A stretch of 38,509 nucleotides of DNA from a virus: positions 1 to 38,509 of the IMG/VR virus record IMGVR_UViG_3300034021_000236, one strand, 5' to 3'. This document shows positions 1-38,509 of this stretch, piece by piece (the stretch's first letter is position 1; the number at the start of each line of letters is the position of its first letter). A model generated the notes under the pieces. That model saw nothing but the letters and a program-made list of their open reading frames with translations. It was not told where the DNA came from and searched no databases. The translations under genes were made by a program, and so were the position numbers.

Positions 1-1
1 T

Positions 2-1387
2 GGCGCAGCGTACATCGGTATAGGCACCGCAGCGGCAAGCCTGACCAGCAACATTGGTGATTCAAACACTTTCGGATACGTCAACGACGGCAAAAAACAA
101 TCTGGCAATACGGCCGCCGTTACTTATGGCGCAAGTTACACAACCGGCGATGTCATCGGAGTCGCATTTGATGCGGACAATGGCACTCTGACGTTTTACA
201 AAAACGGAACCAGTCAGGGGCAGGCGTATTCAGGTTTAACGTCTGGACCTTATTTCTTTATGGTCACAGGTTATAACGGAACACTTTGGGCCGCTAACTT
301 TGGCGCTAGGGCGTTCTCCTCAACCGCCCCCTCCGGCTACAAAGCACTGTGCTCGCATAATCTCCCCGAGCCGACCATCCTCAAGGGCAATACCGCGATG
401 GATGTGGCGCTTTACACCGGCAATGGCAGCACCAAGACGGTGAGCGGTTTGGCCTTCAGCCCGGATCTGGTGTGGACCAAGAGCAGGTCGTCGGCCATCA
501 ACCACGGCATCTGGGACACGGTGCGTGGCGTTGAAAAACGTCTAATCCCGAACGGCACAAACCAAGAAGTCAACAGAAATGGCGGCCTCACTGCCTTTAA
601 CTCTGATGGCTTCACGCATGGCAGCGATGACACCGGAAACACCAATAACGTCACCTATGCCGCTTGGGCCTGGGACATGGGTAGCAGCACGGTCACTAAC
701 ACCAGCGGCAGCATAAGCAGCCAAGTGAGGGCATCGGCTACCAATGGCTGCAGCGTGGTGACCTATACCGGGACAGGAACGGCGGCGACTGTGGGGCATG
801 GATTGGGCGTGGCACCTGAGCTGATTATCACTAAGTCCAGAAATAATACCTACGACTGGACCGTGTACCACAAATCGCTTGGGATCAGTCAGTACTTGTT
901 TTTGAACTCAACCGCAGCGGCTAGCTCTGGCAGTAACTATTGGAATACAGCTCCAACGTCTACAATCTTTGGCGTAGGCAATAACAACACAGGCTCAAGT
1001 GGCAGCAACCTTGTCGCCTACTGCTTCGCCCCTGTGGCATCTTTCAGCTCCTTTGGGCAATACACGGGTAACGGATCGAGCGATGGGCCATACCAGCACA
1101 CAGGTTTTAGGGTGCGGTGGGTCATGATCAAAGCGACATCTTTTAGTGAAAATTGGTACATCTACGACACGGCAAGAGGTTCCTATAACGTGATTCAAAA
1201 CACGTTGCTTGCAAACTCGTCAAACGGTGGATTGACCTATGAGGGCATAAGCGATGGAGGCCAAGCGATTGATCTTCTTTCAAACGGCTTCAAAATCCGA
1301 GGCGCTTGGCTGACCAATAACCCTTCGCAAACATACGTGTGGGCCGCCTTCGCGGAGTCACCCTTTAAGTATTCCCGCGCCCGCTAA
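2..1387 (+). CDS. Tail fibre protein, C-terminal part (5' end outside window)
   Basis: The frame is open from base 2 with no start codon before 260, so this is the 3' part of a longer gene. Roughly the first 100 codons resemble a SPRY/concanavalin-A-like lectin fold (motifs GASYTTGDVIGVAFD and GTLTFYKNG). The rest is two or more repeats of the type YTGNGS...SPDLVWTKSRS and LGVAPELIITKSRN, a repeat I associate with receptor-binding fibres of aquatic phages (DUF7483-like). The role would be host-surface recognition at the tail tip. The segment is visibly AT-richer than the genes that follow. The N-terminal half is probably the partial gene at 37423-38509. Fibre assignment is firm; the exact fold is from remembered family patterns. 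Confidence 0.8.
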   Translation, partial: GAAYIGIGTAAASLTSNIGDSNTFGYVNDGKKQSGNTAAVTYGASYTTGDVIGVAFDADNGTLTFYKNGTSQGQAYSGLTSGPYFFMVTGYNGTLWAANFGARAFSSTAPSGYKALCSHNLPEPTILKGNTAMDVALYTGNGSTKTVSGLAFSPDLVWTKSRSSAINHGIWDTVRGVEKRLIPNGTNQEVNRNGGLTAFNSDGFTHGSDDTGNTNNVTYAAWAWDMGSSTVTNTSGSISSQVRASATNGCSVVTYTGTGTAATVGHGLGVAPELIITKSRNNTYDWTVYHKSLGISQYLFLNSTAAASSGSNYWNTAPTSTIFGVGNNNTGSSGSNLVAYCFAPVASFSSFGQYTGNGSSDGPYQHTGFRVRWVMIKATSFSENWYIYDTARGSYNVIQNTLLANSSNGGLTYEGISDGGQAIDLLSNGFKIRGAWLTNNPSQTYVWAAFAESPFKYSRAR

Positions 1388-1410
1388 CCTTCGCTCACGG
1401 ACCTAGACCC

Positions 1411-1941
1411 ATGCCCTACGCACTTCCCGATGGCCGCACCCTCCCGATGGGCACCCCATGGGAGTACGAGGACATCAACTACCCCGCAAACTGGCTGGCG
1501 CTGAGCACTGAGCTGGACCGCGATCGCCTCGGCATCGTCTGGGTGCCCGAACCCGAACCCTACGACGAGCGCTTCTACTGGGGCCGCACCGAAGACGGCG
1601 AGCTGATCCCCAAGGACCACGCGCAACTTGTCGATCAGTGGGTGGCCCAGACCCGCACTACCGCCAACACCCTGCTGGCCCCCACCGACTGGATCATCAT
1701 CCGCGAGGCTGACAACGGCAAACCCGCCGACCCTGCGCTCAAGACTTGGCGCGAGGACATCCGCCTTGCCACCAGCGCCAAGGTAACCGCAATCCGTGAC
1801 ACAGCCGACACGCCGGCGCTGGCCGCTTACATTACGGGCGCTGATTACCCCGTCTGGCCCGTTGACCCTTATGCTCCTCGGCCTGCTGAGCCTGTTCCTG
1901 CTGATGATGTGGAGCCTGCTGGCGATGGCATCGAAGGCTGA
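1411..1941 (+). CDS. Tail fibre assembly chaperone-like protein
   Basis: A 176-residue protein 23 bases after the fibre gene. The central motif LLAPTDWIIIREADNGKP, followed by a TWREDIRLA helix, resembles the C-terminal helical part of phage tail assembly chaperones (Phage_tail_APC/DUF4376 group), which have an L..TDW...R pattern and a [YW]R..[IL]R helix. The N-terminus is acidic and Trp/Tyr-rich; the last 30 residues are Pro/Ala/Glu-rich and probably disordered. Such proteins usually sit directly behind the fibre they help fold, as here. Its TGA overlaps the ATG of the next gene (TGATG). It could instead be a minor structural protein. Confidence 0.55.
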   Translation: MPYALPDGRTLPMGTPWEYEDINYPANWLALSTELDRDRLGIVWVPEPEPYDERFYWGRTEDGELIPKDHAQLVDQWVAQTRTTANTLLAPTDWIIIREADNGKPADPALKTWREDIRLATSAKVTAIRDTADTPALAAYITGADYPVWPVDPYAPRPAEPVPADDVEPAGDGIEG

Positions 1942-2078
1942 TGGCCGTCCGTAGCAAGACCGGCACCGCTCGCATCGAGCACCAGCCGGGTCCACCGAAA
2001 ACCACGCGCCAAGGGTATGGCCAGCAGTCCAGACCCCGGCGCCGCGGCCGCAAGCCCCTACGCGGTCAAGGCCGGTAA
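1941..2078 (+). CDS. Small basic phage protein (45 aa)
   Basis: Starts at the ATG in TGATG (1941) and ends TAA at 2078, which overlaps the next ATG (TAATG), so it lies in a tightly coupled series. The 45 residues are strongly basic (KTGTARIE near the N-terminus, then many Arg, ending RKPLRGQGR). I remember short proteins of the pattern KTG..RIE...P..TRQG.G..S.PR...RGQG in cyanophages; that is recollection, not a search. Function unknown; nucleic-acid binding is possible from the charge. Confidence 0.55.
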   Translation: MAVRSKTGTARIEHQPGPPKTTRQGYGQQSRPRRRGRKPLRGQGR

Positions 2079-2251
2079 TGGACCCTCAAACCCGCGAGAA
2101 CTGGCGCAAGATCAAGCACACGCTGGAAGCCGCGGGGAAGACCGACAACCACTACTACAGACGCGCCCTTGCCATCCTCGCCGGGATGCCTGACCCTTTC
2201 GATCGCTACGATGGGATCGAGCCAGGGCGCCCCGATGGTGGACGAACCTAA
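2078..2251 (+). CDS. Small hypothetical protein (57 aa)
   Basis: Starts at the ATG of TAATG (2078) and ends TAA at 2249-2251, overlapping the start of the next gene at 2235. It is charged, with a helical N-terminal half (TRENWRKIKHTLEAAG) and a Pro/Gly/Asp-rich tail. I do not recognise it. The coupled start and stop on both sides are the main support for its being a real gene. Confidence 0.4.
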   Translation: MDPQTRENWRKIKHTLEAAGKTDNHYYRRALAILAGMPDPFDRYDGIEPGRPDGGRT

Positions 2252-2468
2252 ATCTGTTGGCGGTGTGCTGACTGCCTCCCTCCCGGCGGCCATCGCAGCA
2301 GGCATGGTGGCCATCGGGGCGCTGCTGATCTCAATGCAGGTGCAGTCCGCACGGATCGAAGCCACGCTGGTGCAGATGGCCAAATCCGTGGAGGAGCTGA
2401 AGAACGACGCACGGGCCGAACTTGCCGATCTCGACAAGCGTGTGCGTGCCCTTGAAATGCGCCCATAA
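2235..2468 (+). CDS. Single-span membrane protein with coiled coil; holin/lysis candidate
   Basis: A 77-residue protein read from ATG 2235. An earlier in-frame start at 2169 would add a Ser/Pro-rich leader with no support. Residues about 9-33 form one hydrophobic segment (GGVLTASLPAAIAAGMVAIG, continuing), followed by a charged amphipathic coiled coil (ARIEATLVQMAKSVEELKND, then DLDKRVRALEMRP). Topology and position two genes before the endolysin fit a lysis accessory protein (holin, antiholin or spanin-like), but no family motif decides which. It overlaps the preceding gene by 17 bases. Confidence 0.5.
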   Translation: MVDEPKSVGGVLTASLPAAIAAGMVAIGALLISMQVQSARIEATLVQMAKSVEELKNDARAELADLDKRVRALEMRP

Positions 2469-2485
2469 TCTAGGAGCACCTCCGC

Positions 2486-2635
2486 ATGGATGCCGTGTCT
2501 GTTGAAACCGCCGCGATCATCGCCATCATCATTGCCGCCGGCAGCGAGATCATCGCCATCAGCCCCCTGAAGTCGAACAGCTGGATCCAGCTGCTGCTGC
2601 AAGCTGCTCGGTTGATGTTTCCAAAGCACCGCTGA
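2486..2635 (+). CDS. Small membrane protein before endolysin; holin candidate (49 aa)
   Basis: ATG 2486 is preceded by a good ribosome-binding site (AGGAGC around 2472), and the stop is only 1 base before the endolysin ATG. Residues 8-25 are hydrophobic (ETAAIIAIIIAAGSEIIAIS), followed by LKSNSWIQLLLQ and a basic end (FPKHR). The pattern AAGSEII.....KSNSW.QL...A....FPK is one I remember from short cyanophage proteins; this is memory only. Placement and single membrane segment make it a candidate small holin acting with the downstream endolysin. Confidence 0.55.
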   Translation: MDAVSVETAAIIAIIIAAGSEIIAISPLKSNSWIQLLLQAARLMFPKHR

Positions 2636-2636
2636 C

Positions 2637-3719
2637 ATGACCAACACCGCCCCGATCAAGCTGGAGCAGCTGTTTCGCTTCTATCGGGGCCTGCCGCATC
2701 AGGCCGCAGCCATCGAGCAGCTGGAGCAGGATCTAGCGCAGAACGGCTACGCGGCCGCGATGCGGCGTGACCGGGCATGGTTCAGCACCTGGAGTCAAGA
2801 CGGCAAGCAGGTGGACCTGGCCGCGGCGCTCAAGCTGATCAAGGAGTTTGAGGGCTGCCACCTCGACGCCTACCCGGATCCGCTCAGCGGTGGCGCACCG
2901 TGGACGATCGGCTACGGCACCACCCGCTACACCGACGGCCGGCCCGTCAGCAAAGGCGACCGCATCAACATGGTCGAGGCTGACATGCTGCTGCGGCTGG
3001 AGGTGGACAAGATTGCGGAGAAGCTGCGCGCCACCGTCCCGTTCTGGGTGGCGATGACCGACCAGCAGAAGTGCGCGCTCATTTCATTTTCTTACAACGT
3101 AGGGGCTGGGTTCTACGGCGCCAAGGGCTTTGAGACGATCAGCAAGCGCCTGCGCGAGAAAGACTGGGCCGGCGTGCCCGATGCCCTGCTGCTCTACCGC
3201 AACCCCGGCACCAACGTAGAGGCCGGCCTGAAGCGGCGCCGCATTGCCGAAGGCGACGTGTGGGGCCGTGAGCGGCAGACCACCGGGCCGATCGAGGCGA
3301 TGTTCACGCCCGAGAGCCCGTTCAATCAGAAGATCACTCCGCACATCACGGCTGGTGAGTTCGCGCTGAACCAGGAAGCCCGGCGCTTCGACAATCAAGC
3401 GCAGTGCGACACCGCTCAACAGCTCGCGCAATTCTTAGAAAAGGCCAGGGCAGCGTTTGGTGGCAAGCCGGTCGTGATCACCTCCGGCTATCGACCGCCA
3501 GCTATCAACAAACTGGTGGGCGGTGCCAGTAGCTCGGAGCATCTTTACGACGGCATTGGCGTGGGTGCGGTGGACTTCTACATTGACGGCGCTGACATCT
3601 ACGCGGTGCAAGACTGGTGCGATAAGAACTGGCCCTATTCGCTGGGATACGGCGCGCCAAAGGGCTTCGTGCATTGCGGAATCCGCAAGGGCAGCCCTAA
3701 GGTCAGGTGGGTGTATTGA
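2637..3719 (+). CDS. Two-domain endolysin: GH24 lysozyme plus M15 peptidase
   Basis: A 360-residue protein. Residues 1-55 form an N-terminal helical module (LFRFYRGLPHQAAAIEQLEQ). Residues about 62-210 are a T4-type lysozyme (GH24): FEG with catalytic Glu72, Asp81 in YPDP and Thr90 in WTIGYGTT, plus the SYNVGAG segment. Residues about 255-360 match M15 D-Ala-D-Ala peptidases, with zinc ligands His302 (SSEH), Asp313 (GAVDF) and His346 (FVHCG). It would cut both the glycan strand and the peptide stem of peptidoglycan at lysis. No signal peptide is visible, so it needs a holin, and two candidates lie directly upstream. The N-terminal helical module recalls lysins of cyanobacteria and their phages. 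Confidence 0.88.
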   Translation: MTNTAPIKLEQLFRFYRGLPHQAAAIEQLEQDLAQNGYAAAMRRDRAWFSTWSQDGKQVDLAAALKLIKEFEGCHLDAYPDPLSGGAPWTIGYGTTRYTDGRPVSKGDRINMVEADMLLRLEVDKIAEKLRATVPFWVAMTDQQKCALISFSYNVGAGFYGAKGFETISKRLREKDWAGVPDALLLYRNPGTNVEAGLKRRRIAEGDVWGRERQTTGPIEAMFTPESPFNQKITPHITAGEFALNQEARRFDNQAQCDTAQQLAQFLEKARAAFGGKPVVITSGYRPPAINKLVGGASSSEHLYDGIGVGAVDFYIDGADIYAVQDWCDKNWPYSLGYGAPKGFVHCGIRKGSPKVRWVY

Positions 3720-3727
3720 TCTTTTAG

Positions 3728-4183
3728 GTGCCCACAAAAGAACGACACGGCCACGCGGCCAACGGCTATTCGCCAACCTACCGCTCATGGATGAGCATGA
3801 AGGCCAGATGCTTGAATCCCAGCTCCAACCGCTGGATTCATTACGGAGGCGGTGGCGTAAAAGTGTGCGAACGCTGGATGCTGTTCTCCAATTTTTTGGC
3901 GGACATGGGTGAGCGCCCTGCTGGTACGACCCTTGGAAGGCTGGGCGACCAAGGCAATTACGAGCCTGGAAACTGCCAATGGCAGACGCAGAGCGAACAG
4001 GCAAAAAAAGGCTCATCAAACGGACGGGCAAAACTTACCGAGGAGCAGGTTGCTTGCGTCCGCGCTCTTTACAAGGCAAAGGCGCGCAGGGGCTGTTCAG
4101 CCAAGAACATGGCGGCAGATCTTGGCGTCAGCTTTGGCACGGTTGATCAGATTGTGCGTGGAGTGATTTGGAGGGAAGCCTGA
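3728..4183 (+). CDS. HNH-like endonuclease family protein with C-terminal HTH
   Basis: A GTG start at 3728, 8 bases after the endolysin stop; 151 residues. Residues 15-95 follow the phage family TYRSWMSMKARCLNP...YGGGGVKVCERW...FLADMGERPAGTT...GNYEPGNCQWQT, usually annotated as HNH/homing endonucleases. The usual LDR.DN.G segment reads LGRLGDQG here, so two acidic residues are missing and activity is doubtful. Residues about 105-150 (KLTEEQVACVRALYK...GVSFGTVDQIVRG) form a helix-turn-helix. It is probably a free-standing mobile endonuclease, or a decayed one kept for DNA binding, inserted between lysin and dcd. It overlaps dcd by 1 base. Confidence 0.65.
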   Translation: MPTKERHGHAANGYSPTYRSWMSMKARCLNPSSNRWIHYGGGGVKVCERWMLFSNFLADMGERPAGTTLGRLGDQGNYEPGNCQWQTQSEQAKKGSSNGRAKLTEEQVACVRALYKAKARRGCSAKNMAADLGVSFGTVDQIVRGVIWREA

Positions 4184-4701
4184 TGCCTCCCCTTCCTGAT
4201 TTCAAGATCCACGACCTGTGCAAGCGCCACGCCATGGTGGTGCCCTTTGACCCCGACTTGGTGAACCCGGCCAGCATCGACGTGCTGCTGGGCGACCGCA
4301 TCATGGTCGAGGTGCCCGAGCGCCCGGAGTTGCAGATCGTCGGCATCACCGGCCACAACGCTGAGGAGCCGTACTGGCTGCAGCCCGGTGAGTTCGTGCT
4401 GGCGGAAACCCGCGAGATCTTCAACCTGCCGGACAGCATCGCCGCGCAGTTCGTGCTCAAGTCCAGCCGTGCGCGCGAAGGGTTGGAGCACCTGCTGGCC
4501 GGTTATTGCGATCCGGGCTGGCATGGCAGCCGGCTGACGCTGGAGCTGCAGAACGCCCGCCGGATGCATCCGATCGCCATTTGGCCCGGCATGAAGATCG
4601 GCCAGATGGTGTTCCACAAAATGGAAGGCATTCCGGCCCGCAGCTACGCGGTCACCGGCCGCTATTGCAACGACCTAGCAGTCACCCCCAGCAAGGGCTA
4701 A
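4183..4701 (+). CDS. dcd: dCTP deaminase-like protein (dUTPase/Dcd fold)
   Basis: A 172-residue protein read from ATG 4183, which has a GGAGGG ribosome site and a TGATG overlap with the preceding stop; an in-frame start 15 bases upstream is less likely. Motifs of the trimeric Dcd family are in order: NPASIDVLLGDRI (28-40), KSSRAREGL (93-101), AGYCDPGWHGSRLTLELQN (106-124) with the presumed catalytic Glu121, and GMKIGQMVF (136-144). The family converts dCTP to dUTP, feeding dTMP synthesis, or keeps dUTP low. No phage thymidylate synthase is seen in the window. A strong terminator follows directly. Confidence 0.85.
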   Translation: MPPLPDFKIHDLCKRHAMVVPFDPDLVNPASIDVLLGDRIMVEVPERPELQIVGITGHNAEEPYWLQPGEFVLAETREIFNLPDSIAAQFVLKSSRAREGLEHLLAGYCDPGWHGSRLTLELQNARRMHPIAIWPGMKIGQMVFHKMEGIPARSYAVTGRYCNDLAVTPSKG

Positions 4702-4722
4702 CGTTCACCCGTGGAGAGCCCG

Positions 4723-4757
4723 AGCCCCGGTCCGTCAGCCAGCCGGGGCTTTTATTT
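4723..4757 (+). terminator. Rho-independent terminator after dcd
   Basis: A perfect 8-bp stem AGCCCCGG (4723-4730) / CCGGGGCT (4743-4750) with a 12-base loop, followed by TTTATTT. It ends the plus-strand lysis/dcd transcription unit. The minus-strand integrase ends inside the loop (4735), so the convergent genes share it, but only the plus-strand side has a T tract. Confidence 0.85.
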
Positions 4758-5838
4758 GCGCTGCCACCAGCGCTGCTGCAGCGGCCGCGGCCTCGTCCAC
4801 CAGATGCGCATACCTGGCAGTGGTAAGCGGGCTGGCGTGACCAAGCAGCCCACCGATCTGCGGCAGGCTCAGGCCGGCGCTGACCGCCATGCTGGCGTAG
4901 CTGTGGCGCAGGTCGTGCACCAGCAGGTCGCGCAGCTGGGCCGCGGCGCACAGCTCCAGCCATAGCTTGCGGTATCCCACCAGTGGGTGATCGCCATCGC
5001 CTTGGATGATCCAGTCGCTGTTGCTGGCGGCACGCAGCTGCTGGAGCACCTCCAGCGCCGGTGGCGTCAGGTGGATCATGCGCTGGTGGCCATCGCTGCC
5101 GGTCTTATGCGCCTCAGGCGGCACCACCAGCACGCTGCCCTGCAGCCATTCCCAGCGGGCATTCTTGATCTCCGAGACGCGGCAGCCGGTCAGCAGCAGC
5201 AGGCGCACCAGCTGGGCAAAGCGCCACCGCACGCCAGCCACCGCGAACCCATCGAGGGCGGCCAGCAGCTGCTGTAGCTCCGCGCGCGTCAGATACCGGC
5301 GCCGCTTGCGCTCACCGTTGCCGGGCACCTTGGCGCATGGATTGTCAGACCGCAGGCCCCAGAGGATCGCAAGGTTGAACGCCTTGCGCAGCACTGCCAG
5401 CACGCGGTTGGCCTGTGTGCCGCCGATCGCGCGAATGAATTTCATCACCTGCGCCGTGGTCACCTGCTGCACCTTCATGGCGCCCAGCTTCGGCAGGATG
5501 TGCGCATCCCAGATGCTGCGGTAACCGGCGCGGGTGGATGGCCGCAGGCGTGGGTAATGCTCCGCCTGCAGCCGGTCGTACAGGTCCGCCACCGATGGGC
5601 CGCGGCGCAGCTCCTGCCGTGCGCTGGTGGGCGCCTGCCCCTGCGCAACGGCTGCCAGCAGCTTGTGCGCCTCTTCCCTGGCCAGCGTGCGGCTGATCAG
5701 GTTGGCGCGGCCGATCTTGTGATGCTGTTGCTTGCCGCCGGGTTCCCGGTAGCGCAGATACCAAGTCTCGACGCCGCTCGGGAGCTTCAGGATGCCCAGG
5801 CCGGGCACCTTCGTGTCTGCTTTCCATTCGCGCACCAT
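4735..5838 (-). CDS. int: Tyrosine site-specific integrase
   Basis: A 367-residue phage integrase. Residues 1-70 look like the AP2-like arm-binding domain (WYLRYREPGGKQQHHKIGRA). Residues about 82-175 are the SAM-like core-binding domain. Residues 180-350 are the catalytic domain with all expected residues: Arg220 (TGCRVSEI), Lys245 (AHKTG), His308 and Arg311 (HDLRHSYAS), His334 (LLGHAS) and Tyr343 (TTARYAHL). The C-terminus is an unusual Ala-rich run. ATG at 5838 opens directly beside the attP region, as is usual for integrases that use tRNA genes. It would recombine attP with a host tRNA-Lys gene. Confidence 0.95.
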   Translation of the reverse strand: MVREWKADTKVPGLGILKLPSGVETWYLRYREPGGKQQHHKIGRANLISRTLAREEAHKLLAAVAQGQAPTSARQELRRGPSVADLYDRLQAEHYPRLRPSTRAGYRSIWDAHILPKLGAMKVQQVTTAQVMKFIRAIGGTQANRVLAVLRKAFNLAILWGLRSDNPCAKVPGNGERKRRRYLTRAELQQLLAALDGFAVAGVRWRFAQLVRLLLLTGCRVSEIKNARWEWLQGSVLVVPPEAHKTGSDGHQRMIHLTPPALEVLQQLRAASNSDWIIQGDGDHPLVGYRKLWLELCAAAQLRDLLVHDLRHSYASMAVSAGLSLPQIGGLLGHASPLTTARYAHLVDEAAAAAAALVAAQIKAPAG

Positions 5839-5845
5839 TCGCGCA
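5826..5845 (+). repeat. Left arm-type repeats of attP (ATTCGCGCA x2)
   Basis: ATTCGCGCA occurs at 5826-5834 and again at 5837-5845, 11 bases apart, overlapping the start codon of int. An inverted partial copy (TGCGCGAA) lies at 5870-5877. The same 11-base-spaced pair recurs right of the core at 6076-6095. The arrangement fits binding sites for the N-terminal domain of the integrase and might also let integrase repress its own gene; both are inference. Confidence 0.6.
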
Positions 5846-5964
5846 GATCTCCGTTGAACGGCGTGAACTTGCGCGAACGGGCAGGAAAAAGCAAGGGGGA
5901 ATCAGGCAAACAGATCAGGGACTTAGTGAGATTCCGTGAACTGGCGGGAGCTGCAAACGGACGA

Positions 5965-6009
5965 CTTTTAATCAGTAGGTCGTGGGTTCGACCCCCACAG
6001 CGCTCACCA
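5965..6009 (+). other. attP: attP core: 3' half of a tRNA-Lys gene
   Basis: From the anticodon loop CTTTTAA (anticodon TTT, 5967-5969) through a 5-base variable loop, a perfect T arm (GTGGG TTCGACC CCCAC, 5982-5998), acceptor strand AGCGCTC (5999-6005), A and CCA (6007-6009), this is exactly the 3' part of a tRNA-Lys. The 5' half is absent: the required GAGCGCT and D arm are not upstream, and the left side of the anticodon stem mismatches after two pairs. This is what a phage attP that restores the host tRNA on integration looks like, so it should not be annotated as a functional tRNA. Confidence 0.88.
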
Positions 6010-6075
6010 AAATCCCTTGATAAATCAGGCACTTACAGGCAGGCCGCCACACCCGACCTAGCAGCCTGCTGCGCC

Positions 6076-6095
6076 GTTCGCGCACTATTCGCGCA
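6076..6095 (+). repeat. Right arm-type repeats of attP (TTCGCGCA x2)
   Basis: GTTCGCGCA at 6076-6084 and ATTCGCGCA at 6087-6095, with the same 11-base spacing and orientation as the left pair at 5826-5845. Closer to the core there is also a direct repeat ATCAGG(G/C)ACTTA at 5914-5925 and 6024-6035. Together they give attP a P / core / P' layout. The right pair overlaps the 3' end of the small minus-strand gene at 6085. Confidence 0.6.
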
Positions 6096-6282
6096 CACGC
6101 GCCATCGGGTGCTGCAACGGTGCCATGCGCAGCCGGTGGATCCGGCCGGGCGCCTCTGCTGGGTCGTCCATCGGTATCAAGGTGTAGTCGTCGCAGCCGT
6201 GCGTTTCGGCAAAGTGCTGGGCCGCGATGTGGGTGGTGAACGGTCCGACGTGCCAGGGACCGATTCGGAGGGCGTAATTCAT
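6085..6282 (-). CDS. Small hypothetical protein (65 aa)
   Basis: Last gene of the left end of the early minus-strand region, starting with a 4-base ATGA overlap on the gene before it. Features visible are an aromatic/His-rich first half (GPWHVGPFTTHIAAQHFAET) and a C-terminus rich in Arg and Met. The form X-GPW..GPF.....A..F resembles short phage proteins of unknown role. No function assigned. Confidence 0.5.
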   Translation of the reverse strand: MNYALRIGPWHVGPFTTHIAAQHFAETHGCDDYTLIPMDDPAEAPGRIHRLRMAPLQHPMARVRE

Positions 6283-6458
6283 GCTGCGGTGCGCTCCAGC
6301 AGGTCAAGGGCATTGTCTCGGACCATAAGCAGCTGACGCAGGTCTTCGCCAGCCTGCTGCATGTCGAGGCGGACCAGGCGGGCGTTCTCAACAGCGCCAG
6401 CGACTTCTAAAGCCTCGATTGTCCGTTTGATGTGGTGCAGAGCAATGTGATTGTTCAT
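6279..6458 (-). CDS. Small helical hypothetical protein (59 aa)
   Basis: Read from ATG 6458 (MNNHIALHHIKRTIEAL); the frame is open farther upstream, but that part overlaps the gene at 6487-6642 in another frame and is Ser/Pro-rich. The protein is predicted wholly helical and charged. Its TGA overlaps the next ATG. I do not recognise it. Confidence 0.5.
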   Translation of the reverse strand: MNNHIALHHIKRTIEALEVAGAVENARLVRLDMQQAGEDLRQLLMVRDNALDLLERTAA

Positions 6459-6486
6459 GGGTAGACGGCAAATGGCCAGGCCGGGC

Positions 6487-6642
6487 TCAGGCGGCCCGGC
6501 GAGCTTGCTCGGTGCAGAGTTCCTTGAGGTAGGCGGCGTTGCGCTCCTTGTGGATGCCGGTGAGCTTGGGGTGCTGAGCACACAGGTCAGCGATCATCAT
6601 GTTCAGGTTGGCGTCGGTCAGGGTGGCGGTGGGGATGCGCAT
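6487..6642 (-). CDS. Small hypothetical protein (51 aa)
   Basis: ATG at 6642, stop TGA at 6487-6489. It begins MRIPTATLTDANLNMMIADL and ends in a basic helix (ELCTEQARRAA), a composition typical of a folded small protein. It is the first gene after the putative promoter at 6664-6678, with a leader of about 17 bases. Function unknown. Confidence 0.5.
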   Translation of the reverse strand: MRIPTATLTDANLNMMIADLCAQHPKLTGIHKERNAAYLKELCTEQARRAA

Positions 6643-6663
6643 CGGTCGGTTGCGTTGATGAGA

Positions 6664-6678
6664 TAACTATACACCGCA
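6664..6678 (-). promoter_or_regulatory. Putative early leftward promoter/operator (copy 1)
   Basis: On the minus strand this reads TGCGGTGTATAGTTA, containing the -10-like hexamer TATAGT (6671-6666), about 24 bases before the ATG at 6642. The identical 15 bases recur at 10333-10347 in the same orientation before another small minus-strand gene. No convincing -35 is seen here, so an activator or operator role of the shared TGCGG part is possible. Confidence 0.5.
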
Positions 6679-6776
6679 CACAGCGCACTCTGCGCCCCTC
6701 GTCGGGTCCGTTCACAAACCGTCACACAGCCTGATCTGGTCAAGCCCGCTACCGTTGGCCAAGCGGCGGCTAGCCC

Positions 6777-6962
6777 ATGCGGGCGTTCTACCTAGAAATC
6801 TCCGCCAAGATCATCATCCGATCCGACTCCGACCCCGACGACCTGCCAGCTGACATCTACGCACACCTGGCCGAGTTCATCCCCTCCGATGAAGACATCC
6901 TCGACATCGAGGTGACTGCAGTTCCCCTGCCGCCGGATCTCAGTGGATCAGCACCACATTGA
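6777..6962 (+). CDS. Small acidic hypothetical protein (61 aa)
   Basis: ATG 6777 opens a plus-strand pair divergent from the minus-strand genes at 6642 and below. The protein is acidic (DSDPDDLPAD, PSDEDILDIEV), with a beta-alpha pattern and a conserved-looking start MRAFYLEISAKIIIRSD. It overlaps the HNH gene by 20 bases. I do not recognise it; a partner or regulator role for the HNH gene is only positional. Confidence 0.5.
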   Translation: MRAFYLEISAKIIIRSDSDPDDLPADIYAHLAEFIPSDEDILDIEVTAVPLPPDLSGSAPH

Positions 6963-7290
6963 TGAGACGCGCCTGGTCACCCGGCGCTCAGCTCGTGACC
7001 AGATCCACCTCTGCTGGTCCTACAGGTGCGCCTATTGCAATGAGCCCCTAGGCCGCAGTCCGACGCTCGATCACGTCATCCCCAAGGTCCACGGCGGCCT
7101 GACCGTCCGCGAGAACCTCGTCAGCTGCTGCCTGATGTGCAACAGCCAGAAGGGCCACAAACCGTGGGTGGACTGGTACCGCCAGCAGCCGTTCTGGTCG
7201 GCGCTCGGTGAGTGGGCGATTGCCCAGTGGCTCAACGCTGGTTCAGCGGATCTCGGTGAGCCAGATGGTGGCCAGCAGCATGCCGCCTAG
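6943..7290 (+). CDS. HNH endonuclease
   Basis: A GTG start at 6943; 115 residues. A classic HNH fold is visible: CAYC zinc knuckle (about residues 30-33), LDHVIPKVHGG with the catalytic His (43-53), ENLVSCCLMCNSQKG with Asn and the second CxxC-type pair (57-71). Such nucleases assist packaging, act as homing enzymes or nick DNA; here it sits in the early region far from terminase, so a homing or accessory role seems likelier. Its 3' end overlaps a tiny minus-strand gene (7243-7329). Confidence 0.85.
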   Translation: MDQHHIDETRLVTRRSARDQIHLCWSYRCAYCNEPLGRSPTLDHVIPKVHGGLTVRENLVSCCLMCNSQKGHKPWVDWYRQQPFWSALGEWAIAQWLNAGSADLGEPDGGQQHAA

Positions 7291-7329
7291 CCAGGTGAGC
7301 CCGAAGATCACGACCGGCGGATACTTCAT
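7243..7329 (-). CDS. Tiny membrane peptide (28 aa)
   Basis: Starts at ATG 7329, overlapping the stop of the previous minus-strand gene by 4 bases (ATGA), and ends TGA at 7243-7245. Nearly all of it is one membrane segment (VVIFGLTWLGGMLLATIWLT) with a short polar end. It overlaps the 3' end of the plus-strand HNH gene. Translational coupling and the clean hydrophobic segment support it; function unknown. Confidence 0.4.
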   Translation of the reverse strand: MKYPPVVIFGLTWLGGMLLATIWLTEIR

Positions 7330-7499
7330 GGCTGCAGCATCTGGTTCAGGTAGATCTCGGCCTGGAACAGGTCCGAGCTGTAGCGGCACACGCCGCCCAC
7401 ACAGCTGCGGTAGTACACCTCACCCTTCTCGGCCGGCAGGAGCACCTCGATGTAGCCGCCATCGCGGTCGGTGCGGCTAATCACTTCGGGTCCGAACAT
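7326..7499 (-). CDS. Small hypothetical protein (57 aa)
   Basis: ATG at 7499 within a TGATG overlap. The sequence alternates beta-type segments (GGYIEVLLPAEKGEVYYRSC) and ends in a helix (DLFQAEIYLNQMLQP). Two Cys residues (RSCVGGVCRYSS) could form a metal site or disulfide. Belongs to the 7243-10291 cluster. Not recognised. Confidence 0.5.
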   Translation of the reverse strand: MFGPEVISRTDRDGGYIEVLLPAEKGEVYYRSCVGGVCRYSSDLFQAEIYLNQMLQP

Positions 7500-7693
7500 C
7501 ACCGCCCCTCCTGCTGGTGGATCCAGGTCTTGAGCCCACCCACATACTCGCGCAGCACCTGCGCCTGCTGGAGGTGCCACAGGTCGCCGGAGCTGACCCA
7601 CAGCATGTTGTGCCGGTCGATCGCCTGCAGCGCTTGGTGGATCAGCACGTTCCACGGCTCACGCACCGGCGTGTTCCACTCCCGCTTCGACAC
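7499..7693 (-). CDS. Small hypothetical protein (64 aa)
   Basis: Read from GTG 7693 (SKREWNTPVREPW), 19 bases after the previous stop; no ATG fits. Largely helical with many Trp, His and Gln residues (VLIHQALQAIDRHNM, LWHLQQAQVLREYVGGLKTW). In the coupled early cluster. Not recognised. Confidence 0.5.
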   Translation of the reverse strand: MSKREWNTPVREPWNVLIHQALQAIDRHNMLWVSSGDLWHLQQAQVLREYVGGLKTWIHQQEGR

Positions 7694-7712
7694 GGCACCA
7701 CAGCGGCCAATC

Positions 7713-8048
7713 TCAGTCTGCCGAGCGGATCGCCGGCGCAAACATCTCGCACCGTGGCGCGTATCGCCCGCCACTGCGCTTTGCCTCTGGCAGGTTCAGG
7801 TCGCAGCCCTGCCGGCGCATGTCCCACTGCAGGCAGTCCCAGCACATCTGGTTGGCTTCTGGCCGCAGCTTCATGACCGCTGCCCTAAAGATCGACTGCG
7901 CCCGCAGCAGCGCCTCCTGCAGCTGCACCGTGCCGGTGTCAGCCTCCAGCTGGTGCTCAGCCCGTGGACCGAGCACCACACGCGCGTGCCAGGTTCGATC
8001 AGCTCGGCTGCACACCAGCAACAATCGGCCGGCGTACAGGCTGATCAT
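7713..8048 (-). CDS. Hypothetical protein with C-terminal Cys cluster (111 aa)
   Basis: ATG 8048 overlaps the previous stop (ATGA). The N-terminus is a beta-rich stretch (ISLYAGRLLLVC, TWHARVVLGPR), followed by a helix. The C-terminal 50 residues carry CWDC, QGC and RCEMF, spaced like a four-Cys zinc or metal site. Possibly a small regulatory or nucleic-acid-binding protein, but no family is recognised. Confidence 0.5.
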   Translation of the reverse strand: MISLYAGRLLLVCSRADRTWHARVVLGPRAEHQLEADTGTVQLQEALLRAQSIFRAAVMKLRPEANQMCWDCLQWDMRRQGCDLNLPEAKRSGGRYAPRCEMFAPAIRSAD

Positions 8049-8275
8049 TCTTCCTCGCCGTAGGCAGGCTGGTGGAAGATCCGCTCTAGCTGCATCGACG
8101 CCGGCTCCGGCTGGCCATCGGTGACAAAATCGGCCACGGCATCGCGCGGATCGGCGGCTACGAACACCGCCGGGAAGTCGCGCTCCTTCACCACCACCAA
8201 GCTGGTGCGTGGGCTGCGGCACAGGATCCGCAGCGCCAGCCGCTCGATCGGGTTCAGTCCGGGGAGGTAGAACAT
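8045..8275 (-). CDS. Small hypothetical protein (76 aa)
   Basis: ATG 8275 (MFYLPGLNPIERLAL) lies inside the end of the DUF3310 gene, a 22-base overlap. The sequence alternates beta strands and helices (TSLVVVKERDFPAVFVA, DPRDAVADFVTDG) and ends acidic (GEEE). Not recognised. Confidence 0.5.
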   Translation of the reverse strand: MFYLPGLNPIERLALRILCRSPRTSLVVVKERDFPAVFVAADPRDAVADFVTDGQPEPASMQLERIFHQPAYGEEE

Positions 8276-8496
8276 TGCTCCAGTTTGGCGATAAGTCGGT
8301 TCAGATACCACTCAGCCTTGCGGGCATCCTCAAGCGCATTGCCTTTGGCCCACATGCGAATCATGTACTTGAGCACCTGGCCCTGTAGGTATGCCGGGAC
8401 CATGTGCGGCGCATCGCTGATCACCGACTCGATGAAGTCGATGGCCTCAATGGTGCCGACCTGATAGTGCGGCGGGTGGTTGACCAGATCAGACAC
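8254..8496 (-). CDS. DUF3310 protein
   Basis: 80 residues from GTG 8496, chosen because GAGGAG stands 9-10 bases upstream and the reading begins SDLVNHPPHYQVGTIEAIDF, the usual start of this family. The NHPPHY, EAIDFIE and LKYMIRMWAKGN..EDARKAEWYL motifs are diagnostic of DUF3310 (PF11753), a common early protein of tailed phages sometimes called nucleotide-kinase-like without proof. It overlaps the preceding gene by 8 bases. Confidence 0.85.
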   Translation of the reverse strand: MSDLVNHPPHYQVGTIEAIDFIESVISDAPHMVPAYLQGQVLKYMIRMWAKGNALEDARKAEWYLNRLIAKLEQCSTSPD

Positions 8497-8728
8497 GGGC
8501 GCGTGCTCCTCGTTTGGGTAGACGTTCAAGGTCGGCGGCCATTTCAGCAGCTGCGCGCAGCATGGTGCTGAGCGGAATGCCACTAATAGATCTCTCGGCC
8601 ATCCAACGAATAGCAAGGCGGTAACCGTGGCTGGCGTTGCCGTTGCCGATACGCCGCGCAAGTGCAATCTCTTCGTCCGTCACGCGGATGTTCAGCGTGC
8701 GGTTTCGGATCCTGGCGGGAATTACCAT
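8489..8728 (-). CDS. Ribbon-helix-helix-type DNA-binding protein
   Basis: 79 residues from ATG 8728. The motif TLNIRVTDEEIALARRIGNG..SHGYRLAIRWM is a beta strand plus two helices of the ribbon-helix-helix (CopG/Arc) sort, suggesting dimeric operator binding. A helical, Arg-rich tail follows. It sits mid-cluster and could regulate early promoters such as the duplicated 15-base element; that target is speculation. Confidence 0.6.
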   Translation of the reverse strand: MVIPARIRNRTLNIRVTDEEIALARRIGNGNASHGYRLAIRWMAERSISGIPLSTMLRAAAEMAADLERLPKRGARARV

Positions 8729-9009
8729 TTGTCCCCCAGCAGCTGCTGACGGCAGACCTGGATGGCCTGCTGCGCCTGCTTCTCGGTCATCACTGACTCG
8801 GTGGCATCCATGGCCTTGACCACCTTTGCAAACAGCTCGGGGTAATCGGTGTCGCGGAAGTTCGCGGCGATGTCGCGGCAAAACTCCTCCCACAGCCCGG
8901 TGTAGGTGCTGCGCAGTGGGTGGCCATAGGGCAACTGGTCGCGGCCGCTGTGCTGATAGAGGCTCTCCATCATGTCGGCGCGTCGCTGGTCGAGCTGGTG
9001 CGGCTTCAT
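8722..9009 (-). CDS. Hypothetical early protein (95 aa)
   Basis: ATG 9009, overlapping the gene before by 4 bases and the gene after by 7. Mostly helical and charged, with the segment TYTGLWEEFCRDIAANFRDT and a Gln-rich C-terminus. Not recognised. Confidence 0.5.
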   Translation of the reverse strand: MKPHQLDQRRADMMESLYQHSGRDQLPYGHPLRSTYTGLWEEFCRDIAANFRDTDYPELFAKVVKAMDATESVMTEKQAQQAIQVCRQQLLGDKW

Positions 9010-9203
9010 AGGTCGAGGTGTTGGCGAAGGTGTAGCAGCTCAGCGCAGAGCTGTTCGCGGTTACGGATCCCGCAGGTGCCACGCAGCTGGTCGATGCGGA
9101 TGTCGATCAGCGTGCGCAGCCGTTGGCGCTCATCCTGCTGACCTTGGCGGTAGGTGCCGCTGTCAGAGATCAGTTGGTTGATTCTGGCGCGGATGTCGGT
9201 CAT
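9006..9203 (-). CDS. Small helical hypothetical protein (65 aa)
   Basis: ATG 9203, coupled by ATGA overlaps at both ends. Highly charged, helical (RARINQLISDSGTYRQG, RLRTLIDIRIDQLRG), with two Cys residues. Not recognised. Confidence 0.5.
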   Translation of the reverse strand: MTDIRARINQLISDSGTYRQGQQDERQRLRTLIDIRIDQLRGTCGIRNREQLCAELLHLRQHLDL

Positions 9204-9439
9204 GCCACCTCCACCTCAGCGCCCGGCCAGCGGGCCTCGGCGTAGCGGATGGCATGGCGCTTCGTCTCCGCGCGGGTGATCCACGTCAACGGCTGCGCGC
9301 CGGGCTTGTAGACAATCACCTTGAACTCACGGGTACGGCTGCCGGGCTTGGGGCGGCTGATGCCTTCGCCGTGTTTGCTGGTGGGCCCATCTTCGGCCCA
9401 CTGCCACGGGAGCATTGATCCTGCGGGGATGTCAGGCAT
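9200..9439 (-). CDS. Small hypothetical protein (79 aa)
   Basis: Read from ATG 9439 (MPDIPAGSMLPWQWAEDG), which overlaps the preceding stop by 8 bases; an earlier in-frame ATG at 9472 lies deep in the previous gene. The C-terminal part (FKVIVYKPG, TWITRAETKRHAIRYAEARW) has a beta-alpha pattern with a basic helix. Not recognised. Confidence 0.5.
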   Translation of the reverse strand: MPDIPAGSMLPWQWAEDGPTSKHGEGISRPKPGSRTREFKVIVYKPGAQPLTWITRAETKRHAIRYAEARWPGAEVEVA

Positions 9440-9764
9440 CGTCGGCGTCCACAGCGAAACAGACGTAAGCATTGTTCCCGCTCAAGGTCGGCCGCTTAAA
9501 CGGCTTTCGCGTCTCCGGGTCGATCCGGTACTCGATCCTGCCTTCGTCCATCAGCGGCTTAACAACGCCGCAGATGCTTTGTATCGGCAGGCCTAGATCG
9601 TGGCTCAACTCCTCTCTGGTGAGCCCAGTCTTGGGAGCACTGCGCAATGCGCGAATGATTTGGCGCTTCCTGTTCGGAAACTTTTCAGCCACCTTCAGGG
9701 CGGCTTCGTGCTGGGTTTCGATGTAATGCCGATGAGGCGGCAGCTCAAAGATTGGCTGGATCAT
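9432..9764 (-). CDS. Winged-helix DNA-binding protein
   Basis: 110 residues from ATG 9764; an ATG at 9788 would add eight residues and neither has a clear ribosome site. Residues 25-90 read as a winged helix-turn-helix: KRQIIRALRSAP, GLTREELSHDLGLPIQSICG, VVKPLMDEGRIEYR, then a wing with Pro and Arg. It is a candidate transcriptional regulator of lysogeny or early functions, though not of the CI/XRE type. Confidence 0.65.
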   Translation of the reverse strand: MIQPIFELPPHRHYIETQHEAALKVAEKFPNRKRQIIRALRSAPKTGLTREELSHDLGLPIQSICGVVKPLMDEGRIEYRIDPETRKPFKRPTLSGNNAYVCFAVDADDA

Positions 9765-9927
9765 TGGAGGTTTCGTGAGGTTCAGCATTGAGCCATTCGA
9801 TCTCTGACCACCAGTTGAGCCAGGTATCAGCGGCGATCAGCTTGGCTTCGGTCAAGCTGTGCGCCGTGATGCACTCAATCACGTTGGCGGACTTGATCTG
9901 GAAATAGAAGCGCCGTGGTGCGGTCAC
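9745..9927 (-). CDS. Small hypothetical protein (60 aa)
   Basis: GTG 9927 overlaps the stop of the preceding tiny membrane gene (GTGA). The N-terminal half, FYFQIKSANVIECITAHSLT, is a beta-beta-alpha pattern common in short phage and cyanobacterial proteins; the tail is Trp-rich and acidic. Not recognised. Confidence 0.5.
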   Translation of the reverse strand: MTAPRRFYFQIKSANVIECITAHSLTEAKLIAADTWLNWWSEIEWLNAEPHETSNDPANL

Positions 9928-10058
9928 TTGCGCACCTCTACATAAGCCTGGTTGCCGGAGTGAGTGCTGCCGTGATGGCCGCTGGCTTCAAGGCCGATCA
10001 TGGCGAACACGGCGGCGACGACCAGCAGGCAGATGGCGTTGTTGATGCGGTTGATCAT
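9924..10058 (-). CDS. Tiny single-span membrane protein (44 aa)
   Basis: ATG 10058, stop TGA at 9924-9926. A hydrophobic segment (NAICLLVVAAVFAMIGLEA) follows a basic/polar N-terminus and precedes a His/Ser/Gly-rich tail (SGHHGSTHSG). Could be a membrane protein or a secreted peptide. Position: second gene of the 10291-7243 cluster. Confidence 0.45.
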   Translation of the reverse strand: MINRINNAICLLVVAAVFAMIGLEASGHHGSTHSGNQAYVEVRK

Positions 10059-10093
10059 GGCGGTGAAGTGGTAGGTGGAGGGCCCCGGAGGGC

Positions 10094-10291
10094 TCAGGCG
10101 TGAGCCAGAGCCAGTTGCCGGACCTGAACCAGGGTCATTACCTGGGCTTGAGCAAAGGTGTCGCCGGGAAGGTAAACCCGGTAAGTGGGGCCACCGTGGA
10201 TGCCACGGCGGCTGCTGCTGAAGCTGGGGCGATTGTTGACAACGGTGATGCCGGCTTGGTCGAGGATGCTGCGGGCTTGGCTGATGGTCAT
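10094..10291 (-). CDS. First gene of the main leftward early cluster (65 aa, unknown)
   Basis: Read from ATG 10291 (MTISQARSILDQAGITVV); the longer open frame runs back through the putative promoter, so it is not used. A helix is followed by GGPTYRVYLPGD and a C-terminal helix. It lies about 37 bases downstream of the expected start of transcription from the TATAGT element at 10335-10340. Not recognised. Confidence 0.5.
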   Translation of the reverse strand: MTISQARSILDQAGITVVNNRPSFSSSRRGIHGGPTYRVYLPGDTFAQAQVMTLVQVRQLALAHA

Positions 10292-10332
10292 GGCTTGGAG
10301 AGCGGTGGAGGACCGGGTTGCCTCCGATGCGC

Positions 10333-10347
10333 TAACTATACACCGCA
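10333..10347 (-). promoter_or_regulatory. Putative early leftward promoter/operator (copy 2)
   Basis: Minus-strand TGCGGTGTATAGTTA, identical over 15 bases to 6664-6678. TATAGT (10340-10335) is a fair -10; TTGGCA lies 19 bases upstream as a possible -35. It would drive the cluster 10291-7243. Confidence 0.55.
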
Positions 10348-10369
10348 GGCCGCGCATCCTGCCAACGGG

Positions 10370-10687
10370 TCAGTCACATTTCGCAACACGGTGCCGCAGG
10401 TCGGCCTCGAGCGATCTCCGCTCGCTTGCTTCCCGCAGCGCAACCAGCCGATCCTTCGGCTCTTGGTGCGCGGCCTTCACGGTCACTGGCGCCCGCAGCA
10501 CCGGCTTGCGTAGGTGCTCAGCGCTCCAGCCCACCGCATAGTCCGGCACCGCCACCTCGACCGTGAACCACTTGTGCCCGCAGTCTGTGCAGATCCGCTT
10601 GCGCACCACTTGGTCGTCCAGCTTGTTGTTAGTGATCGGCGCCCGGATGGCACCGCTACAGCATTTGGGGCATCGCATGGGCATCAT
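10370..10687 (-). CDS. Zinc-ribbon protein
   Basis: About 105 residues from ATG 10687 (ATGs also at 10684 and 10678, giving MRCPKC). The start MRCPKC...(20 residues)...RKRICTDCGHKWFTVE is a CxxC/CxxC zinc ribbon like the N-terminus of NrdR or Ogr-type phage activators. The remainder is basic and helical (KDRLVALREASERRSLEADL). A DNA-binding regulatory role is plausible. A 5-bp hairpin GGGGC/GCCCC (10688-10702) sits at its start, between it and the divergent gene at 10709. Confidence 0.6.
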   Translation of the reverse strand: MMPMRCPKCCSGAIRAPITNNKLDDQVVRKRICTDCGHKWFTVEVAVPDYAVGWSAEHLRKPVLRAPVTVKAAHQEPKDRLVALREASERRSLEADLRHRVAKCD

Positions 10688-10708
10688 GGGGCAGTCCGCC
10701 CCAGACAG

Positions 10709-10906
10709 ATGAACTTCGGAGATTGGATGGCGGTCGAGATACCGCCCGAAAAACAGTTCCTGATCGAGAGACAATGCCGTGACATTCAGCGGCACCCTGA
10801 TCTGGGCCCGCTGGCTGCCAAGCTGCTCAAGCAGTGCTACCACCAGCAAGAGATGCTCCAGGCCGCGGTCAATGAGATCGCACGCCTGGAGCTGGAGCTG
10901 ATGTGA
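10709..10906 (+). CDS. Small helical protein, lone plus-strand gene (65 aa)
   Basis: ATG 10709 to TGA 10906. The sequence (EKQFLIERQCRDIQRHPDLG, then AAKLLKQCYHQQEMLQAAVN) is an amphipathic helical hairpin. I remember similar short proteins in cyanobacteria and their phages, roughly F.IE...R.I......L...A..L.......Q..L. NblA-like function cannot be claimed. It is divergent from the zinc-ribbon gene and convergent with the SSB-like gene; the two stop codons abut as TGATCA (10904-10909). Confidence 0.5.
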   Translation: MNFGDWMAVEIPPEKQFLIERQCRDIQRHPDLGPLAAKLLKQCYHQQEMLQAAVNEIARLELELM

Positions 10907-11308
10907 TCAGAACAGATCAGCGTCGGTGATCTCGCTCACTGTGCCGTTGGTGGCCTGAGCCAAGTTGACCGCGGCACCGTTGGCCGCCTGAGCAGCTTGG
11001 TGCGCCGCCTGCTTCTGCTCGACCCCCTTCATCGTCTTGTAATCAGGCTCCACGGTGATGCCGAGGTACCTGATGCCGCTAGTTTCGCTGACGTTGTTGT
11101 AGCCGCTGAGTCGGACGATGATCTCGCCCTTCTCGTTGGGGTCGGCGTTCATGATGTAAGTCGCAAACGCCAAGCGGTCCTCCTCCTTAATGCCAAACAT
11201 GCCATCGACATCCGGGTATTTCTTCCCGGCGTCGTAGCGGTCGCCGTAAAGCTTCTGCAGCTTTTCGGGGGTGTTCTTAAAGATGGCGCCTTTTGCCTTG
11301 AAGCTCAT
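10907..11308 (-). CDS. SSB-like single-stranded-DNA-binding candidate
   Basis: 133 residues from ATG 11308, overlapping the previous stop by ATGA. Residues 1-95 are beta-rich (KGAIFKNTPEKLQ, IIVRLSGYNN, RYLGITVEPDY), compatible with an OB-fold replication protein. A Gln/Ala/Asn-rich linker and an acidic tip ending ITDADLF follow, resembling the SSB C-terminal tip that recruits partner proteins. Position after exonuclease and annealing protein agrees. Homology to known SSBs is not clear by eye. Confidence 0.45.
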   Translation of the reverse strand: MSFKAKGAIFKNTPEKLQKLYGDRYDAGKKYPDVDGMFGIKEEDRLAFATYIMNADPNEKGEIIVRLSGYNNVSETSGIRYLGITVEPDYKTMKGVEQKQAAHQAAQAANGAAVNLAQATNGTVSEITDADLF

Positions 11309-11535
11309 GGTCTTGGTTGGTTAGGGGGTGTGTTGGGGATCCCGCGCAGGTTCCGAAGCTCATACGCCTCGACCTCCGCGACGGGGTAAAGCACACGGCC
11401 GCCGATCTTCACAAACCGTGGGCCGCGGTTCTGGCTGCGCCAGTTGTCGAGCGTGCTCAGCGTGACGACACCGCGCCAACGCTCTGCCAGCTCTCTCGGC
11501 TGGAGGTATCCAGCCTCAGAAGATTTCATCGTCAT
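11305..11535 (-). CDS. AlpA/Xis-like helix-turn-helix protein (excisionase candidate)
   Basis: 76 residues from ATG 11535, which has AGGAGG 9 bases upstream. The core GYLQPRELAERWRGVVTLSTLDNWRSQ..GPRFVKIGGRVLYPVAEVEAY is the MerR-like winged helix of the AlpA/excisionase family: L.P.ELA.R......TL..WR....GP.F.KIG.R..Y....VE. Such proteins act as excisionases or transcription factors. Here it is 5.5 kb from int, inside the recombination operon, so a regulatory role is equally possible. Confidence 0.75.
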   Translation of the reverse strand: MTMKSSEAGYLQPRELAERWRGVVTLSTLDNWRSQNRGPRFVKIGGRVLYPVAEVEAYELRNLRGIPNTPPNQPRP

Positions 11536-12190
11536 CAATTACTGCCTCCTCGTGTTTTGTCGCCGCCTTGGCGATCTTCTGATTCAACTCGTCCACACTG
11601 GCCTTGACCGGCTCAGCCTCGCTGATCGTCACCGGCTCAACGTCCAGCACCTCCTCCTGCGTCTGGATGCCGACCAGCAGGTCCGGGATGTAAAGCCGGC
11701 CCCAGAAGGCCGCGGCCCGGTAGCGGCACATAAGTTCCGGCATCGTTGCCCACTTGGATCCGCTCTTGGTCGCCCATCCTTCGCGCTTAGCCATCGCCAT
11801 GCTCACTTCAGGGCCGCGCAGCTCCTCGCCGGTGGCAAGCTCAGTAGCGACAGCGATGCAGGCCAGGGTGTCACCCTTGCCGGTCACTTCGTACCGCAGC
11901 GGGCTGAAACGCCCGCAGCCGTTGATCAGGCCGATGATGAACTGGCTGCTCCAGCTGGGCCGCCCGTGGATGATGTGGAGATTTTGGACGACAACGAAGG
12001 GTGACATCCTCATCCGGTGCGCAATCTCCAAGGCGACCAAGCAGTTTGCAAAGCCTGCCTGACCTTGGAACTGCGGCGGCACCAGCGTGGAGCTGGCAAG
12101 CGACTTGGCCATCCGTTGCGCGTCCTCAAACGCGGCAATCCCGCTGAAGGCTGAGCCGTTGGTGGTTGTGAGTGCTGTGCTCTCGGTCAT
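11516..12190 (-). CDS. RecT-like single-strand annealing recombinase
   Basis: 224 residues from ATG 12190, 1 base after the exonuclease stop. The body (FANCLVALEIAHRMRMSPF, VVQNLHIIHGRPSWSSQF, NGCGRFSPLRYEVTGKGD, TMPELMCRYRAAAFWGRLY) matches phage proteins I know annotated as RecT/recombinase, with the helix-loop order of the annealase fold. The C-terminal 40 residues are acidic and end VIDDDEIF. With the adjacent PD-(D/E)XK exonuclease it would form a two-component RecE/RecT-type system for phage recombination. Family assignment is from remembered patterns. Confidence 0.65.
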   Translation of the reverse strand: MTESTALTTTNGSAFSGIAAFEDAQRMAKSLASSTLVPPQFQGQAGFANCLVALEIAHRMRMSPFVVVQNLHIIHGRPSWSSQFIIGLINGCGRFSPLRYEVTGKGDTLACIAVATELATGEELRGPEVSMAMAKREGWATKSGSKWATMPELMCRYRAAAFWGRLYIPDLLVGIQTQEEVLDVEPVTISEAEPVKASVDELNQKIAKAATKHEEAVIDDDEIF

Positions 12191-12191
12191 G

Positions 12192-13085
12192 TCAGAAGGT
12201 CTCAATCTCGGTGATGGTGGGCATGGATCCATCAGGCCGCGGCCGCATCCACGGCGGCAGGCTGATGGTCTCGATCTGGTCGCTGTAACCCGGCCACGCA
12301 TCAGCGGCTTTGCAGATCGCCAGCGTGTCTAGGTCCAGCCGCGCCTGCTTGGCACCGGCAGCGATCATGTCCGCGTCGGCAGCGTAGACCGCCACCGCAT
12401 AGGGAGGCTTCTTCTCGACGCAGATGAAGATGAACTGGTCGGGCCGGGTGCCGGTGGCGCGCTCGATGCCGTCCAGATACCAGCTGCTCTGGACGTGGTA
12501 GCGCCAGTTGGCGATCGACTTGCGGAAGCCAATCGGGCTGGCATCCTCCGTGGTCTTTAGGTCCACAATCAGCCGGTGGTCGTCGGTCAGCCAGTCCGGC
12601 CGGCACTTGCACTCCAGTCCGCTGGCCTCATCGGTCCACATCCATGTCGTCTCAGCCTTGCCGGCCAAGCCCAGCAGCATCGCAGCAGCTGGATGGGCAA
12701 ACACCGAGCGAGCCATGCGCATCACGATGTCCGCTTCAGCTCGGCTCAGCACCGTGCGGCCGGTAGCAGCCACGCTGAAGGCTTCCCATTCCGCCTTGCC
12801 TTGCTTGGTGCGGCGGTCGATGCCTTCGGGCGCCATCACGTAGCGGGCATCCCACTGGTCCAGCTCCAGCACATGCGTGTGGACGGCAGTGCCGACCAAC
12901 ATGGCTGGCGTGGGCTCGGGCTCAACCCGGTTCGGATCCACGTAGCGCGCCCAGTAGTGCAACGGGCTGCGCGCCACCAGATCTAGGTGGCTTTTGCTGA
13001 CCGCCGAGTGGCGGTGGTAGTCGGCGTTCTCCAGGGCATCCTCATCAGGGCTCATGGAGCTTACCGCAAGTTCGGCTATTGTCAC
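12192..13085 (-). CDS. PD-(D/E)XK exonuclease, RecE/DUF3799-like
   Basis: 297 residues from GTG 13085, chosen because a perfect AGGAGG (complement of 13093-13098) stands 7 bases upstream; the frame is open to 13202 but without a ribosome site. Motifs of the RecB-type nuclease fold follow in order: YHRHSAVSKSHLDLVARSPL, VGTAVHTHVLE (His), RPDWL (Asp), LIVDLKTT (Asp-x-Lys catalytic pair) and YHVQSSWYLDG (Gln-x3-Tyr-like). It should digest dsDNA to expose single strands for the RecT-like partner. The C-terminus ends TEIETF. First gene of the 13085-10907 leftward set. Confidence 0.8.
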   Translation of the reverse strand: MTIAELAVSSMSPDEDALENADYHRHSAVSKSHLDLVARSPLHYWARYVDPNRVEPEPTPAMLVGTAVHTHVLELDQWDARYVMAPEGIDRRTKQGKAEWEAFSVAATGRTVLSRAEADIVMRMARSVFAHPAAAMLLGLAGKAETTWMWTDEASGLECKCRPDWLTDDHRLIVDLKTTEDASPIGFRKSIANWRYHVQSSWYLDGIERATGTRPDQFIFICVEKKPPYAVAVYAADADMIAAGAKQARLDLDTLAICKAADAWPGYSDQIETISLPPWMRPRPDGSMPTITEIETF

Positions 13086-13169
13086 GCCAGTTCCTCCTAA
13101 CTCTTTGAAATCATTTGGCATTTCGGCCCGCAACTCGGATACCACTACCGCTGTTGCAGGTCTAGTCCA
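13086..13169 (+). promoter_or_regulatory. Divergent control region between exonuclease and helicase
   Basis: 84 bases separating leftward recombination from rightward replication genes, so promoters for both should be here or just inside the exonuclease gene. On the plus strand TTGGCA and GATACC 17 bases apart are a weak candidate. On the minus strand TTGGAC and TAGTGG 17 bases apart are weaker. The only strong element is the AGGAGG for the exonuclease (13093-13098). Confidence 0.3.
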
Positions 13170-14561
13170 ATGAGTCTCACGCTCCGTCCCTATCAACACC
13201 AAGCCATCTCAAAGCTGCGCGCCAGCTACCGCGAAGGTGCGCGCGCTCCCTTGCTTGTCCTCCCCACCGGCGGCGGCAAGACCATCGTCATGGCCGAGAT
13301 CCTGCGCTCCCTCGCAGATCGCGGTCGCAACGGTCTTGTCCTAGTCCACCGCCGAGAACTAATTGCGCAGACCAGCCACAAGCTCGACCTAGCTGGCGTG
13401 GCGCACGGCATCATCGCTGCCGGCTATCAACCGACAAACGCACCCATCCAGGTCGCGTCTGTGCAAACGCTCGCGCGCCGCCTGACGCAGCTCACATGGT
13501 CACCGGATCTGATCGTCGTTGATGAAGCCCACCATGCTGTGGCCGGCACATGGGCAGCAGCATTGCACCGCTGGCCCGATGCCTATCGACTAGGGGTCAC
13601 AGCCACCCCGGTGCGCCAAGACGGCCGCGGCCTGGGTTCTGTGTTTGACCGCCTTGTTCTGGGGCCGTCTGTTTCGCAGCTCATCGCTCAGACGTTCCTC
13701 ACGCCCGCGCGCATTTACGCACCTCCAGCCGTTGCGGATCTCTCTGGCCTGCGCACACGCGCCGGCGATTACCGCTCCGAGGAGGCCGCCGAGGCCATGG
13801 ATCGGCCCACCGTGACGGGTGATGCCATCAGCCACTACCAGCGCCTGTGCAACCACAAGAGGGCCATCGTTTTCTGTTGCTCCACGCAACACGCTGATTC
13901 GGTGAACACAGCGTTCAACCAGAGCGGAGTCCGGGCTGCCACGCTGCTGGGCACCACCCCACAAGATCAGCGCGACCTGCTGGTGCGTCAACTTGCCACG
14001 GGTGAACTGTCGGTTCTGGTGACGGTCGATGTCGTTTCTGAGGGCTTCGACTGCCCAGCAGCAGAAGCTGCAATCCTGCTGCGGCCCACGCAGTCCCTGG
14101 GCCTCTACCTGCAGCAGGTCGGCCGCGTGCTGCGCCCAGCTGATGGCAAGGATGCTGCGGTGGTGTTGGACCATGTGGGCAATGTCCACCGTCATGGCTT
14201 CCCCGATGATCACCGCGACTGGTCGCTGGACGATCGGCTCAAGCGGACACGCAACGCCGACCCGGCAGCACCATCAGTGCGCACCTGCCCGCAATGCTTC
14301 GCTGCCTTCAAGCCCCAGCTGCTCTGCCCATGCTGCGGCGCCTACTGCGCACCCGAGCCCAAGCGTGCGCTGCGCCAAGTCGATGGCGAGCTACAGGAGC
14401 TAAAGCGCGTCAACGCCCAGCTGCGTGCTGAGGACCAGCAGCGAAAGCGCCGTCAACGTGCAGCAGCACGCACACTGCCTGAGCTGCTGGCACTGGCCAA
14501 GGCGCGCGGCTACTCGCCGGGCTGGGCCTACAAGATCCACAACGCCAGGAGCAACAGATGA
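13170..14561 (+). CDS. SF2 DEAD/DEAH-box helicase
   Basis: 463 residues. Helicase motifs are complete: LRPYQHQAI (Q-like motif), LPTGGGKT (Walker A, 31-38), VVDEAHH (motif II, 116-122), GVTATPVRQD (III, 142-151), AIVFCCSTQHAD (IV), VVSEGFDCP (V), and QQVGRVLRP (VI). The C-terminal 100 residues add a zinc-finger-like CPQC..CPCC and a basic coiled coil (LKRVNAQLRAEDQQRKRRQR). It probably unwinds DNA or remodels forks during phage replication; similar SF2 helicases are frequent beside phage VRR-NUC and primase genes, as here. The ATGA overlap couples it to the next gene. Confidence 0.9.
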   Translation: MSLTLRPYQHQAISKLRASYREGARAPLLVLPTGGGKTIVMAEILRSLADRGRNGLVLVHRRELIAQTSHKLDLAGVAHGIIAAGYQPTNAPIQVASVQTLARRLTQLTWSPDLIVVDEAHHAVAGTWAAALHRWPDAYRLGVTATPVRQDGRGLGSVFDRLVLGPSVSQLIAQTFLTPARIYAPPAVADLSGLRTRAGDYRSEEAAEAMDRPTVTGDAISHYQRLCNHKRAIVFCCSTQHADSVNTAFNQSGVRAATLLGTTPQDQRDLLVRQLATGELSVLVTVDVVSEGFDCPAAEAAILLRPTQSLGLYLQQVGRVLRPADGKDAAVVLDHVGNVHRHGFPDDHRDWSLDDRLKRTRNADPAAPSVRTCPQCFAAFKPQLLCPCCGAYCAPEPKRALRQVDGELQELKRVNAQLRAEDQQRKRRQRAAARTLPELLALAKARGYSPGWAYKIHNARSNR

Positions 14562-14764
14562 ACGATTACACCTACCCAGGCCAGGCGCACTTCGCGGATC
14601 CAACGATCAACGCGCGCTGCAACGACTGCACCTTCTACGTTCCCCGGCCCTTTGTGCAGATCCAGCGTCACTGCTGCTCCAAGGCCAAGCAAATGACCGG
14701 CAAGTGGCAGAAGCCCATTCCGCTTGGTGCCATCGCGTGCAAGTACTTCAGCCGCCGGACATGA
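14558..14764 (+). CDS. Small Cys-rich protein (68 aa)
   Basis: ATG 14558 overlaps the helicase stop. Cysteines in CNDC, HCCSK and AIACKYF, with many aromatic and basic residues, suggest a small metal-binding fold. The pattern ARCNDCTFY......CC resembles short phage proteins of unknown function. Likely acts with its replication neighbours, but only position says so. Confidence 0.55.
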   Translation: MNDYTYPGQAHFADPTINARCNDCTFYVPRPFVQIQRHCCSKAKQMTGKWQKPIPLGAIACKYFSRRT

Positions 14765-14776
14765 TGGAGCGCAGCT

Positions 14777-15157
14777 GTGCCTGGCAACGTGGCCAACGCC
14801 GAGACCGACCTGCAGCAACGCATCCGGCTGGCGCTTGGCACACGGCCTGACACCAGACTGTTCCGCAACCAGGTTGGCTCGCTCCCAGACCCGCGCACCG
14901 GCCGGCTGGTCACCTTTGGCCTGGCCCGTGGCTCAGCAGATTTGATCGGTTGGCGCACGGTGGTGGTCACCCCCGAGATGGTCGGCCAGCGCATCGCCGT
15001 GTTCACCAGCATCGAGGTCAAGACACCCACCGGCCGCATTGCTCCTGCCCAGCAGCACTGGCTTCATGCCGTGCGCATTGCTGGTGGATGTGCCGGTGTG
15101 GCCAGGTCGCTCGAATCCGCATTGCAGATCGTCACAGACCCTTGCCCACCTTGCTAA
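14777..15157 (+). CDS. VRR-NUC domain nuclease
   Basis: 126 residues from GTG 14777 (GGAG 8 bases before). The whole protein is a minimal VRR-NUC (PF08774): LFRNQVG, GLARGSADLIGW with the catalytic Asp, FTSIEVKTPTGR with the E-x-K pair, and QQHWLHAVRIAGGCAGVARS. This PD-(D/E)XK subfamily acts on branched or flapped DNA and is a usual neighbour of SF2 helicases and primases in phages. Probably resolves replication or recombination intermediates. Confidence 0.9.
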   Translation: MPGNVANAETDLQQRIRLALGTRPDTRLFRNQVGSLPDPRTGRLVTFGLARGSADLIGWRTVVVTPEMVGQRIAVFTSIEVKTPTGRIAPAQQHWLHAVRIAGGCAGVARSLESALQIVTDPCPPC

Positions 15158-15193
15158 CCATCCGCCAACATCTGACAGCCTTAGGACCTATGC

Positions 15194-17308
15194 ATGGTCA
15201 CTCTCCACGATCAGCTGGCTGCCCTACCAGATCACTGGGGCTTCGTCGCCGTCGGTAACGGCAAACGCCCCTACCAAGCCGAGTGGCAGAAAAACCCGCT
15301 CACCAAGCAGCAGCTCACCGCCGAAATTGAAGCCGGCCGTGCCGTAGCCATTGGCGTCATTGCTGGCCCGCAGTCTGGCGGCCTGCTCTTTGTTGACCAC
15401 GATGGCATCAGCGCCGGCGAGATCCTCGACAAGCTCGGCGTGCCACTGCGCGACCTGCCCAAGTCATGGGCCGTCACCTCCGGCCGTGATGGCCGCCTGC
15501 AGATCATCTACCAAGTGCCCGAGCAGTACTGGGCCGGGATCCGCACCCGCAAGTTCAAGACCGGCAAGTTCGACGAGGAGGGCAAGCCAGAGCAGCTAGA
15601 GCTGCGCTGGTCTGGCTGCCAGTCCGTTGTTGCTGGTGCCCACCCCATCACCGGCGCATACCGCTGGCTTAAAGGCCGCGGCCCCGGTGATCTGCCGCTG
15701 GCCGAAGCGCCGCTCGCGCTGATCGAGCAGATGCTGCCGCAGGAGCCGCCTGCACCCCAGCCCCTCCTGCCGCCACCTGCGCCGCGTCAATCAGACCGCA
15801 CCGACGAGGACTGGGCACGGATCTGGCTCGATGCGCTCAGCTCCTCACGCGCTGACGATTACGACTATTGGATCGAGGTGGGCCAATGCCTCCACAGCGT
15901 TGGCGAGCACATGCTTGCCGATTGGGATGCATGGTCCCGCCAATCCTCCAAATGGCAGTCCGGCACTTGCGAACGCCACTGGCGCAGTTTCACGGCAGAC
16001 GGCAACCGCGACATTCGCCACCTCTGCAACCTGGCCAAGGAGGACGGCTGGCAGCCCAAGCAACGCCAGCTGCCGCCAGCCAAGCCCAGCAAGCCCACGG
16101 CCCCTAAGCAGGAGCAGGCCGAGGCCGCGCCTATCGCAGACAAGCCCCAGAAGCTGGAGGCCAAGGAGCTGCTCAACATGCTCCGCCACCCTGACAAACA
16201 GGGCCTGCCGCGCTTTCGCTACAACATCTTCACGCAGCAGATCGAGATCTACGGCGCCGTCGCAGAAGGCGCTGAGCGGTTCTACCTGCAGCTGGCCGAG
16301 GAGGGCTACAAGGTCTCCAAGGAGATGGCCCTGGACTGCCTTGTTGAAGTAGCACGCGAGAACCCATACGACCCCGTGAAGCTCTACCTAGAGCACGTCG
16401 CAGCAGAAGTCGCGCCCACATACATCGACCGGCTGGCTTCCACATACCTGCGCCCTAAGGATGCGCAGCTGCAGCAGCCAACGCTCTACGACATGATGCT
16501 CAAAAAGACCCTGATCGGCGCAGTTCGACGCATCTTTGAGCCCGGCTGCAAGCACGATTACGCCTGTGTGCTGATGGGTGACCAGGGCGCCCGCAAGTCA
16601 TCGTTCTGGGCCGCACTCGGTGGGCCGTTCTTCTCCGATGCCCTGCGCGACATCAGCTCCAAGGACGACCTGATGGTCCTCCATCGCTCCTGGATCATGG
16701 AGTGGGCCGAGCTGGATCACATCACCAGCAAGAAACACGCCGGTCAGGTGAAGGCGTTCCTCAGCCAGTCCACCGACATGTTCCGCGTGCCCTACGGCAA
16801 GGCCACTGAAGCCTTCCCGCGGCGGTCGATCATCGTGGGCTCCACCAACCGCGACAGCGGCTTCCTCGTGGACGAGACCGGCAACCGCCGCTTCTGGGTC
16901 ATCCCGGTGACCTGCACCATCAGCAAGCCCATTGATGTGCCCAACCTCCTGCTGGAGCGCGATGCCATCTGGAGTGCCGCAGTGGCCGCCTATCTGGCCG
17001 GTGAGGCCAATGAGCTGGGCGTCGAGCACCAAGCAGCCGTAGAGGCCGAGAACGTCGGTTACCTGGTCGAGTCGCCATGGTCGGCACCCATCCAGAAATG
17101 GCTAACGGTCAACCTTGGCAGACCCATCACCAGCGAGGTGCTGCTGAACGAAGCGATCCTCAAGCCCGTCGAGCGGCAGACCCGATCCGACCAGATGCAG
17201 GTTGCGTCCATCTTGAGAGACCTGGGATACCGAAAACGGCGGCAAACCATCGACGGCGCTCAGAAGTGGGTGTTCTTCCAACCTGCTGAGCAGGGGTTGG
17301 ACAGCTGA
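15194..17308 (+). CDS. Primase-helicase: prim-pol, PriCT-like and VapE/VirE ATPase domains
   Basis: 704 residues from ATG 15194 (an ATG at 15190 is out of frame). Residues 1-190 look like a bifunctional primase-polymerase (FVAVGNGKRPYQAEW, IGVIAGPQSGGLLFVDHDG, RSGCQSVV-type core). Residues about 205-280 resemble PriCT-type or primase-linker helices (DYDYWIEVGQCLHSVG, HLCNLAKEDGW). A Pro/Lys-rich linker follows. Residues 320-650 are a VirE/VapE-type P-loop ATPase: LMGDQGARKSSFW Walker A, WIMEWAELD Walker B, IIVGSTNRDSGFL sensor region and DETGNRRFWVIPV. It should prime and unwind at the phage origin, for which a candidate lies just downstream (17336-17450). Confidence 0.82.
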   Translation: MVTLHDQLAALPDHWGFVAVGNGKRPYQAEWQKNPLTKQQLTAEIEAGRAVAIGVIAGPQSGGLLFVDHDGISAGEILDKLGVPLRDLPKSWAVTSGRDGRLQIIYQVPEQYWAGIRTRKFKTGKFDEEGKPEQLELRWSGCQSVVAGAHPITGAYRWLKGRGPGDLPLAEAPLALIEQMLPQEPPAPQPLLPPPAPRQSDRTDEDWARIWLDALSSSRADDYDYWIEVGQCLHSVGEHMLADWDAWSRQSSKWQSGTCERHWRSFTADGNRDIRHLCNLAKEDGWQPKQRQLPPAKPSKPTAPKQEQAEAAPIADKPQKLEAKELLNMLRHPDKQGLPRFRYNIFTQQIEIYGAVAEGAERFYLQLAEEGYKVSKEMALDCLVEVARENPYDPVKLYLEHVAAEVAPTYIDRLASTYLRPKDAQLQQPTLYDMMLKKTLIGAVRRIFEPGCKHDYACVLMGDQGARKSSFWAALGGPFFSDALRDISSKDDLMVLHRSWIMEWAELDHITSKKHAGQVKAFLSQSTDMFRVPYGKATEAFPRRSIIVGSTNRDSGFLVDETGNRRFWVIPVTCTISKPIDVPNLLLERDAIWSAAVAAYLAGEANELGVEHQAAVEAENVGYLVESPWSAPIQKWLTVNLGRPITSEVLLNEAILKPVERQTRSDQMQVASILRDLGYRKRRQTIDGAQKWVFFQPAEQGLDS

Positions 17309-17318
17309 AACCCCCTGC
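17290..17318 (+). terminator. Possible weak hairpin at the end of the primase gene
   Basis: GCAGGGG (17290-17296) pairs with CCCCTGC (17312-17318), spanning the stop codon. No T tract follows, so it is at best a pause or mRNA-stability element. Confidence 0.25.
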
Positions 17319-17335
17319 GCTGCATGGCGTGTTCC

Positions 17336-17450
17336 TATCTTGCTATCCTTCTATCCTTCTTAAAAGAGTAAATAGAATAAGAGGAGGGAGGGGGGATACA
17401 GGGGATTACCTAGCTCCTAAGACGAAGGTCGGCAGGTCAGCAGGTCGGCA
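17336..17450 (+). other. Candidate replication origin: two octamer arrays around an AT-rich core
   Basis: The gap 17309-17521 has no convincing gene. It holds three in-register octamers TATCTTGC-TATCCTTC-TATCCTTC (17336-17359), then a 22-base AT-rich tract (17360-17381) including TAGAAT, a G-rich run (17382-17395), and three more octamers GGTCGGCA-GGTCAGCA-GGTCGGCA (17427-17450). Iteron arrays beside an easily melted tract directly after the primase-helicase are the expected look of an iteron origin. TAGAAT (17373-17378) could alternatively be the -10 of a late promoter. Confidence 0.45.
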
Positions 17451-17521
17451 AGGCCGTGGATGGCCCGCAAACTCACCCTTTCCCACTCGTCTGGCCCGGT
17501 GCCCCGCCCTACCCTTGGCCC

Positions 17522-18211
17522 ATGGCAACCCTCACCCTCGACATCGAGAGCACCCTGCCCCTGGCCACCCGATGGGTGCAGGGCATGGAACGCCAGCTGC
17601 CGTTCGCCGTGTCCGTCGCGCTCAACCAGTCGGCCTTTGACGCACGCACGGCGATCAACACCTCGACCACCCGCTTCTTCAACGCACCTACCCGCTTTAC
17701 CCAGAACGCCTTCTTCGTGCAGCGCAGCACCAAGCAGAACCTTGAGGCCGTGATCTTTGCCGAGGCTGGCAAGGGGAAGGACCGGGCCCGGTATCTGCGC
17801 TATGGCATCCAAGGCGGTGCGCGTCGGCAGAAGGGCTTCGAGAAGAAGTTCCTCTCCGAGGTGGTGGGCACGGCCCGCATCCCTGCAGGCTCACAGCTGG
17901 TGCCCACCAGCCTGGTCAAGCTGGATGGCTCGGGCAACGTGAGCCTGGCCACCATCAGGCGCATCCAGAAGGGCCTGAGCGGCAACGCACGCGGTGGCTT
18001 CTTCGTCGGCACACCGAAGGGTGGTGACCGGCCGCCTGGCATCTATCGCCGCAGCAGGGAGCAGCTGTTTCCCTACTTCGTGGCAACCGACAGCGCTGCG
18101 CGATACAAACCCCGCTTCCCGATCGACCGCATTGGCACCGAGGCCGTCGAGCGCGGGTTCGCCAAGCACTTTGAGACCAGCCTGGCCAAGGCACTGGCCA
18201 CGGCCAAATGA
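17522..18211 (+). CDS. gpZ-like minor tail / tail completion protein
   Basis: 229 residues from ATG 17522; the frame is open upstream, but that stretch is Pro-rich and runs towards the repeat region. The N-terminus (ERQLPFAVSVALNQSAFDA) matches the P...A.ALN..A.DA helix of phage tail-completion proteins such as lambda gpZ. The middle is basic (GGARRQKGFEKKFLSE), and the C-terminus (RYKPRFPIDRIG, then a long helix) fits too. Such a protein usually lies after the portal or capsid genes; here it precedes terminase, apart from the head-tail joining block at 24861-25739. Confidence 0.5.
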   Translation: MATLTLDIESTLPLATRWVQGMERQLPFAVSVALNQSAFDARTAINTSTTRFFNAPTRFTQNAFFVQRSTKQNLEAVIFAEAGKGKDRARYLRYGIQGGARRQKGFEKKFLSEVVGTARIPAGSQLVPTSLVKLDGSGNVSLATIRRIQKGLSGNARGGFFVGTPKGGDRPPGIYRRSREQLFPYFVATDSAARYKPRFPIDRIGTEAVERGFAKHFETSLAKALATAK

Positions 18212-18387
18212 TCGACGGGTCCTCCCTGGCGCATCCAACGTGGGTCGTTCACGCGCGCGGCGTTTCTCTAGCGTCAGCGCTCAGCGGTATCAAACGGGTC
18301 TCAGCGTGAGACAAACGGGCATGGTGCCCCCAGCGGTTAAGCGGTTAACTAAGCTCAGTTAACTCAACGCTAGAGCCGAACAACTGA
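18212..18387 (+). repeat. Repeat-rich gap before terminase: candidate cos/pac site
   Basis: No gene is seen in these 176 bases. They contain a palindrome GTCTCA-GCG-TGAGAC (18298-18312) flanked by direct repeats CAAACGGG (18291-18298 and 18312-18319), a tandem octamer GCGGTTAA x2 (18333-18348), and an inverted repeat GTTAACT-N6-AGTTAAC (18344-18363). In lambda-like phages the terminase recognition site lies just upstream of the small-terminase gene, exactly this position. Operator sites for late transcription are the alternative. Confidence 0.45.
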
Positions 18388-18930
18388 GTGCTCGTCACGT
18401 TTTCCGAGTTTGCCGCCATCAAGGGATGCTCCAAGGCGGCGGTAACTGCAGCTATCAGATCGCGGATCAGCGCTGCTGTCGTTGAAAAGGACGGCAAGCG
18501 ATGGCTGGACCGCGACCTGGCGCTGGAGCTGTGGCGCAAGAACACCAAGGCGACGCACAACGCGAAGGTGAGCCAGCCGGATCCGGTAGAGGTGGAGCTG
18601 CCGGCCAACCCGCGTGAGCTGAAGCGGGCCATCGAGGCGCTGCCGGATGATGCGATCCCAGATCTCAACGAGAGTCGCGCGAGACGCGAGCACTACCAGG
18701 CGGAACTGGCAAAGCTGCAGGTGGCGCAGCAGCGCAAGGAGCTGGTGCCAGCCGAGGAGGTTAAGAAGCAGGCGTTTCAGATTGGACGCAGCGTGAGAGA
18801 AGCGCTGAGCAACCTGGCGGACCGGCTGAGCCACCAGCTGGCGGGCGAGACCGACCCTGCGGTGATCCACCAGCTGCTGAGCGATGAGCACCGTGATGCG
18901 CTGCTGGCGCTGGTGGAGGTGGAGCCATGA
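18388..18930 (+). CDS. Terminase small subunit (Nu1-like)
   Basis: 180 residues from GTG 18388. The N-terminal HTH (TFSEFAAIKGCSKAAVTAAI) binds the packaging site; the middle helix (RREHYQAELAKLQVAQQRKE) and VPAEEVKKQAFQIGRSVREALSNLADRL are the typical Nu1 dimerisation and TerL-contact part. It overlaps terL by 4 bases (ATGA), as in lambda Nu1-A order. The repeat-rich gap directly upstream is its likely target. Confidence 0.88.
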   Translation: MLVTFSEFAAIKGCSKAAVTAAIRSRISAAVVEKDGKRWLDRDLALELWRKNTKATHNAKVSQPDPVEVELPANPRELKRAIEALPDDAIPDLNESRARREHYQAELAKLQVAQQRKELVPAEEVKKQAFQIGRSVREALSNLADRLSHQLAGETDPAVIHQLLSDEHRDALLALVEVEP

Positions 18931-20801
18931 GCGTCTGGCAGACCGCGTTCATGGATGGGCTGCGACCGGAGCCGCCGCTGACGGTGAGTGCGTGGGCGGA
19001 CAAGCACCGGCGGCTTAGCAGCAAAGCCAGCGCGGAGCCTGGACCGTGGCGGACGGGAAGGACGCCTTACTTGCGCGAGCCGATGGACTGCCTGAGCACG
19101 ACTAGCAGCGTGCAGCGGGTGGTGATGATGTTTGCGGCGCAAACGGGCAAGACTGAGAGCGGCAGCAACTGGCTGGGCTATGTGATCGACCACGCGCCGG
19201 GGCCGATGCTGCTGGTGCAGCCCACCGTGGAGATGGCCAAGAGGCTGAGCAAGCAGCGGCTGGAGAGCCTGATCAGCGAGACGCCGGTGCTGACGGAGAA
19301 GATCGCACCGGCCAGGAGCCGCGACAGCGGCAACACGATGTTTGCCAAGGAGTTTCCTGGCGGGATGATGCTGCTCACCGGCAGCAACAGCGCGACGGGC
19401 CTGCGCTCGACACCGTGCCGGTACATCTTCATGGACGAGATCGACGCCTTCCCGGCTGATGTGGATGGCGAGGGCGACCCGGTGAGCCTGGCGGAAAAGC
19501 GGGCGACGACGTTTGCGCGGCGCAAGATCCTGCTGACCAGCACGCCGACCGTGAAGGACTTCAGCCGGATCGAGGCGGAGTATCTGCGCAGCGACCAGCG
19601 TAGGTATTTCTGCCCATGCCCCAGCTGTGGGGCGATGCAATGGCTGAAATGGCCGCAGCTGAAGTGGGAGAAGAACGACCCGGCTACGGCGGTTTACGAG
19701 TGCGAGCACTGCCGCGAGCGGTTTGCTGAGATCCACAAGCCGGCTTTGCTGCGGCAGGGCGAATGGCGCGCGACGGCACCGAGCGATGGCAAGACGGCTG
19801 GCTTCCAGCTGTCGGGGCTCTACAGCCCGCTGGGCTGGCTGAGCTGGGCCGACATGGTGGACGACTTCCTGCGGGCCAAGGCTGATGCGCCGATGCTGAA
19901 GTCGTTCGTCAACACCCGGCTGGCGGAGACATGGGAGGAGGACTTTGCCAGCAAGGTGAGCGCTGATGCGCTGCTGCAACGGTGTGAGCCTTATGCGGCG
20001 GGTGTGGTGCCGGATGGCGCGCTGGCGGTGACCATCGGCGTGGACGTGCAGGGCGGCGGTGGATCTGCTGGCGACCGCCTGGCGGTGAGCGTGTGGGCCT
20101 GGGGCCGCGATGAGGAGGGCTGGCTAATTGACCACCAGGAGATCGCGGGCGACCCGTGCCGGCCGGAGGTGTGGAAGCAGCTGGACATGCTGGTGCTGCA
20201 CGAGTGGGAGCACGCTGGTGGCGGCAAGCTGCGGGCCGATGTGATTTGCGTGGACTCGGGCGGCCACGCGACAGCGGAGGTCTACCAGTACGCCAGGGAG
20301 CGGCAAGGCGCGGGCGTGATCGCCATCAAGGGCCAGAGCCAGCGAAACAAGCCACCCATCGGCAAGCCGGCCAAGGTGGACATCAACGCGCGTGGGCAGA
20401 CGCTGAAGCGCGGCGCGCTGGTGTTCCCGGTCGGTGGCGACACGATCAAGACCACGCTGTTCGGCAGGTTGAAGCACAACGAGCCGGGGCCGGGCTATCT
20501 GCACTTTCATGCGCAAACGGGCGGTGAGTATTTTGAGCAGCTGACGGCAGAGAAGCAGGCGCTCCGGTATGTGAAGGGCTTCCCCGTGAGGGAGTGGGTA
20601 AAGAAACCAAGCGCACGGAACGAGGCGCTGGACTGCATGGTTTACGCCTATGCGGCGTTAAATCGGCTCTATCAGCGATACGACCGGAGAACGATCTGGG
20701 ACCAGCTGGAGAAGCGCCTGCAGAATGGAGATGCTGAGCCGCGCAAGGCGCGCCTAAGATCGGGAGGAGCCGCGCCGTCGGCGTTCGTCAACAGCTGGTG
20801 A
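18927..20801 (+). CDS. Terminase large subunit, GpA family
   Basis: 624 residues, the usual GpA length. ATPase: AAQTGKTESG (Walker A, 70-79) and YIFMDEIDAFP (Walker B, 166-176). A zinc-finger-like CPCPSC..CEHC insert lies at 229-262. The nuclease begins at VTIGVDVQGG (Asp373) with VICVDSGGHAT farther on. The C-terminal VREWVKKPSARNEALDCMVY is the GpA signature. It cuts and pumps DNA into the prohead through the portal at 21378. The GpA family is typical of lambda-type cos packaging. Confidence 0.95.
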   Translation: MSVWQTAFMDGLRPEPPLTVSAWADKHRRLSSKASAEPGPWRTGRTPYLREPMDCLSTTSSVQRVVMMFAAQTGKTESGSNWLGYVIDHAPGPMLLVQPTVEMAKRLSKQRLESLISETPVLTEKIAPARSRDSGNTMFAKEFPGGMMLLTGSNSATGLRSTPCRYIFMDEIDAFPADVDGEGDPVSLAEKRATTFARRKILLTSTPTVKDFSRIEAEYLRSDQRRYFCPCPSCGAMQWLKWPQLKWEKNDPATAVYECEHCRERFAEIHKPALLRQGEWRATAPSDGKTAGFQLSGLYSPLGWLSWADMVDDFLRAKADAPMLKSFVNTRLAETWEEDFASKVSADALLQRCEPYAAGVVPDGALAVTIGVDVQGGGGSAGDRLAVSVWAWGRDEEGWLIDHQEIAGDPCRPEVWKQLDMLVLHEWEHAGGGKLRADVICVDSGGHATAEVYQYARERQGAGVIAIKGQSQRNKPPIGKPAKVDINARGQTLKRGALVFPVGGDTIKTTLFGRLKHNEPGPGYLHFHAQTGGEYFEQLTAEKQALRYVKGFPVREWVKKPSARNEALDCMVYAYAALNRLYQRYDRRTIWDQLEKRLQNGDAEPRKARLRSGGAAPSAFVNSW

Positions 20802-20805
20802 GGCC

Positions 20806-21378
20806 GTGAACTTCCCTGCGCGGATAACTGAAGGCGATACGGTCAAGTGGCGCGATGTTGCCAGCGCGGACACGCTCGGCAACCCGATCACCAGCGCGGA
20901 CTGGACGCTGAAGTATTACTTCCGCTTCAACCGCAACAACCACGGCGCCACGGTAACGGGCACCGCCTACGGCACGGGCTGGGAGTTCAGCCTGTCGGCA
21001 ACAACGACCGAGGGCTTCCACGCTGACGACACCGGCTACTGGCAGGCGGTGGCCACCAAGGCTGGCGAGACGGTCACGCTCGGCGCTGGGCAGTTTGAGA
21101 TCGACGCCAACCTGGCCTATGTCGGCACGCCGGCAGCGGTGGACAACCGGAGCCAAGCGCAGAAGGATCTCGATGCTGTGCAGGCCGCGATCCGCGCGAT
21201 GATCTCGGGCGGCGCTGTTGCTGAATACAGCATCGGCAGCCGGCGGCTGAAGAAGATGGAAATGGCCGACCTGTTGACGCTGGAAAGTAGCCTGAAGGCT
21301 GAGGTGAAGCGTGAGCAGAAGGCGGCGTTGATCGCCAACGGTCTTGGCAATCCTCACAACCTGTTCGTGAGATTCTGA
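20806..21378 (+). CDS. gpW-position head-tail joining protein with extra N-terminal beta domain
   Basis: 190 residues from GTG 20806. The N-terminal 110 residues are a beta-rich, Ig-like module (ITEGDTVKWRD, ADWTLKYYFRFN, DTGYWQAVATKAGETVTLG). Residues 115-185 are helical with EYSIGSRRLKKMEMADLLTL, resembling gpW/DUF6148-type joining proteins (AEYSIGSR...M....L...L). It lies between TerL and portal where lambda has gpW (68 residues), so it looks like gpW with a fused decoration-like domain. It overlaps the portal by 1 base. Confidence 0.55.
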   Translation: MNFPARITEGDTVKWRDVASADTLGNPITSADWTLKYYFRFNRNNHGATVTGTAYGTGWEFSLSATTTEGFHADDTGYWQAVATKAGETVTLGAGQFEIDANLAYVGTPAAVDNRSQAQKDLDAVQAAIRAMISGGAVAEYSIGSRRLKKMEMADLLTLESSLKAEVKREQKAALIANGLGNPHNLFVRF

Positions 21379-22949
21379 TGGGCGTCCGTTCTGCACTGCG
21401 CGAGCTGTTCCGCCGCACACCGGAGACGCTGCCAGCACCACGGCGGCGGATGTATGAGGGCGCGAAGGTCAGCCGACTGACGAGCGACTGGGTGACGGGC
21501 GGCACCAGCGCCGACGCTGAGATCAAGGGCAGCCTGCCGAGATTGCGCAACCGCTCGCGTCAGCTGGTGCGCGACAACGACTATGCGCGCCAGGCAATCC
21601 GCGCGGTGAAGAACAACGTGATCGGCACCGGCATCAGGATGCAGGCGCAGGTGCGGATGCAACGCGGCGGCGGCCGGCTGGATCAGACGGTCAATGATGC
21701 GATTGAGAACGCCTGGGCAGTGTGGGGCCGCAAGGACAGCTGCCACACGGCGGGCCGGTTGAGTTTCAGTGACATCGAGCGACTTCTGGTGGGGTCGATG
21801 GCCGAGAGCGGCGAGGTGTTCGTGCGGATGGTGCGCCAGCCGTTCGGGCGCAGCAAGGTGCCGTTCGCTCTGGAGATCATCGAGAGCGACCTGCTGGATG
21901 ACACCTACACCGGCGGCAGCACGGTCGAGGGCAACGAGTGGCGGATGGGCGTCGAGCTGGACCGCTGGGGCCGGCCGGTGCGCTATGCGTTCCTGACCAA
22001 GCACCCTGGCGATAGCGGTGTTGGCGGCACGCCGGTGGGCGCACCTCGCCATCGCTTCGTGGCTGCCGAGGAGGTGATCCACCTCTACCTGATGGACCGC
22101 CCCGGCCAGACCCGCGGCGTGCCGATGCTGGCCAGCGCTATCCAGCGGCTGCACATGGTGGCCGGCTACGAGCAGGCCGAGGTGGTGCGGGCACGCGCCA
22201 GCAGCGCGCTAATGGGCTTCATCACCAGCCCCGAGGGCGAGCTGATGGGCGATGAGGTCTACGACGGCGAGCGGGTGAGCAACTTTGAGCCGGGCGTGTT
22301 CAAGTATCTGGCTCCGGGCGAGAGCGTGACGGTGCCGCAGCTCGATGCGCCTGACGGCCAGCTGGAGCCGTTCATGCGGGCGATGCTGCGCGCGATGGCG
22401 GCCGGTGTGGGCTGCAGCTACGAGACGATCAGCCGCGACTTCAGCCAGACCAACTACAGCAGCAGCCGGCTGAGCCTGCTGGAGGACCGCGAGAACTGGA
22501 AGGCGCTGCAGCACTTCATGATCGAGAACTTCCACCGGCCGGTGTTTGAGGCATGGCTGGAGATGGCGGTGCTGAGCGGCGTGCTGAACCTGCCGGCCTA
22601 CGAGACCGACCCCGAGCGCTACCGCCAGGTGCGGTGGATGCCACGCGGCTGGGCCTGGGTGGATCCGGCCAAGGAGGTGGACGCCTACAAGGAGGCGGTG
22701 CGCTGCGGGTTCAAGACGCAGGCGGATGTGGTGGCTGAGCAAGGCGGCGACCTGGAGGAGCTGCTGCTGGCCCGCAAGGCTGAGGTGGATCGCGCTGACG
22801 AGCTGGAGCTGTATTTCGACAGCAACCCCGAGCACGAGCACGAGATGGCGGAGACCCCTGAGCAGGAGATCAGCGAAGAAGCGCCAGAGCCGACCGATAA
22901 TGTGGAAGACAACCTAGATGCAGAGGACAGCGATGGACCTATCGCGTGA
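21378..22949 (+). CDS. Portal protein (lambda GpB family)
   Basis: 523 residues. Family features: RNRSRQLVRDNDYARQAIRA (helical N-terminal segment), NNVIGTGIRMQAQV, GEVFVRMVRQ, PFALEIIESDLLDD, VIHLYLMDRPGQTRGVPMLA and GCSYETISRDFSQTNYSSSR, all as in lambda-type portals (PF05136). The C-terminal 60 residues are strongly acidic (DELELYFDSNPEHEHEMAET). It forms the dodecameric ring at one capsid vertex for DNA entry and exit. The acidic tail overlaps the start of the protease-capsid gene. Confidence 0.93.
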   Translation: MGVRSALRELFRRTPETLPAPRRRMYEGAKVSRLTSDWVTGGTSADAEIKGSLPRLRNRSRQLVRDNDYARQAIRAVKNNVIGTGIRMQAQVRMQRGGGRLDQTVNDAIENAWAVWGRKDSCHTAGRLSFSDIERLLVGSMAESGEVFVRMVRQPFGRSKVPFALEIIESDLLDDTYTGGSTVEGNEWRMGVELDRWGRPVRYAFLTKHPGDSGVGGTPVGAPRHRFVAAEEVIHLYLMDRPGQTRGVPMLASAIQRLHMVAGYEQAEVVRARASSALMGFITSPEGELMGDEVYDGERVSNFEPGVFKYLAPGESVTVPQLDAPDGQLEPFMRAMLRAMAAGVGCSYETISRDFSQTNYSSSRLSLLEDRENWKALQHFMIENFHRPVFEAWLEMAVLSGVLNLPAYETDPERYRQVRWMPRGWAWVDPAKEVDAYKEAVRCGFKTQADVVAEQGGDLEELLLARKAEVDRADELELYFDSNPEHEHEMAETPEQEISEEAPEPTDNVEDNLDAEDSDGPIA

Positions 22950-24822
22950 CCTTGAAGGGCAACTGTTGAAGCGCTCTGAGGTTGCTGACTTCACGGTCAG
23001 CGATGACGAGCGCACCATCGAGTTCCCGTTCTCCAGCGAGTACCCAGTGGCTCGCTATTTCGGCAACGAGGTGCTGCAGCATGACACTCGCAGCGCTGAC
23101 TTGAGCCGCCTGAACGATTCGGCGCCGCTGCTGTTCAACCACGATCCCGACAAGGTGATCGGCGTGGTCGAGCGCGCCTGGATCGACGGCGAGAAGAAGC
23201 GTGGCTATGCCACGGTGAAGTTCAGCCGCAACGCCTTTGCGCAGGAGGTGCTGGCTGATGTGCGCGACGGCGTGCTGCGTAATGTTTCCTTTGGCTACGC
23301 AATCAGCGAAATGGAGCAAAGAGGCAGCGGCGACTTCGTTGCTACCAGCTGGGCTCCTTACGAGATTAGCGTGGTTAGCATACCTGCAGACCCCACTGTG
23401 GGTATGGGTCGGTCACTTGAGACCGATCCTGCGGCCCCAGCCGCATCACCAACCCCCGAAACAGAACCTGAGGTTCCGATGGAAAACACCCCCGATCTGA
23501 CGGCGGTGCGGGCTGAAGCGGCTGCTGAGGCTGCCAAGGCCGAGCGCGCCCGCATCAGCGGCATCACCGCCCTGACCGAAAAGCACGGCATGGCCGATCT
23601 TGGCCGTCAGCTGATTGAAGGCGGCCGCAGCCTTGACGAGGCCCGCGCTGCTGTCCTCGACAAGCTGGGCGCCAAGCCGGTTGAGACCGTGGCTCCCGTT
23701 GAGATGGCCACCGAGGAGCGTGCCGGTTACAGCATCACCGCTGGCATCCGCGCCATGCTGACCGGCGACTGGTCCAGCCGCGAGGCCGGCCTGGTGCGCG
23801 AGCTGAGCAAGGAGGTGGAGAAGTCCGGTGTGTCCAAGACCACCGAGCGCTCCTTCTTCGTGCCGTTCGCAGCCCTGAGCCAGCGCGCCACCTATGTGAC
23901 CTCGGGCGCCACCACCGGCGGCAACCTGGTCGCCACCGATCTGCTGGCCGATGACTTCATCGAGTTTTTGCGGAACAACGCCCTGATGCTCCAGCTGGGC
24001 GTGCGCACCATGCCTGGCTTGGTAGGCAACGTGGCGATCCCCCGCCGTTCCGGTGTGGCTTCGACCTACTACCTGAGCACCCAGACCACCGCCATCACCC
24101 AGTCGGAGTCCACCTTCGACCAGGTGACCATGAGCCCCAAGAACCTGGCCGCTCTGTCCAAGTACAGCCGCCAGACCCTGCTCCAGGGCACCCCTGGCAT
24201 CGAGGAGCTGGTGCGTCGTGACCTGACCGATGGCATCAACCTGGCCATCGACCTGGGCATCCTGAACGGCTCTGGCTCCAGCGGCCAGCCCACCGGCATC
24301 ATGCAGACCTCCGGCATCGGTTCGGTGGCCATGGGCACCAACGGTGGCGCGATCACCGTTGAGAAGGTGGTGGATCTTGAGTCTGCTGTGATGCAGGCAA
24401 ACGGTGTGGTGAACGCCGCAAACGTGGCCTACCTCACCAACTACAAGGTGTCCGCTGCTCTCAAGAAGCTGCGTGCTGGTGGCTCCACCACCGGCGATGG
24501 CCCCTTCTTGGTGAACGACCAGCTGAACGCCATCGGCCGCGGTCCTACCCCCGCCAACTTGAACGGCTACCCTCTGGCCCTGACCAACCAGGTTCCCAGC
24601 AACCTGACCAAGGGCTCCAGCAGCGGCGTTTGCTCCGCTCTGGTGATGGGTGACTTCAGCCAGGCGATGGTCGGCTTCTGGGGCAACGGCCTCGAGATCA
24701 CCGTGGGCGAGGATCAGGACGACTTCAGCAAGGCTCTGACCAGCGTTCGCGGCATCGTCTCCTACGACGTGGCCGTGCGCGATCCCAAGAGCTTCGCCGC
24801 CATCCTGGACATCACCACCTGA
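22933..24822 (+). CDS. Prohead protease fused to HK97-fold major capsid protein
   Basis: 629 residues from ATG 22933, preferred over ATG 22918 because AGGA stands 5 bases upstream. Residues 1-155 are a U35/HK97 prohead protease: LLFNHDPDKVIG with His70, and RNVSFGYAISE with Ser119. Residues 165-290 are Ala/Glu-rich helices, the usual scaffold (delta) region. Residues 295-629 are an HK97-type capsid protein (RATYVTSGATTGGNLVATDL, LSKYSRQTLLQGTPGIEELV, GSGSSGQPTGIM, YDVAVRDPKSFAAI). One polyprotein thus supplies protease, scaffold and shell, and the protease would release the mature capsid subunit, probably just after the scaffold region. Confidence 0.92.
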   Translation: MDLSRDLEGQLLKRSEVADFTVSDDERTIEFPFSSEYPVARYFGNEVLQHDTRSADLSRLNDSAPLLFNHDPDKVIGVVERAWIDGEKKRGYATVKFSRNAFAQEVLADVRDGVLRNVSFGYAISEMEQRGSGDFVATSWAPYEISVVSIPADPTVGMGRSLETDPAAPAASPTPETEPEVPMENTPDLTAVRAEAAAEAAKAERARISGITALTEKHGMADLGRQLIEGGRSLDEARAAVLDKLGAKPVETVAPVEMATEERAGYSITAGIRAMLTGDWSSREAGLVRELSKEVEKSGVSKTTERSFFVPFAALSQRATYVTSGATTGGNLVATDLLADDFIEFLRNNALMLQLGVRTMPGLVGNVAIPRRSGVASTYYLSTQTTAITQSESTFDQVTMSPKNLAALSKYSRQTLLQGTPGIEELVRRDLTDGINLAIDLGILNGSGSSGQPTGIMQTSGIGSVAMGTNGGAITVEKVVDLESAVMQANGVVNAANVAYLTNYKVSAALKKLRAGGSTTGDGPFLVNDQLNAIGRGPTPANLNGYPLALTNQVPSNLTKGSSSGVCSALVMGDFSQAMVGFWGNGLEITVGEDQDDFSKALTSVRGIVSYDVAVRDPKSFAAILDITT

Positions 24823-24831
24823 TAAGGAGCT

Positions 24832-24858
24832 GGGGGCGGGCAACCGCCCCCCTTTTTT
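24832..24858 (+). terminator. Terminator hairpin directly after the capsid gene
   Basis: GGGGGCGG (24832-24839) / CCGCCCCC (24844-24851) with a 4-base loop, then six T (24853-24858). It is a textbook intrinsic terminator inside the late operon, 10 bases after the capsid stop, and probably attenuates rather than ends transcription since essential tail genes follow. It lies between a Shine-Dalgarno sequence (AAGGAG, 24824-24829) and the next ATG (24861). Confidence 0.85.
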
Positions 24859-24860
24859 CC

Positions 24861-25049
24861 ATGAAGGTTCTGATCGCTAACGATTGCGCCGCCCAAGGCT
24901 CCTACCTTGAAGCCGGCAAGACTTACGAGCTGGACACGGACGTGGCGCAGCAGCTGATCCGCATGGGTCGCGCTGTTGAGGCGCCGGCCGAGGAGCCCAA
25001 GCCGCGCACCCGCAAGGCCAAGGCGGAGGCCGCCAATGGCGCTGACTGA
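24861..25049 (+). CDS. Small head-associated protein, post-capsid (62 aa)
   Basis: ATG 24861 follows the terminator T tract directly and has no normal ribosome site of its own. The protein (MKVLIANDCAAQG, LEAGKTYELDTDVAQQLIRM, GRAVEAP) is of the common post-capsid type in which a beta hairpin is followed by a helix and Lys/Ala-rich tail. It lies at the position of lambda FI-like head proteins. The tail is basic (KPRTRKAKAEA). Confidence 0.6.
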   Translation: MKVLIANDCAAQGSYLEAGKTYELDTDVAQQLIRMGRAVEAPAEEPKPRTRKAKAEAANGAD

Positions 25050-25314
25050 AGATTTGGCGGTGTTCCTGAACGACTTCGGCGTCAGCTGCACGGCTGGCGC
25101 CGTTACGGCATTGGGCATCTTGGACATGCCCACGCAGGTGCTGGCGGGCGAGATGGTGCTTAGCACCGACTATGCCTTGACCGCACGGGCTGCTGACTTC
25201 GGCAGCCTGAAGTACGGGGACAGCATCACCGTGGCGACGGTGGCCTACACGGTGCGCGAGACCCGGCTGATAGACGATGGCGCCTTTGTTGAGATTGGAT
25301 TGCAGAAGGTATGA
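25036..25314 (+). CDS. Head-tail joining protein (lambda FII-like)
   Basis: 92 residues from ATG 25036, overlapping the preceding gene by 14 bases; the longer upstream frame is Arg/Pro-rich and out of keeping. The sequence MALTEDLAVFLNDFGVSC, the beta-rich GDSITVATVAYTVRETRLI and the end VEIGLQKV match the gpFII / phage head-tail attachment style (short barrel with a C-terminal strand). It would join the finished head to the tail. Confidence 0.65.
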   Translation: MALTEDLAVFLNDFGVSCTAGAVTALGILDMPTQVLAGEMVLSTDYALTARAADFGSLKYGDSITVATVAYTVRETRLIDDGAFVEIGLQKV

Positions 25315-25739
25315 CGACCCGCCGCGAAACAATCCTGGCCGCTGTCCGCACAGCGCTCACCAACACCACCGGGGTGGGCACGCGGATCTATCGCAGCCGT
25401 GTCGAGCCGATGAGCCGCGGCGAGAGCCCGGCCATCGTGATTGAGCCCGTCAGCGACACCGCCGAGCAGAACACCAGCCTGCCCACGATGGACTGGAGCT
25501 TGACGGTGCGCATCAGCGTGATCGTGCGCGGCGCCATTCCAGACCAGCTGGCCGACCCCACCGTGGAGAGCCTGCACAGCAAGCTGATGGCAGACTTGAC
25601 CCTGGGCGGATACGCCATCGACATCCAGCCGCAGGCCGTAACCTTTGAGCTGGTGGAGGCGGATCAGCCAGCTGGCGTGATCAGCTGCGACTACCTGATT
25701 CGCTACCGCACCAACGTCACTAATCTGGCAACGGGATGA
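25311..25739 (+). CDS. Tail terminator protein (lambda gpU-like)
   Basis: 142 residues, ATG 25311 overlapping the preceding gene by 4 bases. Alpha-beta pattern RRETILAAVRTALTNT, ESPAIVIEPVSDTAEQ, DWSLTVRISVIVRG, then SCDYLIRYRTN is that of phage minor tail U / tail terminator proteins, which cap the tail tube and join it to the head. Its position between FII-like and tail tube genes agrees. Confidence 0.7.
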   Translation: MTTRRETILAAVRTALTNTTGVGTRIYRSRVEPMSRGESPAIVIEPVSDTAEQNTSLPTMDWSLTVRISVIVRGAIPDQLADPTVESLHSKLMADLTLGGYAIDIQPQAVTFELVEADQPAGVISCDYLIRYRTNVTNLATG

Positions 25740-25912
25740 TGGCTACGATGGACGAGTATCAAGGCCAGGGCGGGACTTACCTCCTGGATCCCAAAACCGG
25801 CAAACGCAAGCTCATTGAGCGCACCGAGCCGGCCACCTTCTCCGAACCCCAAAAAGAGGTAACGAGCAATGCCGCTCCTGAGCCGCAAGCGCCTAATCCT
25901 GGCAAAAACTGA
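25739..25912 (+). CDS. Small protein overlapping the tube gene start (57 aa)
   Basis: ATG 25739 overlaps the previous stop (TGATG), and the frame runs 44 bases into the next gene. The sequence GGTYLLDPKTGKRKLIERTE is one I remember as a common short phage protein just ahead of the tail tube (GG.Y..DP.TG.R). The tail is Pro/Glu-rich. Function unknown. Confidence 0.5.
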   Translation: MATMDEYQGQGGTYLLDPKTGKRKLIERTEPATFSEPQKEVTSNAAPEPQAPNPGKN

Positions 25913-26804
25913 GTCCACCTACGGCACGGATCCCACCCCCACGGGTGCATCCAACGCCATCCTGGTGCGCAACCTGGAGATCACCCCGCTGCAGGCGGAA
26001 ACCGTCTCCCGCGACCTCATCCGCCCTTACCTCGGCGTGAGCGATCAGCTGCTCGCGCAAACCCGCGTCGAGGTGAGCTTTGAGGTTGAACTGGCTGGCT
26101 CCGGCACCGCTGGCACCGCCCCGGCCTACGGCCCGGTGCTGAAGGCTTGCGGCCTCTCCGAGACCGTGGTGGCCACCACCAGCGTGACCTACGCGCCGGT
26201 AAGCAGCAGCTTCAGCTCGGTGACGATCCACTTCCACAACGACGGCATTCGTCACAAGGTGACCGGCTGCCGTGGCACTTGGAGCCTCAGCGCGGAGGTG
26301 GGGGCTATCCCCTTCATCACCTTCACGATGACCGGGATCTACAACGCCCCGACCGACGAGACGCTGCCCGCGCCGACCTACGCCAACCAGGCTGCGCCGC
26401 TCATTTTCAAGAACGGCAACACCAGCAATTTCTCGATCTTCAGCTACAGCGGTTGCCTGCAAAGCCTGAATTTCGATCTGGCCAACGAGACCGTCTACCG
26501 CGAACTGGTGGGCTGCACTAAGGAGGTGCTGATCACCAACCGCGGCCCCAACGGCACCGTGGTGATCGAGGCGCCAAGCATCGCCACCAAGGACTTCTTC
26601 ACGATCGCCAACGGTTCCAGCACTGGCAGCATCAGCTTCCAGCACGGCGCCACAGCTGGCAACATCGTGACGTTCACCACCGCTCAGTCCGACATCGGCA
26701 GCCCGACCTACTCTGACCAGGACGGGATCCAGATGCTGAACCTGCCCTACCTGGCTATTCCGACCAGCGCTGGCAACGATGAACTGACCCTCTCCTTCAC
26801 CTAA
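25869..26804 (+). CDS. Major tail tube protein
   Basis: 311 residues. RKRLILAKTESTYGTDPTPT at the N-terminus, ITPLQAETVSRDLIRPYLGV, RVEVSFEVELAGSG and alternating beta strands throughout (SVTIHFHNDG, GTWSLSAEVG, PFITFTMTGIYN) are typical of major tail subunit proteins of siphoviruses. It would stack as hexamers to form the tube, its length set by the 858-residue tape measure downstream. Confidence 0.85.
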   Translation: MPLLSRKRLILAKTESTYGTDPTPTGASNAILVRNLEITPLQAETVSRDLIRPYLGVSDQLLAQTRVEVSFEVELAGSGTAGTAPAYGPVLKACGLSETVVATTSVTYAPVSSSFSSVTIHFHNDGIRHKVTGCRGTWSLSAEVGAIPFITFTMTGIYNAPTDETLPAPTYANQAAPLIFKNGNTSNFSIFSYSGCLQSLNFDLANETVYRELVGCTKEVLITNRGPNGTVVIEAPSIATKDFFTIANGSSTGSISFQHGATAGNIVTFTTAQSDIGSPTYSDQDGIQMLNLPYLAIPTSAGNDELTLSFT

Positions 26805-26821
26805 CCCAAGGAGCTTCCTGC

Positions 26822-27166
26822 ATGGCGTTTGTCCTCAAGCAGTCCGACACCTACGTCTGGCCGGTCACCGTCGAGATCCCCATCGACGGCGGCCGGTTCG
26901 ACCGGCAAACATTCGACGCCGAGTTCAAGCGCCTGCCGCAGGCTCGCAATAACGAGATCATCGCGGCCGCCAGAGCGGAGACCACCACCGACCTAGAGGT
27001 GGCGGATGAGGTGCTGGCCGGCTGGAAGGGCATTACCGACGACGCCGGCAAGGATGTGCCCTACAGCGCAACCGCCAAGGCGCAGCTGCTGGACGTGCCC
27101 GGCGTGTCTGCTGCTGTGGTCGAGGGCTACATCAACTCGCTGCTGGGAGCGAAGCGAAAAAACTGA
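26822..27166 (+). CDS. Tail assembly chaperone G (unshifted product)
   Basis: 114 residues with an N-terminal beta-rich stretch (DTYVWPVTVEIPIDGGRFDR) and a helical rest, like lambda gpG. It ends LLGAKRKN and a TGA at 27164-27166, immediately after a slippery A AAA AAC sequence. The unshifted product should be the more abundant one and coat the tape measure during tail assembly. Confidence 0.82.
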   Translation: MAFVLKQSDTYVWPVTVEIPIDGGRFDRQTFDAEFKRLPQARNNEIIAAARAETTTDLEVADEVLAGWKGITDDAGKDVPYSATAKAQLLDVPGVSAAVVEGYINSLLGAKRKN

Positions 27167-27492
27167 TTGAGGCCGCAGAGCACTGGGCACGCGGCGGCCA
27201 GCAGGATGAGACAGAGGATGACGCCGCGGTGCTGGGCGTCAGCTTGCCGGAGCCGATCGCGGCTGCCGATGAGTTTGAGGTGTGGGATGAGAACTGGCCG
27301 GTGGTGGAGCTGTTCCTGCGCGTGCAAACGCAATGGCGCACCGGCATGAGCGGCCCGGTGGGCTTGGACTATGTGGCAGTGGCGTGGGTTCTTAAACTGA
27401 TTGCAGAGGAGGCCACCCACCGCGCCCTGCTGGAGGATCTGCAGATCATGGAAGGCGCAGTTTTGGCCTACATCGCAAAGCAGGGGGACTGA
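26822..27492 (+). CDS. Tail assembly chaperone GT, -1 frameshift fusion
   Basis: Reading 26822-27163, slipping back one base and continuing 27163-27492 gives a 223-residue fusion with no stop between. The T part contains VWDENWPVVELFLRVQTQWR and SGPVGLDYVAVAWVL, the DUF1799 signature found in the second frame of many phage G/GT pairs. The shifted part has no good start of its own. GT bridges tape measure and tube subunits in lambda. Confidence 0.85.
27157..27163 (+). other. Programmed -1 ribosomal frameshift site (A AAA AAC)
   Basis: In the G frame the codons are CGA AAA AAC TGA, so the heptamer is in the X XXY YYZ register, with the stop codon directly after. A slip gives AAA AAA CTG and enters the T frame. 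Confidence 0.88.
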
Positions 27493-27495
27493 GGC

Positions 27496-30072
27496 ATGGC
27501 GATGAACATGAACGCCGCGCTGAAGATCCGCGCCGACGTTGATGGCGGCAACAAGATCGTCGCGCTCAACCGCGGGCTGACCTCGCTGGAGACCTCGGCC
27601 AAGGGCGTCAGCGGCGCCATGCGGGGGCTCACAGGCGCCTCTGCGGGCCTCTCCGGGGCGCTGGGCACCCTTGCTCCGCTGCTGAGCGTGGCGGGCCTCG
27701 CGGGCATGGTGAAGGGCACGCTGGATGCGGCCGACAGCATGAACGACCTGTCGCAGGCCACTGGCGTATCGGTCGAGGCGCTGAGCCGCTTCAACAAGGC
27801 CGCGGCGGTGAGCGGCACCAATCTGGAGGGCGTGAGCAAGGGCCTAGTCAAGTTGAACAAGGCCATGGTGGACGCTGCTGCCGGCGGCAAGGAGTCGGCA
27901 GCCACCTTCCAAGCGTTGGGCGTCAACGTGAAGAACGCTGACGGTTCGCTGAAGTCTGCCGACCGGGTGATGCTGGAGGTGGCCAACCGCTTCAAGGCCA
28001 TGCCTGACGGTGCGGCCAAGACGGCGCTGGCGCTGCGGTTGTTTGGCAAGTCCGGTGCGGAGCTGGTGCCGCTGCTCAACATGGGCGGCGATGCCATCGA
28101 CAAGATGAGCACCAAGATGACCACCGCCTTTGCGCAGAAGGCGGATGAATACAACGACAAGCTGGCGATGCTTGGCGGCAAGGTGCGTGCGCTCGGCATG
28201 GATTTGACCATCGCGCTGCTGCCGGCGCTGGATCAGATCACTGATGCGTTGACGGCGGCGGTGACCGGATTCAACAGTTTGCCCGAGCCGTTGAAGGCCG
28301 CGGCCGTTGGGGCCGCCACGCTGGCGCTGGCGTGGGGTCCGCTGAGCGGCCTACTGAAGGGCGGCCTAAGCGTGGTCGCATCGCTGGCCAACGGCATGGA
28401 GATTCTGCGCTACCAGACCGCGCTGGCTGGCGGTGTGATGCCGATGCTGATCGGGCACCTTCAGGGCCTGCGGTTGGCGATTTTGGCGATTCCGGGCTGG
28501 GGCTGGGTGGCTGCTGGCGTGACGGCGCTCGGGCTGCTGGGCAAGGCGCTCTACGACAACAACGAAGGCTTCAGGAGCTGGGTCAACAACGTCGGCACGA
28601 TCATCAGCACCGACTTTCAGAACGCCATGAAGAACGTGGCGGCATTTGGCAGGGCAGCTGCTCAAGGCGTGAGCAACGCTTGGCAGTCACTGGTGGGCGC
28701 CACCAGCAGCGCTGCAACCGCCATCGGCAATGCATTTGCTGGCCCGTTCGGCTTCATTGCCAACGCCGCACGGCAAGCGTTCGGGCAAGTGCAAAAAGCA
28801 ATCGCAACGCTGTGGAACGCCTTGCCTGAGCCGATCCGCAAGGCGCTGGGCTCAGCCGGCAAGATGGCGGTCAACCTGGCTGGCGCCAGCCCTGTCGGTT
28901 ACCTTGCCGGCGTGGGCGTGCGGGCGTTCCAGATGGGGCCGCAGCGGACTGCCAACAACCGCGCCAGCAAGGACGAGCCCGGCCCCAACAGTGGCCTGAA
29001 CACCTTTACGCCTGACCTGAGCGCGCTGGGCAGCAACAGCGGCAGCGGAAACAGCGCCAAGGCTGCGGCGGACAAGGCCCGGCAAGCGCGTGAGGCGCTG
29101 ACGGCATCGAGGAGCGCGCTGGAGCAGGCCAAGGCCGAGCTGGCCATCCTGCGCGAGGCCGATCCGGTCAAGAAGATCCAGCTGGAGTACGACGAGAAGC
29201 GCCGTGCGGTGATCGACGCCGCCAACAAGGAGATGGCACGGGCGCTGAGCGTTGAGCAAGAAGCAAACATCCAGCGGACGCGCAGCATTGAGCTGCAGAA
29301 GCTCGACGTGCAGGAGAAAACCGAGCTGAAGGACGCCTACAAGAAACTGGGCGACGAAGCCTATGAGGCGGCCTTGAAAACGGCCCAGTGGGGCAGCGCA
29401 ACGGAGACCACCAGAGGCGTTCTGGCCGGCTTCCGCGATGGCATCAGCTCCTATTTGGAGAGCATCGGCACGCTGGGACAAGGCATCAGCAGCCTGACGC
29501 AGAACGCCTTCAAGGGCCTAGAAGATGCCATCGTGACGCTGACCACCACCGGCACCTTCAGCTTCCGGCAGTTTGCGCTGTCGATCGTGGAGGAGACCAC
29601 CCGGATGGTGACGCGGCTGCTGATTATCGCGCCGATCCTGCAGGCAATCCAAAGCCTGCTGCCGGGTGGCGGCTTCCCCAGCGGCGCTGGCCTGCTCTCC
29701 AAGGGCAAGCTGTTTCCCGGCGGGGTCTTCGCTAATGGCGGCGCGTTCGACCGTAACGGCCTGCAGGCGTTTGCGATGGGCGGCATCGTCAACCGCCCCA
29801 CCATCTTCCCCTTTGCGAACGGTGGCGCTGGCCGGCTCGGCCTGATGGGTGAGGCCGGTCCAGAGGCGATCCTGCCCCTGCGGCGTGGCGCTGATGGCAA
29901 GCTCGGCGTAGCCGGTGGCGGCAGCACCAGCATCACCGTGAACGTGGATGCCAAGGGCACCAGCGTGCAGGGCGATCAGGGTCAAGGCGCAGCGCTGGCG
30001 CGTGTGATCGCGCAGGCGGTGCAGGCAGAATTGATCAAGCAGAAGCGGCCTGGCGGCCTGATCCCGGCATAA
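27496..30072 (+). CDS. Tail tape measure protein
   Basis: 858 residues. It is helical with long coiled coils at both ends (NRGLTSLETSAKGVSGAMRG; ARQAREALTASRSALEQAKAE, then EYDEKRRAVIDAANKEMARA). Hydrophobic segments lie in the middle (LRLAILAIPGWGWVAAGVTA). A lambda-type C-terminal domain has TTTGTFSFRQFALSIVEET, TRLLIIAPILQAIQSLLPGG and GLMGEAGPEAILPLRRG. It sets tail length and is probably ejected into the cell during DNA entry. A rough 1.5 angstrom per residue would give a tail of about 130 nm. Confidence 0.93.
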   Translation: MAMNMNAALKIRADVDGGNKIVALNRGLTSLETSAKGVSGAMRGLTGASAGLSGALGTLAPLLSVAGLAGMVKGTLDAADSMNDLSQATGVSVEALSRFNKAAAVSGTNLEGVSKGLVKLNKAMVDAAAGGKESAATFQALGVNVKNADGSLKSADRVMLEVANRFKAMPDGAAKTALALRLFGKSGAELVPLLNMGGDAIDKMSTKMTTAFAQKADEYNDKLAMLGGKVRALGMDLTIALLPALDQITDALTAAVTGFNSLPEPLKAAAVGAATLALAWGPLSGLLKGGLSVVASLANGMEILRYQTALAGGVMPMLIGHLQGLRLAILAIPGWGWVAAGVTALGLLGKALYDNNEGFRSWVNNVGTIISTDFQNAMKNVAAFGRAAAQGVSNAWQSLVGATSSAATAIGNAFAGPFGFIANAARQAFGQVQKAIATLWNALPEPIRKALGSAGKMAVNLAGASPVGYLAGVGVRAFQMGPQRTANNRASKDEPGPNSGLNTFTPDLSALGSNSGSGNSAKAAADKARQAREALTASRSALEQAKAELAILREADPVKKIQLEYDEKRRAVIDAANKEMARALSVEQEANIQRTRSIELQKLDVQEKTELKDAYKKLGDEAYEAALKTAQWGSATETTRGVLAGFRDGISSYLESIGTLGQGISSLTQNAFKGLEDAIVTLTTTGTFSFRQFALSIVEETTRMVTRLLIIAPILQAIQSLLPGGGFPSGAGLLSKGKLFPGGVFANGGAFDRNGLQAFAMGGIVNRPTIFPFANGGAGRLGLMGEAGPEAILPLRRGADGKLGVAGGGSTSITVNVDAKGTSVQGDQGQGAALARVIAQAVQAELIKQKRPGGLIPA

Positions 30073-30075
30073 ACC

Positions 30076-30417
30076 ATGGCAGCTACGACCTTCACCTGGA
30101 CACCCAGCTTCCCGGCGGCGCAGAACAGCCAGCCAACGGTGCGCACCGTCAAGTTTGGCGACGGCTACGAGCAGCGGCTGCGCTATGGCCTGCGCACTGA
30201 CCTCAAGCAGTGGGATCTGGTGTTTGAGAACCGCACCGACACCGAGCGCGATCAGATCCTCACGTTCCTTTCAGCCCGCGGTGGCGTCGAGCAGTTCAAC
30301 TGGACAACGCCGCACGGTGAGACGCGCGCGTTCGTGTGCGAGAGCTGGAGCAGCGAGCACAGCGCCTGCAACCTCAACAACATCAACGCCAAGTTCCGTG
30401 AGGTGATTGATCTATGA
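30076..30417 (+). CDS. Minor tail protein M (lambda gpM-like)
   Basis: 113 residues. TFTWTPSFPAAQNSQPTVRT, VKFGDGYEQRLRYGLRTDLK, WDLVFENRT and QILTFLSARGGVEQFNWTTP match the phage minor tail M / distal-tail family. It overlaps gpL-like by 4 bases. In lambda gpM joins the tip complex after L. Confidence 0.88.
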   Translation: MAATTFTWTPSFPAAQNSQPTVRTVKFGDGYEQRLRYGLRTDLKQWDLVFENRTDTERDQILTFLSARGGVEQFNWTTPHGETRAFVCESWSSEHSACNLNNINAKFREVIDL

Positions 30418-31985
30418 CGATGATGTTTGAGGAGCTGATCAAAAGCTCCCCGTTCGCCATCATCGACCTGTACGAGCTGCACCTGAATGCAGCGGTACAC
30501 GGCACCAACGAGATCTACCGCTTCCATAACGGCGGCAACGGCAAGTTCACGAACACCGGCGAGATCATCTGGAAGGGCAACAGCTACATCGCCCTGCCGG
30601 TGCAGGCGGAGGGCTTCGAATACAGCGGCAACGGCCAGCTGCCGCGGCCAAAGCTCAGGGTGGCCAACCTGCTGAGCACGATCACGGCAATCATGATCGC
30701 GGTCAATGAGACCACGCCGGGCAACGACCTGACCGGCGCGAAGTTCATCCGCATCCGCACGCTGAGCCGGTTCCTTGATCCGGTCAACTTTGACGGTGGC
30801 GTCAACCCGTTTGGCACGCCGGATCCCGATGCTGAGGCGCCGCAGGAGATCTACTACGTCGATCGCAAAACAGCAGAAACACGCGACGTGGTGGAGTTTG
30901 AGCTGGCTGCAGCGTTCGATCTGGCGGGCGTGCGCGCGCCCAAGCGTCAGTGCATCAGCAACATCTGCCAATGGGAGTACCGCGGCGCTGAGTGCGGCTA
31001 CACCGGCACCAACTACTTCGATGAGAACGACACCCCGCTCAACAGCGCAGCGGCGCCTAACTTCCCGGCCGGCAGCGCCACGCTGAGTGCTGGGTCGAGC
31101 ATCTTCCTAGAGCAGCAGATCGTCTCAGCCAATGGCTGGTACATCGCGCGCGTTGGCCCGCGCGGCGACTTCTTCATCCGCGACAAGTCACAGCAGCAGA
31201 GCCTCGGGTTTTTGTGGCAGACCAACACCGGCGGGCTTGGCGGTTACCGGCTGACCATGCAGACAGACGGCAACTTAGTGCTCTACACCTCAGGCAATGC
31301 GGTGGTCTGGCAGACCAACACCGCGAACCTCGGGGCACCGACCAGCATCACCTACCTGAACTGGCTGCCGGATGACATCCGCGCCGGCCGCAACGGCGCC
31401 TTCTTCCATGAAGTGCTCGGCAATGCCGACAGCTACTCGGCGGGCACCAACCGCACGGCCAACTACACCTTCAACGTCGGCAGCCGGTCGATCACGCTGC
31501 AGCTCTCAGCTACCTGCGAGACGATCCCATCGGCTGAGGCGCCGCTGTACCCGTCAGCAACGCGCCGGTGGCGGCAGACCAGTGGATCAGGCGCAGCGGC
31601 CACCGTGGTCAGCTCCACGGGGCTCTGGCGGCTGAATGAGACCTTCAGCGCAACGATCACCACCAGCCTAGGCAACCCGTTTCGCGCGCCGGTGGGATAC
31701 GGCACGCTCACGACCGTTTCGGCGGTCTACCAGGTGAACGCAGCAACGGGGTTCGCCAACCGCGCGGTGATCCAGAACGACGCCAACCTAGTGCTGCTCA
31801 CCGCTGGTGATGTGCAGGTATGGCAGGCGGGCATCTCGCAGGCCGGTGAGCCTCGCATCCAGACCGGCACCGGCGATCCGCTGAAGGATGTGTGCGGCAA
31901 GCGCCTGACGAGCTGCAAACTGCGGTTTGGTGAAAACGCCGAGATCCCGTTCGGATCCTTCCCTGGCATCGGAGGCTATGTGTGA
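30414..31985 (+). CDS. Minor tail protein L with bulb-lectin-like insertion
   Basis: 523 residues, about twice lambda gpL (232). Residues 1-200 are the gpL N-terminal part ending [19 protein letters not shown] (Cys180, 185, 194). Residues 490-523 are its C-terminal end [17 protein letters not shown] (Cys494, 501). In lambda gpL, cysteines of this kind hold an Fe-S cluster. Residues about 205-488 interrupt this cluster and carry bulb-type lectin repeats: [20 protein letters not shown] (QxDxNxVxY complete at 283-291) and [20 protein letters not shown] (454-462, final Tyr replaced). The insertion may give the tail tip a mannose-type sugar-binding face. Fe-S binding is inferred from the family. 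Confidence 0.85.
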
Positions 31986-32692
31986 TGGCGTGGAAGGATG
32001 ACGCGCTGGCCCATGCGCTGAAAGAAGCGCCGCGGGAGGCGTGCGGCTTGGTGGTGGTGATCAAGGGCCGCCGGCGGTATTGGCCCTGCCGCAACCTGGC
32101 GCCAACGCCGCAGGACTTCTTTATTCTTGACCCGGACGACTACGCCGCGGCCGAGGATGCCGGCGACGTGTTCGCCATCTTCCACAGCCACCCGACTACT
32201 CCGGCGGTGCCCAGCGATGCCGATCGCATGGCGTGCGAGCAAAGCGGCCTGCCGTGGTTCATCGTCAACCCCGGCACTAAGGCATGGTGCGAGCACCGCC
32301 CCAGCGGCTACCAAGCGCCACTGATCGGCCGGCAGTGGGTGTGGGGCGTCAGCGACTGCTGGACGCTGGTGCGTGACTGGTACAGCGCCTGGGGCCTGCA
32401 GCTGCGCGACTGGCAGCGGCCAATCAACCCGGTGGACTTCAACGCTGCGCCGATGTTTGACGACTGCTGGCAGGAGACCGGCTTTGTTGATGTGACCGGC
32501 GGCGAGATCAAGGTGGGCGACATGCTGCTGATCTCGATGGACTCACCGGGCCTGAACCACTGCGCTGTCTACGTTGGCCAGCAGATGATCCTGCATCACA
32601 TTCGCGGCCGGCTCAGCTCGCGGGATGTCTACGGTGGCTACTATCAGAAGAACACGGGCCGTGTGCTCAGACACTCCAGCAGGTGCGCGTGA
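31985..32692 (+). CDS. Tail tip protein K: JAMM plus NlpC/P60 peptidase domains
   Basis: 235 residues from ATG 31985 (TGATG overlap). Residues 1-105 are a JAMM/MPN domain: [10 protein letters not shown] and [15 protein letters not shown] (His67, His69, Ser77, Asp80). Residues 112-235 are NlpC/P60: [14 protein letters not shown] (Cys125) and [10 protein letters not shown] (His192). This is the lambda gpK arrangement, thought to loosen peptidoglycan or process a tail protein during infection. Confidence 0.92.
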
Positions 32693-33273
32693 TGCTGCGA
32701 GTCATCAAGGTTTACGGGGCATTGGCCAAGTTCCTCGGGCAGCGCAGCTTTGAGGCCGATGTCAGCTCACCGGCTGAGGCGGTGCGGTTCCTGCTGGCCA
32801 ACTTCCCGCAGCTGGAAGGGCACATGGTCAAGCATCACTACAAGGTGAGCGTGGGCCGCTTTGAGCTGGAGGCTGGCGCACATCCTGAGCAGCTGCAGTA
32901 TCCGTCCGCCGCTGGCGAGCCGATCCGCATCGTGCCGGTGGTGCAAGGCGCCGGCGCTGTCGGCCGGATCATTGCGGGCGTTGCGCTAGTTGCCGTGGGC
33001 CTGCTGGTGCCGGGCATCGGCGCGCTTGGCGTTCAGCTGCTGGTGGGCGTCGGCGCCTCGCTAGCTCTTGGCGGGGTAGCGCAGCTGCTGACACCGATGC
33101 CGCAGATGCAGACCGGATCTGACAGCACCAACGACCCGCGCAAGTCCTACAGCTTCAGCGGCATCCAGAACGTGTCGCGCCAAGGTGTGCCGGTGCCGAT
33201 CGTCTACGGCGAGACCGTTGTGGGCAGCGTCACCATCTCGGCTGGCATCAACACCGAGGAGGTGCCGGTCTGA
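32692..33273 (+). CDS. Tail assembly protein I (lambda gpI-like)
   Basis: 193 residues from ATG 32692 (TGATG overlap; a GTG 9 bases earlier is also in frame). The N-terminus IKVYGALAKFLGQRSFEADV is the gpI ubiquitin-like fold. A glycine-rich hydrophobic stretch follows (RIIAGVALVAVGLLVPGIGA, then LGVQLLVGVGASLALGGVAQ). The C-terminus YSFSGIQNVSRQGVPVPIVY is the conserved gpI/J-contact motif. It overlaps J by 1 base. Confidence 0.88.
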   Translation: MLRVIKVYGALAKFLGQRSFEADVSSPAEAVRFLLANFPQLEGHMVKHHYKVSVGRFELEAGAHPEQLQYPSAAGEPIRIVPVVQGAGAVGRIIAGVALVAVGLLVPGIGALGVQLLVGVGASLALGGVAQLLTPMPQMQTGSDSTNDPRKSYSFSGIQNVSRQGVPVPIVYGETVVGSVTISAGINTEEVPV

Positions 33274-36200
33274 TGGATGAGCTGATTGTTGGCGCAGGTG
33301 GCGGTGGCGGTGGCGGCGGTAAAGGCGGTGGCGGCGCACCGGCCTCGCCATCGGTCACGCGCGACAACCTCGAATCACGCCAGTTTGCGCGCGTCATCGA
33401 CCTGCTGAGCGAGGGCGAGATCGAGGGCTTCCCGGCCCAGCGCAGCTACACCCCTTTCACGACCGCTTGGTACAACGCGGCACTGAAGGACATCTACTTC
33501 AACAACACCCCGGTGCTGCGCGATGGCGCCGACCCCGCATCAACGCTCACGCGCGCGGACCTCAATTTTGAGTACAGCTCGATCAGCTTTCGGCTGGGCA
33601 CGCAAAGCCAGAGCTACCTGACCGAGATCGGCACCTCCACGCAAAGCGAGGTGCCGGTGAACGTGAAGGTGACGCAGGCTGCGCCTGTGACCCGCACCAT
33701 CACCGACACCGACGTGAACGGCGTGCGCGTCACCCTATCGGTGCCGGCGCTACAGATCTTCCGCGCCAACGGCAACGTGGATGGCCGGCAGGTGGAGTTT
33801 CAGATCCAGACCTCCTACAACGGCGGCCCGTACACCACGGTCATTCAGGACTCCTTCACCGGCCGCACGGCTGACCTGTATCAGCGCCGCTATCGCATTG
33901 ACCTGACGCAGGCGCCGCCGGTATCGGTGCGCGTGGTGCGGCTGACAGCAGATGCGCCGCAGAGCGGCTCTGAAAGCATCCAGGACGAGATCTTCTGGGC
34001 CAGCTACACCGAGCTGATCTACGCCAAGACGACCTACCCAAACAGCGCGGTGATCGGCATGACGCTGAGCGCCGAGCAGTTCAGCAACATTCCCACCCGC
34101 TCCTACCGAATCCGGGGCATCAAGGTGCGGATCCCCAACAACGCCACGGTGGATGCCACCACGGGCCGGCTGATCTACAGCGGTGTGTGGAATGGCACCT
34201 TCGCTGCTGCGCAATGGTGCAGCGACCCTGCCTGGATCCTGTGGGACCTCCTGACATCGACCCGCTACGGGTTCGGTGATCACATCAGCGCCAGCCAGCT
34301 GGATAAGTGGGCGTTCTATGCCGCCAGCCAATACGCCAGCGCGCTGGTGCCCGATGGCTTTGGCGGCACCGAGCCGCGGTTCTCCTGCAACATAAACATC
34401 CAGACGCAGGAGGACGCCTACAAGCTGATCAACGACATGTGCTCGGTGTTCCGGGCCATGCCGTACTGGAGCACCGGCAGCCTGACGATCGCGCAGGACC
34501 GCGACGCCGACCCCAGCTACATCTTCACCCAGTCGAACGTCACCGAGGAGGGCTTCAGCTACAGCGGCAGCAGCCTCAAGACCCGCCACACCGTCGCGGT
34601 GGTCAGCTACCTGGACCTGGAGACCCGCGACATCGCCTACGAGGTGGTGGAGGACGCCGCCGGCATCAGCAAGTTCGGCGTGGTCAAGGCGGAGGTGTCG
34701 GCCTTTGCCTGCACCAGCCGCGGCCAAGCGCGGCGCATCGGTGAGTGGCTGCTGTATTCCGAGCAGAACGAAACCGAGGTGTGCAGCTTCAGCACCGCGA
34801 CCGCCGAGGGCATGGTGGTGCGCCCTGGCATGGTCATTCAGGTGACCGATCCGGTGCGCGCTGGTCGCTTCCGTGGCGGCCGCATCACTGGTGGCACCGC
34901 GCAGGCTCTCACGCTGGACCGCTCCGCCGAGGATCTGTTCGCGGACGGTATGCCGGCCACCATCGACTTCAGCGTGATCCTGCCCGATGGCACCACGCAA
35001 ACGGTCGAGGGCATCGCCGGCACGGCGCTTAACGGCAGCACGCTGACCCTGCCGTCTGCGTTGCGTGCGGTGCCGCCAGCTGGCGCGCCATGGGTGATCG
35101 GCACCACCGACCTAGAGCCATCGCTGTGGCGCGTGCTGAGCGTGCAGGAGCAGGAAGACGGCGTGTTTGCCATCAGCGCACTGGCGCATGACCCCAGCAA
35201 GTACGACTACATCGAGCGGGATGTGCCGCTGCAGCCGCGTGATGTGACGGCGCTCGACACCACACCCTCGACGCCCACCGGCCTGCAGGCATCAGAACTG
35301 CTCTACGAAAGTGGCGGGCAGGTGTTCAGCAAGGTGCTGGTGTCATGGCAGCCGGTGCAGTCTGCCGCGCGCTATGAGCTGCGCTACCGCGTGGACAGCG
35401 GCAACTGGACGGTGGTGGCCACCCGCTCACCCGACACCGAGATCCTCAACTCACTGCCGGGCCGCTACGAGTTTGAGCTGACAGCACTGAGCCCCGGCCT
35501 GCGCCGCTCTGGCATCACCACCCTCACCTACACGGCGCTGGGCAAGACCGCTCCACCGGCAACCATCCCCGATCTGTTCATTGCGCCGATCGACGACAAG
35601 AACGCCGAGCTGTATTGGCCGCAGTCGGTGGATCTCGACGTGCGCATCGGCGGGCAGATCCGCATCCGCCACACGCCCAACATCGGCGTCAACGCCACTT
35701 GGGGCCGCGCCAACGACATCGTGCCGGCGGTGGCTGGCAGCAGCACCCGCAAGATCGTTCCGCTACTGGAGGGCACCTACTTCATCCGTGCGGTGGACTC
35801 CAGCAACAACGAATCGGACGGCGTGGCATCGGTGGTGGTGGACCTACCCGAGCCGCAGGATCTGCTGCTGATCCAGACCTACCGCGAGGACGACGACAGC
35901 CCGCCTTTCCAAGGCACCCGCACCTCAATGATCTACAGCGCCGACGAGGCGGGCCTGACGCTGGACGCAACCGGCGAGGTGGATGAGATCACCGACTGGG
36001 ATGCGGTGACGAACATCGACTACTACGGCGCCACCAGCAGCACCGGCAGCTATGAGTTCCTGAACACGCTGGACCTCGGCGCGGTCTACGACATGGACCT
36101 GCGCTCGATCCTGCAGACCCGCGCGTTTGAGCCGGGCAACTACGTGGACGACCGCAGCGAGGACATCGACCTGTGGGATGACATCGACGGCGACGACCTG

Positions 36201-36641
36201 AGCGCCACCAACGCCAGCCTTTATGTGCGCGCCACCAACGACAACCCGAGCGGTACGCCGACGTGGGGCCTGTGGCAGCCGTTCGTCAATGGCACCACCC
36301 GCGGGCGTGGCTTCCAGTTCAAGCTGCAGGCAGCGACCAGCAACCCGACGCAGAACCTGATCGTGGAGCAGCTGGGTGTGGTGACGCAGTTCCAGCGGCG
36401 CACCGAAACGCAGCGCAACCTCAGCAGCGGCGCCGGCACCTACACGGTCACGTTCCCGAAGGCGTTTTATGCCACGCCCAGTGTGGGCATCACCGCGCAG
36501 GACATGGCGACCGGCGACTACTTCACGCTTTCTAACGCGACACGAACCGGCTTCCAGATCACATTCAGGAACAGCGGGGGTAGCATTGTGAACAGGAACT
36601 TCGATTACCAGGCGGTCGGCCACGGCCGGGAGATCACCTGA
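33273..36641 (+). CDS. Central tail tip / host specificity protein J
   Basis: 1122 residues. After a Gly-rich start (residues 8-21) come the conserved J motifs: ESRQFARVIDLLSEGEIEGF, DIYFNNTPVLRDG, SYRIRGIKVRIPNN, CSDPAWILWDLLTSTRYGFG and EPRFSCNINIQTQEDAYKLI. Residues about 665-760 form a fibronectin-III-like domain (TPTGLQASELLY, RYELRYRVDSGNWTVVA), followed by a second beta module and a C-terminal fibre-contact region. It forms the tip hub and contacts the receptor or the fibres encoded downstream. Confidence 0.93.
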   Translation: MDELIVGAGGGGGGGGKGGGGAPASPSVTRDNLESRQFARVIDLLSEGEIEGFPAQRSYTPFTTAWYNAALKDIYFNNTPVLRDGADPASTLTRADLNFEYSSISFRLGTQSQSYLTEIGTSTQSEVPVNVKVTQAAPVTRTITDTDVNGVRVTLSVPALQIFRANGNVDGRQVEFQIQTSYNGGPYTTVIQDSFTGRTADLYQRRYRIDLTQAPPVSVRVVRLTADAPQSGSESIQDEIFWASYTELIYAKTTYPNSAVIGMTLSAEQFSNIPTRSYRIRGIKVRIPNNATVDATTGRLIYSGVWNGTFAAAQWCSDPAWILWDLLTSTRYGFGDHISASQLDKWAFYAASQYASALVPDGFGGTEPRFSCNINIQTQEDAYKLINDMCSVFRAMPYWSTGSLTIAQDRDADPSYIFTQSNVTEEGFSYSGSSLKTRHTVAVVSYLDLETRDIAYEVVEDAAGISKFGVVKAEVSAFACTSRGQARRIGEWLLYSEQNETEVCSFSTATAEGMVVRPGMVIQVTDPVRAGRFRGGRITGGTAQALTLDRSAEDLFADGMPATIDFSVILPDGTTQTVEGIAGTALNGSTLTLPSALRAVPPAGAPWVIGTTDLEPSLWRVLSVQEQEDGVFAISALAHDPSKYDYIERDVPLQPRDVTALDTTPSTPTGLQASELLYESGGQVFSKVLVSWQPVQSAARYELRYRVDSGNWTVVATRSPDTEILNSLPGRYEFELTALSPGLRRSGITTLTYTALGKTAPPATIPDLFIAPIDDKNAELYWPQSVDLDVRIGGQIRIRHTPNIGVNATWGRANDIVPAVAGSSTRKIVPLLEGTYFIRAVDSSNNESDGVASVVVDLPEPQDLLLIQTYREDDDSPPFQGTRTSMIYSADEAGLTLDATGEVDEITDWDAVTNIDYYGATSSTGSYEFLNTLDLGAVYDMDLRSILQTRAFEPGNYVDDRSEDIDLWDDIDGDDLSATNASLYVRATNDNPSGTPTWGLWQPFVNGTTRGRGFQFKLQAATSNPTQNLIVEQLGVVTQFQRRTETQRNLSSGAGTYTVTFPKAFYATPSVGITAQDMATGDYFTLSNATRTGFQITFRNSGGSIVNRNFDYQAVGHGREIT

Positions 36642-37426
36642 TGGCGCAGGCAACCGACTACTCACTGGCGAACCAGAGCGGCGCCAACTTCCGCTCAGAG
36701 CTGAACACGATCCTTGCGGCGATCGTCAGCCAGAACAGCGGCTCGACCGCCCCGACCACCACCTACGCCTACCAATGGTGGATCGACACCGGCGCCAGCC
36801 CTGCCCTGCTCAAGCTGCGCAATGCGGCCAACAGCGCCTGGATCACGGTGGGCGACGTTACCGCCGCAAACCTGGGCCTGCTGACCAGCTCCACCGCAGC
36901 CAGCACTTACCTCGCCTTGGCTGGTGGCACGGTTACCGGCGCACTGGAGATCGGCAGCGCAGGTTCGCTGGTATTTGAGGGCAGCACCGCTGACGGCTTT
37001 GAGACCACGCTGGCGGTGACCGACCCAACGGCTGACCGGACCGTCACGCTGCAGAACGCCACCTACACCGTGGCTGGTACGAACATCAACCAGAACTTCA
37101 CCGTTGCCCAGCGCGGCAGCATCACGGCACTGACCGATGGAGCGACGATCACCATCGACATGGCCAACGCCAACAACTTCAGCGTCACCCTCGGCGGCAA
37201 CCGGACATTTGGAGCGCCTAGCAATGTGACGGCTGGCCAGAGCGGTGTGATCGTGATCACGCAGGACGGCACCGGAGGGCGAACGGCGTCCTTCAATAGT
37301 GCGTTCAAGTTCCCCGGCGGCACCGCACCGACGCTGACGACAACGGCCAACGCAGTGGATGTGCTGGCGTACTACGTCGAATCCGCCACCCGCATTTCCG
37401 CCCGCCTGATTTCGGACCTCAAATGA
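36641..37426 (+). CDS. Tail fibre-type / tip-associated structural protein
   Basis: 261 residues, ATG 36641 overlapping the J stop by 1 base. MAQATDYSLANQSGANFRSE, NTILAAIVSQNSGSTAPTTT and YQWWIDTGASPALLKLRNAA are the N-terminal attachment pattern I know from fibre proteins of cyanophages and other aquatic phages. The rest is beta-helix-like with repeated Gly/Thr. It may anchor the longer lectin fibre that starts at 37423. Confidence 0.75.
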   Translation: MAQATDYSLANQSGANFRSELNTILAAIVSQNSGSTAPTTTYAYQWWIDTGASPALLKLRNAANSAWITVGDVTAANLGLLTSSTAASTYLALAGGTVTGALEIGSAGSLVFEGSTADGFETTLAVTDPTADRTVTLQNATYTVAGTNINQNFTVAQRGSITALTDGATITIDMANANNFSVTLGGNRTFGAPSNVTAGQSGVIVITQDGTGGRTASFNSAFKFPGGTAPTLTTTANAVDVLAYYVESATRISARLISDLK

Positions 37427-38509
37427 GCGTTATCAATAACGGCATCCTGCTTGGCGCTGGCGCTGACGCTGCGACTACCTACCAGATCTCCAGAAGCCTC
37501 AGGTTCAACGGCAGCGTTGACTCTACGTATCTGAACCGTACTCCGGGGTCCGCATCCAATCAAAAGACCTGGACGTTTGCTGCTTGGGTAAAAAGAACGC
37601 AATCCAAGTCTGGCTTTATTTTTGCGGCTGGCAATACCAACGATCCTTGGAACGCGATGGCGACCACATACTTTGGTTTTGGTATTCTTTCAGGAAGCCC
37701 CGATACATTTGATTTTTATAGCAACGGTACGTATTTAAGGGTTTCATCCCAAGTTTTCAGAGATTATTCAGCTTGGGGGCACCTAGTTGTTGCGTGCGAC
37801 ACAACTCAAGCTACTGCAGCAAATCGCCTAAAAATCTACTGGAATGGAACCGAAATAACGACTTTTGCTACTAACAATAACCTAGCGCTAAATACTGACA
37901 CCTATGTCAACGGGGCGCACAGTCATTTTATTGGTGGACAAGCAACAAATGTAGCCGGTTCGTATTTGGCAGCTTACCTTGCCGACATCCACTTCATCGA
38001 CGGCTCCGCTCTAGATCCCACCAGCTTCACCGAAACCGACGCCACCACCGGCCAGCTCATACCCAAGGCTTTCACGGGCAGCTACGGCACCAACGGCTTC
38101 AGGCTGACCTTCTCGGATAACTCGGGCACCACGGCCACGACCCTTGGTAAAGATGCAGCGGGCAGCAACAACTGGACGCCAAACAACTTCTCAGTGGCCT
38201 CTGGTGCGGGCAACGATTCGCTCGTCGATTCACCCACGGGTTATGGCACGGACACTGGTGCGGGGGGTGAGGTAAGGGGAACGTACTGCACTTGGAATCC
38301 GCTTGATCAAGCCTCAACAACGCTGACCAACGGAAACCTTGATGCGTCAATCGCAGGTGCTTCAACAGCAATGACAGTCGGCGGCACCATCGCCGTTACA
38401 TCTGGCAAGTGGTATTGGGAAGTTACTTGCTCATCTAGCAATTTGGGCATTGGCGTTCAGAAGGCCAACCTTTATGCAACTTCGCTTTTTAGCTCGGGAG
38501 TTTCCTATT
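37423..38509 (+). CDS. Tail fibre protein with LamG-like and SPRY-like domains, N-terminal part
   Basis: ATG 37423 (ATGA overlap) begins an open frame that runs past the right edge of the window: 362 complete codons. Residues 20-210 look like a LamG/concanavalin-A-like lectin (SRSLRFNGSVDSTYLNRTPG, WTFAAWVKRTQSKSGFIFAA, HLVVACDTTQ, YLADIHFIDGSALDPTSFTE). A junction (FRLTFSDNSGT, NNWTPNNFSVASGAGNDSLV) and the start of a SPRY-like domain (SGKWYWEVTCSSSNLGIGVQ) follow. It is probably the 5' part of the gene whose 3' part is at 2-1387. Bases about 37500-37980 are notably AT-rich against the tail genes before them. Confidence 0.82.
   Translation, partial: MSVINNGILLGAGADAATTYQISRSLRFNGSVDSTYLNRTPGSASNQKTWTFAAWVKRTQSKSGFIFAAGNTNDPWNAMATTYFGFGILSGSPDTFDFYSNGTYLRVSSQVFRDYSAWGHLVVACDTTQATAANRLKIYWNGTEITTFATNNNLALNTDTYVNGAHSHFIGGQATNVAGSYLAAYLADIHFIDGSALDPTSFTETDATTGQLIPKAFTGSYGTNGFRLTFSDNSGTTATTLGKDAAGSNNWTPNNFSVASGAGNDSLVDSPTGYGTDTGAGGEVRGTYCTWNPLDQASTTLTNGNLDASIAGASTAMTVGGTIAVTSGKWYWEVTCSSSNLGIGVQKANLYATSLFSSGVSY

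Follow-up and report, generated by a model that had tools for sequence, protein, structure and literature searches.

In phage lambda, the Fe-S cysteines of the hub protein gpL are residues 173, 182, 205 and 212, and the iron-binding domain lies at the outer surface, with a function described as still to be characterised (PMC10721106). The C region of gpL has been termed hypervariable in a recent paper (PMC13243795). The iron-binding domain is split in the hub protein of the Rhodobacter capsulatus gene transfer agent RcGTA (g13) by a domain described as oligosaccharide-binding, at residues 168-249 (PMC7296036), and in the hub protein of roseophage R4C by a domain described likewise, at residues 162-243 (PMC10276861). 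For R4C, horizontal acquisition of this domain and a role in host adhesion have been suggested (PMC10276861). In lactococcal skunaviruses, a carbohydrate-binding module inserted into the evolved Dit protein improves adsorption to polysaccharide-bearing hosts (PMC6669499, PMC10688798).

We have identified a gpL homologue of doubled length in which the Fe-S domain is interrupted by a predicted B-lectin that is itself interrupted by a second domain, referred to here as the inner domain (Table 1). The window, a stretch of 38,509 bases, is an entire virus record. The 523-aa protein matches Pfam family PF05100 at 2.5e-58 (197.2 bits against a gathering score of 25), the PHROGs minor tail protein family phrog_18 at 2e-85, and lambda gpL (8iyk_L) at 9e-22 by sequence and 2e-13 by fold. 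Its gene is located between M and K-I-J in the lambda-like order H (27496-30072), M, L, K, I, J. The gpL identity given to this protein in the original prediction is thus borne out by Pfam, PHROGs, PDB sequence, fold and gene order.

The phage is probably temperate, given a tyrosine integrase encoded at 4735-5838 (-). Among the phage records listed, its head protein is closest to that of Synechococcus phage S-LBS1 (38% identity), and this sequence relationship makes a cyanobacterial host plausible. S-LBS1, the closest listed relative of the head module, has no annotated gpL and is absent among the gpL matches listed. A tRNA search of the phage sequence found none. The gene at 22918-24822 (+) matches families of both major head proteins and head maturation proteases (phrog_617, phrog_80), and its product is probably a protease-capsid fusion. 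The C-terminus of the gpJ homologue (residues 1057-1108; 36441-36596, +) has a weak match to the H-type lectin family PF09458, with 22.1 bits against a cut-off of 24, and is possibly a candidate second glycan-binding part at the tip.

Table 1. Features of the gpL homologue, neighboring genes and related loci. Coordinates refer to the window unless a locus is named.
Feature	Residues	Coordinates	Strand	Basis
gpM homologue (context)		30076..30417	+	phrog_14
gpL homologue, 523 aa, with nested insert		30414..31985	+	ATG start, ORF call, Pfam/PHROGs/PDB
gpL N-terminal hub domain (HDI-type) and first half of Fe-S domain	1-211	30414..31046	+	PF05100 match 31-213; Foldseek to 8iyk_L
Fe-S ligand 1	Cys185	30966..30968	+	Alignment to lambda Cys173
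Fe-S ligand 2	Cys194	30993..30995	+	Alignment to lambda Cys182
Whole insert	212-491	31047..31886	+	Missing from relatives L063, L065-L079
B-lectin subdomains I and II	~215-305	31056..31328	+	Profile search, AlphaFold, Foldseek
Lectin repeat I, degenerate motif site	247-257	31152..31184	+	Intact in L101, L124, others
Lectin repeat II, strict QxDxNxVxY (QTDGNLVLY)	283-291	31260..31286	+	
Inner domain (unit exchanged in nature), flanked by lectin subdomains II and III	~306-446	31329..31751	+	
B-lectin subdomain III	~447-488	31752..31877	+	Foldseek, joined-profile search, Pfam
Lectin repeat III (QNDANLVLL, Y to L)	454-462	31773..31799	+	
gpL C-terminal part, second half of Fe-S domain, stop	492-523	31887..31985	+	
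Fe-S ligand 3	Cys494	31893..31895	+	Alignment to lambda Cys205
Fe-S ligand 4	Cys501	31914..31916	+	Alignment to lambda Cys212
gpK homologue, JAB and NlpC/P60 (context)		31982..32692	+	
gpI homologue (context)		32683..33273	+	phrog_32
gpJ homologue (context)		33273..36641	+	
gpJ-like hub proteins with inner domain		L306:1253-5716, L308:1280-5734, L309:1274-5734		Profile scan

The 280 extra residues (212-491) separate Cys194 from Cys494, the second and third members of the Fe-S cysteine set. A search for gpL homologues with and without the insert had been proposed, and scans of viral contigs gave both kinds. The insert-free relatives (L063, L065-L079) are ~240-250 aa in length with flanks that are 55-65% identical, and at the empty site they have 'YFDENDxPV', a few residues, and then 'DVCGKRLSSC'. 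The empty site locates the insert between Fe-S ligands 2 and 3, in agreement with the ~280-residue insertion originally proposed. Cysteines 185, 194, 494 and 501 are shared by all aligned proteins whose sequence spans these positions, whether or not they have the insert (one row of the alignment ends before residue 185); in 14 members, expansion of the loop places the second cysteine a few residues further on. A set of five cysteines had been claimed; the protein has six, and the set corresponding to that of lambda consists of these four. The remaining two lie outside the Fe-S set, C180 being A or V in 14/60 and C368 being S in most. The Fe-S region was poorly modelled by AlphaFold (pLDDT <50 at residues 166-198 and 490-498), as was the gpL core.

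The insert profile, A2, matches pyocin L1 at 3.7e-20 and also plant agglutinins among PDB sequences, indicating that the resemblance to lectin motifs is not due to chance. AlphaFold predicted the insert with a pLDDT of 93-97 over most of its length. In Foldseek, the predicted model matched the Gastrodia lectin 1xd5_C with a TM of 0.90 and an rmsd of 2.1 (over 259 alignment columns, the target being 111 residues long) and 1xd6 with a TM of 0.88. Because the 111-residue lectin is matched nearly whole across 259 columns, subdomain III appears to close the fold across the inner domain; matches of 84 columns (TM ~0.65) cover two lectin subdomains only. For a joined-lectin profile, residues 308-444 (in the numbering of the 523-aa protein) were removed from eleven sequences and the PDB search was repeated. 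The best PDB-lectin E-value improved from 3.7e-20 to 1e-29, and the joined profile matched whole lectins in one stretch (1npl: 10-118 on 4-105). The score of the protein against Pfam B_lectin (PF01453) was 20.7 bits intact and 29.0 bits without the inner domain, both below the gathering score of 32.4, which is a score threshold and not a structural feature; the joined lectins of two relatives exceeded it (32.9 and 33.2). The gain from joining, the fold match and the rise in Pfam score together indicate that the insert holds one complete three-subdomain B-lectin, predicted to be built from residues ~215-305 and 447-488. A beta-prism lectin fold had been set beforehand as the point on which the original prediction could be refuted, and the fold stood, with AlphaFold, Foldseek and the joined profile in agreement. 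What had been described as a bulb-lectin module in the Fe-S loop is indeed there, but the insert is not wholly lectin, as approximately half of it is the unrelated inner domain. Two other divisions of the insert were rejected: the motif at 454-462 does not mark a second lectin domain and lies in subdomain III of the one lectin, and the entire insert is not a lectin, as residues 306-446 have no lectin signal and fold alone in the model.

Modelled by itself in AlphaFold, the inner domain reached a pLDDT of 94.7 and a pTM of 0.88, and it is predicted to fold independently. There was no match to it among PDB sequences or, for the domain of the 523-aa protein, in PHROGs; Pfam gave no convincing family, and nothing convincing was found among PDB folds (best Foldseek E 0.27, probability 0.06). 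This domain may itself be new. In a profile scan, it was found in gpL adjoining the lectin and in three proteins of 1,485-1,488 residues (L306, L308 and L309), where it occurs as two tandem copies and no lectin is present (E 2e-25 for L306). Elsewhere in its sequence, the L306 protein gives matches to tail proteins from Synechococcus and Microcystis phages, and neither the L306 nor the L308 protein matched Pfam. From the tail-protein matches and an N-terminus that looks gpI/gpJ-like by eye, we infer that the three are gpJ-like hub proteins.

Two of the lectin-bearing loci, L039 and L040, show no difference over 1,213 nt upstream of gpL and on through its first 915 nt, nor over the final 232 nt of the gene and 702 nt beyond. 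Their gpL difference is limited to the inner domain, with versions of 155 and 165 residues that are 57% identical, and the borders of the swap (...WATNTD and NNYLSMQ...) are the domain borders seen in the models. The swap was observed in metagenomic assemblies, not isolates; the two loci come from different metagenomes, and the versions each recur in a further metagenome (L055, L053). Such a clean swap indicates that the inner domain is exchanged in nature. In the pair L042/L046, identity is 0.98 in the core, 0.96 in the lectin and 0.72 in the inner domain. Divergence is also centred on the inner domain in L133/L135 and L024/L025, less sharply than in L039/L040, and in all three of these pairs faster evolution is possible instead of exchange.

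Since close relatives cleanly exchange the inner domain, the nested lectin looks like an exchangeable host-recognition part. We consider it probable that this gpL is a hub protein displaying an accessory glycan-binding device, with a complete B-lectin between Fe-S ligands 2 and 3, a second domain nested between subdomains II and III, and an exchange that changes specificity. Three lectins would project sideways at the surface of the tail tip and take part in adsorption. The lectin would contribute glycan affinity and a platform that presents the inner domain, and specificity would shift when phages that are otherwise nearly identical exchange the latter. The confinement of the swap to the inner domain points to this domain as the variable part in recognition, framed by a lectin that may or may not bind sugar itself. 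L039/L040 constitutes a natural experiment in this regard, as a single domain of ~160 residues differs and its recognition target is therefore directly testable.

The exact QxDxNxVxY motif at 283-291 and the degenerate copy at 454-462, with matching flanks, are all present as originally listed; the first repeat at 247-257 had been overlooked, and so had the independent domain of ~140 residues that separates the third repeat from the first two. Each repeat contains a tryptophan (W268, W299 and W470) that is invariant or nearly so in profile A2. Strict motifs number one of three in the 523-aa protein and 0-3 among its relatives, with three in L101, L124 and L127, none in L129 and L135, and none throughout one large clade. 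At least some copies may therefore lack affinity for mannose-like sugars or have a structural function. A mannose specificity, as first proposed, is unsupported with one strict motif of three and with many relatives that have none, and the ligand is not readable from the motif, since pyocin L1 prefers D-rhamnose over mannose (PMC3916391). These counts fit an alternative that we regard as unlikely, in which the B-lectin is a mere scaffold with its sugar sites largely lost and the receptor is contacted by the inner domain alone. A scaffold agrees with the swap in L039/L040 being confined to the inner domain, with the greatest divergence in the other pairs falling there too, and with the tandem, lectin-free copies of this domain in the gpJ-like hub proteins. 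However, two or three strict motifs are kept in several lineages (L101, L124, L127, L039), and purifying selection on the lectin is strong. Medians of dN/dS over 24 pairs were 0.046 for the core, 0.061 for the lectin and 0.081 for the inner domain, and such low values indicate that all of these parts are maintained. The insert diverges faster than the core; in the core-identity band of 0.6-0.7, identity was 0.65 in the core and 0.38 in both the lectin and the inner domain.

In a tree of gpL cores from 131 sequences, the 47 that bear a lectin are set apart from all others by one branch (SH-aLRT 98), the remainder being 72 without an insert and 12 with other inserts. A single gain of the lectin insert would be the simplest reading of this sample, which is non-exhaustive (at most 80 loci per scan). 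The insert was absent from 50,697 phage records (tblastn, E 0.01), and a search of genome contigs with the insert gave loci aligned to the lectin part only. The Fe-S loop of gpL is an insertion hotspot that may be empty or hold a lectin or a coiled-coil-like segment. That the insert is a structural decoration, lending stability to the hub-gpJ cone or to the Fe-S domain and making no contact with the host, seems to us improbable. Many relatives with cores 55-65% identical have no insert at all, so their assembly does not require one, and clean exchange as seen for the inner domain typifies parts that face the host. In favor of a decoration, a sugar-binding role is not obvious for other inserts found at this position or close by, which are coiled-coil-like in L198 and S-CBS4 and made of beta-rich repeats in L222. 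The metagenomic origin of the contig, and a reading frame broken inside the insert in one relative (L058/L098, same contig), might raise suspicion of an artefact of assembly or frameshifting, or of foreign DNA in decay, but this explanation has next to no probability and is already refuted by conservation, with the frame kept in dozens of independent contigs, dN/dS at 0.06-0.08 and the lectin-bearing gpLs on one side of that well-supported branch.

Further variation was observed in this region of gpL. Coiled-coil-like inserts in the same Fe-S loop were seen in L187, L197, L198, L200, L203 and L083 (S-CBS4 gp036), and beta-rich inserts of ~220 residues directly after the Fe-S motif in L222, L224, L225, L230 and L236. 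The four-cysteine segment is lost entirely in the gpL homologues L080 (phage MED4-184) and L082 (MH327491), the latter of which has an insert of ~140 residues near residue 126.

If gpL is a hub that displays a glycan-binding device, as we favor, host recognition in lambda-like siphophages would be extended to this protein, and a role as acceptor site for adhesion modules would be a candidate reason for the frequent rebuilding of its outward-facing Fe-S domain. We tentatively raise the further possibility that the inner domain represents an undescribed family of tail-hub domains with no fold relative found in the PDB, exchanged as a precise cassette within the lectin frame, where the conserved lectin repeats to either side would provide both a platform and homology for recombination. 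A lectin-framed cassette of this kind, if real, would be a modular way of changing host specificity at the tail tip.

The protein shares with lambda gpL (8iyk_L) and with the T1 and F2-pyocin homologues an N-terminal hub domain and a C-terminal four-cysteine Fe-S domain, and, with lambda, the gene order; it differs in that all three are without an insert, the loop between the second and third cysteines being ~22 residues in lambda. Like pyocin L1, the Gastrodia lectin and the snowdrop and garlic agglutinins (PF01453), the predicted lectin has a three-subdomain beta-prism and a tryptophan per repeat; of its three QxDxNxVxY sites one is strict, and it differs in being a single module in a phage hub that is interrupted by ~140 residues. 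The evolved Dit of lactococcal skunaviruses is similar in carrying, at a comparable position, a carbohydrate-binding module in a tail-tip ring protein that is present or absent between close relatives, and differs in carrier (Dit), module fold and Gram-positive hosts. In a literature search with most subscription journals outside its scope, no description of gpL with a B-lectin came up. RcGTA and R4C resemble it in layout, as a gpL-type hub there likewise has a four-cysteine iron-binding domain split by a putative sugar-binding domain. The claim that a glycan-binding domain at this place would be unusual was thus overstated, given that both of these hubs are described as having an oligosaccharide-binding domain there. 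Their domain is ~80 residues long and is likened to the insertion domain of LKA1 gp49, not to a B-lectin, and the passages describing it mention neither a second domain nested within it nor its exchange in nature. No RcGTA hub chain was among the 50 fold matches listed for the insert, and its fold and sequence matches were to B-lectins; the two folds would therefore differ, as judged from matches and description. A sugar-binding domain within the gpL-type Fe-S domain is already reported for RcGTA and R4C, and it is the predicted B-lectin fold at this site that appears to be new.
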